Assembly (NCBI GenBank): GCA_947305705.1
Contig: CAMZEB010000004.1
Coordinates: forward strand, 1 to 51,321
Direction of reading: 5' to 3'
From: an uncultured Candidatus Saccharibacteria bacterium
GTDB taxonomy: Bacteria; Patescibacteriota; Saccharimonadia; Saccharimonadales; Saccharimonadaceae
Length of the DNA stretch: 51,321 nt
The translations under genes and the position numbers were made by a program. Positions 1 through 51,321 of the stretch are shown here, in pieces. How positions within the stretch are numbered: the stretch's first letter is position 1; each line of letters begins with the position of its first letter. Under the pieces are notes generated by a model. It made no database searches. It saw only the letters and a list, made by a program, of their open reading frames with translations, and had not been told where the DNA came from.

Positions 1-69
1 ACTCTCATGTTGAGTTTGGAAAACTCACATAATAACCGTTATATGAAACTCGCAAATTGCTAATACGTA
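1..69. other. Gene-free edge with short inverted repeat
   Basis: No coding region is supported here. A perfect 7-bp inverted repeat with a 3-base loop lies at 11-27 (TGAGTTT / AAACTCA). It is downstream of tRNA-His on the minus strand and could be part of its 3' end signal. No T-run follows it inside the window, so it is not called a terminator. Confidence 0.4.
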
Positions 70-147
70 TGGGGTGGGTAAAAGGGTTCGAACCTTCGAC
101 CTTCGGTGCCACAAACCGACGCTCTAACCAGCTGAGCTATACCCACC
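70..147 (-). tRNA. tRNA-His (anticodon GTG), CCA encoded
   Basis: Read on the minus strand, the acceptor stem is GTGGGTA / TACCCAC. An extra 5' G (position 147) faces C73 (position 73), the G-1:C73 identity pair known for tRNA-His. The D arm, an anticodon loop TTGTGGC carrying GTG (positions 112-110), a T arm with TTCGAAC and an encoded CCA (72-70) are all present. The promoter at 166-194 lies just upstream, overlapping the end of the preceding minus-strand gene. Confidence 0.95.
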
Positions 148-165
148 AAGGGTACGTACCATCGT

Positions 166-194
166 ATTATATCAGAAAATGGTTTAATTGGCAA
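166..194 (-). promoter_or_regulatory. Promoter of tRNA-His
   Basis: On the minus strand TTGCCA (194-189) and TATAAT (171-166) are 17 bases apart. TG plus one base precedes the -10 box. The predicted start is about 10 bases before the tRNA. The promoter overlaps the stop codon of the gene at 184-1038. Confidence 0.7.
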
Positions 195-1038
195 AGACGA
201 GTAGGTAACAGAAGTAGCCGATGGCGCCGCCGGCGAGGATGATGCCGAGAACGACGAGAGTCCAGAGCCAACCGGATTTCTTTTGCGGCTCCTGGGTGAT
301 GACATGTTTTTTGATGTTTTCAGTCGTACGAATTGGACTTTTTTGGCTATAAATATTATGAGTGCTGCGAAGTGTAGTGGCACTTGTTTCTGGAATGTTT
401 TTGCCAAGAGGGCGTTTTTCGACCTTGGTATTTTTGACAAATGGGGAACGGCCGCCAATAGAGAAGTTGTTGGCGTTTGGTGCTTCGCGCTTCTTGAGAA
501 TTGGAGCTGGTTTTTCTTCTAGAACGGGCTTTTCTTTGACGACTGGCTTTGGCGCTTCTTTTGGTGCTGGCTTTGCGATTGGTTTTGCGACAGGCTTAAG
601 GATAGCTTTGCTTGCGACGCGGGCAGGCGGAACGGTTGGCTTTGCGATGGTTTTTGCGACTGGTTTGACGGCTGGGCGTTCGACGAGGCGCTTAACAGGA
701 GCGGCTATTGGTTTGCGAATAGGCTGGTTGCGAATGATCGGTTCGGTCGTTTTGCGGGTAGGGGCGGCGATTTTCGGTGCGACCGGTTTTGGTGCGGCGA
801 CTTTTTTGGCAATCGTGGAGTGGACGGCTGGTGCCGTTTTTACGGTAGAATGACGAGGTGAAAAATCCATAACGATGCCGCGACGAGCTGGTTTGGCGGC
901 TGGTTTTTTGTCGGCATCAGAAGGTTTAGCCGGTTTTGGCTCGAGCGTTGGTTTCGGCTGAGCATTGGCGGCGTTGCGAGCGCTAATGGCTGCGTTTACT
1001 GCTTTATCTAATTCGTCGTAATCAATATTGTCGCTCAT
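184..1038 (-). CDS. Ala/Pro/Lys-rich tail-anchored membrane protein
   Basis: The function is not recognised. The 284-residue protein opens with an acidic segment (MSDNIDYDELDKAVN). It continues with about 150 residues of Ala/Pro/Lys/Val repeats of the KPVAKP type, then a basic segment, and ends in one hydrophobic helix (about residues 257-281). There is no signal peptide, so a tail-anchored protein with a long extended cytoplasmic or wall-spanning linker is likely. Low complexity prevents a family assignment. The start overlaps the end of tpiA by 17 bases and has a Shine-Dalgarno-like AAAGGTG about 7 bases upstream. It is the last gene of a unit with 1829-2335 and tpiA. Plus-strand frames in this GC-rich repeat are shadows. 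Confidence 0.8.
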   Translation of the reverse strand: MSDNIDYDELDKAVNAAISARNAANAQPKPTLEPKPAKPSDADKKPAAKPARRGIVMDFSPRHSTVKTAPAVHSTIAKKVAAPKPVAPKIAAPTRKTTEPIIRNQPIRKPIAAPVKRLVERPAVKPVAKTIAKPTVPPARVASKAILKPVAKPIAKPAPKEAPKPVVKEKPVLEEKPAPILKKREAPNANNFSIGGRSPFVKNTKVEKRPLGKNIPETSATTLRSTHNIYSQKSPIRTTENIKKHVITQEPQKKSGWLWTLVVLGIILAGGAIGYFCYLLVFAN

Positions 1039-1816
1039 TCTTTACACCTTTAGCTATCTCTACGATAGCACAAAATTGGTCTGCAATCAAACTTGCGCTA
1101 CCAATTAAGAGGCCATCGATGCCGTCGATCTCGAGATAGCCGGCTGCGGTGTCTTTGTTTACGGAGCCACCGTAGAGAATAGAGATGTTTTCGGAGGCTT
1201 CTTTGCCGTAAAGTTTTGCGATGTGTTTACGAATGAGTCGTTCGGCTTCGATGATGTCGATAGGTTTGGCCGGCTTGGCATTTTTGTTGCTACTGATTGC
1301 CCAGACTGGCTCGTAGGCGATGACGACTTTGTCGATATCTTCTTTGCTTACTTCGTGGAGGCCGCTAACGAGTTGGCTGTAAATTGCGGCGGCAGTTTCG
1401 CCGTCTTTGCGATCGAGCGCCGTTTCGCCAATGCAGAGGATAGGGGTGATATTGCTTTGGATGGCGGCAGCGACTTTTTTCGCGATGTCGGATTCTTTTT
1501 CATTGAAGACGTAGCGGCGTTCAGAGTGACCGATAATCGCATAATCGACGAAGCCGCGGATTTGCGAAAGAGCAACTTCGCCAGTGTAGGCGCCATATTC
1601 GCGCCAGTAGAAATTTTGTGCGGCGAGTTTGAATTGGCGACGATTGACTTGGAGCGAGAGCGATTGGAGGGAAATGGTGCTTGGGGCGAGGACGATTTGG
1701 AATTTGCGGGACGGCTGAATGCGGTTCGCGAGTTTGTTGAGATAGAGGCTGGCTTCGCCGGTGGTGAAGTTCATTTTCCAGTTTGCGATGATGTATTTTT
1801 TGCGTGTTGATTCCAT
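1022..1816 (-). CDS. tpiA: Triosephosphate isomerase
   Basis: Interconverts dihydroxyacetone phosphate and glyceraldehyde 3-phosphate in glycolysis, in the cytoplasm. The 264-residue length is normal for this TIM barrel. Expected residues are visible: Asn12/Lys14 in NWKMN, His97 in GHSERR, the catalytic Glu169 in AYEPVWAI and the phosphate-binding ILYGGSV segment near the C-terminus. The start is preceded by AAAGGG. It lies 12 bases after a small membrane protein and overlaps the following gene by 17 bases, so the three genes probably share one transcript. Confidence 0.96.
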   Translation of the reverse strand: MESTRKKYIIANWKMNFTTGEASLYLNKLANRIQPSRKFQIVLAPSTISLQSLSLQVNRRQFKLAAQNFYWREYGAYTGEVALSQIRGFVDYAIIGHSERRYVFNEKESDIAKKVAAAIQSNITPILCIGETALDRKDGETAAAIYSQLVSGLHEVSKEDIDKVVIAYEPVWAISSNKNAKPAKPIDIIEAERLIRKHIAKLYGKEASENISILYGGSVNKDTAAGYLEIDGIDGLLIGSASLIADQFCAIVEIAKGVKNERQY

Positions 1817-1828
1817 TTTTTGCCCTTT

Positions 1829-2335
1829 CTATAATTTGTAATTTGGTTGCCCGTAAGCTCCCCACGCGAAGATGAAGAGAAGCTCATTAATAATAAATGC
1901 GAAAATTGAGAGGATGCTGGCGGCTGGTGCGAGGACGGCGAGAAGGAGAGTAGTGATAGTCCAGGCGAGCATTGTGCTTAAAATTTCGGTGCTAAAAATT
2001 TGAATATGCAGCAGTCTGGCGAGGCGCGCGATGATACTGCGCATATGGTGGTTGTAGATTTTAATGATAATCGCGATGAGAGCGAGAGAGATAAGCGAGG
2101 AAATTGCCACAATGAGAATGTTCGTTGGAGTGTCGTTGTTTGATAGGATGTTTTGAGTGTTTGTCGGTGTTGTCGTATAAGAAGCGATTAGCGGGGGAGT
2201 TTTGCCAGGATTTGCGAGGCTATAAAATGCGATATAGAGATTGATTGCAACAAGGCCAATGCTGAACATTGCACCAATGAAAAGTAGTAGCCTACCCGTA
2301 GCACGCATTGCGCGCGCAAGAAAATACCTCTTCAT
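1829..2335 (-). CDS. Small four-helix membrane protein, unknown function
   Basis: A 168-residue protein with a basic N-terminus (MKRYFLARAMRATGR) and about four hydrophobic helices (roughly residues 16-40, 73-94, 118-142 and 141-160). The loop after the first helix is Thr/Asn/Pro rich. No domain is recognised. TAAAAT on the minus strand (2347-2342) ends six bases before the ATG, predicting a leaderless mRNA. CTTATG (2354-2349) lies one base upstream of that box. It is probably the first gene of a unit with tpiA and the tail-anchored protein; a link to glycolysis is only positional. Confidence 0.8.
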   Translation of the reverse strand: MKRYFLARAMRATGRLLLFIGAMFSIGLVAINLYIAFYSLANPGKTPPLIASYTTTPTNTQNILSNNDTPTNILIVAISSLISLALIAIIIKIYNHHMRSIIARLARLLHIQIFSTEILSTMLAWTITTLLLAVLAPAASILSIFAFIINELLFIFAWGAYGQPNYKL

Positions 2336-2372
2336 AACTCTATTTTAGCATAAGCGGAATATAGAGGGGGAA

Positions 2373-3149
2373 TTATTTGTCGTAGACGGCGAGAATACCG
2401 CGAAGCGCGTAAGCGGTATCTTCGTGGGAGCGGACGGTGATTGTGTCGACGCCCATCTGGACAACTGGATAATCGTTGCCGCCTGGCTGAGTCATATCAC
2501 CAAAGTAGAGGACTTCGGACTTGTCGACTTTGAGCTCCTCTAGGAGGTGAGTCATACCGAAGACCTTGTTCATGCCTGGAACGAAAGCGTTGATGCTGGT
2601 GGTGCCGCCGATTTCGTATTCGTAAGATGGGGCGAGCTCTTTAACGCGGGCGACGATGGCTTCGCGTTTTTTGCAGTCAGGGTCCCAGGCATATTTTGCT
2701 TCGGTGCCAGCTTTTTGGCCGAGGGCAGAGAAGGTGACTTGACTGAGGCGGTTTTCGATAATTTCGTCGCCTGGCTGGAGCTTGTCGGCTTCCCAATAGC
2801 CTAGTTCCTTTGCGGCGGTTTCGATAGCGTTGGTAATTTCGGCGACTTGCTCGTCGGTGAGAGGGTAGTTATAGATTTGTTCCCAATCATTTTTACTAGC
2901 GCTGAAGCGATAATATTGCGTGCCTTGTGCGACGAAAAGGTGGAGATGCTCGAGCTGTTCTGGGGTGGTACCGACATCTTTTAGACGGTCGACAATCTGG
3001 ATGAGGAATTGCTCGAATTTTTGGCCGCTGATTGGGGCGATTTCGTATTTGCCGAGGAGGTCGCGCAACAGTTCGGCGATTTCATCAGGGATAGGGGTTT
3101 TTGCGATGTTTAATGTTTGATCAATGTCGAATGATAATACTTTTTTCAT
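2373..3149 (-). CDS. HAD hydrolase, eukaryote-type phosphomannomutase-like
   Basis: The 258-residue protein follows the layout of eukaryotic phosphomannomutase (PMM1/PMM2, HAD superfamily). The DxD nucleophile motif is Asp8/Asp10 in SFDIDQT, followed by APISGQKFEQ, where PMM2 has a comparable Gly-Gly-Ser motif. ENR plus SALGQ (132-145) matches the PMM2 substrate-binding strand. Lys195 precedes the final FGDMTQPGGND (216-226), which closely resembles the PMM2 motif with GGND. By analogy it would interconvert mannose 6- and 1-phosphate for GDP-mannose and glycan supply, but a plain sugar phosphatase is possible. TATAAT (3161-3156) ends six bases before the ATG, so the mRNA is probably leaderless. 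Confidence 0.8.
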   Translation of the reverse strand: MKKVLSFDIDQTLNIAKTPIPDEIAELLRDLLGKYEIAPISGQKFEQFLIQIVDRLKDVGTTPEQLEHLHLFVAQGTQYYRFSASKNDWEQIYNYPLTDEQVAEITNAIETAAKELGYWEADKLQPGDEIIENRLSQVTFSALGQKAGTEAKYAWDPDCKKREAIVARVKELAPSYEYEIGGTTSINAFVPGMNKVFGMTHLLEELKVDKSEVLYFGDMTQPGGNDYPVVQMGVDTITVRSHEDTAYALRGILAVYDK

Positions 3150-3177
3150 ATATCTATTATAGCGTATTTTTTAAGGC

Positions 3178-3212
3178 AAGAAAAAGCCGCGTATCACATT
3201 TCGATACGCGGC
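3178..3212 (-). terminator. Intrinsic terminator after 3238-3963
   Basis: A perfect 10-bp stem GCCGCGTATC / GATACGCGGC with a 7-base loop (3186-3212). On the minus strand it is followed by TTTTTCTTG. Confidence 0.9.
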
Positions 3213-3237
3213 GGGTGGCAGATTGTGGGGGGGCTGA

Positions 3238-3963
3238 CTACTTGCTGAACTCCTTTAAATATGTTGCGTATTTGTCGTCAACATACTTATGGAGTTCGTC
3301 ACCGTTCCAGCTCAGGATGTCCTTAGGATCAAGGGCCTTCTGCTGAGTCTGCTCAGTGGTCTGAGTCTGCTCAGTGGTCTGGGTTGACTCGGTTGTCTGA
3401 GTCTGCTCAGTGGTCTGGGTTGACTCGGTTGTCTGAGTCTGCTCAGTGGTCTGGGTCTGTCCAGTAGCAGGCGGAGTGGGCTGCGTCTGCGGTGTAGGCG
3501 CTGTAGTCTGAACGACTACCTGCGTCTGCGGTGCAGGAGCGGTCTGAGTCACGGGCTGAGTCTGAACGACTACCTGCGTCTGCGGTGCAGGAGCGGCCTG
3601 AGTCACAGGCTGAGTGGGTTCAGCGCCCATTCTAACAGCTTTCCAGTTGTCCCACGCGGGGACGACTGTCTTTGCGGCGAGAGTTTTCGAAAGACGCCCT
3701 GCCTTAATCTTTACATCGAACCTCTCGTCCGTAGCGACGATTTCTACATCGTCTGCGGTGATGTCGGAAGCATCCGAGATCTCGAGGTTTCCTATCCATT
3801 CGGACAGGACGATTTCGGCCTTGTCTAACTGAATCTCGCTTACCTGTTCAGTAGGGAGCGTTAGACAGAACTTACGCGCCGTTGCAGCAATAGCCATGTC
3901 GACTGCGGGATCGGTTTTGAAGGAAGATACTTCCTCGCCTCTGAGAGATAAATTAACTTTCAT
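3238..3963 (-). CDS. Gln/Thr-repeat protein of unknown function with structured leader
   Basis: The 241-residue product has a globular-looking N-terminal half (residues 1-120, no signal peptide or helix). A low-complexity middle follows with two units of QTQPVTQ(T/A)APAP and then QTTEQTQTTEST repeats. A distinct tail comes last (KALDPKDILSWNGDELHKYV onward). No family is recognised. Many C-ending codons (TTC, ACC, GTC, GAC) set it apart from the flanking genes. It has its own promoter (4137-4165), a 5' leader with hairpins, a strong AGGAGG site 8 bases before the ATG and its own terminator, so it is a single-gene unit. It resembles in style the genes at 26640, 31280 and 31723. Confidence 0.8.
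   Translation of the reverse strand: MKVNLSLRGEEVSSFKTDPAVDMAIAATARKFCLTLPTEQVSEIQLDKAEIVLSEWIGNLEISDASDITADDVEIVATDERFDVKIKAGRLSKTLAAKTVVPAWDNWKAVRMGAEPTQPVTQAAPAPQTQVVVQTQPVTQTAPAPQTQVVVQTTAPTPQTQPTPPATGQTQTTEQTQTTESTQTTEQTQTTESTQTTEQTQTTEQTQQKALDPKDILSWNGDELHKYVDDKYATYLKEFSK
3340..3620. repeat. Coding tandem repeats (18/36-nt and about 66-nt units)
   Basis: Inside the 3238-3963 gene, 18-nt units encoding QTTEQT or QTTEST alternate across about 3345-3460. Two near-identical copies of about 66 nt encoding the QTQPVTQ/APAPQTQVVV segment lie at about 3491-3620. Such arrays change copy number readily by slippage or recombination. Confidence 0.85.
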
Positions 3964-4132
3964 TTTTGTTTCCTCCTATGGGGTTTTGTTTGGGTTTTTG
4001 CCTGTTCTAGGCGTTAGATGCGGCAAGGAGGTTGCTGCACCTGACGCTTAGAACAGACAACGGAGGAAAATTCGATGAAATCCGTTAATCTGCCAAGTTG
4101 AAAAAGAGCCGTGCTTCATTTCTGAGGCACGA
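3964..4132 (-). promoter_or_regulatory. Structured 5' leader of 3238-3963 (possible attenuator)
   Basis: About 165 bases from the predicted start to the ATG, with no supported gene. From 5' to 3' on the minus strand: (1) a hairpin AGTCGTGC...GCACGGCT at about 4109-4135 followed by CTTTTTC, which looks like an intrinsic terminator at the very start of the transcript; (2) TTTTCCTCCG at about 4060-4070; (3) a long imperfect inverted repeat (4003-4055, 24-base arms) whose apical loop on this strand is CCTCC; (4) the Shine-Dalgarno AGGAGG. Both CCTCC segments could pair with the Shine-Dalgarno site. No known riboswitch class was recognised. Confidence 0.5.
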
Positions 4133-4136
4133 CTAC

Positions 4137-4165
4137 ATTATAGCACAGATGGTCAAATAAGTCAA
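4137..4165 (-). promoter_or_regulatory. Strong extended -10 promoter of 3238-3963
   Basis: TTGACT (4165-4160), a 17-base spacer and TATAAT (4142-4137) on the minus strand, with TGTGC directly before the -10 box. Fourteen bases including the -10 are identical to the promoter at 32426-32454. Confidence 0.85.
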
Positions 4166-4210
4166 TAGTTATGATACCAAAAAGTAGATAATGCAAGAAA
4201 ATGCCTATGT

Positions 4211-5425
4211 TTAGCGGACGAGGGCGAATTTGTTTTTGCCGCGCTTGATGAGGGTGAGGTCGGAAATAGGGGTGTCTTCGGTGATTTTTTGGCCATTTAC
4301 AGAGATGGCGTTGCCAGAGAGCAGCTTGCGGCCTTCGCCTTTACTGGAGGCGAGACCAGTTTCGACGAGAATGTCGAGGAGTTGTGCGCCTTTGGCGGCC
4401 GTAGGGAAGCTAGAGGCGAGGAGATTGAGCTCGTTTTCGGATAAATCGGACAATTTGCCGTCGCCAAAGAGGATGGCGGTGATTTTTTCGGCTGATTGGG
4501 CGGCTTCAGCGCCGTGAACGACCTCTGTTACCATACTGGCGAGGCGGCGTTGGCCATAGCGAGCACCTGGGTTTTCGGTGTGCTTGGCGAGAATTTCGGT
4601 GAGTTCGTCAGGGGTGACGAAAGTGAAGTATTTGAAATAATCTTCGAGAGCGTCGTCGGATTGGTTGAGCCAGAATTGATAGAAGTCGAAAATACTGGTT
4701 TTGTTGCTATCGAGCCAGACGGCGTTGCCTTCGGATTTGCCAAATTTGCGACCGGTGACTTTATCAATGATGAGAGGGCAGGAGTAGGCGTCGGCTTTGG
4801 CGTTCTCGAGGCAGCGAATAAGATGAATGCCAGAGGTGCAGTTGCCGTACTGGTCGGCGCCGCAGAGCTGAAGATCGACGTTGTGAGTGCGGAAAAGATG
4901 AAGGAAATCGTAGCCCTGGATGAGAGTGTAGCTGAACTCGGCGTAAGAGATACCGGAGCCGCCTTCGCCGATGCGTTTTTGGACAAATTGGCGGTCAAGG
5001 AGCTGAGTCATACTGAAAGCTTTGCCGATTTCGCGGAGGAAAGGAAGGAATTTGACTTCACTAAACCAGTCGTAGTTATCGAGAATAGTGGTGTTCTCTG
5101 GAGAATGGGTAACACGGACGATTTGGCGGGCGAGAGCGGCCTTGTTGCGCTCAATTTCATCGAGGCTCTTGAGGTCGCGTTCGGTGGTGTCCTTTGGATC
5201 GCCAATCTGGCCGGTGGCGCCACCGACGAGATAATACGGAGTATATCCGTGGCGGACGAAGCAAGCGCACATCATGAGTGCAGCGAGGTGGCCGATATGT
5301 AGGGAATCGGCGCTAGGATCGGTGCCCCAATAAAAATTACGCGGGGCCTTGTCTAGGTCTGATATCTGATCGAGCGTGTGCTCGGCAACGAAGCCGCGCC
5401 ACTGGAGTTCTTCGGATAATTTCAT
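4211..5425 (-). CDS. tyrS: Tyrosyl-tRNA synthetase
   Basis: Charges tRNA-Tyr with tyrosine in the cytoplasm. The 404 residues are the usual length for bacterial TyrS. The class I signatures are HIGH at 43-46 (SLHIGHLAAL) and a KMSKS variant KFGKS at 227-231. The Tyr/ATP site segments LVGGATGQIGDP and CGADQYGN are present. An S4-type RNA-binding domain forms the C-terminus (about 338-404, with GRKLLSGNAISVNG). TATAAT (5437-5432) ends six bases before the ATG, so a leaderless transcript is predicted. The long plus-strand open frame opposite (4496-5302) is a shadow. Confidence 0.97.
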   Translation of the reverse strand: MKLSEELQWRGFVAEHTLDQISDLDKAPRNFYWGTDPSADSLHIGHLAALMMCACFVRHGYTPYYLVGGATGQIGDPKDTTERDLKSLDEIERNKAALARQIVRVTHSPENTTILDNYDWFSEVKFLPFLREIGKAFSMTQLLDRQFVQKRIGEGGSGISYAEFSYTLIQGYDFLHLFRTHNVDLQLCGADQYGNCTSGIHLIRCLENAKADAYSCPLIIDKVTGRKFGKSEGNAVWLDSNKTSIFDFYQFWLNQSDDALEDYFKYFTFVTPDELTEILAKHTENPGARYGQRRLASMVTEVVHGAEAAQSAEKITAILFGDGKLSDLSENELNLLASSFPTAAKGAQLLDILVETGLASSKGEGRKLLSGNAISVNGQKITEDTPISDLTLIKRGKNKFALVR

Positions 5426-5461
5426 AGGTTAATTATACAACAGAGGGGAGAAAATAAAAAC

Positions 5462-5490
5462 TTGCGCTATTAAAATGCTTATGATTTAAT
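5462..5490 (+). promoter_or_regulatory. Promoter of first giant LRR gene
   Basis: TTGCGC (5462-5467), a 17-base spacer and TTTAAT (5485-5490). CTTATG (5478-5483) sits one base before the -10 and gives a TATGn extended -10. A Shine-Dalgarno AGGAGAGG follows at about 5516-5523. Confidence 0.55.
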
Positions 5491-5529
5491 TAAGGAAACG
5501 GGGGCAAAGGTCATTAGGAGAGGTCAAAA

Positions 5530-8500
5530 ATGTCCAAAAATAAACACGTAGTAAAAGGTTTTTTGCTACTTTTTGTTGCGATTTTCGCGACGGTTTTTTT
5601 TAGCAACTCGGCGTTTGCTGAGAGCAGAGGTATTATTACCGATGCGAACGATATTCGTTGGGAGTATATTCTTGACGATAGTCTAACGATTCGGTTTTTT
5701 GATAAGCCGGCAAATGCGACAACCGTTACGATACCATCACTAGATGACCTCAAGACCCTAGTGCCTGGTGCTCCAGCTGACCTCGATACTTATTTCTTAA
5801 AGAGTGCGGATCCGAATGCGCAGGATACTGCATATCCGAGCATTACGCGTCGTCAGGCGACGGCCGATACGACCAAGCTTGATATGTCGAATACGGCGAA
5901 AATCCAGATTATTGGCGTGAAACCGATTATCAATCCGGCAGTTGAGACAGAGCTAGTCTTTGGCAATGAGATGGTGATTGGTGATGAGGCCGGCTCGAAA
6001 GTGAAGATGGTCAAGTGCGATGAGCGGTATATATGGTATGACAGTTGGGGTGATTATTACTACTGCGGTACTGTTGACGAATACTTAGATATTCCAAACT
6101 GGGAATATATGACGAACGCGGAGCGTAGCGTGTATGTTCCTACGGCGGCGGATTTTAATTGTTATGATTTGCAAGGTGTAACGAGCGCGACCTATGTAGA
6201 GGGTAGGTGTTATGTGAAAAATATCAGCTTAGTAAATGAGACGACAGATGGGACTCCGATTCGTATTGGTGGGGCGTTCGCTAACTATAAACTGAAGCTT
6301 ACTGGTTTTTCGGGTAGCAAGTTCAATTATGTTGGTTGGGATGCGTTTGCTAACTCGACGCTTCACGATACGAACATTACGATTAGCGGCGATAGCTTTG
6401 CTGGTGGCAATATCTTTAGAAATACGAACGTTGAGCGCGTAACGATTGAGACGAATAATATCGGCTATGGTATCTTTAAAGATTGTCAGCATTTAGCGCA
6501 GGTGACGTACGATAGCTCAGTTACGACGGTTTCGGATGGAGCGTTTGAGGGGACGAATTTAACTTCTTTTGATTTTTCGACGACGAATATTAAGACGGTT
6601 GGCGTAAGAGCGTTTAAGGGCGCAAATTTGACGAGCGTGAATTTGAGTGGATTGCAGCGAATTAATTACAGGGCATTCGCCTACAACAATGTGAGTGAAC
6701 TGTATTTCCCGAAGTCGATTAATTATTTGGAATCTGGTCTATTCTTGGGCAACACGAATCTAAAGAAAGTGACTGTTGCGTATGATACGCTTACGAGCGG
6801 TACGACTTATCCGTTCTATATTGTTATCGATGGCGTTGATGACGGCGGCGTCGCTACGTATAGTTATCCTGGTACTGCGGACTCGGCGGCGAATGCGATT
6901 GAGGAGTTGATCGTAGAAGCCCCATATGGAGCAGACGAGCAAGTAAGTGCGACACATTTAACCTATGACGAATATCGGTGGCATTATGATTCGTACAGTC
7001 AGGAGCGCCATGAAGAAGCGCAATATTCTGTTTTGCGCACTGGCTATGCTAATGAACATAATTATGACTATTTGTATCCAGGCGAGACTAAAGACTATAA
7101 ATTCGAGGATGATTACGCAGATGTCGATAGTAAAAAGAACGTTATTGCGCCAATTTATTTCATAGATTTGGCTGGACTAAAGAAGGTTACAATAGGCAGC
7201 GGCTATGAATATATCGGTTCATCGGCGTTTTATAGTCATTATCAGAATACGTACGGCAATTTCTGGGTATATCATATCGATGACCCAAATTATGTTCCAA
7301 ATAATGCTCGTCCGCTTGAAGAGATTAATTTACCTGAAGGTTTGCTTGGTGTAGGCAATCTAGCCTTCGAAGATATTTGGAGTGAGAATTTGAAGCTGAA
7401 TTTGCCAAATAGCCTTGAGTTTATTGGTATTGCAGCGTTCCGTAAAACATGGCATTTCAAGGCAGATTTCGACTTGCCAAACATTAAATACATCGGCGAT
7501 CATGCATTCGAATCGTCGATGATCCAGAACGTCACGCTACATGACAAAATGTACTATCTAGGTCTACATGCATTTTCAAACTGTATGTGGCTAAAGAATG
7601 TAACTATTGACTATGATATATTCAGTCCAGATTTGATGACGGTTTGGGCGGGTTCGAACAAGGCGACGACTAATAGGGCTAAGGAACACGCGCACCAAGA
7701 TTACCGCAACTTCTTCCGTCAGCAGTTCGGCGAGGCGCGTGATGCGGTGAACTACAATCCGAGCGTAGCGATTGAGCATTACGGCGTATATGCAGACTAT
7801 TATCCATTGAATCATAGCGGTACGTTCCAGAAGTTTGGCAAGATAACATTTACGAGTAAAGCCGTTCATGAGATTCCGACTGCGGATGACATGTACTACG
7901 AAGATTGGGCTGGTAGGATAAATAAAGGATTGGAGAGATTTTATCCGCAGGATGATGAATTCTTCGGCCATTTAATTGCGGATGAAATCGATATTAGTCA
8001 GACCCCATGGAAAGTGCTACCGCCAAATGCCTTTAATAACTCAATGATTGGGGAAGTGAAGTTGCCGAACAATCTTGAAGCAATTAGCGCGATGGCGTTT
8101 AACTGTTTCTTGTCGGATAGCGAGTTGGTGATACCGAGCACAGTGAAGTATATTGGCGAGAAGGCACTGCAATGCTCGAACTTGTATTATTCATCTGACA
8201 AACGCCCGGCAACGATTACCGAATTGGCGGCGGTAAAGGTTACGAGCTTGCCTAGAGGGCTTGTGTATGTTGGCGATATGGCATTTTATGACAATACGAG
8301 AATGACGGCTGATTTGAATGCGCCGAACTTGGAATATATTGGTATTCGCGCATTCCAAGGCTCGAATGTTCGTGATGTCTTGATTCCAGAGGGTGTGACA
8401 AGATTGCGCGAGGGCACGTTTGCAAACGCACCATCGCTTCGCAATATTACGATTGACGCTGACTTCTTGGAAATCGTTAAACCGGGTCCTTATGACTATG

Positions 8501-10851
8501 AAATTCCGCAAGTTATCAAAGACTATATTAATAAGGAAGAAGACGAGCGATATTATCTGAACACAAAGGATATGATTGCTTATTACGACGAAACGGAGAC
8601 TTGCTGGAATGGATCTGGCTACGGAAGATGCGTAGATAAAGTTGATGGTAAAACATTTGAGACATTCTACACGATCTTTAGCAAGACGATGAAAGAGAGC
8701 ACTAGTGGCACAAATGATGGTCAGCAGACATCTGGTGATGAGTTTGGCGTCGTCACTTTTACAGACAAGAATACTACGGAATTCTGGGGTCGTAATAGCA
8801 GCGGTATGTTTGCGGGGCTCAGCTTTGGCAAACTAGATATGAATGAAACGAACTGGAAGAATTTCGGCAATGAAACAGGAGTATTCTACAAGTCGAAGTT
8901 CGGTACACTTTCCTTGCCGCACGCGTTAACGACGATTCCGTATGCGTCCTTTGAATATGCCGAGATTGGTAATTCATTTACGATTCCTGGCACCGTGACG
9001 AGTGTTGTTGAAATGGCGTTCCCATGGACGAAGATTAACGGAAATGTTACTTTTGCTGGTGGCGCTAATGAAATCACATTTGGCAATAATATATTCTTTA
9101 GGTCGCAGATTGATGGCACGGTTACGTTGCCGAGCAATATGAAAACCGTGTCAGAAAGAATGTTTATGGAAAGCACAGTTGATGGAGTATCGATGCCTGC
9201 AGAGGGGATTGAAACCATTAAGTCTAATGCCTTCTATATGTCGACGATTAATAACGAATTTGCGTTACCTAATACACTGAAGTCGGTAGAATGGGCAGCA
9301 TTCATGAGTGCCGATCTAGATATCTCGAACACGCTCCCTGAAGGTCTTCTAACAGTAGCAGGTGCCGCCTTCTATAATACAGATTTCTCCGACGACCTCG
9401 TCATTCCAAGCACGGTCACAAGTATTGGCTGGTCGGCATTTAGCACTGCTGATACTGACGTCCATTACAATACCGTCACCATTAGGCCAAATCTGACAGC
9501 CGCAAATTCGAGCAATCAGAGAGTTCATCAGCTGCTCTGGAACGTCAGCGTAGATAAGCTCATCATCGATTCAAGTGTGTTGGTTGCCATAGATAGAGGA
9601 ATTGAGGGGCCGGTCAGTTCTTCGGATAACGGTGAGGAATTCTGGAATATGGACATGAAGGAAGTCGTCATTAACAACCTACCGAAGATTACCTATTCAG
9701 CCTTCAATATGTGTAACAATCTCGAAACTGTGGATATGAGCAATAACACAAACATTCGCGAGATTGACGATAAAGCCTTCATGAATGATGAGAAACTTAA
9801 GACAGTTAAGTTTTCACCAGACATCAGTAGTGAAGACATTATCCTCGGTATCAATGCCTTCACGAACACTGGTCTGACAAGCATCGGTAATGCAGATTCA
9901 GACTTCAACCTCTATGCTGCTAAATTCGATGCCTCCGCAGGTGAAGTCTTCTCGAAGATGAAAGCATTGAAGAGCGTAGATGTACCAAGTACCTTCAGTA
10001 ACGCTATAATCCCAGAAAAGACCTTCTACGATTCTCCAGAACTCGAAACTGCATCAGTAGCATACAAGGTCAAACGTATAGATAATGCAGCCTTTGCAAA
10101 CGATAACAAACTAAAACGCATCTTCATTTGGGGTAATACTGTAGTGCTAGACGAAAACCTCCCTGGCTACGAAGCACCAATTAGTGGTATGGGTGCAGAC
10201 GGCGACGAGGAAGAAACCCTCGGTCCAACGATTCCTGAAGGAACCAATATCTATGCCTACTCAACCTCACCAACAAGAGTCTACGCTGAGTATAGCGGAC
10301 GTGATGATTTTACGGGTACATTCTATCCGCTTGATGAGGTTCTCTACATTACGGCAAACAAGACTTATGTCGAAGTGAATGACGATGAAACGGATTTCGA
10401 TAAAGATGGTCTCATCGTGTACGCAATGCGTCGTGATGGTGTCGTATTAGAGTCGGACGAATGGTCAGAGTTTGACGGTAATGCATACCCACGCAGTGAG
10501 AAAGATCTTCACTTCGATAAGATGCTCCCAACGATTGCTGCAGATCCTGACTTCGGCACAATTTGGGATACGCCAGTACCGATGGATGAGCTTGATCTTA
10601 GTAATGAGAACTTCGCAGATATTGACTACGAATTGGTTGGCAATACTGATGGTGTAGCAGGTGTGAGATTGATAAATATTCGCTACACAGATGGCTATAC
10701 AAGTGGCCTAGCCGATACGGATGTATTCCCACTAGCTGATGCACCGATAACGATTGACAATATATCTTCATATATTAGCATCATGGCTGTAACGGCAGTA
10801 GCTGGCGCGGTCGCAATTATTGTGTCGCGTAGAACACTACATCGCCGCTAG
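5530..10851 (+). CDS. Giant secreted leucine-rich-repeat (BspA/TpLRR-type) surface protein
   Basis: A 1773-residue surface protein. A Sec signal peptide ends at about residue 30 (AFA before Glu31). A unique N-terminal domain (about 31-250) follows. Many LRR_5/TpLRR-type units come next, of the form LPxxLxxIGxxAFxxxxLxxVxIP, for example LPNSLEFIGIAAFR. A conserved 150-residue C-terminal domain precedes one hydrophobic helix and a basic tail (IIVSRRTLHRR). There is no LPXTG, so membrane anchoring by the C-terminal helix is likely. TpLRR proteins are known adhesins. The protein is paralogous to 12568-17820 over its whole length. Only 35 bases separate it from the following glycosyltransferase. 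Third-position C rises from about 9300 onward. Confidence 0.93.
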   Translation: MSKNKHVVKGFLLLFVAIFATVFFSNSAFAESRGIITDANDIRWEYILDDSLTIRFFDKPANATTVTIPSLDDLKTLVPGAPADLDTYFLKSADPNAQDTAYPSITRRQATADTTKLDMSNTAKIQIIGVKPIINPAVETELVFGNEMVIGDEAGSKVKMVKCDERYIWYDSWGDYYYCGTVDEYLDIPNWEYMTNAERSVYVPTAADFNCYDLQGVTSATYVEGRCYVKNISLVNETTDGTPIRIGGAFANYKLKLTGFSGSKFNYVGWDAFANSTLHDTNITISGDSFAGGNIFRNTNVERVTIETNNIGYGIFKDCQHLAQVTYDSSVTTVSDGAFEGTNLTSFDFSTTNIKTVGVRAFKGANLTSVNLSGLQRINYRAFAYNNVSELYFPKSINYLESGLFLGNTNLKKVTVAYDTLTSGTTYPFYIVIDGVDDGGVATYSYPGTADSAANAIEELIVEAPYGADEQVSATHLTYDEYRWHYDSYSQERHEEAQYSVLRTGYANEHNYDYLYPGETKDYKFEDDYADVDSKKNVIAPIYFIDLAGLKKVTIGSGYEYIGSSAFYSHYQNTYGNFWVYHIDDPNYVPNNARPLEEINLPEGLLGVGNLAFEDIWSENLKLNLPNSLEFIGIAAFRKTWHFKADFDLPNIKYIGDHAFESSMIQNVTLHDKMYYLGLHAFSNCMWLKNVTIDYDIFSPDLMTVWAGSNKATTNRAKEHAHQDYRNFFRQQFGEARDAVNYNPSVAIEHYGVYADYYPLNHSGTFQKFGKITFTSKAVHEIPTADDMYYEDWAGRINKGLERFYPQDDEFFGHLIADEIDISQTPWKVLPPNAFNNSMIGEVKLPNNLEAISAMAFNCFLSDSELVIPSTVKYIGEKALQCSNLYYSSDKRPATITELAAVKVTSLPRGLVYVGDMAFYDNTRMTADLNAPNLEYIGIRAFQGSNVRDVLIPEGVTRLREGTFANAPSLRNITIDADFLEIVKPGPYDYEIPQVIKDYINKEEDERYYLNTKDMIAYYDETETCWNGSGYGRCVDKVDGKTFETFYTIFSKTMKESTSGTNDGQQTSGDEFGVVTFTDKNTTEFWGRNSSGMFAGLSFGKLDMNETNWKNFGNETGVFYKSKFGTLSLPHALTTIPYASFEYAEIGNSFTIPGTVTSVVEMAFPWTKINGNVTFAGGANEITFGNNIFFRSQIDGTVTLPSNMKTVSERMFMESTVDGVSMPAEGIETIKSNAFYMSTINNEFALPNTLKSVEWAAFMSADLDISNTLPEGLLTVAGAAFYNTDFSDDLVIPSTVTSIGWSAFSTADTDVHYNTVTIRPNLTAANSSNQRVHQLLWNVSVDKLIIDSSVLVAIDRGIEGPVSSSDNGEEFWNMDMKEVVINNLPKITYSAFNMCNNLETVDMSNNTNIREIDDKAFMNDEKLKTVKFSPDISSEDIILGINAFTNTGLTSIGNADSDFNLYAAKFDASAGEVFSKMKALKSVDVPSTFSNAIIPEKTFYDSPELETASVAYKVKRIDNAAFANDNKLKRIFIWGNTVVLDENLPGYEAPISGMGADGDEEETLGPTIPEGTNIYAYSTSPTRVYAEYSGRDDFTGTFYPLDEVLYITANKTYVEVNDDETDFDKDGLIVYAMRRDGVVLESDEWSEFDGNAYPRSEKDLHFDKMLPTIAADPDFGTIWDTPVPMDELDLSNENFADIDYELVGNTDGVAGVRLINIRYTDGYTSGLADTDVFPLADAPITIDNISSYISIMAVTAVAGAVAIIVSRRTLHRR

Positions 10852-10886
10852 CGAATTTTCTTACATGCTGTATAATATAGATACGC

Positions 10887-12479
10887 ATGAGAGGTGATTC
10901 CAGAAAATTTGAGTGTGGGCCGAAAATTGCTATATATATTTTGGTAGCACTCGCCTCTGTTGTTTACTTAGTTTATCGTGTGTGTTTTACAGTGCCGTTT
11001 GAGTTGCGACCGATTGATGTAACGATTGGCTTGATTGTGCTGTTCGCTGAGTTGATGGAGGCGTTTGAGTTTTTTGTGTATTTTTGGAATGTTTTGCGTT
11101 ACAAGAAGACTTCGCCGGAGACGCCGAAGGTGGCAGGTGGAGAATTGCCAGATGTTGACGTTTTTGTTGCGACATTGAATGAGGACGAGGGGCTTTTGCG
11201 CAAGACTTTGAAGGCGTGCTCCGAGATGAAATATCCAGATGCGAAAAAGGTGCATTTGTACATTTGTGATGATGGGGCGCGGAAGAACGTAAAAAAGCTT
11301 GCGAAGGAGTTCAAGGCGGAATATTTGGCTCGCGATAATCATGTGTTTGCGAAGGCTGGGAACTACAACTATGCGTTGAAGCATTCGAGCTCGCCATATA
11401 TTGCGATATTTGACGCGGATATGTGTCCGACTAAGAACTTTTTGATGAAAACGATGCCGTTCTTTGTGTCGGAGGAAAAGGTCGGCTTCGTGCAGACGCC
11501 ACAGAGTTTTAATAATCCTGATATGTTTCAAGCGAGATTTGGGGCGCGGATGCCGTTTGAACAGGATTATTTTTATCACTATATTCAGATGGCGCGCAAT
11601 AATACGAACTCTGTAATAATGTGCGGGACTAACTGTGTGATTGCGCGAAAGGCTTTGAAAGAAGTGGGCGGTTTTGCGTCGGCGACGATTGCGGAAGATG
11701 TGGCGACTGGAATGCTGATTGAGGCGAAGGGGTATCGCGGAATTGCGATTGCGGATGTATTGGCGCACGGCGAGGCGGTGGATAATGTGGCGGGATTTTT
11801 GAAACAGCGTTCGCGTTGGGGCAGAGGTTGCGTGCAGACAGCGAAGTGCTACGGTATTTTCAGTGTAAAAGGGCTGAAGTTGCGCCAAAAACTAGATTAT
11901 TTCGTGTCGATTAAATATTGGAATTTTGGGATGAGGCGGCTATTTTATATGGCTTTGCCACTGATTTATGTTTTTGCGCACGTGATTGCGATTGAGGCGG
12001 ATCTAAAGGTGTTTATTCCGTTGTTTTTGACGCAGTATTTCTTGCGACGTTTTGTAATTGACTGGATTGAAGGTGGGCGTAAGTCGGCAACTTGGGCAAA
12101 GATTTATGAGTTGATTTTGGCGCCGTATTTGTGGCTGTTGATTCTTGGCGAGATGTTGGGGATATCTAGTAAAAAGTTCTCGGTGACGAAGAAGGGCAAT
12201 ACTGCGAAAAAAGGAATGATGGATGGACTACTTTTCTTGATGCACTGGTTGCTGCTACTTTTGAACGGACTTGGTCTAGCGGTAGCGATTTTTAAGATTA
12301 TGGCTGAGGGAATCGAGCTATATATTATTCCGATCGTTTGGATTTCGATTAATATTCTGTATCTGTTGTTTGTATTGCTGTTTGATTTGCGTAAGAACAA
12401 GACGCCAAAGAGCTTTAAGCCGAACAAATATAGCAGATATACGCCGATGTCTTTTATTGGGGTGATTTGGCGAAAATAA
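10887..12479 (+). CDS. Cellulose-synthase-like family 2 glycosyltransferase
   Basis: A processive beta-glycan synthase by sequence. The 530 residues hold two N-terminal membrane helices (about 14-35 and 42-70), a cytosolic GT-A domain and about five C-terminal helices. Catalytic motifs are in order: CDDG (127-130), DAD (176-178), QTPQ (203-206), a TED-like AED (269-271) and QRSRW (307-311). QTP and QxxRW are the signature of cellulose/hyaluronan-type synthases. No PilZ domain follows the last helix, so c-di-GMP control as in BcsA is not expected. The product could be cellulose, a mixed beta-glucan or another beta-linked polymer. TATAAT (10871-10876) lies ten bases before the ATG. It sits between two giant LRR proteins with a GH5 gene downstream. 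Confidence 0.92.
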   Translation: MRGDSRKFECGPKIAIYILVALASVVYLVYRVCFTVPFELRPIDVTIGLIVLFAELMEAFEFFVYFWNVLRYKKTSPETPKVAGGELPDVDVFVATLNEDEGLLRKTLKACSEMKYPDAKKVHLYICDDGARKNVKKLAKEFKAEYLARDNHVFAKAGNYNYALKHSSSPYIAIFDADMCPTKNFLMKTMPFFVSEEKVGFVQTPQSFNNPDMFQARFGARMPFEQDYFYHYIQMARNNTNSVIMCGTNCVIARKALKEVGGFASATIAEDVATGMLIEAKGYRGIAIADVLAHGEAVDNVAGFLKQRSRWGRGCVQTAKCYGIFSVKGLKLRQKLDYFVSIKYWNFGMRRLFYMALPLIYVFAHVIAIEADLKVFIPLFLTQYFLRRFVIDWIEGGRKSATWAKIYELILAPYLWLLILGEMLGISSKKFSVTKKGNTAKKGMMDGLLFLMHWLLLLLNGLGLAVAIFKIMAEGIELYIIPIVWISINILYLLFVLLFDLRKNKTPKSFKPNKYSRYTPMSFIGVIWRK

Positions 12480-12483
12480 CGTG

Positions 12484-12512
12484 TTGATTTGGCGCAAATT
12501 ATTCTTTATAAT
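12484..12512 (+). promoter_or_regulatory. Promoter of second giant LRR gene
   Basis: TTGATT (12484-12489), 17 bases and TATAAT (12507-12512). It lies immediately after the glycosyltransferase stop and leaves a leader of about 50 bases. Confidence 0.65.
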
Positions 12513-12567
12513 AAGCATAAGTGTGAAGGTGAAATACAAACAAAAACTGCGAAGTTAGAAGTTTTTA

Positions 12568-15500
12568 ATGGGGCAATATAGAGGAATTATTTATCGTCCG
12601 GCCGTTAGACGCATTTGCTTTGCGTTTTTGATGGCGGTATTTTTTACGGCAAACTTATTTGGCGGCTCAGCGTTCGCGGCAACTACGAGCGGCATTATTA
12701 CAGATGCTAACGGTATTCGTTGGGAATATGTGCTTGCGACTGGCGAGCAAGGTGCCCGTGGCAGCGACTGGCTAGAGATTCGTTTTTATGATAAGCCAGA
12801 AAATTCGAGCACAGTGACGGTTCCGTCTTTGAGCGAGTTGAAATCTTTGGTTGCAAATGCCCCTGCTAACCTAGATACGTACTTCCTCATAGATGCGGAT
12901 ACTGCGGCGCAAGATACGATATATCCTAGCTATACTCGCCGTCAAGCTAATGTCGATACGACTATCCTTGATATGCAAAATACCTCCAAGATTCAGATTC
13001 AAGGTGTGAAACCAATCATTGATCCGAATGTAGAGACTGAACTTATATTTGGGCCAAATATGGTGCTTGGGGATATTGTGGCGAAAAGAGTAACGGCTAC
13101 TTATTGCGGTACGATGAATTATGCTGGGGATACCTATTACGAATGTAATGATCGGGAAACCAGAGTATTTGAGGGTTTCGAAGGCGGCATTCCGAATTGG
13201 GATACGATGACCGAGGAACAACAGCTGAGTTATGTTGTTCAGCCTAGCGATTTAGGCTGTATTCAGATTAGTAGTACTTATGTGTCATTACCATCATATG
13301 ACCCTACGAAGTGCTACATCCTTAATGTAGAAAAAGAAACCATACGTCACGGTAGTGCTTTTGAGGGCTATAAGCTCAAGCTAACGAATTTTAGTAGTGA
13401 TAATTTTAACTATATTGGTTGGGAAACATTCAAAGATTCTACCTTCAATGCTGCCAATACGACGATGATGATTTCTGGTAGTAGCTTGATGGGTAGCAAT
13501 ATTTTCCAGAATACGAACATTACGAAGGCGATAATACAGACCGATACGATGGGCGCGGGAATGTTTAGAGATTGTGCGTCGTTGGCTGAAGTAGAATTTG
13601 GTAGTAACGCGACGCGTATTGTTGACAGTACTTTTGCAGGTTCTGGTTTGACTTCAATTAGTTTTGCGGGGTCGACTATCAAAGCAATTGGCGTGAATGC
13701 GTTCGAAGGGGCAAGTATAAGAAATGTTAACTTTGATGGCATTGAGAGAATCGAATATCGGGCATTTGCGAATAATGATATTGGCGAATTATATCTGCCA
13801 AAGTCAATTAAATGGCTTTCAGCGTCGGTTTTTGATAAAAATATAAATTTAAAGAAGTTAACAATTGCCTATGATACATTAACGAGTGGGACAACTTTGC
13901 CTATGTATGTCGTGTTGGGCGGACACGAAAGGGGGGCTAACGAAAGCACTGCTTGGAGCGTTGAGGAACTGAATATTATCGCGCCATATACTGAAAATGA
14001 GAATGTCAGTGGGACACATGTTTCTTATGAAGACTATAAGTGGCATTATGACTTGTATCAGAATTATAGTGCAGAGCCAGTAGATAGAACTTCTAGCTGT
14101 TATGGTTGGGTGAACTATAGTGCCTATACTGGGAAAGCGCCAAATGGCGATTATTGCGGTACGAGCTATTATTATAACCAGACTGGAAATAGTAGAAATG
14201 ACCCAGTTTGGACGCCAGAGACATCGAGCGGTAATGGCTCACAATTTGAGACGGACTATGCGGAAGTTGATGCGAAGAAAAATGTCTTGGCGCCAATCTA
14301 TTTTATGAATATGGATGGGCTAAAAAAGATTACGATCGGTGAAGGGTATGAGTTTATTGGAAGTTCGGCATTTCTTAGCACGAACCGTGTTGCGTGGAGT
14401 ATGAAATATGGAAGTGATTGGTATTCCGATCAGCTGCGCAAAGTGTCGGAGATTAATCTCCCAAGCACGCTTAAGGGCATAGGCAACTTGGCTTTCGAAT
14501 CAATTTCTGGTGTAGAGCTAGATATGGAATTGCCAGAATCACTGGAGTTTATTGGACAGGCGGCATTTAGGCATGTTTGGCTCTATGACGGTGATATAGA
14601 TTTACCTAACCTGAAAGCCCTTGGCGATGAGGCGTTTAAATCTACGCTCGTAAATGATATTTATCTTCACGATAAAATCATCTATTTTGGTAGAGAAGTC
14701 TTTACGTATTGTCCGATGATAAATGACGTCACATTTGACTTTGATGTGTTTAATCCTAACCTTCGAACAGTTTGGTCTGGACTTGGACGTTCAGCGGCCT
14801 GGGATGATTTGATGTTCCGTTTTGCAGCAGTATTCGGCGATAACGATCAGTCTATATCATATAACTATGATGAAGCTAGGACTACGAGTATTCCATTAAC
14901 TGGCGCTACTGTGCAAAGATTTGGCACAATAACTTTCACTGATAAGGCAGTAAGTGAGCTGCCGAATTGTTATGGACTTAGACATTCGCAATTAAGTCTT
15001 GCATATTTGGATACTTATAATAATTTCTTTGGATATATAGCTGCGGACAAGATTGACATTAGTAAAACTGGCTGGAAAGTACTTACTCCAGAAATGTTTA
15101 TTACGTCGGTTATAGACGAGGTCGTGTTGCCGGAAAATCTCGAAGTAATTATGGGTGAAGCATTTGCGAATACTGTAATAGAAGAAGAATTAGTGATTCC
15201 AGATACAGTTAAGGTTATCGGTGATCATGCCTTCCACTGTGCTGGTTTGCTCCAAGTTGGCGCAAAGACGCCGACGATAACGAGCCTTCCATCTACAATT
15301 GAATATATTGGCAGGGAAGCATTTTATGGTGACACGAATTTGACGGCTGATTTGCTCAGCGAAAATTTGAAAGTCGTTCAGGTTCGCGCATTTCAGGGAA
15401 CACATCTACGCGATGTGTTGATTCCAAGCGGCGTGACGTTCTTGCACGAGGCGACATTTGGCAACATTCCGACTTTGCGAAACGTGACGATAGATAGTGA

Positions 15501-17820
15501 TTTGGGTTCTTATATTAACACGGCGCCAGATCAGGTTGAGCCAGATTTTAGCGAGTATGTATTTCCAGAATCGCTTGTTGATTTCGCCGGAAACGATCTT
15601 GAGGCTTCGCTCGAGAGCCATATGTTTAATTCATTAAACTGGATAAGCGGTAATTATAGTTCTGGAAGTGTTTATGGTGGCACCATCTTTACGTTCTATT
15701 CAATCTTTAACCATTCGTTCGGTTCTTTGGCTACTGCCGGCGAAAAATATGGGAATTTGGTCATAAAGAGTCATTCGACGACGGTTCCGGGGAAGGTTAG
15801 CTTTTTCTCACATACAGACTTTGATGTTGTCGATTTGAGTGAATCGAAATGGTACAACATTGGCACTAATTCACTCTTTGCTGAATCGACTATCGGTGCG
15901 CTATATCTGCCAAATGAGGTGGTGACTTTGAACAATTCGCTGTTCTATAAGGCGAAGATTGGGAATACAGTAGTTTTGGCGACGACTATGCGACAGATAA
16001 ACGGCAATGTATTCCAGGAAGCTGAGCTTGGCGGTTTGGATATTGCGGAAGGTTTGCAATCGATTAACGGCTCTTCATTCTACAAAGCAGTCGTCGAAGA
16101 CGAAGTGAATTTGCCGCTCAGCTTTAGAACAATTAATGGTAACTCTTTCCAGGAATCGAAACTTGGCGGCTTAAGTATTGCGAAAGGTTTGGAAACTATC
16201 GGGCAAAATGGCTTCTATATGGCAGAAATTGGGGGAGAGTTCTCGCTACCTAGCTCACTGAAGTCTATTGGTTGGGCAGGTTTTATGCATGCAAAAATGC
16301 ATATTACGAATTCGTTGCCTGAAGGTATAGAGACATTAGGTGGCGCGGCATTTTATGATACGGCATTTTCTGATAATCTTGTGATTCCGGCTTCGTTGCA
16401 ATCGATTGGTCATTCGGCTTTAAGCACTGGGGATACAACGGTTCATTATGACACGATTACGATAAATGCAGATTTGCCAGCATCGAAGACTGGCAGTGAA
16501 ACAGTGTTCCAGATGCTATGGAATATTGATGTAGATAAGATGATTGTAAACTCTAGTAAATTGACGGCATACGATCGTGCGGACGCGATGTATAACGAAG
16601 AATTCTGGCATATGCCATTTGATGAAATCAAGATCACAAAGTTGCCAAAAATTACATATTGGGCATTCAAAGATTGTCCAAACCTCACGAAAGTAGATTT
16701 GAGCGAGGACGCCGCATTACGTTCGATTGGTACGGAAGCATTCCGCAACGCAACGTTGCTAGACGAAATTCACTTTAGTTCTGCTTTGAAAAATGAAGAT
16801 GTTGTGATTAAGACGAATGCCTTTATGGGAACGGCATTTAAGTCGATTGGCGATAGTGAATCTGATTTCGATTTGACGGCAGCGAAGTTTGACGGTAGCG
16901 AAGGTTATGCATTTGCAAATATGCCAAAAGTTGAGAGTGTAAAAGTGCCGGCTACGTTTAGCGGTGCGACGATTCCTATGGCGAGCTTTGCGAACGATAC
17001 TGAGTTGGTTTCTGCAGAGATTGATTATAGAACTACGCAGATGGATACGGCGGCGTTTGCAAATGATAATAAATTGGCACGAATCTTCATTTGGGGGAAT
17101 ACGAAGATTTATGACAGCAACCTTGCTGGCTACGATGCCGATGCGTATGGTCGTGGCGGCGATGATGATGACGAACCGGAATTTGGTCCGACTATCCCAG
17201 AGGGAACTGATATTTATGCTTACTCGACTTCGCCAGCACGCTACTACGCGGAGCACGAGAGTAGAGCAGGCTTTGAGGGTGTCTTCTATCCGCTTGATGA
17301 GGTGTTATACCTGACGTCGAACAAGAAGAAAGTGAAGATTAATGACGCGAACGATGATTTCGAGAAAGATGGCGTCACTCTATATGCAATGCGTCGTGAT
17401 GGCATTGTGCTTGAGTCTGACACTTGGGGCGAGTTTGATGGCGTAGCGTTCCCACGCAGTGAGAAAGATCTTCACTTTGATAAGATGCTTTCAACCATTG
17501 CCGCCGATCCAGACTTTGGCACGATTTGGGATACACCAGTACCGCTCAATGAGCTCGATTTGTCGAATGAGAACTTCGAAAATATCGATTACGAGCTCAT
17601 TATGGACGAGGCAACGGAGGGCGTGAAGCTCGTGAACGTGAAATATACAGACAAGCTTACGGGCTACCTATCTGACACTGACCTTGAGCCATTTATCCCT
17701 GGTGAAATTATCGATGGGCCAGTTACGTTTGCGGAAAATATCTTCATATTCTTCACGCTATTTGCTGGCTGCTGGTGTGTCGTCTTTATGGCGAAGGGTA
17801 TTCGCAGACGCCGCGCTTGA
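12568..17820 (+). CDS. Giant secreted leucine-rich-repeat surface protein, paralogue
   Basis: A 1750-residue paralogue of 5530-10851. It has a signal peptide ending near residue 37 (SAFA), the same N-terminal domain (GIITDANGIRWEY; LDTYFL; ETELIFG) and TpLRR repeats throughout. The same C-terminal domain is strongly conserved (for example PRSEKDLHFDKML, FGTIWDTPVP). A final membrane helix ends in GIRRRRA. There is no sortase motif. The two paralogues differ most in the LRR blocks and in insertions near 450-600, as expected for ligand-facing surfaces of adhesins. The GH5 gene follows after 35 bases. It could also act as a scaffold for the glycan made by the neighbouring synthase, which is inference. 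Confidence 0.93.
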   Translation: MGQYRGIIYRPAVRRICFAFLMAVFFTANLFGGSAFAATTSGIITDANGIRWEYVLATGEQGARGSDWLEIRFYDKPENSSTVTVPSLSELKSLVANAPANLDTYFLIDADTAAQDTIYPSYTRRQANVDTTILDMQNTSKIQIQGVKPIIDPNVETELIFGPNMVLGDIVAKRVTATYCGTMNYAGDTYYECNDRETRVFEGFEGGIPNWDTMTEEQQLSYVVQPSDLGCIQISSTYVSLPSYDPTKCYILNVEKETIRHGSAFEGYKLKLTNFSSDNFNYIGWETFKDSTFNAANTTMMISGSSLMGSNIFQNTNITKAIIQTDTMGAGMFRDCASLAEVEFGSNATRIVDSTFAGSGLTSISFAGSTIKAIGVNAFEGASIRNVNFDGIERIEYRAFANNDIGELYLPKSIKWLSASVFDKNINLKKLTIAYDTLTSGTTLPMYVVLGGHERGANESTAWSVEELNIIAPYTENENVSGTHVSYEDYKWHYDLYQNYSAEPVDRTSSCYGWVNYSAYTGKAPNGDYCGTSYYYNQTGNSRNDPVWTPETSSGNGSQFETDYAEVDAKKNVLAPIYFMNMDGLKKITIGEGYEFIGSSAFLSTNRVAWSMKYGSDWYSDQLRKVSEINLPSTLKGIGNLAFESISGVELDMELPESLEFIGQAAFRHVWLYDGDIDLPNLKALGDEAFKSTLVNDIYLHDKIIYFGREVFTYCPMINDVTFDFDVFNPNLRTVWSGLGRSAAWDDLMFRFAAVFGDNDQSISYNYDEARTTSIPLTGATVQRFGTITFTDKAVSELPNCYGLRHSQLSLAYLDTYNNFFGYIAADKIDISKTGWKVLTPEMFITSVIDEVVLPENLEVIMGEAFANTVIEEELVIPDTVKVIGDHAFHCAGLLQVGAKTPTITSLPSTIEYIGREAFYGDTNLTADLLSENLKVVQVRAFQGTHLRDVLIPSGVTFLHEATFGNIPTLRNVTIDSDLGSYINTAPDQVEPDFSEYVFPESLVDFAGNDLEASLESHMFNSLNWISGNYSSGSVYGGTIFTFYSIFNHSFGSLATAGEKYGNLVIKSHSTTVPGKVSFFSHTDFDVVDLSESKWYNIGTNSLFAESTIGALYLPNEVVTLNNSLFYKAKIGNTVVLATTMRQINGNVFQEAELGGLDIAEGLQSINGSSFYKAVVEDEVNLPLSFRTINGNSFQESKLGGLSIAKGLETIGQNGFYMAEIGGEFSLPSSLKSIGWAGFMHAKMHITNSLPEGIETLGGAAFYDTAFSDNLVIPASLQSIGHSALSTGDTTVHYDTITINADLPASKTGSETVFQMLWNIDVDKMIVNSSKLTAYDRADAMYNEEFWHMPFDEIKITKLPKITYWAFKDCPNLTKVDLSEDAALRSIGTEAFRNATLLDEIHFSSALKNEDVVIKTNAFMGTAFKSIGDSESDFDLTAAKFDGSEGYAFANMPKVESVKVPATFSGATIPMASFANDTELVSAEIDYRTTQMDTAAFANDNKLARIFIWGNTKIYDSNLAGYDADAYGRGGDDDDEPEFGPTIPEGTDIYAYSTSPARYYAEHESRAGFEGVFYPLDEVLYLTSNKKKVKINDANDDFEKDGVTLYAMRRDGIVLESDTWGEFDGVAFPRSEKDLHFDKMLSTIAADPDFGTIWDTPVPLNELDLSNENFENIDYELIMDEATEGVKLVNVKYTDKLTGYLSDTDLEPFIPGEIIDGPVTFAENIFIFFTLFAGCWCVVFMAKGIRRRRA

Positions 17821-17855
17821 TTCGCTACGGTCTTTGAGTATAAACTGATTGTAAG

Positions 17856-18866
17856 ATGAAAAAAATAATTATCGCGATTGCGGCGTTGTTGATGTTGGCT
17901 GGTGCGGCAATTGGATTTTTCGTGATAATAAATATCCGTGGTGATGAGGAGATTGTGGTGTGTGAGAGTAATGGCTGGTTAAGTGTTGATGGCGAAAATA
18001 TTGTCGACTCGTGTGGGAAAATTGCACAACTAAAGGGCATTAGTACGCATGGCATACAGTGGTTTGGCAATTTATATAATACGGATAGCATTCACGCATT
18101 AAAGCAAGAAATGGGGATAAATGTTTTTCGCGTTGCGATGTATTCTGATCCGAATGCAAATGGCTATGTTGCGAATCGGTCGTTAAAAGAGAAGGTGTAT
18201 GAGCTTGTCGATGCGAGCATAGTAGAAAATATTTATGTGATTATCGATTGGCATATTTTGAACGATAATAATCCGCAGGCATATAAGGCGGAGGCGCTGG
18301 AGTTTTTTGCAGAGGTTTCGGCGAAATATGCTGATGATTATCACGTGATATATGAGATTTGCAACGAGCCAAATAATGGTGCTGATTGGGAAAACGATAT
18401 ATATCCGTATGCCAAAGAAGTGGTTGCTGGGATTCGCGAGAATAGTCCGAATTCGTTGGTGATTGTCGGAACGGCAAACTATAGCAAAGATTTGTACAGT
18501 GTGGCTCGCAAGCCGCTAGAAGAGAAAAATGTTGCCTATGCGTTGCATTTTTATGCAGGTTCGCATAATAAAGTTTTGCGTGACGAGATGGATGCGGTGC
18601 GCGAAAAAGGCTTGGCGCTGTTCGTGTCGGAATGCGGCGCGACGGACGCATCGGGGGCAGGGGAATTATACGAAGACGGTTTTGAACGCTGGGTGAAATA
18701 TATGAACGAGCGGGGGATTAGTTGGGTGTATTGGTCGTATTCAAACAAAGACGAGGCGTCGGCGATGCTAAAGAAAGATGCCGTGCCTGATTATAAGGCG
18801 GAAGATTTTTCGTTTGATGAGTATTTGTCGCCGAGCGGCGAGCTAATTAGACGAATGCTCAGATAG
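17856..18866 (+). CDS. GH5 family glycoside hydrolase (endoglucanase-like), membrane-anchored or secreted
   Basis: A 336-residue protein with a lysine-start hydrophobic N-terminal segment (about 4-26) acting as signal anchor or signal peptide, then a GH5 barrel. Diagnostic residues are the acid/base Glu171 in CNEPNN, the nucleophile Glu259 in VSECGA, plus FRVAMY (91-96), DWH (131-133) and HFYA (231-234). Known GH5 members cleave beta-1,4-glucans or related polymers. The position after a cellulose-synthase-like gene parallels bacterial cellulose operons, which carry a GH8 or GH5 hydrolase to edit the nascent chain. A role in attacking host-cell glycan is the alternative. TATAAA at 17839-17844 gives a very short leader. 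Confidence 0.92.
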   Translation: MKKIIIAIAALLMLAGAAIGFFVIINIRGDEEIVVCESNGWLSVDGENIVDSCGKIAQLKGISTHGIQWFGNLYNTDSIHALKQEMGINVFRVAMYSDPNANGYVANRSLKEKVYELVDASIVENIYVIIDWHILNDNNPQAYKAEALEFFAEVSAKYADDYHVIYEICNEPNNGADWENDIYPYAKEVVAGIRENSPNSLVIVGTANYSKDLYSVARKPLEEKNVAYALHFYAGSHNKVLRDEMDAVREKGLALFVSECGATDASGAGELYEDGFERWVKYMNERGISWVYWSYSNKDEASAMLKKDAVPDYKAEDFSFDEYLSPSGELIRRMLR

Positions 18867-18917
18867 CGCACTGGTGCTGTTTAGGGTATGCACGTTATTG
18901 TGGTAGAATATGTCTAT

Positions 18918-18992
18918 GGGCCCGTCGTTCAACGGATAGGACATACCCCCTCTAAGGGTACAATGCTGGTTCGATTCCAGCCGGGCCTACCA
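18918..18992 (+). tRNA. tRNA-Arg (anticodon TCT) with C at position 33, CCA encoded
   Basis: The acceptor stem is GGGCCCG / CGGGCCT with one G-U pair. The D and T arms (GGTTCGATTCC) are normal. The anticodon stem TACCC / GGGTA encloses loop CCTCTAA, giving anticodon TCT for AGA codons. The loop has C where U33 is almost universal. CCA is encoded (18990-18992). TAGAAT at 18904-18909 is a probable -10 box. A two-hairpin element follows directly. Confidence 0.93.
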
Positions 18993-19090
18993 CAAGGCTA
19001 ACGCCCTCAAACTTCTTCTTGAAAGAAGAAGTTTGGAAAGAAGAACTGATTATGAAAAAGAAGTTACGCACATGTCGTAACTTCTTTTTT
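18993..19090 (+). other. Two-hairpin element behind tRNA-Arg(TCT), copy 1
   Basis: Hairpin 1 at 19008-19035 is a 12-bp stem starting CAAACTT. An invariant 17-base linker AGAACTGATTATGAAAA follows at 19042-19058. Hairpin 2 overlaps the linker end (stem about 19055-19068 / 19076-19089, loop CACATGT) and ends in a T-run, so it also serves as an intrinsic terminator. Copy 2 behind tRNA-Arg(CCT) keeps the linker and loop while both stems differ in sequence but still pair. Confidence 0.7.
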
Positions 19091-19106
19091 GATTACAGTA
19101 TATTTT

Positions 19107-19186
19107 TCAAAAAATCTACCCGTCACCGTTAGGCTAGGGTAGAACCAAACACAGTCAGGTCAGTTTCCTAGTTAAACTGGCCTACT
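19107..19186 (-). ncRNA. Candidate small RNA with its own promoter and terminator
   Basis: About 80 nt between two other transcription units, with no open frame. On the minus strand a promoter (19193-19221) starts RNA near 19186. The RNA has a 5' hairpin (about 19150-19185; AGGcCAGTTT pairing AAACTGaCCT, extended by CAGT/ACTG). A second stem TCTACCC / GGGTAGA (19143-19115) is followed by TTTTTT, an intrinsic terminator. It does not lead into a gene on that strand; what follows is the antisense of the tRNA-Arg element and the GH5 gene. It lacks the conserved SRP RNA tetraloop region. Confidence 0.55.
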
Positions 19187-19192
19187 GCGTAT

Positions 19193-19221
19193 ATTATAGC
19201 TGTTTTGACTGGGTCCAGCAA
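19193..19221 (-). promoter_or_regulatory. Promoter of candidate small RNA
   Basis: TTGCTG (19221-19216), a 17-base spacer and TATAAT (19198-19193) on the minus strand. It begins six bases after the stop codon of 19227-20774. Confidence 0.65.
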
Positions 19222-19226
19222 TATGG

Positions 19227-20774
19227 CTATCGTTTGTCTTTGACACCGACGATCTTGTGCGCGTGTTTTTCGTAGAATTTGTACGGATCGCTACTTAGCT
19301 CGTTGTTGTTCTTTTTTGCAATGAATTTGCTTTTGGATTTGCTGGTTAGTTCGCACTTGTTTTGAGTGACATCGACGGTAAATTTGTTGTTTATGATGTT
19401 TCTGCCGATGAGAATTGGGTAGCTGTTGATTGAGCGATCGGAAAGCGTGAAGGAAGCGTTGATGCTTTTGCCGGCTATCGTAATAGGGATTTTGACACGG
19501 AAGCGCATTTCTTCCTGACCAGTAGAGTTGCGAACGACAGCGATTCTATATTCGTCAGTTTCGTGTTTTTTGCCAGTATAGAATTCGGATTGTTTGTCAA
19601 AGAGGTGGAAGTGTAATTTGCCGTCTTTGCTCATGGAAATTCCACTAGCCCAAATAGATGCAACGCGGGCACCAGTATCGGTGCGGGCAGGGACTTTTAC
19701 GCCTTCGCCAAAGAATGGCGACTCGATATATTCCGAACGACCGATAACAGTCTTTGGTTGATGATTGATAGGATGCGCATTTCGTTCTAGCGCATTAATA
19801 ATGTGCTTTGCAACATTGATTGGTTTGCCTACGCTTGGATAGACGTGCATACGGATGCCAGGGCCGGAGTTTACTTCGATAATGTAATTCTTGCCGCCAC
19901 CGCGGATATCCGTGGTGATAATGTCGACGCCTGCGATACCGAGTTGGCAACGTGCGGCGGCTTTCTCGGCGAGGCTTTTTAGCTCTGGAGCAGCAAGGTC
20001 GGTGCAGTTTACTGCTTCGCCGCCGCGGCTGAGATTGCTAGTTTTTAGAACATTAATCTCTTCGTCGAGTTTTGGAATAAAATTCAAGAAGTCTTCGCCG
20101 TTTGTTTTGGCGACTTCGTCGAGGTTAATTTTTGTTAGAGGTTTGTCGTGTTCTTCGCCGCGAAGCGGGTTTTGGTTTTTCTCGTTAATTAATTCTTTTA
20201 CGGTCTTTTTGCCGTCGCCGACGACGAAAGCAGGGCGACGGTTGGCAACCGCAATACATTTACCGTCGACGACGAGAAAACGATATTCTTTACCTTCGAC
20301 TTGCTCCTGGACGAGAATAGCGGCGGAATCGCTTTCCTTAAGTGCAGATTCGCGAGCGAAAGCAATTGCTTTCGTTAGCTGGTTTTTATCCGTGATATTC
20401 ATCGTAATGCCGTCGCCGTGGTTGGTGCAAGTAGGTTTGACGATGACGCAGTTGTGCTTTTTGAGAAAGGCTTCAGCTTCGCTAAAATCGTTACTGTCGC
20501 CAGGGATCATAATAGTTTCTGGCGTGGAAATATCGGCACTTTTTAGAAGGTCATATGTTAGCCATTTGTCGCCTGCAATGAGATAGCCGCAAGCTGACGT
20601 GAGGGGAGTGAGGGTAGAAGAATAAACAAATTCTTTGCCGTCTTTTTCGGCACGCAGAACGGCCTGGCATGAATAGTGGGTAGAATCAAAAATTTCTACT
20701 TTCCAGCCACGTTTTTCGGCTTCTTCTGAAAGTAGTCTGTTTGTGATCTTTAGGCCTTTTATAGTTTCGCTCAT
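19227..20774 (-). CDS. Cyanophycin-synthetase-like ATP-grasp ligase fused to RimB-like retropepsin domain
   Basis: A 515-residue two-domain protein. Residues about 60-330 are an ATP-grasp domain resembling that of CphA/GshF: IVKPTCTNHGDGITM (111-125), PLRGEEHDKPLTKINLDE (203-220) and the metal/ATP residues in IIEVNSGPG (298-306). Residues about 341-471 match the RimB-type putative ATP-dependent protease family. This part has the aspartic-protease motif DTGA (366-369), followed by LSDRSINSYPILIGR and FTVDV. Known relatives add amino acids to a peptide or protein end (ATP-grasp) or trim such tails (RimB). The fusion suggests one protein that builds and edits a peptide. It overlaps the upstream ATP-grasp gene by 4 bases. 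A basic Lys/Ser/Asn-rich tail ends the protein. Confidence 0.85.
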   Translation of the reverse strand: MSETIKGLKITNRLLSEEAEKRGWKVEIFDSTHYSCQAVLRAEKDGKEFVYSSTLTPLTSACGYLIAGDKWLTYDLLKSADISTPETIMIPGDSNDFSEAEAFLKKHNCVIVKPTCTNHGDGITMNITDKNQLTKAIAFARESALKESDSAAILVQEQVEGKEYRFLVVDGKCIAVANRRPAFVVGDGKKTVKELINEKNQNPLRGEEHDKPLTKINLDEVAKTNGEDFLNFIPKLDEEINVLKTSNLSRGGEAVNCTDLAAPELKSLAEKAAARCQLGIAGVDIITTDIRGGGKNYIIEVNSGPGIRMHVYPSVGKPINVAKHIINALERNAHPINHQPKTVIGRSEYIESPFFGEGVKVPARTDTGARVASIWASGISMSKDGKLHFHLFDKQSEFYTGKKHETDEYRIAVVRNSTGQEEMRFRVKIPITIAGKSINASFTLSDRSINSYPILIGRNIINNKFTVDVTQNKCELTSKSKSKFIAKKNNNELSSDPYKFYEKHAHKIVGVKDKR

Positions 20775-21706
20775 GCAAGCTCCTTTTTTATCATAGTTGC
20801 TAGCTTTTCGTGGAATTCTTTGATGGCGCCATTAGTGTCTTGATATAGCGCAGGCATTCCTGGGCGGTCGTTCATTTCGACCATATACCACCTATCGTCG
20901 CCGTGCATAAAATCGATGGAATAAAATTTCCCGCCGAATTGGTTGAATTTTTTAATAATTGGCTGCGCAAATTTTAGTAACTCTTGGTTAATTTCGGATT
21001 TGTTATAAAAGTGAATTGTGCCGCCTTGGTGAGTATTGGAGAGCCAGCCGCCTTCTTTTGGCTGACGGATTGAACACATCACAGCTTCGCCGTCGATGAT
21101 ATAGAGACGAATGTCGTGGCGGCCATTAACCATACCGTCGATGCCGCCGCTTGTTTCGACGAATTCTTGCATAATGACGGGGAAGGTCTGGTTTTCGTTG
21201 AGATTGTTACGGTCATAAAGTGTGACGCCGTTGCCACCGTTTAAATCAAGAGGCTTTGCTACGATTTGTTCGGTTTTGAGATTTTTAAGAACAGCATCGT
21301 AGTCTTTTTCGCTGCAAACGAGTTGAGTGCGTGGTATGAAATCTTCCGCGATGATAGCCTGGGTGTATTTGTTACGGCCTAGACGTGCAAAATCGTGGCT
21401 ATTGAAGAAGTTTAGGAAGCCGTCATTAAAATCGATGTGGCCTTTGTCGAGGATGAGATTAGGCTTGATGAGCTCGTCGATTTTTTTGTAGCGGGAATTG
21501 TCGCAAGGTTGCCAGTAACCAAAGAATTGGCCATTACCGACATAATGGTTTTGATGGGTAATCAAGACGAAGTCGATATTCTTTTCGGCTAGTTTGTCGC
21601 GAATATCAAAAAGAGTTTCGTTATATTGACGATCAGCTTTTTTGGGGTAGAGCTGGCCGAGTTTGTTAACGTCGCGCTCGTAGTATACAGCAAAAATCTT
21701 CCTCAT
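20771..21706 (-). CDS. GshB/RimK-type ATP-grasp ligase
   Basis: A 311-residue ATP-grasp enzyme of the glutathione synthetase/RimK type, which joins a carboxylate to an amine through an acylphosphate. Visible elements are VAKPLDLNGGNGVTLY (about 168-184), IMQEFV, DIRLYIIDGEAV and the C-terminal metal site VEMNDRPGMP. The N-terminal third is divergent. Its last 4 bases overlap the fused ATP-grasp/retropepsin gene, so the two are co-translated. The substrate is unknown; dedicated glutathione synthesis is unlikely without a GshA-type partner nearby. The promoter at 21734-21762 serves the pair. Confidence 0.85.
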   Translation of the reverse strand: MRKIFAVYYERDVNKLGQLYPKKADRQYNETLFDIRDKLAEKNIDFVLITHQNHYVGNGQFFGYWQPCDNSRYKKIDELIKPNLILDKGHIDFNDGFLNFFNSHDFARLGRNKYTQAIIAEDFIPRTQLVCSEKDYDAVLKNLKTEQIVAKPLDLNGGNGVTLYDRNNLNENQTFPVIMQEFVETSGGIDGMVNGRHDIRLYIIDGEAVMCSIRQPKEGGWLSNTHQGGTIHFYNKSEINQELLKFAQPIIKKFNQFGGKFYSIDFMHGDDRWYMVEMNDRPGMPALYQDTNGAIKEFHEKLATMIKKELA

Positions 21707-21733
21707 AGTGGTTATGAATATTATATATTATTC

Positions 21734-21762
21734 ATTATACCATAAACGGCTTAAAAAGTCAA
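21734..21762 (-). promoter_or_regulatory. Promoter of the ATP-grasp pair
   Basis: TTGACT (21762-21757), a 17-base spacer and TATAAT (21739-21734), with TATGG before the -10 (extended -10). The short leader contains an AT-rich inverted repeat (about 21717-21733). Confidence 0.8.
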
Positions 21763-21774
21763 TGATTTTGAAGA

Positions 21775-22137
21775 TTACAATACCTTCTTCTGCCAAGATT
21801 TTTCGCCACATTTTGGGCAACGAAGGTGACGGGTGCGACCGAAGTGCATAGCGACGAAGACGGCGCCGAAAGTTGGGATGTGCTTATGGCCACATTTTGC
21901 GCATCGATAGTAGCCGGCGATTTGCTCGATTTTGAGGGCAGAGAAAAAGGCAACCATCATAATTGCGAAGCCGAGAATAATCATAATTGTGGCGAGAATT
22001 GGATAAGTTTCTGCGATAATGGCGGCTGGAACGACCATTGCAAATAGGACGGCAAGGCCAAGAAAACCGAGGACCCATTCGAGCGCGAGGAGCTGCTTGT
22101 TTTTTTGTTTAATCTCGTGAAGCTCTTCGTTTTTCAT
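21775..22137 (-). CDS. Two-helix membrane protein with C-terminal zinc ribbon
   Basis: A 120-residue protein. A charged N-terminus is followed by two hydrophobic helices (about residues 16-39 and 44-66). A cytoplasmic CxxC...CxxC zinc ribbon (CAKC at about 79-82, CPKC near 107-110) has His/Arg-rich residues between. The function is unknown. GGAGG precedes the ATG, and 24 bases separate it from the upstream phosphoesterase gene, so the two are probably co-transcribed. Confidence 0.8.
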   Translation of the reverse strand: MKNEELHEIKQKNKQLLALEWVLGFLGLAVLFAMVVPAAIIAETYPILATIMIILGFAIMMVAFFSALKIEQIAGYYRCAKCGHKHIPTFGAVFVAMHFGRTRHLRCPKCGEKSWQKKVL

Positions 22138-22161
22138 ATCTAGATTCCTCCATTGAATAAA

Positions 22162-23133
22162 TTATTTTTGCCAGTTTTCGTATTTTTTGCGGATGTCGGG
22201 TTTGCGAGCGTAGAGTTCGTTGCGGCTCGTTTCGACGGTAGCGTAGTAGATTGGGAAGGCGCGGTTGAGGGCGTGAAATGCGCCGGCGCCTTTTTGGATG
22301 GTTGTGATGGCGCCAAGGACGATGAGCTGGTTGTCGTAGAGGCCGACGCGAGTGTTGTGGTTTTTGAAAAGGTGTTTGGATGGGGAAATGATGCCTCGAT
22401 GTCCGCGCCAGATTTCGTTTAGAAGGGGCGGGACGACGCCGTTATGCATATGACCAGCGAAGACAAAATCGAATTCTTTGAGTTTTTCTTTGACGGATTC
22501 GTCGAGCATATGGACGGGTGAGTGGACGAGCAGAATTTTGGTTTTTTTCTTTGGTAATTTGGTTGTGAATTCGGTAAGCTCGTCTAATTTTTCGAGCAGA
22601 ATATTGAGGTCTTCGCTACCTGGGCTGAAGATACTGCCTTGTTTTTCGGTGACATAGTCGAAATGGTAGTAGCTCGGCGGGAGGGTAAGGCCAAAAACGT
22701 AGAATTCGTCGTTTTCATAGCAAGCGTCGTCGAGGTAAAAAACGTTGTCGATTGAAGCAATAGTTTTGATGAATTTTTCGTTATGTTCGGCGACGTAGCC
22801 GCGGTTTTTACTGAGGCCAGATTTGAAGTTTTCTTTTTGGCGGTAAAAATCATGGTTGCCGAGGCAGAGGCAGACGGGGGCGATTTTTGCGAGGCGCGTC
22901 ATCCAGGCTTTGAGGCGGGCGAGTTCGCTTGGCGCGTCAACAGATTCTAGTGAATCGACGAGGTCACCGGAGATGGTGATGATTTGTGGTTCTTGCTGTT
23001 CGGCTTTTTGAGCGATTTGGTTGAGGCTGTCATCGACGGCACTACTGAAATGCACGTCGCTGATGGCAAAAATTTTGTGTTCTTTTTGATCTGGTTTGTA
23101 AAAACGATAGCGGGAGTAGTAAAAACTTTTCAT
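22162..23133 (-). CDS. Calcineurin-like metallophosphoesterase
   Basis: A phosphoesterase with the metal-binding series AISDVHF, SGDLVDS, LGNHDFY, LVHSPVH and FAGHMHNG, the order of the YaeI/UDP-diacylglucosamine-hydrolase-like group. The N-terminus has no clear membrane helix, only FYYSRYRFYKP. The substrate (lipid pyrophosphate, nucleotide or other phosphoester) cannot be told. The open frame extends two codons upstream (ATG at 23139), but TATAAT at 23146-23141 favours the ATG at 23133, seven bases after the box, as in other leaderless genes here. The start may be off by two codons. Confidence 0.88.
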   Translation of the reverse strand: MKSFYYSRYRFYKPDQKEHKIFAISDVHFSSAVDDSLNQIAQKAEQQEPQIITISGDLVDSLESVDAPSELARLKAWMTRLAKIAPVCLCLGNHDFYRQKENFKSGLSKNRGYVAEHNEKFIKTIASIDNVFYLDDACYENDEFYVFGLTLPPSYYHFDYVTEKQGSIFSPGSEDLNILLEKLDELTEFTTKLPKKKTKILLVHSPVHMLDESVKEKLKEFDFVFAGHMHNGVVPPLLNEIWRGHRGIISPSKHLFKNHNTRVGLYDNQLIVLGAITTIQKGAGAFHALNRAFPIYYATVETSRNELYARKPDIRKKYENWQK

Positions 23134-23244
23134 TACCATTATTATACGATAAAATCGAAGATTTTCGAGTCTTGTCAGATTGGGGTAAATAACTTATGCT
23201 AAAGGTGTGTATTAATGGGTAGGGCGGATAAGGAGGTGTGCCCA

Positions 23245-24837
23245 ATGAAAACAAACACTAAATATATCTTTGTAACTGGCGGCGTTATATCTGGCGTCGG
23301 CAAGGGAATTATGGCGGCTTCGATTGGCGCCATTTTGAAAGCAAAGGGGCTCAAAGTCTCGATGCAAAAATGTGATCCGTATCTAAACGTTGATGCGGGC
23401 TTACTAAATCCACGCGAACACGGCGAATGCTTTGTGACGCAGGATGGGGCGGAGACGGATTTGGATCTCGGTCATTATGAACGTTTCTTGGACGAGGAAA
23501 TGACGGGGAACTCAATCTGGACATCGGGTAAGCTTTATAAGCGTTTGATTGATGCGGAACGCGCGGGCGAATTCGGCGGTAAGACCGTCCAGCTTGTGCC
23601 GCATGTTACTGGTATGGTTCAGCAAACTTTCCTTGAGAATGCAAAGCATTTTAAGTCGGACGTCCACATTGTTGAGATTGGCGGTACGGTCGGCGATATG
23701 GAGGGTCAGCATTTTATTGAGGCGATTCGAGAGTTCGGCGCGAAAGTTGGGCGTGAAAATTGCCTCTATGTTCACGTTTGCTATGTGCCTTGGCTTTCGA
23801 CCTCGGAGGAATTCAAGACTAAGCCGGCGCAAAATTCGCTACGCGATTTGCGCGAGTTTGGGATTATCCCAGATATGGTAGTGGCGCGTATGGATGTCGA
23901 CAGAGTTATCAAGGCGCCACAGGTTGCAAAGAAGCTAGCAACGTTCTGCGGCGTGTCGGAAGATGCAGTGGTGTTGATGCCAGATGCAAAGTCGGTTTAT
24001 GAAGTGCCGCTAAATGCAGTGAAGGGTGGCGTTTTGGCACCGCTCGAGCGTTTCATCGATCACGGCGATCCTGATATGAGCCAGTGGGAGGCTTTGGTCA
24101 AAAAGATTGAGGCAAATCCCAAAAAGACAGTAAAGATTGGTTTGGTGGCAAAATATATCGACAACACCGACACTTATCTTTCTGTAACGGAGGCTTTGAA
24201 AGCGGCGGCTTGGAAAAATGACGTGAAGCTTGAAATTGTTTGGATTAATGCCGAGGAAGCAACAACGCGAGATTTCGAGCAAGTTGATGGTATCTTGGTG
24301 CCGGGTGGGTTCGGCGTACGTGGTGTTGAAGGAAAGATTTCAGCGGGCGAATATTGTTTGAAAAACAACAAGCCGTATCTTGGGATTTGCCTTGGTTTGC
24401 AGACGGCAGTAATTGCAGCAGCGCGTCTTGGTGGAATTGACGGTGCAAATTCTGAGGAATTTGGTGCTACGGATGGTAAAAATGTTGTCTATATTATGGA
24501 AGGCCAGAAGGGCAAGGAAAGCACTGGTGGCACAATGCGTCTGGGTAATTATCCGGCAAAATTAGTGAAGGGAACGAAAATTGCAGAATTGTATGGCATG
24601 GAAAAGGTCATTGAGCGTCATCGCCATCGCTATGAGGTAAATCAAAAGTATATAAAGCAGATTAATGCTGGCGGTTTGGTAATAGCAGGTACTTCGCCAG
24701 ATGGCAAGTTGGTCGAGTTTGTTGAGGCGCCGGATTGCGATTATTTTGTAGCAACGCAGGCGCATCCAGAATTTCGCTCGAGGCCATATCGCGCACATCC
24801 GTTGTTTGACGGTTTGATCAAAGCTGCAAGCAAATAG
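23245..24837 (+). CDS. pyrG: CTP synthase
   Basis: Makes CTP from UTP, ATP and glutamine in the cytoplasm. The 530 residues carry the N-terminal synthetase domain (FVTGGVISGVGKGI P-loop; CDPYLNVD; HGECFVTQDGAETDLDLGHYERF) and a C-terminal class I glutaminase with nucleophile Cys in LGICLGLQ and His/Glu in AHPEFRSRP. An in-frame ATG lies at 23215, but AAGGAGGTG at about 23230-23238 sets the start at 23245, giving the family's usual MKTNTKYIFVTGG opening. TTGTCA-17-TATGCT (23172-23200) is a possible promoter. Confidence 0.97.
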   Translation: MKTNTKYIFVTGGVISGVGKGIMAASIGAILKAKGLKVSMQKCDPYLNVDAGLLNPREHGECFVTQDGAETDLDLGHYERFLDEEMTGNSIWTSGKLYKRLIDAERAGEFGGKTVQLVPHVTGMVQQTFLENAKHFKSDVHIVEIGGTVGDMEGQHFIEAIREFGAKVGRENCLYVHVCYVPWLSTSEEFKTKPAQNSLRDLREFGIIPDMVVARMDVDRVIKAPQVAKKLATFCGVSEDAVVLMPDAKSVYEVPLNAVKGGVLAPLERFIDHGDPDMSQWEALVKKIEANPKKTVKIGLVAKYIDNTDTYLSVTEALKAAAWKNDVKLEIVWINAEEATTRDFEQVDGILVPGGFGVRGVEGKISAGEYCLKNNKPYLGICLGLQTAVIAAARLGGIDGANSEEFGATDGKNVVYIMEGQKGKESTGGTMRLGNYPAKLVKGTKIAELYGMEKVIERHRHRYEVNQKYIKQINAGGLVIAGTSPDGKLVEFVEAPDCDYFVATQAHPEFRSRPYRAHPLFDGLIKAASK

Positions 24838-24880
24838 ATTTGTTGCGAATTGATGTGCTTATGGTTATAATCTAATTAAT

Positions 24881-26521
24881 ATGGCAAAAGAGAAGAGAGA
24901 TAAGAAACCATTGATTGCGATAGGTATCGCAGCTTTTGCGATAGCTTTGGTTGGTGGGGCGATTGCGGCGAACCGTACGCTTTTTCCGTTTCAAAATGAG
25001 TTTACGCTAGGCTACTTTAGTACTGAGGTGTCGGAGGATTTTGATAGTCCTGATGCCTGGATGCCGTGTGACAAGACGGATAAAATTGTGACGGTAAAAA
25101 ACACCGGCAATATTCCAGCGAAGGCGCGGATTGCGCTTGAGGAACAGTGGTTGTCGAAAGATGGCGTTGAGCTTGGGCTTGAGCAAAATGGCTCGAAGCT
25201 TGCCGTGATTGAGTTCTCGGGTGACGACTGGGAATATAACGATGGGTATTACTACTTGAAAGATGAGCTAGCGCCGGGTGAGAGCTCCGAGTTTATGAAG
25301 TCGGTGACTTTTAGCTGCCAGGCGGATTTTGGCGAAAATACGATGGTCGGTGGCGATGGTACGATTGTGAGCCAGACGGTTAATCCGTATAACGGCGCGA
25401 GTTATCACCTGAACGTGAAGGCGCAGCTGCTCGGATCGAAAGAAGAGGTGTCGTGGGAGACGGCGTTCGGCTGGCAAGAACCGAAGACGTTCTCGAAATT
25501 GTCGACGGACTTTATGTCGAATTGGAGTTCGGTAAGGCAAGGGCGCAATATAATCGCTTTCAAGAGAAGCTCAGTGCTACCTGATGGCGTAAATGCAATA
25601 GATTTTGCAGACACAGATGAACCGCCAATTTATTTCTGGTATGACACTAGTGACTCTTCTTTATATTGGTACTCGGCAGTCGATGCGATTTCCTGGCCAG
25701 CGAGCGGAGCTTATCTAGGCGGTATGTTTAACGGTGCGTTTTTCAGTAATAAACCTGACGATATCTCCGGTTTTGAGTACTTCGATATGCGTAATGTTAC
25801 GAGTTTGGGCGGTTTCTTTTATGGCAGTTATTTGCCAGATCCAGAAGCGATGAAGGGGATTGCGCATTGGGATATGACTGGCGTGATGAGTTTTGGTGGC
25901 ACTTTTAATAATACAGATCAATGGGGCGATTACTACTTTAATGATAGCTATTGGAATGTAGTGGAACATTGGAAGGTAAATCCGAACGCGTCATTCGCCG
26001 GTCTGATAAGTGGTAATTATCGTGTTACTAATTTGAATGGTTTAAAAAACTGGAATATGAAGGGTGCGACTAATCTAAGTGGCTTATTTATGAATATGAC
26101 TAGTTTGACTGATATATCTGCGATTGCAGGGTGGGACGTGAGTGAGACGACGCAATTTAGCGGTATGTTTATGGGCTGCTCAAATTTGAGAGATATTAGC
26201 CCGCTAGCGAGTTGGAATATGGGGAGCGCCGTATATCTTTCCTCGATGTTTAGGGAGGCGCATTACCTTACTGATATATCTCCATTAGCGAATTGGAATG
26301 TAAGCAGTGTTCGTTATTTTGAACTTATGTTAAAGGAGACTGGCGTTTCAGACGTAACTCCGTTAGCGGGTTGGATCGTTAGTAATGGTGCGGATTTCGA
26401 TGAAATGTTTAATAGCACAAATATCACTGATGCGACAGCTCTTAATAACTGGCAAGTTAGCTCTAGTGCGACAAAAGACGATATGTTCGATTCTGGCGTG
26501 ACGACGCCAACCTGGTATTAA
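24881..26521 (+). CDS. Secreted protein: TasA/SipW-cognate-like N-terminus plus DUF285-type repeats
   Basis: A 546-residue protein. A lysine-rich start and hydrophobic segment (about 10-30, ending near AIAANRTLFPF) precede a beta-rich domain (about 40-200). This domain has FTLGYFSTEV, the pair of cysteines at CDKTD and FSCQ, and TVKNTGNIPAKARI. It recalls TasA/camelysin/BsaA proteins exported with SipW-type signal peptides. The C-terminal half has DUF285/BspA-like repeats of the type LSGMF...LTDISPLANWNV, ending in PTWY. TATAAT (24866-24871) lies nine bases before the ATG. It is paralogous to 27349-29316 and 43677-45053 in the first 200 residues. The likely role is surface fibre, matrix or adhesion. 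Confidence 0.85.
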   Translation: MAKEKRDKKPLIAIGIAAFAIALVGGAIAANRTLFPFQNEFTLGYFSTEVSEDFDSPDAWMPCDKTDKIVTVKNTGNIPAKARIALEEQWLSKDGVELGLEQNGSKLAVIEFSGDDWEYNDGYYYLKDELAPGESSEFMKSVTFSCQADFGENTMVGGDGTIVSQTVNPYNGASYHLNVKAQLLGSKEEVSWETAFGWQEPKTFSKLSTDFMSNWSSVRQGRNIIAFKRSSVLPDGVNAIDFADTDEPPIYFWYDTSDSSLYWYSAVDAISWPASGAYLGGMFNGAFFSNKPDDISGFEYFDMRNVTSLGGFFYGSYLPDPEAMKGIAHWDMTGVMSFGGTFNNTDQWGDYYFNDSYWNVVEHWKVNPNASFAGLISGNYRVTNLNGLKNWNMKGATNLSGLFMNMTSLTDISAIAGWDVSETTQFSGMFMGCSNLRDISPLASWNMGSAVYLSSMFREAHYLTDISPLANWNVSSVRYFELMLKETGVSDVTPLAGWIVSNGADFDEMFNSTNITDATALNNWQVSSSATKDDMFDSGVTTPTWY

Positions 26522-26541
26522 TTGGTCTGAGAAACGAAAAT

Positions 26542-26565
26542 GCGCCCCTTCTAATGAAGGGGCGC
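26542..26565 (-). terminator. Hairpin between 24881-26521 and 26640-27194
   Basis: A perfect 9-bp stem GCGCCCCTT / AAGGGGCGC with a 6-base loop. On the minus strand it is followed by ATTTTCGTTT, so it can end the minus-strand gene 75 bases away. Without a T-run on the plus strand it is a weak terminator there. Confidence 0.7.
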
Positions 26566-26600
26566 TGTGGTGTGGAAGGAGTAAAGCCATGGGTTTCTAT

Positions 26601-26629
26601 GCTAAGAGGGGAGCCTAGACCCTCTAGCT
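26601..26629. repeat. Imperfect inverted repeat 3' of 26640-27194
   Basis: GCTAaGAGGG / CCCTCTAGC pair over nine positions with one bulged A. It lies between the stop codon of the minus-strand gene and the terminator hairpin. Role unknown. Confidence 0.6.
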
Positions 26630-26639
26630 GGCAAATTTA

Positions 26640-27194
26640 TTATTCGCCGCATGCGACGAATTGTCTGTCTACATAAGCCTCGATTTCCTGGGGCTCAGTG
26701 TAGCCTTTCTCGATAGCTTCATCAGCCAAGGCGCGCATCTCGCTAAGAACCTTTTTGAGCTGGCGGTCCGCATTGAGACGGGAAGCGCTAAGTTCAGTGT
26801 GGTGATTCTTTCGGCGATTAACTTCGCGTTTGTGCTGATCGATTTCACCGAGCATTTTCTTGAGCCGCTTGGCGTCAGTGCATTCGATGCCTAACGCTCT
26901 GAGGTGACTTGCCTCAAGCTTGAGTGCGGTCTCTTTGCCGTCTCTACGGGCGGAGAAGCGTTTTGCGCAGTAAGTGTTTGCGCTCTCGCATCGCTTGATA
27001 TAGCCCTCGACGACGCTTCGGTGATCTACGATGGCGGCCAAAGTCATAAGGTGGTCGCTAGACGTTGAGATGCCTGCCGATTCTAATCGGCGGAGTATCT
27101 TGTGGAGCTTCTTGCGCTCCTCTTTTGTGTGGATGATGAGGTTTGCGGCCTCGATCATTGACTGAGCGTCTTTCTTGTAGGTTTTTCTTCGCAT
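26640..27194 (-). CDS. Charged helical protein of unknown function
   Basis: A 184-residue protein rich in Lys, Arg, Glu and Ala with long predicted helices (KKLHKILRRLESAG; LKKVLSEMRALADEAIEKG). It has three cysteines in the middle third and no signal peptide or membrane segment. No family is recognised; helical nucleic-acid- or protein-binding proteins look like this. Codon use favours C-ending codons (CTC, ATC, CAC), unlike its neighbours. It has its own promoter (27262-27290), a leader of about 60 bases with a small hairpin (ACCC/GGGT) and an AAAGGAG site. It belongs with the other solitary genes at 3238, 31280 and 31723. Confidence 0.8.
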   Translation of the reverse strand: MRRKTYKKDAQSMIEAANLIIHTKEERKKLHKILRRLESAGISTSSDHLMTLAAIVDHRSVVEGYIKRCESANTYCAKRFSARRDGKETALKLEASHLRALGIECTDAKRLKKMLGEIDQHKREVNRRKNHHTELSASRLNADRQLKKVLSEMRALADEAIEKGYTEPQEIEAYVDRQFVACGE

Positions 27195-27261
27195 AGAGAA
27201 AAACTCCTTTCTTTAATGAACTTGGTTTTATACCACTGACCCGAACAAGGGTTATATTACT

Positions 27262-27290
27262 ATTTTATCATACTTTTGCAGAAAATGCAA
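27262..27290 (-). promoter_or_regulatory. Promoter of 26640-27194
   Basis: TTGCAT (27290-27285), a 17-base spacer and TAAAAT (27267-27262), with TATGA before the -10. It is divergent from the promoter of 27349-29316. Confidence 0.75.
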
Positions 27291-27348
27291 GTGGTTATTT
27301 AAAAAATGCATGAGCATTTTGTGGATTATAAGTTATAATAGAGGTAGT

Positions 27349-29316
27349 ATGGGAAAGATAGGGAATTTTCGCAAGAAGAAAAATATCGTATTTGTGTCTT
27401 GTGCGGCGGTTTTGGTTTTAGTTGGTGGAACGATTTCGTACCACTCTTCGAGAGGCTTTTTTATTAATTTGTTCCATCTTGGCTACTGGCAGAACGAGAC
27501 AGTAGAGGATTTTACGGGTCCAGATAACTGGTCGATTTGCGAAGAGGTGCCAAAGACGGTGATTGGACGAAACACGGGCAATATGCCGGCAATTGCGCGT
27601 CTAAAATATGAGGAATATTGGAAAGCGGCGGGCAGTACGAGTACTGATCATACGTCGGAATTGTCTTTGGTTGATGGCGATAATGACCCGATTGCAACGG
27701 TTAATTTGCAGAATGAGGTTGATTGGGTTGATGGCGGCGATGGTTGGTATTATTACCGCTATATTTTGCAACCTGGCGACGAGACGACTTCGCTTTTGAA
27801 ATCTGTTACTTTGAACTGCAAAAACAATTTTGCAGGCGAGAATTCGGTTTGCACAACTGAGGGCAATACGACCTCTTGCACGAAGCCAGATAATCCGTAC
27901 GATGGGGCAAAATACCACGTGTTTGTGACAGTGCAGTATATCGAGGAAGACGGCTGCCAGGATATTTGGGGCCACTGCGCGGAGTCGAAGCATGTAGTGG
28001 ATTGTAATGGTAATATTCTTTACGATGCGATTGCTTGCCAAACGAACGGCATAGATAGTGGGGTCGATTTCTCTTCAATTGCTACAGTAGATACTGGCAA
28101 TGGAAATGGCGTCAACACGCACTCTGTTGAAGCGAATTATCAATACCCAGTATATTATTACCGTGGCGAGGTTAATAACAACTATGTCGCGTGGGGCGGC
28201 CTGTGCTGGTCTATTATAAGGACGACTACTACTGGTGGCGTAAAAATGATATATGACGGTAGGATAAGGGGCGGGACATGTCCGCAAAGATTAAATGTCT
28301 CTGAGTATGTGAAATTTAATGATAGTCAGAATGTTGTTGGTCCGGCAAGTGTTGGTTATATGTATGGCGAGTCGTATCAGCCATACTCGCTATCTGATCT
28401 GAGCCCTTGGTGTTATAATGGTTCACTTTGCTATTGGGCGAATGATGTGACTTGGGATGAAAATACGCACCAGTATATATTAGTTGATTATATTGATAGT
28501 AGTGTTGCTGACTATATCTATAAGCGGAATATGAATCATCATTATACTTGTTTGCCGCCGGATGGCCTCGGTATATTAAGGACAAGATGCGAAAGTGTTT
28601 ATTATTTGTCTCGAGCTACGTCATCTAGCACGTTTGTCATAGAATTGTCTAACGGCGAAAATATAGAAGACGCAAAAGAAAAAATGTTTGCCAATAATAG
28701 CGATAGCGCTATTAAGACGGCAGTAGAGAATTGGTTTGAAGAAAATCTTGTTGAATATGAGGGGGATCTCGAGGACACGATTTTCTGTAATGATCGCAGT
28801 ATAAGCTATGGGCTGCTGAAATCGAAAGATAATATCGGCACATCTAATTATCAATATGCATTCTCGAACTCGATGGGAGATAACTGGAGCATAGAAACTG
28901 ATTTTTCGGCAAATATGCGTGTTGGAGCATTAGAGAATAATTATTCTCCAGACCTGAGATGCGCGAATAAGAATGATTCATTTACGAAGAGTGACGTAGC
29001 TAATGGTAACGGTAAATTAAAATATAAGGTTGGACTTGCTACGGCCGATGAGTATACTTTGGCGGGTATGATTAATAAGAATATTAATAATAATACGAAC
29101 TATTTATATACGAAAAACTCAAGTTGGCTAATGTCGCCGTATGCATATGTCAACACATATGGATTAGCATTTGAACATTCTTTAGGTAGTTTGTCGGGAT
29201 CGACATTATCGAATACCGGACAGTATAGGCCGGTAGTGTCGCTAAAGGCTGGAACGACGTTTGTTGCTGGCGGTGATGGAACTTCGGCGAATCCTTATGT
29301 TATTGAGCAGCAATAA
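27349..29316 (+). CDS. Secreted protein: TasA/SipW-cognate-like N-terminus plus DUF6273-like C-terminal domain
   Basis: A 655-residue protein. KKKNIVFVSCAAVLVLVGGT forms the signal segment. The TasA-like domain follows (FHLGYWQNET; TVIGRNTGNMPAIARL; SLLKSVTLNC; NPYDGAKYHV), colinear with 24881-26521 and 43677-45053. The C-terminal region (about 260-655) instead looks like the DUF6273-type surface domain: VAWGGLCWSIIRTT, SSWLMSPYAY and the closing RPVVSLKAGTTFVAGGDGTS. An in-frame ATG exists at 27310, but TATAAT at 27334-27339 places the start at 27349, nine bases after the box. The likely role is a surface-exposed structural or binding protein. Confidence 0.82.
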   Translation: MGKIGNFRKKKNIVFVSCAAVLVLVGGTISYHSSRGFFINLFHLGYWQNETVEDFTGPDNWSICEEVPKTVIGRNTGNMPAIARLKYEEYWKAAGSTSTDHTSELSLVDGDNDPIATVNLQNEVDWVDGGDGWYYYRYILQPGDETTSLLKSVTLNCKNNFAGENSVCTTEGNTTSCTKPDNPYDGAKYHVFVTVQYIEEDGCQDIWGHCAESKHVVDCNGNILYDAIACQTNGIDSGVDFSSIATVDTGNGNGVNTHSVEANYQYPVYYYRGEVNNNYVAWGGLCWSIIRTTTTGGVKMIYDGRIRGGTCPQRLNVSEYVKFNDSQNVVGPASVGYMYGESYQPYSLSDLSPWCYNGSLCYWANDVTWDENTHQYILVDYIDSSVADYIYKRNMNHHYTCLPPDGLGILRTRCESVYYLSRATSSSTFVIELSNGENIEDAKEKMFANNSDSAIKTAVENWFEENLVEYEGDLEDTIFCNDRSISYGLLKSKDNIGTSNYQYAFSNSMGDNWSIETDFSANMRVGALENNYSPDLRCANKNDSFTKSDVANGNGKLKYKVGLATADEYTLAGMINKNINNNTNYLYTKNSSWLMSPYAYVNTYGLAFEHSLGSLSGSTLSNTGQYRPVVSLKAGTTFVAGGDGTSANPYVIEQQ

Positions 29317-29365
29317 TTGCTAGCGCTCGCGTAAACTTGCCAAAAGTGTTAAATTATATACAGAT

Positions 29366-31042
29366 ATGGAAAATTTGAAAAATATTATTTTTGAGGTAGT
29401 AAAGAAGCTCTATGGCGTTGAAGTGCCGGTAGAGTTTGCGCCGGTGCCGGCAGAGATTGAGGGTGATTATTCTTGCAATGTCGCGATGCGCCTTGCGAGA
29501 GCGGCGGGGAAAGCACCGCATGAGGTTGCTTCAGAGATAATTGCTGAGTTGCCGGCGGATTATTCATATTCTGTGGCAGGGCCGGGCTTCATTAATATCG
29601 CAGTGAGCGGCAAGGCGCTTTACGGACAGTTAGCGGACGCTTGGAACGAAACTTATGGCTATAATCAGTCTGGTGCGGGCAAGGTGGCCGTTTCGGAGTT
29701 TCCAAGTACGAATATGGCGAAGCCTTACTCGGTGGGGCATCTCCGTCCTGGCACGCAGGGCTGGGCGGCGAAACGCATCCTAGAGGCGAACGGTTGGAAA
29801 GTTATTACCGATAATCATCTTGGCGATGCGGGCACGCCGTTTGGCATCTGGGCAACTGGTTTTAAACGGGCCGGTTTAGATATTGATAAGGTGACGATTT
29901 ATGATCTTGGCGAGCTCTATATCCAGATGAAGGCCGATATGAAGGCTGAGGCGGCAGCGGGCGAGCACGCGCTAGCAGATGCGGCGCAAGATTGGCTGCT
30001 AAAGCTCGAATCGGGCGATGAGGAGGCGCGAACGCTGTCGGAGCGCTTCAATAAGATTTCGCTTGACCATATTCACTCGGTGATGAAGCGAATGAATCTT
30101 TCGACGGATTATGAGCTTGGCGAGAGTTTCTTTGTTGAGCGAGGTAAGGCACTAGTGAAGCAATATCTCGAAGCAGGTGTGTTTACGCAGAATGATGACG
30201 GTTCGGTGATTTGTCCATTAGATGAGTTCGGTATCGATGTGCCGATGTTGATGCTCAAGAGTAATGGCGCGGCGCTTTATGCAACGACGGATTTGGGCTG
30301 TATGGATTATCGTGCAAAAGAGTGGCATCCGGATAAGGTAATCTATGCGGTTGGTGCAGAGCAGAAGTTTTATTTCGAACAGTTGTTTGCGTTGGCAAAG
30401 AAAATTGGTTTGCCGCAAGAGAATATGCACCTGTGGTTCGGGACGATTGATCAGATTTCGCCAGAGGGGAAGCGTGAGAAGATGTCGTCGCGCAAGGGTG
30501 TAGTGTTGCTTGAGGCGTTGCTAGATGATGCGGAGAAGCGCGTGCGTGAGAATTTTGCCGAGGCGGAGCTAACGGACGAAGATGTGCGCAGGATTGCGAC
30601 GGGCGCGATTAAGTATTCTGATTTTATCGCCGATAGAAAGACCGGAATTCTGTACGATCCGGACAAGATTTTTGCGCTGACGGGGCAGTCAGGGCCGTTT
30701 TGTCAGTATGCGTGTGTGAGAATGCGCAGGATTTTAGAGAAAAATGCTGGCTTTGAGGCTGAGTTTGGTGATTATGATTTTGCAGCAGAGAAGGCAGTGC
30801 TTTTGAAACTGCTAGAATTCCCAGCATTGGTGGCGAGCGTGGCGGATAATCTGGAAGCGCACAAGATTGCGGGGTATTGCTTTGAGTTGGCACAAGAGAT
30901 GAACCGCTACTATGAGAATGCGCCGATTTCGACGGCACTAGATAATGTGCGGGCAGCGCGCTTATGGGTGGTGGCACGGGCGATGACGGTATTAGAGCGC
31001 GGTTTGGACTTGCTTGGCATAGAGATTCCGGACAAGATGTAG
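29366..31042 (+). CDS. argS: Arginyl-tRNA synthetase
   Basis: Charges tRNA-Arg; class I synthetase of 558 residues, normal length. The HIGH region is SVGHLR in KPYSVGHLRPGTQGW. The KMSKS region is intact as KMSSRKG. YATTDLGC and the C-terminal DALR anticodon-binding domain (GPFCQYACVRMRRIL; RLWVVARAMTVLERGLDLLG) follow. The N-terminal Add-1 domain is present in a short form. Two tRNA-Arg genes in this window would be its substrates. The gene probably starts with little or no leader (TAAATT at about 29350-29355). Confidence 0.97.
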   Translation: MENLKNIIFEVVKKLYGVEVPVEFAPVPAEIEGDYSCNVAMRLARAAGKAPHEVASEIIAELPADYSYSVAGPGFINIAVSGKALYGQLADAWNETYGYNQSGAGKVAVSEFPSTNMAKPYSVGHLRPGTQGWAAKRILEANGWKVITDNHLGDAGTPFGIWATGFKRAGLDIDKVTIYDLGELYIQMKADMKAEAAAGEHALADAAQDWLLKLESGDEEARTLSERFNKISLDHIHSVMKRMNLSTDYELGESFFVERGKALVKQYLEAGVFTQNDDGSVICPLDEFGIDVPMLMLKSNGAALYATTDLGCMDYRAKEWHPDKVIYAVGAEQKFYFEQLFALAKKIGLPQENMHLWFGTIDQISPEGKREKMSSRKGVVLLEALLDDAEKRVRENFAEAELTDEDVRRIATGAIKYSDFIADRKTGILYDPDKIFALTGQSGPFCQYACVRMRRILEKNAGFEAEFGDYDFAAEKAVLLKLLEFPALVASVADNLEAHKIAGYCFELAQEMNRYYENAPISTALDNVRAARLWVVARAMTVLERGLDLLGIEIPDKM

Positions 31043-31058
31043 TCCGCTTATGCTAATC

Positions 31059-31087
31059 TTGACAAAAATCGTCAAGTGTGCTATAAT
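31059..31087 (+). promoter_or_regulatory. Strong promoter of 31280-31645
   Basis: TTGACA (31059-31064), a 17-base spacer and TATAAT (31082-31087), with TGTGC before the -10 as in the promoters at 4137 and 32426. CTTATG lies just upstream (31047-31052). Confidence 0.85.
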
Positions 31088-31093
31088 GGAAAA

Positions 31094-31279
31094 CGTGAGT
31101 TGAATAAAATCAACTCACTGTTCATTTGATTATTAGAACTAAGTCGAAAACTCTTTTCTTGAGTTTCGGGTTAGTTTTCTGCATAGGGGAGCGGGAAACT
31201 ATCCCGAAGCAAGAGAGCCACTTGCTGCGCCGGGGTAGAATAAAATGCCCTGGTGTGGGCAAGAAGGAGGTGTCCATAT
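31094..31279 (+). promoter_or_regulatory. Long multi-hairpin 5' leader of 31280-31645
   Basis: About 185 bases with no supported gene and at least five consecutive stem-loops. H1 at 31095-31118 is a perfect 9-bp stem GTGAGTTGA/TCAACTCAC. H2 at 31135-31180 is a two-part stem of about 16 bp with a small internal loop. H3 at 31192-31206 is CGGGA/TCCCG, H4 at 31208-31226 is AGCAAG/CTTGCT and H5 at 31230-31253 is an 8-bp stem with two G-U pairs. AAGGAGG (31264-31270) follows. No T-run terminator is present before the gene. No known riboswitch was recognised; it may also function as an RNA on its own. Confidence 0.6.
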
Positions 31280-31645
31280 ATGATAATGGACAAAGAAGTT
31301 AGAGAACAAATGAGTATCGCTAATGCGACAGGAATGAGCGCTGATGGATTTATCATTAGCGCTGGAGATCACCCGCTGCCCGAAGTCTACAATGATGAGG
31401 AAAGTGAGGTCGTGGACGGACTCGCCAACGTGTACTTCGCACTGAAGGATCTCGGTGAAGTAGCTAGTGCCACGTCTGCAGAAGCGAAAGACTTTAGTTG
31501 CCTGATGGGCAAGCTTACTTCTGCGGAGACAGAGGAAGACTATCAGCTTATCGCTAGCTGCTACGGTTCGCTTGCAGGGCTTGAAGGTGTACGTAAGTTC
31601 ATTGAATTCAGGATGCGTAAGCTGAAGGCTGCAAAGGCAATGTAG
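31280..31645 (+). CDS. Small acidic protein of unknown function
   Basis: The 121-residue product (MIMDKEVREQMSIANATG onward) has an acidic middle (YNDEESEVVDG), two Ala/Glu-rich helices and a basic C-terminus (RMRKLKAAKAM). There is no signal peptide or membrane helix, and no family is recognised. AAGGAGG lies nine bases before the ATG at 31280 and fixes the start; an ATG two codons later is possible, and longer frames run into the leader hairpins. CTG/CTC and other C- or G-ending codons are common, unlike the flanking argS and mscL. It ends at a bidirectional terminator shared with the converging 31723-32352. Confidence 0.78.
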   Translation: MIMDKEVREQMSIANATGMSADGFIISAGDHPLPEVYNDEESEVVDGLANVYFALKDLGEVASATSAEAKDFSCLMGKLTSAETEEDYQLIASCYGSLAGLEGVRKFIEFRMRKLKAAKAM

Positions 31646-31674
31646 TTTCTCTACGAAGGCTAGTTCTTTCTAAA

Positions 31675-31709
31675 AAAGGAAGCCCCGACGTAATTTGTCG
31701 GGGCTTTTT
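31675..31709. terminator. Bidirectional terminator between converging genes
   Basis: A perfect 8-bp stem GCCCCGAC / GTCGGGGC (31682-31704) with a T-run after it and an A-run before it. It serves 31280-31645 on the plus strand and 31723-32352 on the minus strand. Confidence 0.92.
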
Positions 31710-31722
31710 CTAGAGGTTTTAT

Positions 31723-32352
31723 TCAGTTGTTATTATCGATCGGCGCAATCGGCACTATCTTTGCCGGTTCGTTGTTGCGACGGACTACCTCGTCCTGCAT
31801 AGAGGAGAGAATGATCTCGTCAGCGATGTCGTTACGACCTAATTCGGAGTCGTAAGGCAGGTAGTGGTATGCCGCTTCCCAAAGGATTTCGTCTACTCCC
31901 GGGTTGATAGTGCCGAGGGCGTAGAGTACGAAGGCGGCCAGTTTTAGGCCTTTCTTTGGGGTATTTGCGTTGTCGTACCAGCCGCAGCCGATGACGCCGC
32001 CCTTTGCCTTGATATAGACAATGGAGTTCTTGCCGAGCCGTTTCTGATAGACTCTGCTAGTCTTCGTAACGGTCTGAAGAGCTTTGGCGCTTTCGGTGTC
32101 GAGAAAAGTAGTCAGATCAATCTGCTTTTTTCTCAACTTGACTGCGTCGAAGGCTTTGCCTGTGGGGATACAGCCTCTGGTCAGTTCGGTTTGTTCGCCG
32201 TCCTGGCCATAGTACTTTATGACATATAAATCCGTTCCGATACCACGGGCATGTTCAAAGTATTTGCTGATGGTAACGGGCAGGATCATGTTGTAGCCTC
32301 TTTCCTTGCGGAAAGAGAAGCCGGCGGGGATAAATTCATAAATCTGTGCCAT
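31723..32352 (-). CDS. Protein of unknown function with strong solitary promoter
   Basis: A 209-residue product with mixed alpha/beta character. It has an N-terminal IYEFIPAGFSFRKERGYN, a Lys/Arg-rich centre, a hydrophobic stretch LAAFVLYALGTINPG (about 145-160) and a polar tail ending in Asn residues. No family is recognised and no signal peptide is seen. C-ending codons (ATC, CCC, GCC, TAC) dominate, unlike its neighbours. AAGGGAGG precedes the ATG. The promoter (32426-32454) is nearly the same as that of 3238-3963, and the leader of about 70 bases has two small hairpins. Confidence 0.8.
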   Translation of the reverse strand: MAQIYEFIPAGFSFRKERGYNMILPVTISKYFEHARGIGTDLYVIKYYGQDGEQTELTRGCIPTGKAFDAVKLRKKQIDLTTFLDTESAKALQTVTKTSRVYQKRLGKNSIVYIKAKGGVIGCGWYDNANTPKKGLKLAAFVLYALGTINPGVDEILWEAAYHYLPYDSELGRNDIADEIILSSMQDEVVRRNNEPAKIVPIAPIDNNN

Positions 32353-32425
32353 ACAGACACCTCCCTTTCCAATTTAACCTCTTATAAAGGTCAAAAACAG
32401 TCATTTTTTGACAGTTATCTTGTTA

Positions 32426-32454
32426 ATTATAGCACAGATTGCGGAAATTGTCAA
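32426..32454 (-). promoter_or_regulatory. Strong extended -10 promoter of 31723-32352
   Basis: TTGACA (32454-32449), a 17-base spacer and TATAAT (32431-32426) on the minus strand, with TGTGC before the -10. ATCTGTGCTATAAT is identical to the promoter at 4137. Confidence 0.88.
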
Positions 32455-32493
32455 TATTTGTTATATTTAAACTAAGTAAAATAAGGGAAGAAC

Positions 32494-32913
32494 ATGGCTA
32501 AAGAAGAGAAAGTTGACGCAAAAGCGAAGGATGCGAAGGCATCTGACGCTAAGAGCAAGGCAAAGGATTTGACAAAGGCGGGGCTCGGCAAAATAAAGAG
32601 TGGTAGCGGTGGATTCATGAAGTTTATCCGTGAGCAGAACGTGGTCGGTCTAGCAGTAGGTTTGGTGCTAGGTACTGCGGCGAGCGGACTTGTTAATTCG
32701 CTTATTAATAACGTGATCATGCCGCCACTTGGCTTCTTGCTCGGTAGCGCGGATGGTATCCGCGGCTTGACGTTAGATATGGGCACGACTCCGGCGGGCG
32801 AACACGCGGTTTTGGCCTATGGCGTGTTTATCAACGATTTGATTAATTTCTTGGTGTTGGCGCTCGTTGTCTACCTTACTATTAAGATGTTAAAGCTTGA
32901 TATAAAGAAATAA
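32494..32913 (+). CDS. mscL: Large-conductance mechanosensitive channel
   Basis: Releases solutes on hypo-osmotic shock; homopentamer in the cytoplasmic membrane. The protein has 139 residues. The MscL core is clear: FIREQNVVGLAVGLVLGTAA (first helix), IMPPLGFLLG and the second helix YGVFINDLINFLVLALVVYL. An unusual 45-residue Lys/Ala/Asp-rich extension precedes the core, where the usual N-terminal amphipathic helix is short. The periplasmic loop is short. TAAAAT at 32477-32482 is a probable -10 box. It overlaps orn by one base. Confidence 0.92.
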   Translation: MAKEEKVDAKAKDAKASDAKSKAKDLTKAGLGKIKSGSGGFMKFIREQNVVGLAVGLVLGTAASGLVNSLINNVIMPPLGFLLGSADGIRGLTLDMGTTPAGEHAVLAYGVFINDLINFLVLALVVYLTIKMLKLDIKK

Positions 32914-33452
32914 TGGTGAAAAATACAGAGAAGTCGATGCTGCTTTGGGTGGACCTCGAGATGACAGGGTTGTCGCCTGTGCACGACAGGATTTTGGAAG
33001 TGGCGGCGATTATTACGGGCTGGGACCTTGAGGAGGTCGCGACTTATACGGGCATCGTGAAGGTGTCGGACAAGATTATCAAGGAACGCATGGTGGGGGA
33101 GTTCTGGGAGAAAAATAAGGAGTCGTATAAGGGGCTCGTGGCGCAGAATGCGTCTGGGAAGCCGGCGGCGACGATTGAGAAGGAATTGTTGGCATTCGTC
33201 AAAGAGAATTGTGGCGATGCGGTGGTGTATTTGGCGGGCAATTCGATTCATCAGGACCAGAAGTTTATTGAGCGTGAGTGGCCAGAGCTGGCGGCGCGCT
33301 TGCATTACAGACAGCTGGATGTTTCGGCGTGGAAAGTGTATTTCGAAAATGCGCTGGGGCAGAAGTTTTTGAAGCCAGAGAATCACCGGGCGCTTGATGA
33401 TATTCGCGGTAGTATTGAGGAGTTGAAATGGTATCTGAAGAAGCTGTCGTAG
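32913..33452 (+). CDS. orn: Oligoribonuclease
   Basis: Degrades di- to penta-ribonucleotides, including pGpG, to mononucleotides. At 179 residues it is the normal length. DEDDh exonuclease residues are visible: WVDLEMTGL (Asp, Glu), GNSIHQDQKFI (Asp), QLDVSAWK and HRALDDI (His, Asp). Start and stop overlap mscL by one base (TAATG), and its 3' end overlaps the next gene by 25 bases, so the three genes form one operon. Confidence 0.94.
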   Translation: MVKNTEKSMLLWVDLEMTGLSPVHDRILEVAAIITGWDLEEVATYTGIVKVSDKIIKERMVGEFWEKNKESYKGLVAQNASGKPAATIEKELLAFVKENCGDAVVYLAGNSIHQDQKFIEREWPELAARLHYRQLDVSAWKVYFENALGQKFLKPENHRALDDIRGSIEELKWYLKKLS

Positions 33453-33745
33453 AGTATCTGGGGCAGTTTGGTGACTTGTCGGAGCGCACAAATGCCGGGA
33501 TGCGGATTTTTGAGCGGGCGGGGAGGATTTGCACCTGTATCGAGACGGGGACGCGACCGCTAAGGTTGGAGCTCCGCTGTGATCGCAAGCTGAGTTTGAC
33601 TTTGCAAGAGCGCTATGAGAGCGTGATGGAGAGTCGCGCTCTGGGACGGAATGGCATCGAGCTGATTTGCTCGGGGCAACTAACGGATGAAGAAGTGCTC
33701 GATCTTGTGCGACATGCGTACGAAATGACGACGCCAGAAGAATAA
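33428..33745 (+). CDS. MmcQ/YjbR-like small protein
   Basis: A 105-residue protein. The segment with RLELRCDRKLSLTLQERY, the ESRALGRNGIEL turn and the final LTDEEVLDLVRHAYEM match the layout of the MmcQ/YjbR family (CyaY-like fold, possible DNA-binding or protein-binding role). The match is by eye and moderate. It overlaps orn by 25 bases; GAGGAG lies before the ATG. It ends at a bidirectional terminator. Confidence 0.68.
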   Translation: MVSEEAVVEYLGQFGDLSERTNAGMRIFERAGRICTCIETGTRPLRLELRCDRKLSLTLQERYESVMESRALGRNGIELICSGQLTDEEVLDLVRHAYEMTTPEE

Positions 33746-33776
33746 AAAATATCCCGCGATGTGCGGGGTATTTTTA
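33746..33776. terminator. Bidirectional terminator
   Basis: A 10-bp stem AATATCCCGC / GCGGGGTATT (33748-33772) with one G-U pair, followed by a T-run and preceded by an A-run. It lies between the converging ends of 33428-33745 and 33774-34385. Confidence 0.88.
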
Positions 33777-34385
33777 TTTGCCTTCGTTGTATTTTTGGAA
33801 TTGCTCTTGGAGAGTAGTGAGGTCTTTGATGGAATTGTCGAGAAGCTGAGCGAACTGGGCGTTTGGCGTCTTGGCGCGAGCCTGTTGCTCGTAGAGAAGA
33901 AGAATGTTGACCTGGTAAGCAACTTTCGTAGCGAGTGTGCGATCAAGAGTGCCGGTAAGGACGGCCTGTTCGAAGCTAGACGTGAGATCGTCGGTGTTGG
34001 CGGTTTCTTCGTCGGTGACGGCTTTTGAGATCTTCTTGGCATCGATGCCGATGCTGTCGGTGAGATTCGCAAGAGTGTTACTAGTAGATTTAAGTGAAGA
34101 AATAAACGAGTCGGTGTAAGAGCGGAGAGTGGAATCTTTGACTTTGTCCTTATATACGACGATAGGGCTTTTGCTGTCGGTGAGGGTGGTGATACGGAGA
34201 TAGACGCGCTCGTAAACTTGAGTGGTCTTGGAATTGCTGCCACTGATAACGCTGCCGACGATAAATAGAGTAATGAGCACGATAAGGCCAGCGGCGATTA
34301 GCTTGATGATGAATGGGCTAATGCCAGGGCCGGATTTGACTTTGCCTTTGACGGCAATTTGATCGAGATAGGCTTTGTTATCCAT
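33774..34385 (-). CDS. Single-pass membrane protein of unknown function
   Basis: A 203-residue protein with a short basic cytoplasmic segment and one membrane helix (about residues 24-48, IIKLIAAGLIVLITLFIVGS). The 150-residue extracytoplasmic part is helical and Ser/Thr/Lys/Asp rich (TTLTDSKSPIVVY; LTGTLDRTLATKVAY). No domain is recognised. The open frame extends another 85 codons upstream. The ATG at 34385 is chosen because TATAAT (34397-34392) ends six bases before it and CTTATG lies one base before the box; the upstream part would cross the divergent gene's start. Confidence 0.8.
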   Translation of the reverse strand: MDNKAYLDQIAVKGKVKSGPGISPFIIKLIAAGLIVLITLFIVGSVISGSNSKTTQVYERVYLRITTLTDSKSPIVVYKDKVKDSTLRSYTDSFISSLKSTSNTLANLTDSIGIDAKKISKAVTDEETANTDDLTSSFEQAVLTGTLDRTLATKVAYQVNILLLYEQQARAKTPNAQFAQLLDNSIKDLTTLQEQFQKYNEGK

Positions 34386-34476
34386 AGAGATATTATAGCA
34401 TAAGCGGAATAATTCGTTAAAGTGCAGCATTGGTGTAGTGATTACGAAAGAGAATATTTTGTGATAAACTATTGTC

Positions 34477-35847
34477 ATGGAAAAGAGAGGCAAGAAAAAT
34501 ACAAGTATTGAAAAAATTCTGTGCATTATGGGATATTCAATAGTACCGCTATTTTTTGCGATTTTGTACTTGTTGATGACAGAAACTTTTGAAGATATAA
34601 TGCAGGGCAATTCTGAAGCTGGGATGTCGGTTGGCGGCATAATAGAGCGAATATATAATTATATCCCTAGATTGGGAGAGTTTTATCAGCATATAGCAGT
34701 ACATTCAATGACGATGCAAGTGTCGTTTGGTCTTGATATGTTATTTAGGCTGATAACGGCGGCGTTTGCTAGTGGAGTGATATATTTTTCAACTGTCTTT
34801 GCTCTAGGTAGAAAGCCAAAACTAAAATATAAGGATGTGGTAGTTTATTTGGGGATTATGTTGTTTATTATGGTGTCTATTTTTAGTGAGGCTTTTACAT
34901 ATAGATTTAGCTATGCAAATAATTATGTCTTAGGGTTATTAGTGGCAATAGGCTTTTTGGTCTTGTTTAGATTAAAACTTTCTTATGACAAGTGGTGGAA
35001 AATAGTAGGTGCGATATTATTGGGATTTGCGTTTGGTATTTCGACCGAGTTGGCGCCAGTCGCGTTCTTAATTCTGGTAGGTTTATGGGTGATAGCAAAA
35101 ATAAAAAAGAGAGAAATCTGTTTGGCTGATTTTTGGGGGAAATATCGTTTGCAGACTTTTGCTGTGTTAGGATTGATGGCTGGTTTGGCATTCTTCTATT
35201 TTGGGAAGGGATTGAGTGTAAGAACTGGGGGAGGATATGCAGATGTTTATGACTACGTGTCGCCAATGGGACTATTGAATGATACGTTAGAGACTGGATA
35301 TAAATTAGTGCATCATGTTTGGTATAACTTTAGATATGTGTTTTTTGCGGTTCCACTGATGTGCGTGTATATATTTGTGGAAGCGACTTTATTGAAAAAG
35401 AACAGAAAACCATATTTATTCTGGCAAGGAGTATTGCTGGCATTTTGCGCATTGTTCATTGGGGCTACTTCGCTTATTGCGGTGCATGATGACCTATATC
35501 CTAGATTTATGGTGCCTTTGTTTATGGCGATAGTTTTGTCGACTGCGCTATTCGTCAACCACGTTGTCGAATATGCGAAAGTCTCGGAAAAATCATTAAA
35601 GATTACGGCGATAGTGACGACAGTTTTAGGAATCGTGCTCGTAATTGATATGACGTTCGCATTTGCGCTTTATAATAGACAGATGGCGCCAAAATTGGAT
35701 GCGATTAATTTTAACCCGGGAGGGGAGTTGACGATTACTGCTCCAGTTAAAGGTACCACTATGATACCTTCGCCGATATTCAGCTTGAAGCAGTTGCCTC
35801 CATTTGATTGGGGTCCGTCGGCCGACTATGCAAAATTTGGTTTATAG
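34477..35847 (+). CDS. Polytopic membrane protein, possible GT-C-type glycosyltransferase
   Basis: A 456-residue protein with about ten hydrophobic helices, a first extracytoplasmic loop of about 65 residues (ETFEDIMQGNSEAGM) and a C-terminal extracytoplasmic tail (MAPKLDAINFNPGGELTI). The topology, with a long first loop and many helices, resembles lipid-linked-sugar glycosyltransferases and DUF6056-like proteins. No catalytic motif is certain, so the function stays open. Base composition is more AT-rich than the neighbours. It is divergent from 33774-34385. Confidence 0.75.
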   Translation: MEKRGKKNTSIEKILCIMGYSIVPLFFAILYLLMTETFEDIMQGNSEAGMSVGGIIERIYNYIPRLGEFYQHIAVHSMTMQVSFGLDMLFRLITAAFASGVIYFSTVFALGRKPKLKYKDVVVYLGIMLFIMVSIFSEAFTYRFSYANNYVLGLLVAIGFLVLFRLKLSYDKWWKIVGAILLGFAFGISTELAPVAFLILVGLWVIAKIKKREICLADFWGKYRLQTFAVLGLMAGLAFFYFGKGLSVRTGGGYADVYDYVSPMGLLNDTLETGYKLVHHVWYNFRYVFFAVPLMCVYIFVEATLLKKNRKPYLFWQGVLLAFCALFIGATSLIAVHDDLYPRFMVPLFMAIVLSTALFVNHVVEYAKVSEKSLKITAIVTTVLGIVLVIDMTFAFALYNRQMAPKLDAINFNPGGELTITAPVKGTTMIPSPIFSLKQLPPFDWGPSADYAKFGL

Positions 35848-35908
35848 TTTGAGTCAATTTCGTTAATCGTGATTACCTCTAGTCTTACAGAGATGGTATA
35901 ATGTAGGT

Positions 35909-37531
35909 ATGGAGGATGCCAAAGAGGAAATCAGAGCACGGTTGGCGGTAGAAGATGTGATTGGGCAATACATCGAGCTGAAGCGTGCCGGGAGAAATTT
36001 TAAGGGGCATTCACCTTGGGGGACGGACAAGACGCCGAGTTTTATGGTTTCGCCAGAGAAGGGGATTTGGCACGATTTTTCGAGCAACAAGGGCGGCGAT
36101 ATTTTTACCTTTGTGATGGAAATGGAAGGCTGCACGTTTCGCGAGGCTTTGGAGAAGTTGGCGCAACAGGCTGGCGTGGAGTTGAAGCGTTACTCTGGCG
36201 ACGACAAGAAGCAGGCGCAGTTTAAGCAGCGCCTATATGATGCGCTGGAACTTGCGACGAAATATTTTCAATACTGCCTGACGAAGAATAAGGCAGTGAT
36301 GAAATATGTGTTTTATCAGAGGAATTTGAATAAGGGGACGGTCGAGAAGTTTCGAATTGGCTATGCGCCGAAATCGGGGCGGGCGCTTGTGGATTTTTTG
36401 ACGAAGCGGGGCTTTACGAAAGAGGAAATTGAGGGGGCAGGGCTAGTGAATCGGTTTGGCGGCGACTTATTTAAGGGGCGGATGACAGTACCACTGATGG
36501 ACGTGTCGGGGCGCGTGATTGGTTTTACGGCGCGCATTATCGAAAAGGACGAAAATTCGCCGAAATATTTGAACACGCCAGAAACTTTGCTCTATAACAA
36601 AGGGAGGCATATTTTCGGGCTGAGTCAGGCGAAAGATGCGATTCGACGCTCGGAATTTGTAGTGGTCGTTGAGGGGAATATGGATGTGATTTCGTCGCAT
36701 CAGGCGGGTGTTTGTGAAGCGGTGGCGACGGCTGGTACGGCGATGACGGAGATGCACCTCAAGAGTTTTGCGCGGATGACGAACGATATTCGCCTTGCGT
36801 ATGATGGCGATGAGGCAGGTGTACGCGCGGCGGAGCGGGCGATTTCGATGGCATCGAAGTTTGGGATTTATCTCTCGGTGATTGATGATTATCACGGTTG
36901 TAAGGATGCGGACGAGTTGATTCAGAAGGACCCGGCATTGTGGCAGAAAGCGACGCAGAGTTATCGGCCGGCGCTAGAGTGGTTGTTGGAAAAATATGAA
37001 GGCAAATACAATCTGAAGACCGAGAAGGGTTTTGCGGAATATGCGACGGCGGCGAAAAGTTTGATTGATGATGTTGAAGATGCGGTTTTGCGTGAGAAAT
37101 ATGAGCGAATAGTGGCGGATCGACTAGGAATTTCGTTAGAGGCATTCCGGGCGAAGAAAGTGGTCGCATCAGAAAAGAAATTAAAAAAGAACGTTGCGGT
37201 GCAGGGCGATAAGGCGAAAGTTTCGCGCGCAGAAAAAAATTTGGCAGCGCTAGTAAAATTTGGGCCGGTGGCGCTGGAAGAATATGTGCCATTAGAGGGC
37301 TTGGATGAAAATGAGCTGTCGTTAATATATGACGAGGTGTATAGCGGGTTCGATTCGGCGGCGAGAGAAAAAGAGGCGAAAAATCTTTACAAAAAAGTGA
37401 TGCGAGAACGCTTGGAGGCGGAGCGGACGGCGCTCGCAGAGGCGATTGGCAAGGCGGAAGACGCCGGCGATGATGATAAAGTTGATGAGTTGATGCGTCG
37501 AATGCAGGCGCTCGATAAAAAGTTAGCTTAA
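35909..37531 (+). CDS. dnaG: DNA primase with degenerate zinc-binding domain
   Basis: Makes RNA primers for replication. The 540 residues contain the N-terminal zinc-binding fold by alignment (FKGHSPWG, KTPSFMVSPEKGIWHDF, KGGDIFTFVMEMEG). The four Zn ligands of bacterial DnaG (Cys-His-Cys-Cys) are replaced by Ser35, Gly38, Asp56 and Ser59. The catalytic core (FRIGYAP; RMTVPLMDVSGRVIGFTARI; PKYLNTPET) and TOPRIM residues Glu255 in VVEGNMD and Asp299/Asp301 in YDGDEAG are intact. The C-terminal helicase-binding part is short. TATAAT (35897-35902) ends six bases before the ATG. It precedes rpoD, as in classical macromolecular-synthesis operons. Confidence 0.94.
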   Translation: MEDAKEEIRARLAVEDVIGQYIELKRAGRNFKGHSPWGTDKTPSFMVSPEKGIWHDFSSNKGGDIFTFVMEMEGCTFREALEKLAQQAGVELKRYSGDDKKQAQFKQRLYDALELATKYFQYCLTKNKAVMKYVFYQRNLNKGTVEKFRIGYAPKSGRALVDFLTKRGFTKEEIEGAGLVNRFGGDLFKGRMTVPLMDVSGRVIGFTARIIEKDENSPKYLNTPETLLYNKGRHIFGLSQAKDAIRRSEFVVVVEGNMDVISSHQAGVCEAVATAGTAMTEMHLKSFARMTNDIRLAYDGDEAGVRAAERAISMASKFGIYLSVIDDYHGCKDADELIQKDPALWQKATQSYRPALEWLLEKYEGKYNLKTEKGFAEYATAAKSLIDDVEDAVLREKYERIVADRLGISLEAFRAKKVVASEKKLKKNVAVQGDKAKVSRAEKNLAALVKFGPVALEEYVPLEGLDENELSLIYDEVYSGFDSAAREKEAKNLYKKVMRERLEAERTALAEAIGKAEDAGDDDKVDELMRRMQALDKKLA

Positions 37532-37571
37532 TTTTGGCTTGATTTGTTTGCGTTTGATTTTGTTTGTATGG

Positions 37572-37577
37572 TATAAT
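37572..37577 (+). promoter_or_regulatory. Extended -10 promoter of rpoD
   Basis: TATGG directly before TATAAT (37572-37577). No clear -35 box. The transcript would have a leader of about 115 bases with a TTGCCG/CGGCAA stem at about 37577-37606. Confidence 0.6.
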
Positions 37578-37697
37578 TGCCGGTGAATGCGCTGGAAATG
37601 CGGCAAGTTTTTGTATATGTCCGCACCAGATAGAAGTTATTTATTTTAAAAAACGAAAACGAGTAAAACAAAAGTAAAATAACAGCTTAAGGGGCAT

Positions 37698-38675
37698 ATG
37701 GACGAAGAAGAGAGAGATGATTTGCGGCTTGATAGCGATTATATCGACGAGCCGGATTTTGACGATATTGACGAGGAAAGCGACGAAGATTTAAATATAG
37801 ATTTCGATTCTGTCAATTACGATGAGGTGACTGACGACTCAGTCAAATTGTATTTGCGCGAGATTGGCAAAATTCCGCTTTTGTCACAAGAGGAAGAGTA
37901 CGAGCTAGCGCAGAAGATTATTAACGGTACGCCGAAAGAGCAGAAACGCGCCAAGGACAAGATGGCAGAGTCGAATATGCGTCTCGTGGTGTCAATTGCG
38001 AAGCGCTATTCTGGGCGTGGTTTGGACTTCTTGGATTTGATTCAGGAAGGGAACACGGGTTTGCTTCGCGCGGTTGAGAAGTTTGATCCTGATAAGGGCT
38101 TCAAGTTTTCGACTTATGCGACTTGGTGGATTCGCCAGGCGATTACTCGCGCGATTGCAGATCAGGCGCGCACGATTCGTATTCCGGTGCATATGGTTGA
38201 GACAATCAACAAGGTGCTTCGCACGCAGCGCCGTTTGACGCAGGAGTTTAACCGCGAGCCGTCGGTTGAGGAAATTGCGAAGGCGATGGGCATGGAGCCT
38301 GAGAAGATTGAATATGTGATGAAGATTAAACAGGATATCGCTTCGCTTGATGCATCAGTTGGGCGTGATGGCGATGACGATGACTCTTCGCTTGGTGACT
38401 TTATTGAGGACGAGGACCGTGTTTCGCCAGAGGATTCGGCGGCAACGCAATTGCTTAAGGAGCAGATTGCATCGATTTTGTCGACGTTGTCTGATCGTGA
38501 GCAGAAGATTATTAAGATGCGTTTCGGCATTGGTGGTGGCAAGAGTCACACGCTCGAAGAGGTCGGCGCAGAGTTTTCAGTTACGCGTGAGCGCATTCGC
38601 CAGATCGAGGCGAAAGCACTTGCGAAACTTCGCAAAAATAAAGACACTAAGAAGCTACACGAATACTTGAAATAG
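37698..38675 (+). CDS. rpoD: Primary sigma factor RpoD (sigma-70)
   Basis: Directs RNA polymerase to -35/-10 promoters. The 325 residues start with an acidic segment in place of region 1.1. Region 1.2 is [17 protein letters not shown]. Region 2 includes [31 protein letters not shown] and [17 protein letters not shown], with the -10-reading helix. Regions 3 ([15 protein letters not shown]) and 4 ([35 protein letters not shown] helix-turn-helix) follow. The many TTGACA/TATAAT-like promoters in the window suit it. It ends at a strong terminator. Confidence 0.96.
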
Positions 38676-38684
38676 GCTTTGAAA

Positions 38685-38714
38685 AACCGCCCCTTCCTGG
38701 GGGGCGGTTTTTTG
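38685..38714 (+). terminator. Intrinsic terminator after rpoD
   Basis: A 9-bp stem AACCGCCCC / GGGGCGGTT with a short loop, followed by a T-run. Confidence 0.92.
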
Positions 38715-38791
38715 TTGGATGCTGGTGGATGAGGGGGAGGAGGGGGAACTTTTTTGTTGTTTTTTTGAATAAACATAAGTATAATATGAGT

Positions 38792-39946
38792 ATGGAACAA
38801 AGTGGGCAGGTAGGTGCTATGGCTCCTAATCAAGTAGCAGCGACGCCAAGTGTGTCGCAGAGTGCTGGTGCCGTGACGGGTGCGGCGAATGTGCGTATCG
38901 AAAATCTTCTTGAAGAGTGTGTGCGCACGAAGGCGAGCGACCTTCATTTGCAGGTTGGTTTGCCACCGATTTTGAGGATTGATGGCGCTTTGCAGCCGGT
39001 GTCTGGTTATAGCGCATTGGATAATGCGGCAGTAGAGAAGTTGGTTTTTGCGACACTAGAGGAAGACCAGAAGCAGATTTTGATAAAGGACAAAGAGTTC
39101 GATTATTCGTTCTCGTTTGGTGATTTGGGGCGCTTCCGTGTAAATGCCTTCCACGAGAAGGGCAATTTAGCGGCAGCATTTCGTTTAATCCCGAACCAAA
39201 TTCAGACGATTCAGGAACTTGGTATGCCACCAGTTGTGACGAGTTTTGCAGATTTTCCGCGTGGCTTGGTGCTAGTGACTGGCCCGACCGGTTCAGGTAA
39301 ATCGACGACGCTTGCGGCGCTTGTCGATAAGATTAATTCCGAAAAAGCTTCACATATTATCACAATTGAAGATCCAATTGAGTTCACCCACAAATCGAAA
39401 CGTTCGGTAGTCGTGCAGCGCGAAGTGCACTATGATACCTATTCCTTCTCGGCAGCGCTACGCAGCGCTTTGCGTGAGGATCCAGATGTAGTGCTTATCG
39501 GTGAGATGCGCGATCTCGAAACGATTTCGGCAGCGATTACAATCGCAGAAACCGGCCATTTGGTATTTGCAACTCTCCACACGAACTCAGCATCGCAGAG
39601 TATTGACCGTATGATTGACGTTTTTCCGCCACATCAGCAGCCACAGGTGCGTTCGCAGCTTGCCAATATTTTGCAGGCAATTTGCGCGCAGCGTTTGGTG
39701 CCAGCGATTGGTGGTGGTCGTGTAGTTGCGGCAGAGATTTTGATTGCTAACCCGGCTGTTCGCTCGGTGATTCGCGAAGGCAAAACTCATCAGCTAGATA
39801 CGATTATTCAGACTGGCGCCGATCAGGGTATGCAGACAATGGATCGCACGCTTGTAAAATTGGTCCAGACTGGCGTAATAACTCACGATGCGGCACGCGA
39901 ATACGCGGTAGATTTGCAAGAATTTGAGAGGCTATCGCGCGGATGA
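38792..39946 (+). CDS. pilT: Type IV pilus retraction ATPase PilT
   Basis: Hexameric ATPase that depolymerises pili for twitching. The 385 residues contain an N-terminal PAS-like domain (SDLHLQVGLPPILRIDG), Walker A GPTGSGKST (164-172), the Asp box ITIEDPIEF, Walker B VVLIGEMRD (234-241 region) and the His box TLHTNSASQSIDRM. The C-terminus includes the region that follows CAQRLVP. A longer frame begins at 38729, but TATAAT (38780-38785) ends exactly six bases before the ATG at 38792; the ATG at 38786 touches the box. It overlaps pilC by 4 bases. Confidence 0.94.
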   Translation: MEQSGQVGAMAPNQVAATPSVSQSAGAVTGAANVRIENLLEECVRTKASDLHLQVGLPPILRIDGALQPVSGYSALDNAAVEKLVFATLEEDQKQILIKDKEFDYSFSFGDLGRFRVNAFHEKGNLAAAFRLIPNQIQTIQELGMPPVVTSFADFPRGLVLVTGPTGSGKSTTLAALVDKINSEKASHIITIEDPIEFTHKSKRSVVVQREVHYDTYSFSAALRSALREDPDVVLIGEMRDLETISAAITIAETGHLVFATLHTNSASQSIDRMIDVFPPHQQPQVRSQLANILQAICAQRLVPAIGGGRVVAAEILIANPAVRSVIREGKTHQLDTIIQTGADQGMQTMDRTLVKLVQTGVITHDAAREYAVDLQEFERLSRG

Positions 39947-41145
39947 AACGATTTGTCTACAAAGCAAAGGAACAAGGTACCGGCAAGATAATTAAAGGTA
40001 CGATTCAGGCAGAGACCGAGCGGGTCGCTGGTAAACTTTTGGTTGATCGTGGCTATGTGCCGGAGACGCTAAAAGAAGAGGGGCAGAGCTTTGGAGACAA
40101 GATAAGTAATCGCGTTACCAGTAAGGATCGTATTAACTTCACACGTCAGTTTGCGACGCTTGTTGGTGCTGGTTTGCCAATTGTTCAGTCGCTTCGCACA
40201 GTGCTAGATCAGACGTCGAACAAGGCGATGAAGGCGATTATTGAGGAAATTTTGGCAGATGTCGAAGCAGGCCATAGTTTGGGCGACGCATTCGAAAAAC
40301 ATCCGCAGGTATTTAGCAATGTTTATTTGTCGCTTATTCGGGCAGGTGAAGTTTCGGGTACGCTAGATGATAGCTTGAAACGAATTGCTACTCAGGAAGA
40401 AAAAGATGCCAAGATGATTGGAAGCATCAAGGGTGCGATGGTGATGCCGATTATTACGGTTTTGGTGATTTTGGCAGTGTTCCTCTATATGATGCTCGAG
40501 GTGGTTCCGCAGGTTGAGAATTTGTATAACGATTTGGGCGAATCTTTGCCGCCATTCACGCTATTCCTAGTCGGCATAAAAGACTTCATTATCGGGTTCT
40601 GGTGGCTAGCTTTGATTATTATCGGTTGTTTGGTAGTTGGTTTCTTGCAGTTTAGGAGAACAGAACAGGGGAAGAAAACGGCGGCCTTGATTAAACTGAA
40701 TGTGCCGATGTTTAATGGTTTGTTTAGAATGCTTTATATGGCGCGTTTTGCACGTATTTCGCAGATTTTGCTCTCTACTGGCGTTGCAGTGCTCGACACG
40801 ATGAAGATTGCGGGTGACGCGACAAACAACGTGGTTGTGATAGAAGAAGTCAAAGATGCGACTGATAAGGTTCAAGGTGGTAAGCCAATGTCCGAGGCGC
40901 TAAAAGACCATCAGTATATTTTGCCACTAGTTTATCAGATGGCGGCGATTGGTGAGCAATCTGGTAAGATGGATGAGATGCTAGGGAAGGCGGCACAGGT
41001 GTTTGAGGATGATTTGGATGAGAAAGTGGCGGCGATTTCCTCGGCAATTGAGCCAGTGATGATGATTTTGCTTGCGATTATGGCGGGTGGTTTGGTTGGC
41101 GGTATTTTGCTACCGATTTACTCGCTCGTCAATTCGATCGGCTAG
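39943..41145 (+). CDS. pilC: Type IV pilus inner-membrane platform protein PilC
   Basis: Platform protein coupling the pilus motors to pilin assembly. The 400 residues have an N-terminal segment (FVYKAKEQGTGKIIKGTI) and two repeated T2SSF domains (FTRQFATLVGAGLPIVQSL; ARFARISQILLSTGVAVLDTM). Three to four membrane helices are present (about 165-190, 215-240 and the C-terminus MMILLAIMAGGLVGGILLPIY). Translation is coupled to pilT through a 4-base overlap. Confidence 0.94.
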   Translation: MKRFVYKAKEQGTGKIIKGTIQAETERVAGKLLVDRGYVPETLKEEGQSFGDKISNRVTSKDRINFTRQFATLVGAGLPIVQSLRTVLDQTSNKAMKAIIEEILADVEAGHSLGDAFEKHPQVFSNVYLSLIRAGEVSGTLDDSLKRIATQEEKDAKMIGSIKGAMVMPIITVLVILAVFLYMMLEVVPQVENLYNDLGESLPPFTLFLVGIKDFIIGFWWLALIIIGCLVVGFLQFRRTEQGKKTAALIKLNVPMFNGLFRMLYMARFARISQILLSTGVAVLDTMKIAGDATNNVVVIEEVKDATDKVQGGKPMSEALKDHQYILPLVYQMAAIGEQSGKMDEMLGKAAQVFEDDLDEKVAAISSAIEPVMMILLAIMAGGLVGGILLPIYSLVNSIG

Positions 41146-41148
41146 ATA

Positions 41149-41177
41149 TTGACAAATTGCTTATGTTTAGGTATAGT
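41149..41177 (+). promoter_or_regulatory. Promoter of the prepilin gene
   Basis: TTGACA (41149-41154), a 17-base spacer and TATAGT (41172-41177). CTTATG lies in the spacer at 41160-41165. Confidence 0.85.
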
Positions 41178-41195
41178 CTTGTTAGATGCAATTTT

Positions 41196-41241
41196 GTAGC
41201 CTGTTGCTCCCGCAAGGAGTGTGGAAAAGGTTACAGGTTAC
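41196..41241 (+). promoter_or_regulatory. Hairpin in prepilin 5' leader
   Basis: A 9-bp outer stem GTAGCCTGT / ACAGGTTAC (one G-U pair) encloses an inner CTCC/GGAG stem. It lies near the 5' end of an approximately 85-base leader ahead of an AAAGGAG site. Such stems often stabilise abundant mRNAs; no riboswitch class was recognised. Confidence 0.6.
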
Positions 41242-41267
41242 AAAAAATAAAAAACAAAGGAGCATAT

Positions 41268-41834
41268 ATGACAAAAAATAAAAAAGGTTTCACGATCATC
41301 GAGGTGGTCTTGGTGCTCGCGATTGCAGGCCTTATCTTCTTGATGGTCTTCATCGCGCTTCCGGCACTTCAACGTTCGCAGCGCAACACGCAACGCCAAG
41401 ATGATATGGCGCGTATTATGACGGCTTTTAATAACTATCAGTCAAGTAATAACGGAAATTATCCATTCCGGATAGAAGCCAATAAAGCTGTTATTGATCA
41501 TAATTTCGTAAAGAGATATATCGATAGTAATTGTACGAATACGAAGATTACAGCAAAAAGCGAGGATTCGGGTTGTACTTCGGAATTCAAAGATCCGGAT
41601 GGTAGAAACTACTATTTTTCCTATAGCACCAATAATAACCTTACTACGGATACCGACGTAAGTACCACTGTTTCGGAGGTAGGTGATCCAAATGTTAAAC
41701 ATGTAATTCATGTCTACACTACGGCCAAATGTGGCAATTCTGAAGGCAAGTTACTTAAGGCTACTGGCGTACGCAATTTCGCGATTTTATATAAGTTAGA
41801 GGGTGGCGGTATTTACTGCGGCGATAATAGCTAG
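41268..41834 (+). CDS. Type IV prepilin (major-pilin-like)
   Basis: The 188-residue precursor has a short basic leader MTKNKKG cut before Phe, the mature end FTIIEVVLVLAIAGLIFLMVF with the conserved Glu5, and an N-terminal helix with RSQRNTQRQDDMARIMTAF. The globular domain carries four cysteines, including one near the C-terminus (GIYCGDNS). The frame extends upstream to 41157, but AAAGGAG and the leader motif fix the ATG at 41268. The gene sits between pilC and the prepilin peptidase and has its own strong promoter and terminator, fitting high expression. Confidence 0.92.
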   Translation: MTKNKKGFTIIEVVLVLAIAGLIFLMVFIALPALQRSQRNTQRQDDMARIMTAFNNYQSSNNGNYPFRIEANKAVIDHNFVKRYIDSNCTNTKITAKSEDSGCTSEFKDPDGRNYYFSYSTNNNLTTDTDVSTTVSEVGDPNVKHVIHVYTTAKCGNSEGKLLKATGVRNFAILYKLEGGGIYCGDNS

Positions 41835-41854
41835 AATTATTAATAATAAATAAA

Positions 41855-41882
41855 GAGCCTCTCTATAGAGGCTCTTTTTGTG
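41855..41882 (+). terminator. Intrinsic terminator after prepilin gene
   Basis: An 11-bp stem AAAGAGCCTCT / AGAGGCTCTTT with a 4-base loop and a T-run. Confidence 0.93.
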
Positions 41883-41901
41883 GGCGTGGTAAAATAGGAG
41901 T

Positions 41902-42696
41902 ATGAATGTGGCGGTAATTATCTTTTTGGCGATTGCGGGGGCGGCTTTTGGGTCGTTTGCGTGTTGTCAGGCGTGGCGGCTTCGCAAGCACGACAAGTCG
42001 GCGCGGTCGCATTGTATGAATTGTGATTACAAATTGAAGTGGTATGATAATTTGCCGGTTATTAGCTGGCTGTTTTTGGGCGGGAAGTGTCGGAAATGCC
42101 GGAAACCGATTGGTTTTGCGGAAATTGTGGCGGAAGTGGGCTTAGCGGCATTGTTTGTACTCAGTTATGTCTGGTGGCCGTGGCGAGCGGCGCTCGAGGT
42201 GGGCGACGGGCTTGTGATAGCGAGATTTATAGTATTTTTGCTGCAACTTGTAATCTTTATGATTTTGGCAGTTTATGATGCGAAGTGGAAAGAGATGCCG
42301 ACTTTAGTGCTAATTATTAGCTGTATTCTCGGTGTGGTGTTTTTTGGCCTATCAGTGCCAGGGATTAAATTTGATACAAATTATTTGCTCAATTTGCTTG
42401 GCGCAATCGTGATATTGCCTGGGTTTTATTATTCAATGTATAGGGTTAGCAAGGAAAAATGGGTGGGGAGTGGCGATGCGATTTTGTGTATTCCGCTCGC
42501 AGTGATGCTTGGAGATTTTTGGCTAGCGATGTTCTGCCTATTTGCTGCGAATATGATAGGCTCGCTGGTGATGGTGCCGGTGACGGCGGCGAAAAAGGAA
42601 AAGCACGCGATGATTCCATTTGGGCCGTTTTTGATAGCGGGATTTTTGGCGGTGTTTTTCTTGCAGGAAGCAATAATTAAGTTTATGAGTGTTTGA
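41902..42696 (+). CDS. pilD: Prepilin peptidase (A24, PilD-type)
   Basis: Cleaves and, in full-length enzymes, N-methylates prepilins at the cytoplasmic face. The 264 residues have FGSF near the N-terminus and the cysteine pairs HCMNCDYKLKWYDNLPV and GGKCRKCRKP typical of bifunctional enzymes. The two catalytic aspartates lie in YDAKWKEMP and GSGDA, with about seven helices. TAAAAT (41890-41895) ends six bases before the ATG. The stop overlaps the recombinase start by one base. Confidence 0.92.
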   Translation: MNVAVIIFLAIAGAAFGSFACCQAWRLRKHDKSARSHCMNCDYKLKWYDNLPVISWLFLGGKCRKCRKPIGFAEIVAEVGLAALFVLSYVWWPWRAALEVGDGLVIARFIVFLLQLVIFMILAVYDAKWKEMPTLVLIISCILGVVFFGLSVPGIKFDTNYLLNLLGAIVILPGFYYSMYRVSKEKWVGSGDAILCIPLAVMLGDFWLAMFCLFAANMIGSLVMVPVTAAKKEKHAMIPFGPFLIAGFLAVFFLQEAIIKFMSV

Positions 42697-43637
42697 TGGC
42701 GTACGTTTCTGATTTGATAAACGAATTCTTGGAATCGCTAGAGGTAGAAAATGGGCGGAGTCGCTATACTTCGCGCAATTACGAATTGTGCTTGTCGAGA
42801 ATTACGGAGTTTAGCTACGAATACTATCCAGACAGGGAACTAAGGCCGGAAGATATTACGCAAGAATGGCTCAGGAAATATCGTCTATGGTTGAACCGGT
42901 TTGAGGTGGCGAACGGGCGAGGCAAGACGCTTTCGGTGACGACGCAGGCGTATCATCTGATTGCATTGCGTGGGTTTTTGAAATATCTTACCAAGCGCGG
43001 AATCAAAACTTTGGACCCGGTGCTAGTGGAGCTCCCGAGAACGCATCGACCGCAAGTGACATTTTTGCACGTTGATGAGATTGAGCGAATTTTTGCAGAG
43101 ATTCCGAGTGATACGGAGACGGGTTTGCGTGACAAGGCGATACTTGAGCTGCTATTTTCGTCTGGTTTACGTGTGTCGGAGCTTATCAATTTGAACCGTG
43201 ACAGCGTGAATCTGCAGCGCAAGGAATTTATGGTGCGCGGAAAAGGACAGAAAGATAGGCCAGTGTTTATTTCTGATTCGGCGGCAGAGGCGGTAAGCGA
43301 TTATTTGGCAGAAAGGCACGATTCGTTGCCGGCGCTGTTTTTGAATAATTCGCGTAATACGCCACTGCAAGGGACTTCGGGTGATTATCGGAGGCTGACG
43401 CCGCGGAGTATTCAGAGAATTATTGAGAAATATGTGCGCGCGGCGGGAATTACGAAACACGTGACGCCACATACGTTTAGACATTCGTTTGCGACGGATT
43501 TGTTGATGAATGGCGCGGATTTGCGCTCAGTGCAATCATTGCTGGGGCACGCAAATATTTCGACGACGCAAATTTATACACACGTGACGGATCCGCAACT
43601 TAGGGAAATCCACAAAAAATTTCATAGTGATGTTTGA
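42696..43637 (+). CDS. Tyrosine recombinase, XerC/XerD-like
   Basis: The 313-residue protein has an N-terminal SAM-like core-binding domain (about 1-100) and a catalytic domain with Arg159 (SSGLRVSEL), Lys183 (GKGQKDR), His259/Arg262 (HTFRHSFAT), His285 (LLGHANIS) and nucleophile Tyr294 (TQIYTHV). Size and motifs fit chromosome-dimer resolvases rather than phage integrases. It is translationally coupled to pilD (TGATG); a TTG three bases upstream is an alternative start. No attachment site or phage gene is nearby. Confidence 0.92.
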   Translation: MAYVSDLINEFLESLEVENGRSRYTSRNYELCLSRITEFSYEYYPDRELRPEDITQEWLRKYRLWLNRFEVANGRGKTLSVTTQAYHLIALRGFLKYLTKRGIKTLDPVLVELPRTHRPQVTFLHVDEIERIFAEIPSDTETGLRDKAILELLFSSGLRVSELINLNRDSVNLQRKEFMVRGKGQKDRPVFISDSAAEAVSDYLAERHDSLPALFLNNSRNTPLQGTSGDYRRLTPRSIQRIIEKYVRAAGITKHVTPHTFRHSFATDLLMNGADLRSVQSLLGHANISTTQIYTHVTDPQLREIHKKFHSDV

Positions 43638-43662
43638 CATTCTTTACGCGTTCGCTTATGCT
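43634..43662 (+). promoter_or_regulatory. Promoter of 43677-45053
   Basis: TTGACA (43634-43639), a 17-base spacer and TATGCT (43657-43662). Its start would be only about 8 bases before the ATG. Confidence 0.7.
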
Positions 43663-43676
43663 TAGTAGTAGAGTGT

Positions 43677-45053
43677 ATGAAGAATAGGAATCGGTTAATT
43701 ATATCATTGTTTGCTTTGGCTTTTTTGGCGCTGATTGGCGGCGTATTTGCGGTAAGCAATGATAAATCGATCCTGCAAAATGTTTTTGGCACAGCGACCT
43801 ACCGTACGGTGAATACGGAGGTTTTTACTAGCCCGACGAATTGGCAGACTTGCGAGGAAATTCCGAAAACTGTGACGGTGAAAAATGAGTCGACAGTGCC
43901 GGTTGTGGCGCGCGTAAAATATACGGAGCAGTGGATTGCTTCGGATAGGACCTCGGAGTTGGATTTGGTAGATAGCGCGACCGGGCTTCGGATGGCGGTT
44001 GTCAACCGAGATAATGTCGATAAATGGGTTTTGAACGAGGATGATGGTTTTTATTACTATTATCTTCCGCTTGAGCCGGGTGAGACGACGGCGTCTTTCT
44101 TGAAGTCGGTTACGCTGAACTGTAATGCGAATATGAGCGGTTCGGCGATTAATACTTGCACTGAGATAAATGGGAATATTGTTTGCGAGAGTAGTGCTAA
44201 TCCGTATGCGGAGGCGACTTACACTTTGCGCACGACGATTTCATCTATCCAGAATAATGTTGCGAAAGACGAGTGGGATTATGAGCCGACGGTAAGCGAA
44301 GCGACTTTGCTCAAGGGCGCTTTTGTGACGGGGCGGATTGGCAGCGCGGAAAATATCGTGCGTGTGTCGGAGCTGCCGGAGAATTTCCCGACGACGGATA
44401 GCTGGCGCAGTATTAATAATGGCGGCGTGAGGGCTTCGACGGAATCTTCGGAAAAGCCGGTGTATATGTGGGATGCTGGCCAATACGAGAGTTGGGGCGG
44501 CGAGATTATTGAGGGGAAGTATCAGGAAGGCACGATTTACTGGTATAGCGAGGCGGCGCAGATTTATTACAATCCAGATATGAGCGGATTTATGGCGCAG
44601 GGCAATGGTGCGGCGCTTACGGATATGAGTTTTTATGGGTCGTTTGACGCGTCGCGTGTGTTGGATTTGAGCGGGGCGTTTAGCGGTTTGGCAATTAGCG
44701 ACCTTAGTTTCCTAGCTGGTTGGAATGTGTCTTCAGTTGAGAATCTTAGTGGCGCGTTCGCTAATGATACGGCGCTTGCCGACGTTTCGGCCCTGTCGGG
44801 TTGGAATGTTGCGAAGGTAGCAGATTTCTCGTCATTATTCCTCGACGATTCGGCGCTGACGAGTGTTACGGCGTTGAAGAACTGGGATATGAGCAGCGCT
44901 ACAACGATTGAGGCGATGTTCTCTGGTTGTACTGGCGTTACGGACGGCGATGAGTTGGAGACTTGGAGCAATACGCTCGATACGGCTAATGTCGTTATGA
45001 CGAATGCTTTTGACGGAACTTTGACTCAGCCGAGCTGGTATATTACGAATTAG
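43677..45053 (+). CDS. Secreted protein: TasA/SipW-cognate-like N-terminus plus DUF285-type repeats
   Basis: A 458-residue paralogue of 24881-26521. The signal segment is LIISLFALAFLALIGGVFAV. The TasA-like domain has TVKNESTVPVVARVKYTEQW, FLKSVTLNCNANM and NPYAEATYTLRTT. The C-terminal part has DUF285/BspA-like units (LSGAFANDTALADVSALSGW; LFLDDSALTSVTAL) and ends in QPSWYITN, like PTWY in its paralogue. There is no sortase motif and no C-terminal helix, so it is secreted or non-covalently attached. A terminator follows. Confidence 0.85.
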   Translation: MKNRNRLIISLFALAFLALIGGVFAVSNDKSILQNVFGTATYRTVNTEVFTSPTNWQTCEEIPKTVTVKNESTVPVVARVKYTEQWIASDRTSELDLVDSATGLRMAVVNRDNVDKWVLNEDDGFYYYYLPLEPGETTASFLKSVTLNCNANMSGSAINTCTEINGNIVCESSANPYAEATYTLRTTISSIQNNVAKDEWDYEPTVSEATLLKGAFVTGRIGSAENIVRVSELPENFPTTDSWRSINNGGVRASTESSEKPVYMWDAGQYESWGGEIIEGKYQEGTIYWYSEAAQIYYNPDMSGFMAQGNGAALTDMSFYGSFDASRVLDLSGAFSGLAISDLSFLAGWNVSSVENLSGAFANDTALADVSALSGWNVAKVADFSSLFLDDSALTSVTALKNWDMSSATTIEAMFSGCTGVTDGDELETWSNTLDTANVVMTNAFDGTLTQPSWYITN

Positions 45054-45077
45054 AAGTGTTTGTAGCATTGGTCGTGG

Positions 45078-45101
45078 CGTCCGCCTAGTCGGGCGTTTTT
45101 T
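45078..45101 (+). terminator. Intrinsic terminator after 43677-45053
   Basis: A 6-bp stem CGTCCG / CGGGCG followed by six T. Confidence 0.8.
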
Positions 45102-45183
45102 GACCCAATAAAAAGTTAACTTTGTTAGGGGCGGCAGAGAGTGAAGATTTGTGATATACTCGCAAAAAGGAGTTTTTATTTTT

Positions 45184-45804
45184 ATGGCAGTTAAAAAAGA
45201 CGAAAAAAAGAAAATCGGCAAAGCAACTGAGAAAGTTGCGAACGAAGTGACGCACGAGGTGAATGCGTGGAATGTTGGTTTTAATAAGACCAACAATCCA
45301 GATGGTTTGATTCAGCGCACCCTGATTATCTTTAAGCCTGATGCAGTGCAGCGCGGGATTGTCGGCGAGATTCTTCAGCGTTTCGAGCGTGTTGGTCTAA
45401 AGATTGTCGCAACCAAGATGGTTAATCCAGACAAAGATCACTACTATCATCACTACGAAGAGATTTCAAAGATGATTACTCGTCGTGGTCAGAAGGCTTT
45501 TGACCTCGTGGTCGACTTTATGATTTCTGGTCCAGTTATCGCGATGGTACTTGAGGGCGTCGAAGCAATCCCAGTAGTTCGTAAGATTGTTGGTTCAACA
45601 GAGCCAATGGCAGCAGATATGGGTACGATTCGTGGTGATTTTGCGCACGTTAGCTTTGGTTATGCAGATGCACGCAACGAAGGCGTCGCGAACCTCATCC
45701 ACGCTTCTGGTAACGTTTCCGAGGCGGAGCAGGAAGTTTCTTACTGGTTCAAGCCAGAAGAAATTCAAATCTACAAGACTTTGTCTGAGCGTTTCACGCG
45801 CTGA
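45184..45804 (+). CDS. ndk: Nucleoside diphosphate kinase
   Basis: Transfers gamma-phosphate between nucleoside triphosphates and diphosphates. The 206 residues are longer than the usual 140-150. There is a Lys-rich N-terminal extension of about 45 residues and an insert before the active site. The core is clear: TLIIFKPDAVQRGIVGEIL, FMISGPVIAMVLEG, GTIRGDFA and the phospho-histidine segment LIHASGN, where most family members have HGSD. AAGGAG is about 12 bases before the ATG at 45184; an upstream ATG at 45151 precedes that site and is less likely. Confidence 0.92.
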   Translation: MAVKKDEKKKIGKATEKVANEVTHEVNAWNVGFNKTNNPDGLIQRTLIIFKPDAVQRGIVGEILQRFERVGLKIVATKMVNPDKDHYYHHYEEISKMITRRGQKAFDLVVDFMISGPVIAMVLEGVEAIPVVRKIVGSTEPMAADMGTIRGDFAHVSFGYADARNEGVANLIHASGNVSEAEQEVSYWFKPEEIQIYKTLSERFTR

Positions 45805-45816
45805 TTATCGCAAAGG

Positions 45817-45846
45817 CCGCTCTCTAGAAACTAGAGGGCGGTTTTT
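45817..45846 (+). terminator. Intrinsic terminator after ndk
   Basis: An 11-bp stem CCGCTCTCTAG / CTAGAGGGCGG with a 3-base loop and five T. The T-run abuts the tRNA-Arg(CCT) -10 box TATAAT (45849-45854). Confidence 0.92.
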
Positions 45847-45863
45847 GGTATAATATAGGGAGT

Positions 45864-45939
45864 GGCCCAGTAGCTCAATGGATAGAGCGGCTCCGTCCTA
45901 AGGAGAAGGTTGTGCGTTCGACTCGCGCCTGGGTCACCA
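45864..45939 (+). tRNA. tRNA-Arg (anticodon CCT), CCA encoded
   Basis: The acceptor stem is GGCCCAG / CTGGGTC with one G-U pair. The D arm is GCTC...GAGC, the anticodon loop GTCCTAA gives CCT for AGG codons and the T arm is GTGCG TTCGACT CGCGC. CCA lies at 45937-45939. The top anticodon-stem pair (27-43) appears to be a G-A mismatch. TATAAT at 45849-45854 is the -10 box. The two-hairpin element follows. Confidence 0.94.
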
Positions 45940-46029
45940 TACTAAACGGACCTTTTCTTTGGAAGAAAAGTCCGACAAAAGAACTGATTATGAAAAGAAA
46001 TCCACGCGCATGTCGTGGATTTCTTTTTG
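45940..46029 (+). other. Two-hairpin element behind tRNA-Arg(CCT), copy 2
   Basis: Hairpin 1 at 45947-45974 (CGGAC...GTCCG stem, one bulged C). The invariant linker AGAACTGATTATGAAAA is at 45980-45996. Hairpin 2 has stem about 45993-46006 / 46014-46027 with loop CGCATGT and ends in a T-run. Compared with copy 1 the stems differ at many positions and still pair, while linker and loop are kept. Confidence 0.7.
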
Positions 46030-46068
46030 TTGTTTTGAGCGTAAAGGCATAAGTGGTAAAATATAGAT

Positions 46069-46542
46069 ATGGAATTTGAAGGCCAGCGAGAGGGGGAAGA
46101 AGTCATTTACGTCTTTCGGCGCCATATTCTGACCGCAGTGAAGGGTTTTTGGTGGCTGGTTGGTATGATGGTGCTCGGTGCGATTCCGATGATTATTTGG
46201 CCGGACAACGGGCAGATGTTTCTAGTGTGGCTAGTTTTCATTTTGGTTGGCATTCTGGGCGCAGCATACAGCTGGATTTTGTGGTTTTTTAGCTTTTATG
46301 TAGTGACGAATGAGCGCCTAAGACAGGTGCGTCAAAAGGGAATGTTCAACAAGAGCGTCGTGGATTTGGAACTAGCGAGCATTTTGAATATGAGCTACGG
46401 CGTGCACGGTGTCTTTGCGACAATGTTTGACTACGGTTCAATTTTGGTGCAGACAGGGGCGGGAGATCTCGTGCTGAGCATGGTTAGCCACCCTGAAACA
46501 GTGTATAATGAGTTGGAGAATACTTGGCATGATAAGAAGTAA
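46069..46542 (+). CDS. Membrane protein with bacterial PH domain
   Basis: The 157 residues have two membrane helices (about 24-45 and 49-72), followed by a bPH-type domain: FYVVTNERLRQVRQKGMFNKSVVDLELASILNMSYG, the common start of YdbS/YdbT-like PH domains. The function of such proteins is mostly unknown (membrane or envelope stress). TAAAAT (46057-46062) ends six bases before the ATG. The 3' end overlaps the foldase gene by 14 bases. Confidence 0.85.
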   Translation: MEFEGQREGEEVIYVFRRHILTAVKGFWWLVGMMVLGAIPMIIWPDNGQMFLVWLVFILVGILGAAYSWILWFFSFYVVTNERLRQVRQKGMFNKSVVDLELASILNMSYGVHGVFATMFDYGSILVQTGAGDLVLSMVSHPETVYNELENTWHDKK

Positions 46543-47581
46543 AAAGAAAAAATCTGCAGCTATTACGCAGGAAAATCTCGAAGCAAGCCGCGAGGAGATT
46601 TTGGCGAAAGGTAAGAAATTTCGCTATCCTTTTCAGTATGCGAAACACCGCTTAGTAATTATTACAATTCTGATATCGGTGGTGGCACTGGTTGCTTTTG
46701 GCTTTATCGGATGGGTACAGTTATACAAGGCGCAAAACACGAGTGATGTAATGTATCGTTTCGCGCGTGCATTGCGTTTGCCGGTGGCTAAAATTGATGG
46801 CGTGAAGGTGCTTTATAGCGACTATCTAATGCTTTATCGGAGCAGCGTCAAATCGCTAGAGCGCCAGCAGGGTACACTAGACGAGACGGATGACGCAAAG
46901 CTTTTGCGTGCATATTACAAGCGTCAGGCTCTAGATAGCGCTGAAGAATATAGTTATGCAATGGCTAAGCTCAATGAGATTGGCAAGGCCGTAACAGATG
47001 ACGAAATTAATGCGGTTGTAGACGAGCACAAGACAATTGACGGGCAGAAGCGAAGCGATTCAGCGTTCGAGGGGATTGTTCGTATGAATTTTGGCTTAAG
47101 TATGGATGAATATCGTCGAATGATTATGCTGTCGCTTGCGAAGAAAAAGTATTCGGTCGAAATTGACACGCGGGCGAAAAACGTAGTAGATGAGATGCGC
47201 AAAGAATTGGAATCTTCGAAAGATTTGAAGGGGGTTGCGGAAAAATACAAAAATAACGACATTGTGTCGTTTGAAACATTATCAGAGATGGTGGATTCGT
47301 CGAACTTGGATTCGGGGCGTGCGGCGATGGCGGCTTCGCTAAAAGAGGTGAGTGATATATCTGAACCATTTGTTTCGAAGAATGGCGATGGCTATTATAT
47401 TGTGAAGCTGACGGCGCGCGAGGGCGACAAGGTAAAATATGATTCGGTTTGGATTCGTTTTACGGAATTCGATAAGCTGATGCAACAGATTCGTTCGGAA
47501 AATAAAGTTGAAGAATATATCACCGTCGAAGCGAGCACGGGCGTAGAAGAAGAGCAGGCAACCGAAAAAGACGCCGAGTAA
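46529..47581 (+). CDS. Membrane-anchored PrsA/SurA-like foldase
   Basis: The 350 residues have a basic cytoplasmic N-terminus, one helix (about 43-64) and an extracytoplasmic SurA_N-like helical region (VAKIDGVKVLYSDYLMLYRS; LNEIGKAVTDDEINAVVDE). A rotamase-like part follows (LKEVSDISEPFVSKNGDGYYIVKLTAREGD). The C-terminus is acidic. It probably helps fold the many exported surface proteins encoded nearby, which is inference. The start at 46529 is preceded by GGAG; a frame beginning at 46508 is less likely. Its stop abuts the stop of the converging SpoU gene with no terminator between. Confidence 0.82.
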   Translation: MIRSKKKKSAAITQENLEASREEILAKGKKFRYPFQYAKHRLVIITILISVVALVAFGFIGWVQLYKAQNTSDVMYRFARALRLPVAKIDGVKVLYSDYLMLYRSSVKSLERQQGTLDETDDAKLLRAYYKRQALDSAEEYSYAMAKLNEIGKAVTDDEINAVVDEHKTIDGQKRSDSAFEGIVRMNFGLSMDEYRRMIMLSLAKKKYSVEIDTRAKNVVDEMRKELESSKDLKGVAEKYKNNDIVSFETLSEMVDSSNLDSGRAAMAASLKEVSDISEPFVSKNGDGYYIVKLTAREGDKVKYDSVWIRFTEFDKLMQQIRSENKVEEYITVEASTGVEEEQATEKDAE

Positions 47582-48307
47582 TTACTCAGCGAAGTGGTGC
47601 ATAGCGATGGCGGCCGCAACGGATAGGTTGAGGCTGTCGACATTTGGGCTTTGGGGGATATAGATGGCTTGGGCGTTGGTTTTTGCGCAGAAATCTTGTG
47701 GCAGGCCGGCGGCTTCGTTACCAAAAACGATGGCGAAGTTTTTTGAGGAAGGCTTGCTCTGTGTTTCGAGTTTTTGAGCGTCTAGGTTTAAGATGAAAGC
47801 GTAGAGCTGTTTGCCTGGATTTTGTGTGAGATAAGCTTTGATGCTGTCGAATTGGGCGAGGTTGAGATGGAAAATTGCGCCCATAGAAGCGCGGACGACT
47901 TTCGGGTCGTAAGGATCGACGGAAGGGGTAATGATGGCAAGATTGTTGTAATTGAAGGCAACGGCGGTGCGAATAATGGTGCCGAGATTGCCGGAGTCGG
48001 AAGGATTGACGAGGACGATGTGAGGGGTGCTGTCGTTTAGGCTCGTGTTAGGCTTTTTGAATTCGGCAGCAAGCAGGCAGTTGTCTTTGGCGCCGAGAAT
48101 ATTGAAGGCTTTGGTAGATTCGATAATCTGGATGTGTTTTTGCTCGAGTTGAGCCAAGATAGCCTCAATGTCGGCGCCGTGTTTTTCGACGGGGCGCAAA
48201 TATACACGTTGGATGAGGGAAGGGCTAGTTTTTAGTAATTCAGCAACAAGAGTGGCGCCAAGGGCGTAGGAGCAATCTGATTGGCGTTTGTATTTTTGAA
48301 GCTTCAT
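47582..48307 (-). CDS. SpoU/TrmH-family RNA 2'-O-methyltransferase
   Basis: Methylates a ribose in rRNA or tRNA using S-adenosylmethionine; the target is not evident. The 241 residues contain an N-terminal substrate-binding domain (about 1-85) and the SPOUT knot motifs: NPSDSGNLGTIIRTA (motif 1), FAIVFGNEAAGLP (motif 2) and IPQSPNVDSLNLSVAAAIAM (motif 3). TATAAT (48321-48316) lies eight bases before the ATG, so a leaderless transcript is likely. Confidence 0.93.
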   Translation of the reverse strand: MKLQKYKRQSDCSYALGATLVAELLKTSPSLIQRVYLRPVEKHGADIEAILAQLEQKHIQIIESTKAFNILGAKDNCLLAAEFKKPNTSLNDSTPHIVLVNPSDSGNLGTIIRTAVAFNYNNLAIITPSVDPYDPKVVRASMGAIFHLNLAQFDSIKAYLTQNPGKQLYAFILNLDAQKLETQSKPSSKNFAIVFGNEAAGLPQDFCAKTNAQAIYIPQSPNVDSLNLSVAAAIAMHHFAE

Positions 48308-48349
48308 ATCTTACTATTATAGCAAAAATCTAGCGTTTTGTCAAGGGGG

Positions 48350-51321
48350 CTAGTTCGGCATGTAGGTGAGGATGCTGTATTCGTAGCCGGTATCTGGGTC
48401 GATTTGAGTGACTGGTTCGTATTGGTACTCAACTTTTGTGACGGTGTCTGGGAGAGCCTGAGTGCTACCAGTAATACGACCATCGTAGAAGTTGAATGAT
48501 GAAGCTGGGTTCTTGACGCCAATTCCAGATGAAGAGACACCGCCGATGGCTGTGATAGCTGGATCGGTTGTAGACACATGTGCAGTGGCCTTGCCGTAAT
48601 CTGCGGAGTCGGACGGTTCAGCCTCGCCAAGAGTAAATTCGCCAGCGGAAATGTAGGTGCCGTAGGAAGTGCCAGTAGCAGTAGCAGTGACGGTACCGGT
48701 CTTCATCGTGTTCATGCCACCTGAGACATAGATACCGTAGGTTGTTGCGCCATTAACGGTGATAGCGTTGTCTTCGAGGGTGGAGGTGCCGGAAGTGATG
48801 ATACCATAGGCGTTGGAATGGGTTGTACTGATTGTGTTGTTCGTAGCTATGAGCGTGCCGGAGTTGTTTATGGCGCGAGCCGAGTCACTACCCCCAGTAG
48901 TAAATGTAATGCTTATGCTTGAGTCTGAGATATTGAGTGTTCCGGAACTGGTTATTGCGTTTGCGGAGCTGACGCCGCTATAGGATTTGTTACTGCTTGC
49001 CGTAATGGTGCTATTGTTGGTAATCGTGAGGTTGCCGGAGTTGTTGATAGTTGGCGTGGCGGTACCGCCGCTCCACGTGCCGATTTGGTTGGTGGTTACT
49101 GTGGTGTGATCTAATGATAATGTTGCATTAGCGCTGTTCGTGACTGTTTCGAAGATTATAGTATGAGTTCGGCTGATGCTACTATCTTTTATTGACATAG
49201 TGCCAGCATTGTTAACTACGCGCCCGAGTGTTTGAATATTGTCGATAGTTGTGCTTGTTGCGCTATTTTGATAAATCGATGTGTTATATATTTGACTATC
49301 GTTCGTACTTGCAATGTAGTTGTTATTGATTGTTGAGTTTGTGATTTGGTTTGTGCCGCCGTTTATATATAGCGCGTAGGCATCACGCGAAGTGGTGGCG
49401 ATGGTTGAATTGTCTATGGTTAGGTTGCCGGAGCAGGAAATTGCAGTGTTAGATGTGGTGATTGAGGCATCCGTGATAGTTAAATTACCTCCGCCGGTGA
49501 TGGCGTTATATGCAGCGATGTCGACGTCGTCGATTGTGAGGGATGCGCCAGTGTTATTGCGAATGTAATATTCTGATTGTGGGTAAGATAGGGTAATTCT
49601 GTTGTTTGTGTCTGAGTTAGTTATAGTTAGGATGCCGTTATTTGTAATGTAGTCGCCGGTTGTGATGTTGTGACCGTCGAGGTCGATTATTATTTCTTTG
49701 TCGGCTGGAATTGTTAAGTATTCATAGAGATAAATATTGTCTAGGAGAACGATTGTGTCGCCGGCTTCTGCTGCGTTGATTGCTTTTGGTAGAGAAGTAT
49801 ATCTAGTGCTATTAATTCTAGCGACTTCCTGTTCGACATCTAGCCAGCGTTTTTCGTACTGGATGTTATCGATTGTTTCGTGCGCCATATGAATCGTAGT
49901 TTCTGGTGCTATTGCGTGGATGTGCGTATCGTTGTCGAAGGCGTTTATTCCGCCGCGTATTATGCCATCATAGAAATAGATATTTGGGCTCTGAACACCA
50001 TAGCTACCGCCAGTAATGTCCGGGGAAGTAGTACTAACTGCATCGTCATTCGTACCGATAGTAACATTGGTGTTTGTGACGATGCCATAAGTGCTGCCAT
50101 AGACGGTGCCGCCGGTAATTGAGTTTTTGTCGTCGTAGCCGCGTCCTTGAACGGAAATACCATAACCAGTACCATCGGTGCTCGTGGCACGGATTGCAGT
50201 GTTTGAAATATTAAATCTTGGGTGTCCACTGAATTGAACCGTTTGGTTTGCTTCTTTGACGCCATAAGCCGCGCCAGACGATGTATTAGTTACGGTTATT
50301 GTGCCATTAGAAATAGTGGAGTTACCATATACATTAACACCGACAGCATTACCTTTAGTTTGACTAGTGACCGTAATTGAGCCGCCAGACTGTATAAAGT
50401 TATAGTCGTAACCGTCAGTTCCATAAGCAGTGCCAGCTCCATCTGGATTACTGTTATTAGTAACTATTAATTCGCCGCCGTTGATAGTTTGAGTATTTTG
50501 GCTACCTATTATACCGTTTGCGGAGAGAGTATTATTCCCATATACGGATGCGGTAATTTTTCCATCGTCGAGAGTAGTGGCGCATCCAGAGATAGCTGTG
50601 ACGTTATTGTTGTCACTAGAGGCAATTACCTCGCCGCCCGTAATATGTATGGCATTATTAAACACATAATAACAACTGATGGAAGTATTAGTAGATAATA
50701 CTTTGCCGCCAGAAACATTGATGGCTATATTATTATAGCCATCCGTTCGAATGGCGGTGGTATTAGAGCTAACTATTCCACCTTGAATATTAACTGTGCC
50801 CGAAGCCGTTGTAATTGCATACGTTCCAGTTCCAGTAACGTTGCCGGATTGGATATTGAGAGTGCCGGTATTGTAAACTGAACCTGCAGTGAAGTTGAGA
50901 GAACCGTTCTTCGCATTAGTCCCATCCAAAATATACATCGTGCCACGGTTGACCATATTGTTGGAGTAGGTTAGAGAATGGCCATTTAGATCAAAGTAGA
51001 TAGTTTTGCCGCTTGGGTTTTCTGGGAGAGCAGTATCTTTGACTGCGTCTTTGATAACATAAATCGTGTCGCCACTTGCGGCAGCATTGTAGGCTTTGGT
51101 GAGGGAATTATATTCCACGTTATTAACAGAGAGATAATTTTCATCTTCGATGAGCCAGCAGTTTTCGTTGTAATCTTCGCTTGATTCTTTAGTAATGATT
51201 GTGCCATCTGGTTTTGCCTTGATGTTGTTTTCGTTCTGGAATGCATTCGTATTAGCGTGAATAATACCATCATAGAAATAGATATTTGGGCTCTGAACAC
51301 CATAGCTACCGCCAGTAATGT
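48350..51321 (-). CDS. Beta-helix repeat surface protein, 5' end outside window
   Basis: The frame stays open to the window edge, giving about 990 visible residues without the N-terminus. It is Thr/Ser/Asn/Gly rich with rows of short strands (LTITNSD; NSGNLTITNNSTI; ITSSGTLNISDSS) typical of right-handed parallel beta-helices. Two blocks begin with YTSLPKAINAAEAGDTIVLLD-type or YNSLTKAYNAAASGDTIYVI-type segments, then DLDGH or DLNGH. A 434-residue unit repeats, each copy closing with GGSYGVQSPNIYFYDGII. The C-terminus (ILTYMPN) has no sortase motif or helix. The GTG at 51118 is internal, not the start. The likely role is a secreted adhesin or surface fibre. Confidence 0.85.
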   Translation of the reverse strand, partial: ITGGSYGVQSPNIYFYDGIIHANTNAFQNENNIKAKPDGTIITKESSEDYNENCWLIEDENYLSVNNVEYNSLTKAYNAAASGDTIYVIKDAVKDTALPENPSGKTIYFDLNGHSLTYSNNMVNRGTMYILDGTNAKNGSLNFTAGSVYNTGTLNIQSGNVTGTGTYAITTASGTVNIQGGIVSSNTTAIRTDGYNNIAINVSGGKVLSTNTSISCYYVFNNAIHITGGEVIASSDNNNVTAISGCATTLDDGKITASVYGNNTLSANGIIGSQNTQTINGGELIVTNNSNPDGAGTAYGTDGYDYNFIQSGGSITVTSQTKGNAVGVNVYGNSTISNGTITVTNTSSGAAYGVKEANQTVQFSGHPRFNISNTAIRATSTDGTGYGISVQGRGYDDKNSITGGTVYGSTYGIVTNTNVTIGTNDDAVSTTSPDITGGSYGVQSPNIYFYDGIIRGGINAFDNDTHIHAIAPETTIHMAHETIDNIQYEKRWLDVEQEVARINSTRYTSLPKAINAAEAGDTIVLLDNIYLYEYLTIPADKEIIIDLDGHNITTGDYITNNGILTITNSDTNNRITLSYPQSEYYIRNNTGASLTIDDVDIAAYNAITGGGNLTITDASITTSNTAISCSGNLTIDNSTIATTSRDAYALYINGGTNQITNSTINNNYIASTNDSQIYNTSIYQNSATSTTIDNIQTLGRVVNNAGTMSIKDSSISRTHTIIFETVTNSANATLSLDHTTVTTNQIGTWSGGTATPTINNSGNLTITNNSTITASSNKSYSGVSSANAITSSGTLNISDSSISITFTTGGSDSARAINNSGTLIATNNTISTTHSNAYGIITSGTSTLEDNAITVNGATTYGIYVSGGMNTMKTGTVTATATGTSYGTYISAGEFTLGEAEPSDSADYGKATAHVSTTDPAITAIGGVSSSGIGVKNPASSFNFYDGRITGSTQALPDTVTKVEYQYEPVTQIDPDTGYEYSILTYMPN
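49965..50019. repeat. Identical 55-nt repeat, copy A
   Basis: Starts CCATCATAG and ends GTAATGT. It is identical to 51267-51321, exactly 1302 bases (434 codons) away, inside the same beta-helix gene. Confidence 0.92.
51267..51321. repeat. Identical 55-nt repeat, copy B (reaches window edge)
   Basis: Same 55 bases as 49965-50019. The identity may continue beyond the window, so the repeated stretch could be longer. Confidence 0.92.

Follow-up and report, generated by a model that had tools for sequence, protein, structure and literature searches.

Directly behind the ends of genes in a family of Saccharibacteria lies a two-hairpin element that is best read, from its sequence, as a modular 3′-end cassette and most likely as a compound transcription terminator, a reading that we hold with moderate confidence. 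Its hairpins are conserved in structure, linker and hairpin 1 covary in a triplex register, the apex loop of hairpin 2 is fixed, and T-runs are found at the same sites in relatives. From these observations we infer termination, a triplex and a factor that would read the apex loop. The window (the whole stretch of 51,321 nucleotides that was analysed) holds two copies, each behind a tRNA-Arg gene, with the following parts.

18918–18992, plus strand: tRNA-Arg(TCT), the gene ahead of copy 1 (ARAGORN; Rfam RF00005)
18996–19005, plus strand: optional mini-hairpin GGC-TAAC-GCC, 5′ of hairpin 1, copy 1 (sequence)
19008–19035, plus strand: hairpin 1, copy 1, with pyrimidine arm CTTCTTCTT, purine arm AAGAAGAAG and basal stem CAAA/TTTG (folding, covariation)
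19037–19046, plus strand: purine tract of the linker, AAAGAAGAAC, copy 1; parallel complement of the pyrimidine arm and candidate third strand of a triplex
19042–19058, plus strand: 17-base linker AGAACTGATTATGAAAA, copy 1, identical to the linker of copy 2
19055–19090, plus strand: hairpin 2, copy 1, with arms 19055–19068 and 19076–19089, loop CACATGT at 19069–19075 and T-run at 19085–19090
45864–45939, plus strand: tRNA-Arg(CCT), the gene ahead of copy 2 (ARAGORN; Rfam)
45947–45974, plus strand: hairpin 1, copy 2, CGGAC-C-TTTTCTT / AAGAAAA-GTCCG, with a bulged C
45976–45984, plus strand: purine tract of the linker, CAAAAGAAC, copy 2; parallel complement of TTTTCTT
45980–45996, plus strand: 17-base linker, copy 2
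45993–46028, plus strand: hairpin 2, copy 2, with loop CGCATGT at 46007–46013 and T-run at 46024–46028

The element in the window and its genome

An earlier note on this DNA had described a hairpin, a linker, a second hairpin with the loop CRCATGT and a T-run behind tRNA-Arg(TCT) and tRNA-Arg(CCT), and all of these are present at both sites. The linker, which the note called invariant, has the same 17 bases in both copies but differs in other copies (for example AGAACTTATTATGAAAA and GAAACCAGTATGGAACA). A search of the 885-kb genome for the 17-mer, with one mismatch allowed, gave these two sites only, and the reversed 17-mer, used as a control, gave no match. Both copies fold far better than shuffled sequences (z = −6.2 for copy 1 and −5.7 for copy 2; 0 of 200 shuffles as good), and no Rfam family matches the element at its gathering score, sub-threshold matches being chance-like. 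The mini-hairpin 5′ of hairpin 1 recurs in several other copies (GGCTTCGCC, GGCTCCGCC). The tRNA-His gene was said to lack the element, and none is indeed found in the 69 nt behind it, although the contig ends there and the observation carries little weight.

The window also contains two giant ORFs full of BspA-type leucine-rich repeats (5530–10851, 1773 aa; 12568–17820, 1750 aa) with a glycosyltransferase 2 gene between them (10887–12479), a GH5 cellulase-like gene directly ahead of tRNA-Arg(TCT) (17856–18866) and, convergent to copy 1 on the minus strand (19227–20774), a gene whose product combines ATP-grasp/RimK with putative zinc-protease domains.

Distribution and gene context

A first covariance model, built from six copies, was searched over the window's own genome and 45 genomes of its genus, giving five good copies in the former (C4 twice, C14, C15 and C16) and matches in 25 of the latter. 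In 393 genomes of the order, searched with a second model, the element is confined to family f1 (49 genomes; 3 of 156 genera), where it is present in part of the window's own genus g1, with about 2–13 matches per genome, in many g27 genomes and in g42. Such a search of Saccharibacteria genomes was the check suggested in the earlier note; it does recover copies in other genomes, but these are not limited to tRNA-Arg. The genes ahead of them encode tRNA-Arg, Met, Trp, Ser and Leu, RNase P RNA (identified by its conserved 3′ end and not by a model search) and proteins. Among the proteins, Pfam confirmed EF-Tu, HSP70 (DnaK), S8, L28, an S1-domain protein, sigma-70 (RpoD) and NDK, as well as a T2SSE/PilB-like ATPase and a RimK-like protein; S7, S10, a GroEL-like and a PNPase-like protein were identified from sequence only. 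A looser automatic count of upstream ORFs was noisier and was left out of these results.

The element starts 5–9 nt behind the tRNA end in 33 of 37 cases and 15–17 nt behind it in the other four, and the gap to the stop codon is mostly 4–7 nt in g27. Element and protein gene share a strand when the gene ends shortly ahead of the element. Many genes of this family, often core ones, have it at their 3′ end. The proposed tie to tRNAs for rare arginine codons had to be abandoned, with copies also lying behind genes for other tRNAs (Met, Trp, Ser, Leu), for RNase P RNA and for proteins. Because many kinds of gene carry the element and only 2 of the 39 tRNAs of this genome do, the association with arginine tRNAs is accidental; the element is not restricted to tRNA-Arg genes and does not constitute an RNA class specific to them.

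Structure of the hairpins is conserved by covariation

Over 67 aligned matches, two-sided changes are observed in 24 of 25 pairs, with 361 two-sided cells as against 94 in shuffled and 35–70 in slid controls. The cleaner set of 51 distinct rows gives 303 such cells as against 79 and 36–62, respectively, and 95.9% of the pairs are canonical over 51 distinct copies. Alignments fitted to the model make these counts lean toward structure, and the slid controls and hand-read sequences agree with them. Selection on structure, first proposed from compensatory changes between the two copies, is strongly supported by this covariation over many copies, which lies far above the controls.

Hairpin 2 follows the apex grammar A[C/G]G-CRCATGT-C[G/C]Y, in which the A stands opposite T or C, and its arms vary freely. 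In 18 of 44 hairpin-2 sequences the fixed apical pair is an A-C mismatch. Other apex classes occur in g27 and g42 within the same frame (AAGTGAAT, AGAATAAAT; L272, L273, L275, L286, L296). In one locus (L095 54–201, G008:C16), one hairpin 1 is followed by a tandem of two complete hairpin-2 units, of which the second is led by GATTATGAAAA.

G-U pairs make up 0.5% of the pairs in element hairpins and 8.9% in other hairpins found in the same way in the same DNA, a comparison set that may include false hairpins. Such scarcity is suggestive, as it would be expected if DNA pairing constrains the element hairpins. It bears on the view that the element acts as a sense 3′-UTR RNA, in which hairpin 1, a single-stranded linker and an apex loop serve as a protein-binding site or give a small RNA after 3′ processing. 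The sense orientation and the position just behind the stop codon or tRNA end, together with the conserved loop and linker and the low folding energy, are what such an RNA would have; an RNA helix would not usually be so poor in G-U pairs, an A-C mismatch in the fixed apical pair fits it poorly, and the relation between linker and arm described below has no reading in standard RNA pairing. We regard this explanation as quite unlikely.

A triplex-like code between linker and hairpin 1

In parallel orientation, the linker's purine tract complements the pyrimidine arm of hairpin 1, and the tract hence mirrors the purine arm, as illustrated by the arm/tract pairs TTTTCTT with AAAAGAA, CTCTCTTTT with GAGAGAAAA, CTTCTCTT with AAGAGAA and CTTCTTCTC with GAAGAAGAG. 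An exact run of at least 7 nt is found in 89% of 82 distinct arm/linker pairs (35 distinct arms), as compared with 50% when arms are paired with linkers of copies that have another arm; the mean match is 7.4 nt with the own linker and 6.2 nt with those others. Permutation gives z = 7.7 (g1) and 12.8 (g27) in the parallel register, values that overstate independence as the copies are related, and 4.6 (g1) and 5.9 (g27) in the antiparallel register; the direct register is also above chance but less so. One strand thereby carries a pyrimidine arm, a purine arm and a mirrored purine tract of at least 7 nt, the class II intrastrand triplex motif, and this Y-R-R order has been described in bacterial DNA (PMC4666352). 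The linker code may be taken as the signature of an intrastrand triplex that the element would adopt. Counting against the triplex is that a purine-motif third strand must span the 5-bp basal stem with 2–6 nt.

Purine-motif triplexes are reported not to form in RNA, where pyrimidine-motif ones can (PMC4666352), so that the DNA or the complementary strand would have to hold the triplex. The low G-U content and a triplex code on this strand of the kind reported not to form in RNA are together suggestive, in that a constraint at the level of DNA is at least equally indicated. Another candidate for the functional molecule is the complementary strand, as an antisense RNA or single-stranded DNA that would contain a hairpin 2′, a tract rich in U and a triplex hairpin of the pyrimidine motif (U.A-U, C+.G-C). 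Triplexes of that motif are reported to be possible in RNA (PMC4666352), and the A-C mismatch of the fixed apical pair would turn into G-U on this strand. The orientation of the element follows the upstream gene and not the downstream one, however, the −10-like CATAAT of the reverse strand loses its key A in ∼39% of copies, and no −35 is conserved (with one weak match), which makes a functional complementary strand very improbable.

A second class of hairpin 1, with a stem like GAGGGGA-CACAT-TCCCCTC, replaces the pyrimidine/purine hairpin in L105 3021–3101 (G000:C16:7620–7700), L288 and L294; the triplex code is not kept in this class, except perhaps in L294.

Hairpin 2 as a probable terminator

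A T-run of at least 5 lies within 70 nt in 35 of the 38 tRNA-Trp and tRNA-Arg(CCT) loci of relatives that have no element (Trp 22/22, Arg 13/16), as compared with 16% of control windows. At filled loci the first such run sits behind hairpin 2 in 9 of 12 and inside the pyrimidine arm in the other three. As a plain T-run replaces the element at orthologous loci, hairpin 2 most likely serves as a transcription terminator. Consistent with this, hairpin 2 has the stem-loop and immediate sense T-run of an intrinsic terminator, the element lies at transcription-unit ends, and terminators substitute for it. The T-run behind hairpin 2 reaches at least 5 in 46 of 48 g1 copies and is shorter than 5 in 18 of 55 g27 copies, and some copies are preceded by another intrinsic terminator; these short runs and preceding terminators argue that termination is not the sole role. 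An ordinary family of intrinsic terminators, alike through common descent only, would account for hairpin and T-run and for the plain terminators that replace the element in relatives, but not for a loop that is kept while the arms change with compensation, for the linker code or for an apex that recurs in another phylum, and we consider it very improbable. The proposal that the element is more than a terminator is plausible, since the apex loop is conserved and the linker covaries. For a related E. coli triplex motif, an earlier study as cited in PMC4666352 is said to have seen no terminator activity.

Turnover of the element and its apex in gut Clostridia

Presence or absence of the element varies at syntenic tRNA sites. 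Remnants of older hairpins are frequent behind hairpin 2 at g1 loci and occur at about a quarter of loci, mostly 6–27 nt downstream (15 matches, as against 3 on the reverse strand), in which the loop, right arm and T-run are kept and the left arm is lost. At one site, behind tRNA-Trp, the fossil of G068 corresponds to the hairpin that is active in G023. The decayed right halves show repeated replacement, and the arms of hairpin 2 are bound neither to locus nor to genome.

Assemblies of gut Clostridia and Agathobaculum also contain an exact match to a 21-mer from the apex of hairpin 2. The hairpin-2 model finds 6–46 copies in each of 11 such genomes, numbers that describe copy number and not prevalence as the genomes were picked by their match, and none in three unrelated genomes with a chance 21-mer match. 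In these bacteria the apex hairpin ends a row of several hairpins with different 5′ modules, and such rows are apparently a mosaic repeat that has so far gone undescribed. The apex common to both phyla may go back to a common ancestor, to exchange in the gut or to convergent evolution toward an apex that a factor binds. The rows (L353, L354, L361, L378 and similar) have recurrent apices of their own, e.g. GCAAGC-type and GTTCC..GAAAC. In a Clostridia assembly from yak cecum, OLE RNA (L305 4096–4752; 391.9 bits) is followed ∼120 nt behind by a CRCATGT hairpin element.

Variable presence at syntenic sites, right-half remnants, untied hairpin-2 arms and the same multi-copy apex hairpin with different 5′ modules in gut Clostridia are all traits of a mobile or formerly mobile interspersed palindrome of the REP/BIME, MITE or double-hairpin type, which would have its insertion sites behind genes and resemble a terminator as a by-product. 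Such a palindrome is nevertheless unlikely. A Y1 transposase (PF01797), as of REP/RAYT or IS200, is present in 4 of 45 genomes of the genus, none of them element-rich, and the reverse-transcriptase domain is absent from G000, G062, G064, G033, G026 and G023; two exact apex 21-mers have no match in viral contigs, which speaks against carriage by phage. Copies of the same genome are no more alike than those of different genomes, so that neither a recent burst of amplification nor concerted evolution is indicated, and the distance to the stop codon or tRNA end is near-constant, in sense orientation.

Reverse-transcriptase-like ORFs of ∼340–440 aa were seen at 2–4 matches per genome in G377, G395, G234, G341, G030 and G013, and none in the genome of the window. 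Three further candidates were rejected: an uptake signal (no enrichment of the loop motif outside hairpins), a conserved mini-ORF from the linker ATG (changed to ACG or GTG, or lost, in many copies) and an antisense promoter (the reverse-strand −10 is not kept).

A proposed course of termination

As a compound terminator the element would act in steps. RNA polymerase leaving the gene would first cross the polypyrimidine–polypurine hairpin 1, whose purine arm is repeated in mirror order in the purine tract that follows, and a class II (Y-R-R) DNA triplex formed there could pause it. At hairpin 2, an RNA hairpin and U-run would then free the transcript and leave a stem-protected 3′ end. The A-tract/T-tract symmetry of hairpin 2 would also halt convergent transcription, and a factor might read the apex loop. 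Against the compound terminator it counts that this reading gives no reason for the fixed apex loop. Only tentatively do we go on to a more specific form, in which the triplex, kept by covariation of three strands, would be a working part of termination and the apex hairpin common to Saccharibacteria and gut Clostridia would be read by a factor. That hairpin amounts to a 3′-end module, undescribed and multi-copy in gut bacteria, and its recognition would help to annotate gene ends in Saccharibacteria, where genetics is scarce.

Comparison with known systems

A literature search turned up no account of elements like this one in Saccharibacteria. Interspersed palindromes such as REP/BIME, including the GTAG/CGTC REPs (PMC3733652), are likewise small, palindromic, modular and extragenic, and the Clostridia rows resemble their mosaic arrays; in contrast, element-rich genomes have no RAYT, the arms vary within a genome around a fixed loop, matches number about 2–13 per g1 genome, and the distance to stop codons is near-fixed. 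With Rho-independent terminators the element shares a hairpin and T-tract at transcription-unit ends and its exchange for plain terminators in relatives, whereas the fixed 7-nt loop, the conserved linker, the triplex-coded preceding hairpin and the short T-runs of g27 set it apart. Mitochondrial double-hairpin elements, like the present one, comprise two hairpins and a linker, are intergenic and vary in presence between relatives. The likeness is one of layout only, and we know of no triplex code in them. Such double-hairpin or repetitive hairpin-forming elements are named in PMC5910586 and PMC2800124.

The PIT/BoxC/TMECO triplex repeats (PMC4666352) share with the element the class II order of pyrimidine arm, purine arm and mirrored purine tract in one strand, and are likewise intergenic, multi-copy and patchy between relatives. 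TMECO has G/C-rich, highly conserved stems and is without strand bias, link to a gene class or terminator activity (PMC4666352), whereas the triads of the element are A/T-rich and covary over 35 distinct arms, and the element lies behind a gene in its sense orientation and is joined to a second hairpin; the G/C-rich TMECO/BoxC consensus (CCCTCNCCC..GGGNGAGGG..GGGNGAGGG, PMC4666352) does not match the element sequences. Bacterial triplex repeats were already known, but without a clear function and with little comparative evidence. Here, the triplex code persists through sequence change in some 80 distinct combinations of arm and linker, at a near-fixed place behind genes, and whether and why triplexes are selected thereby becomes testable.
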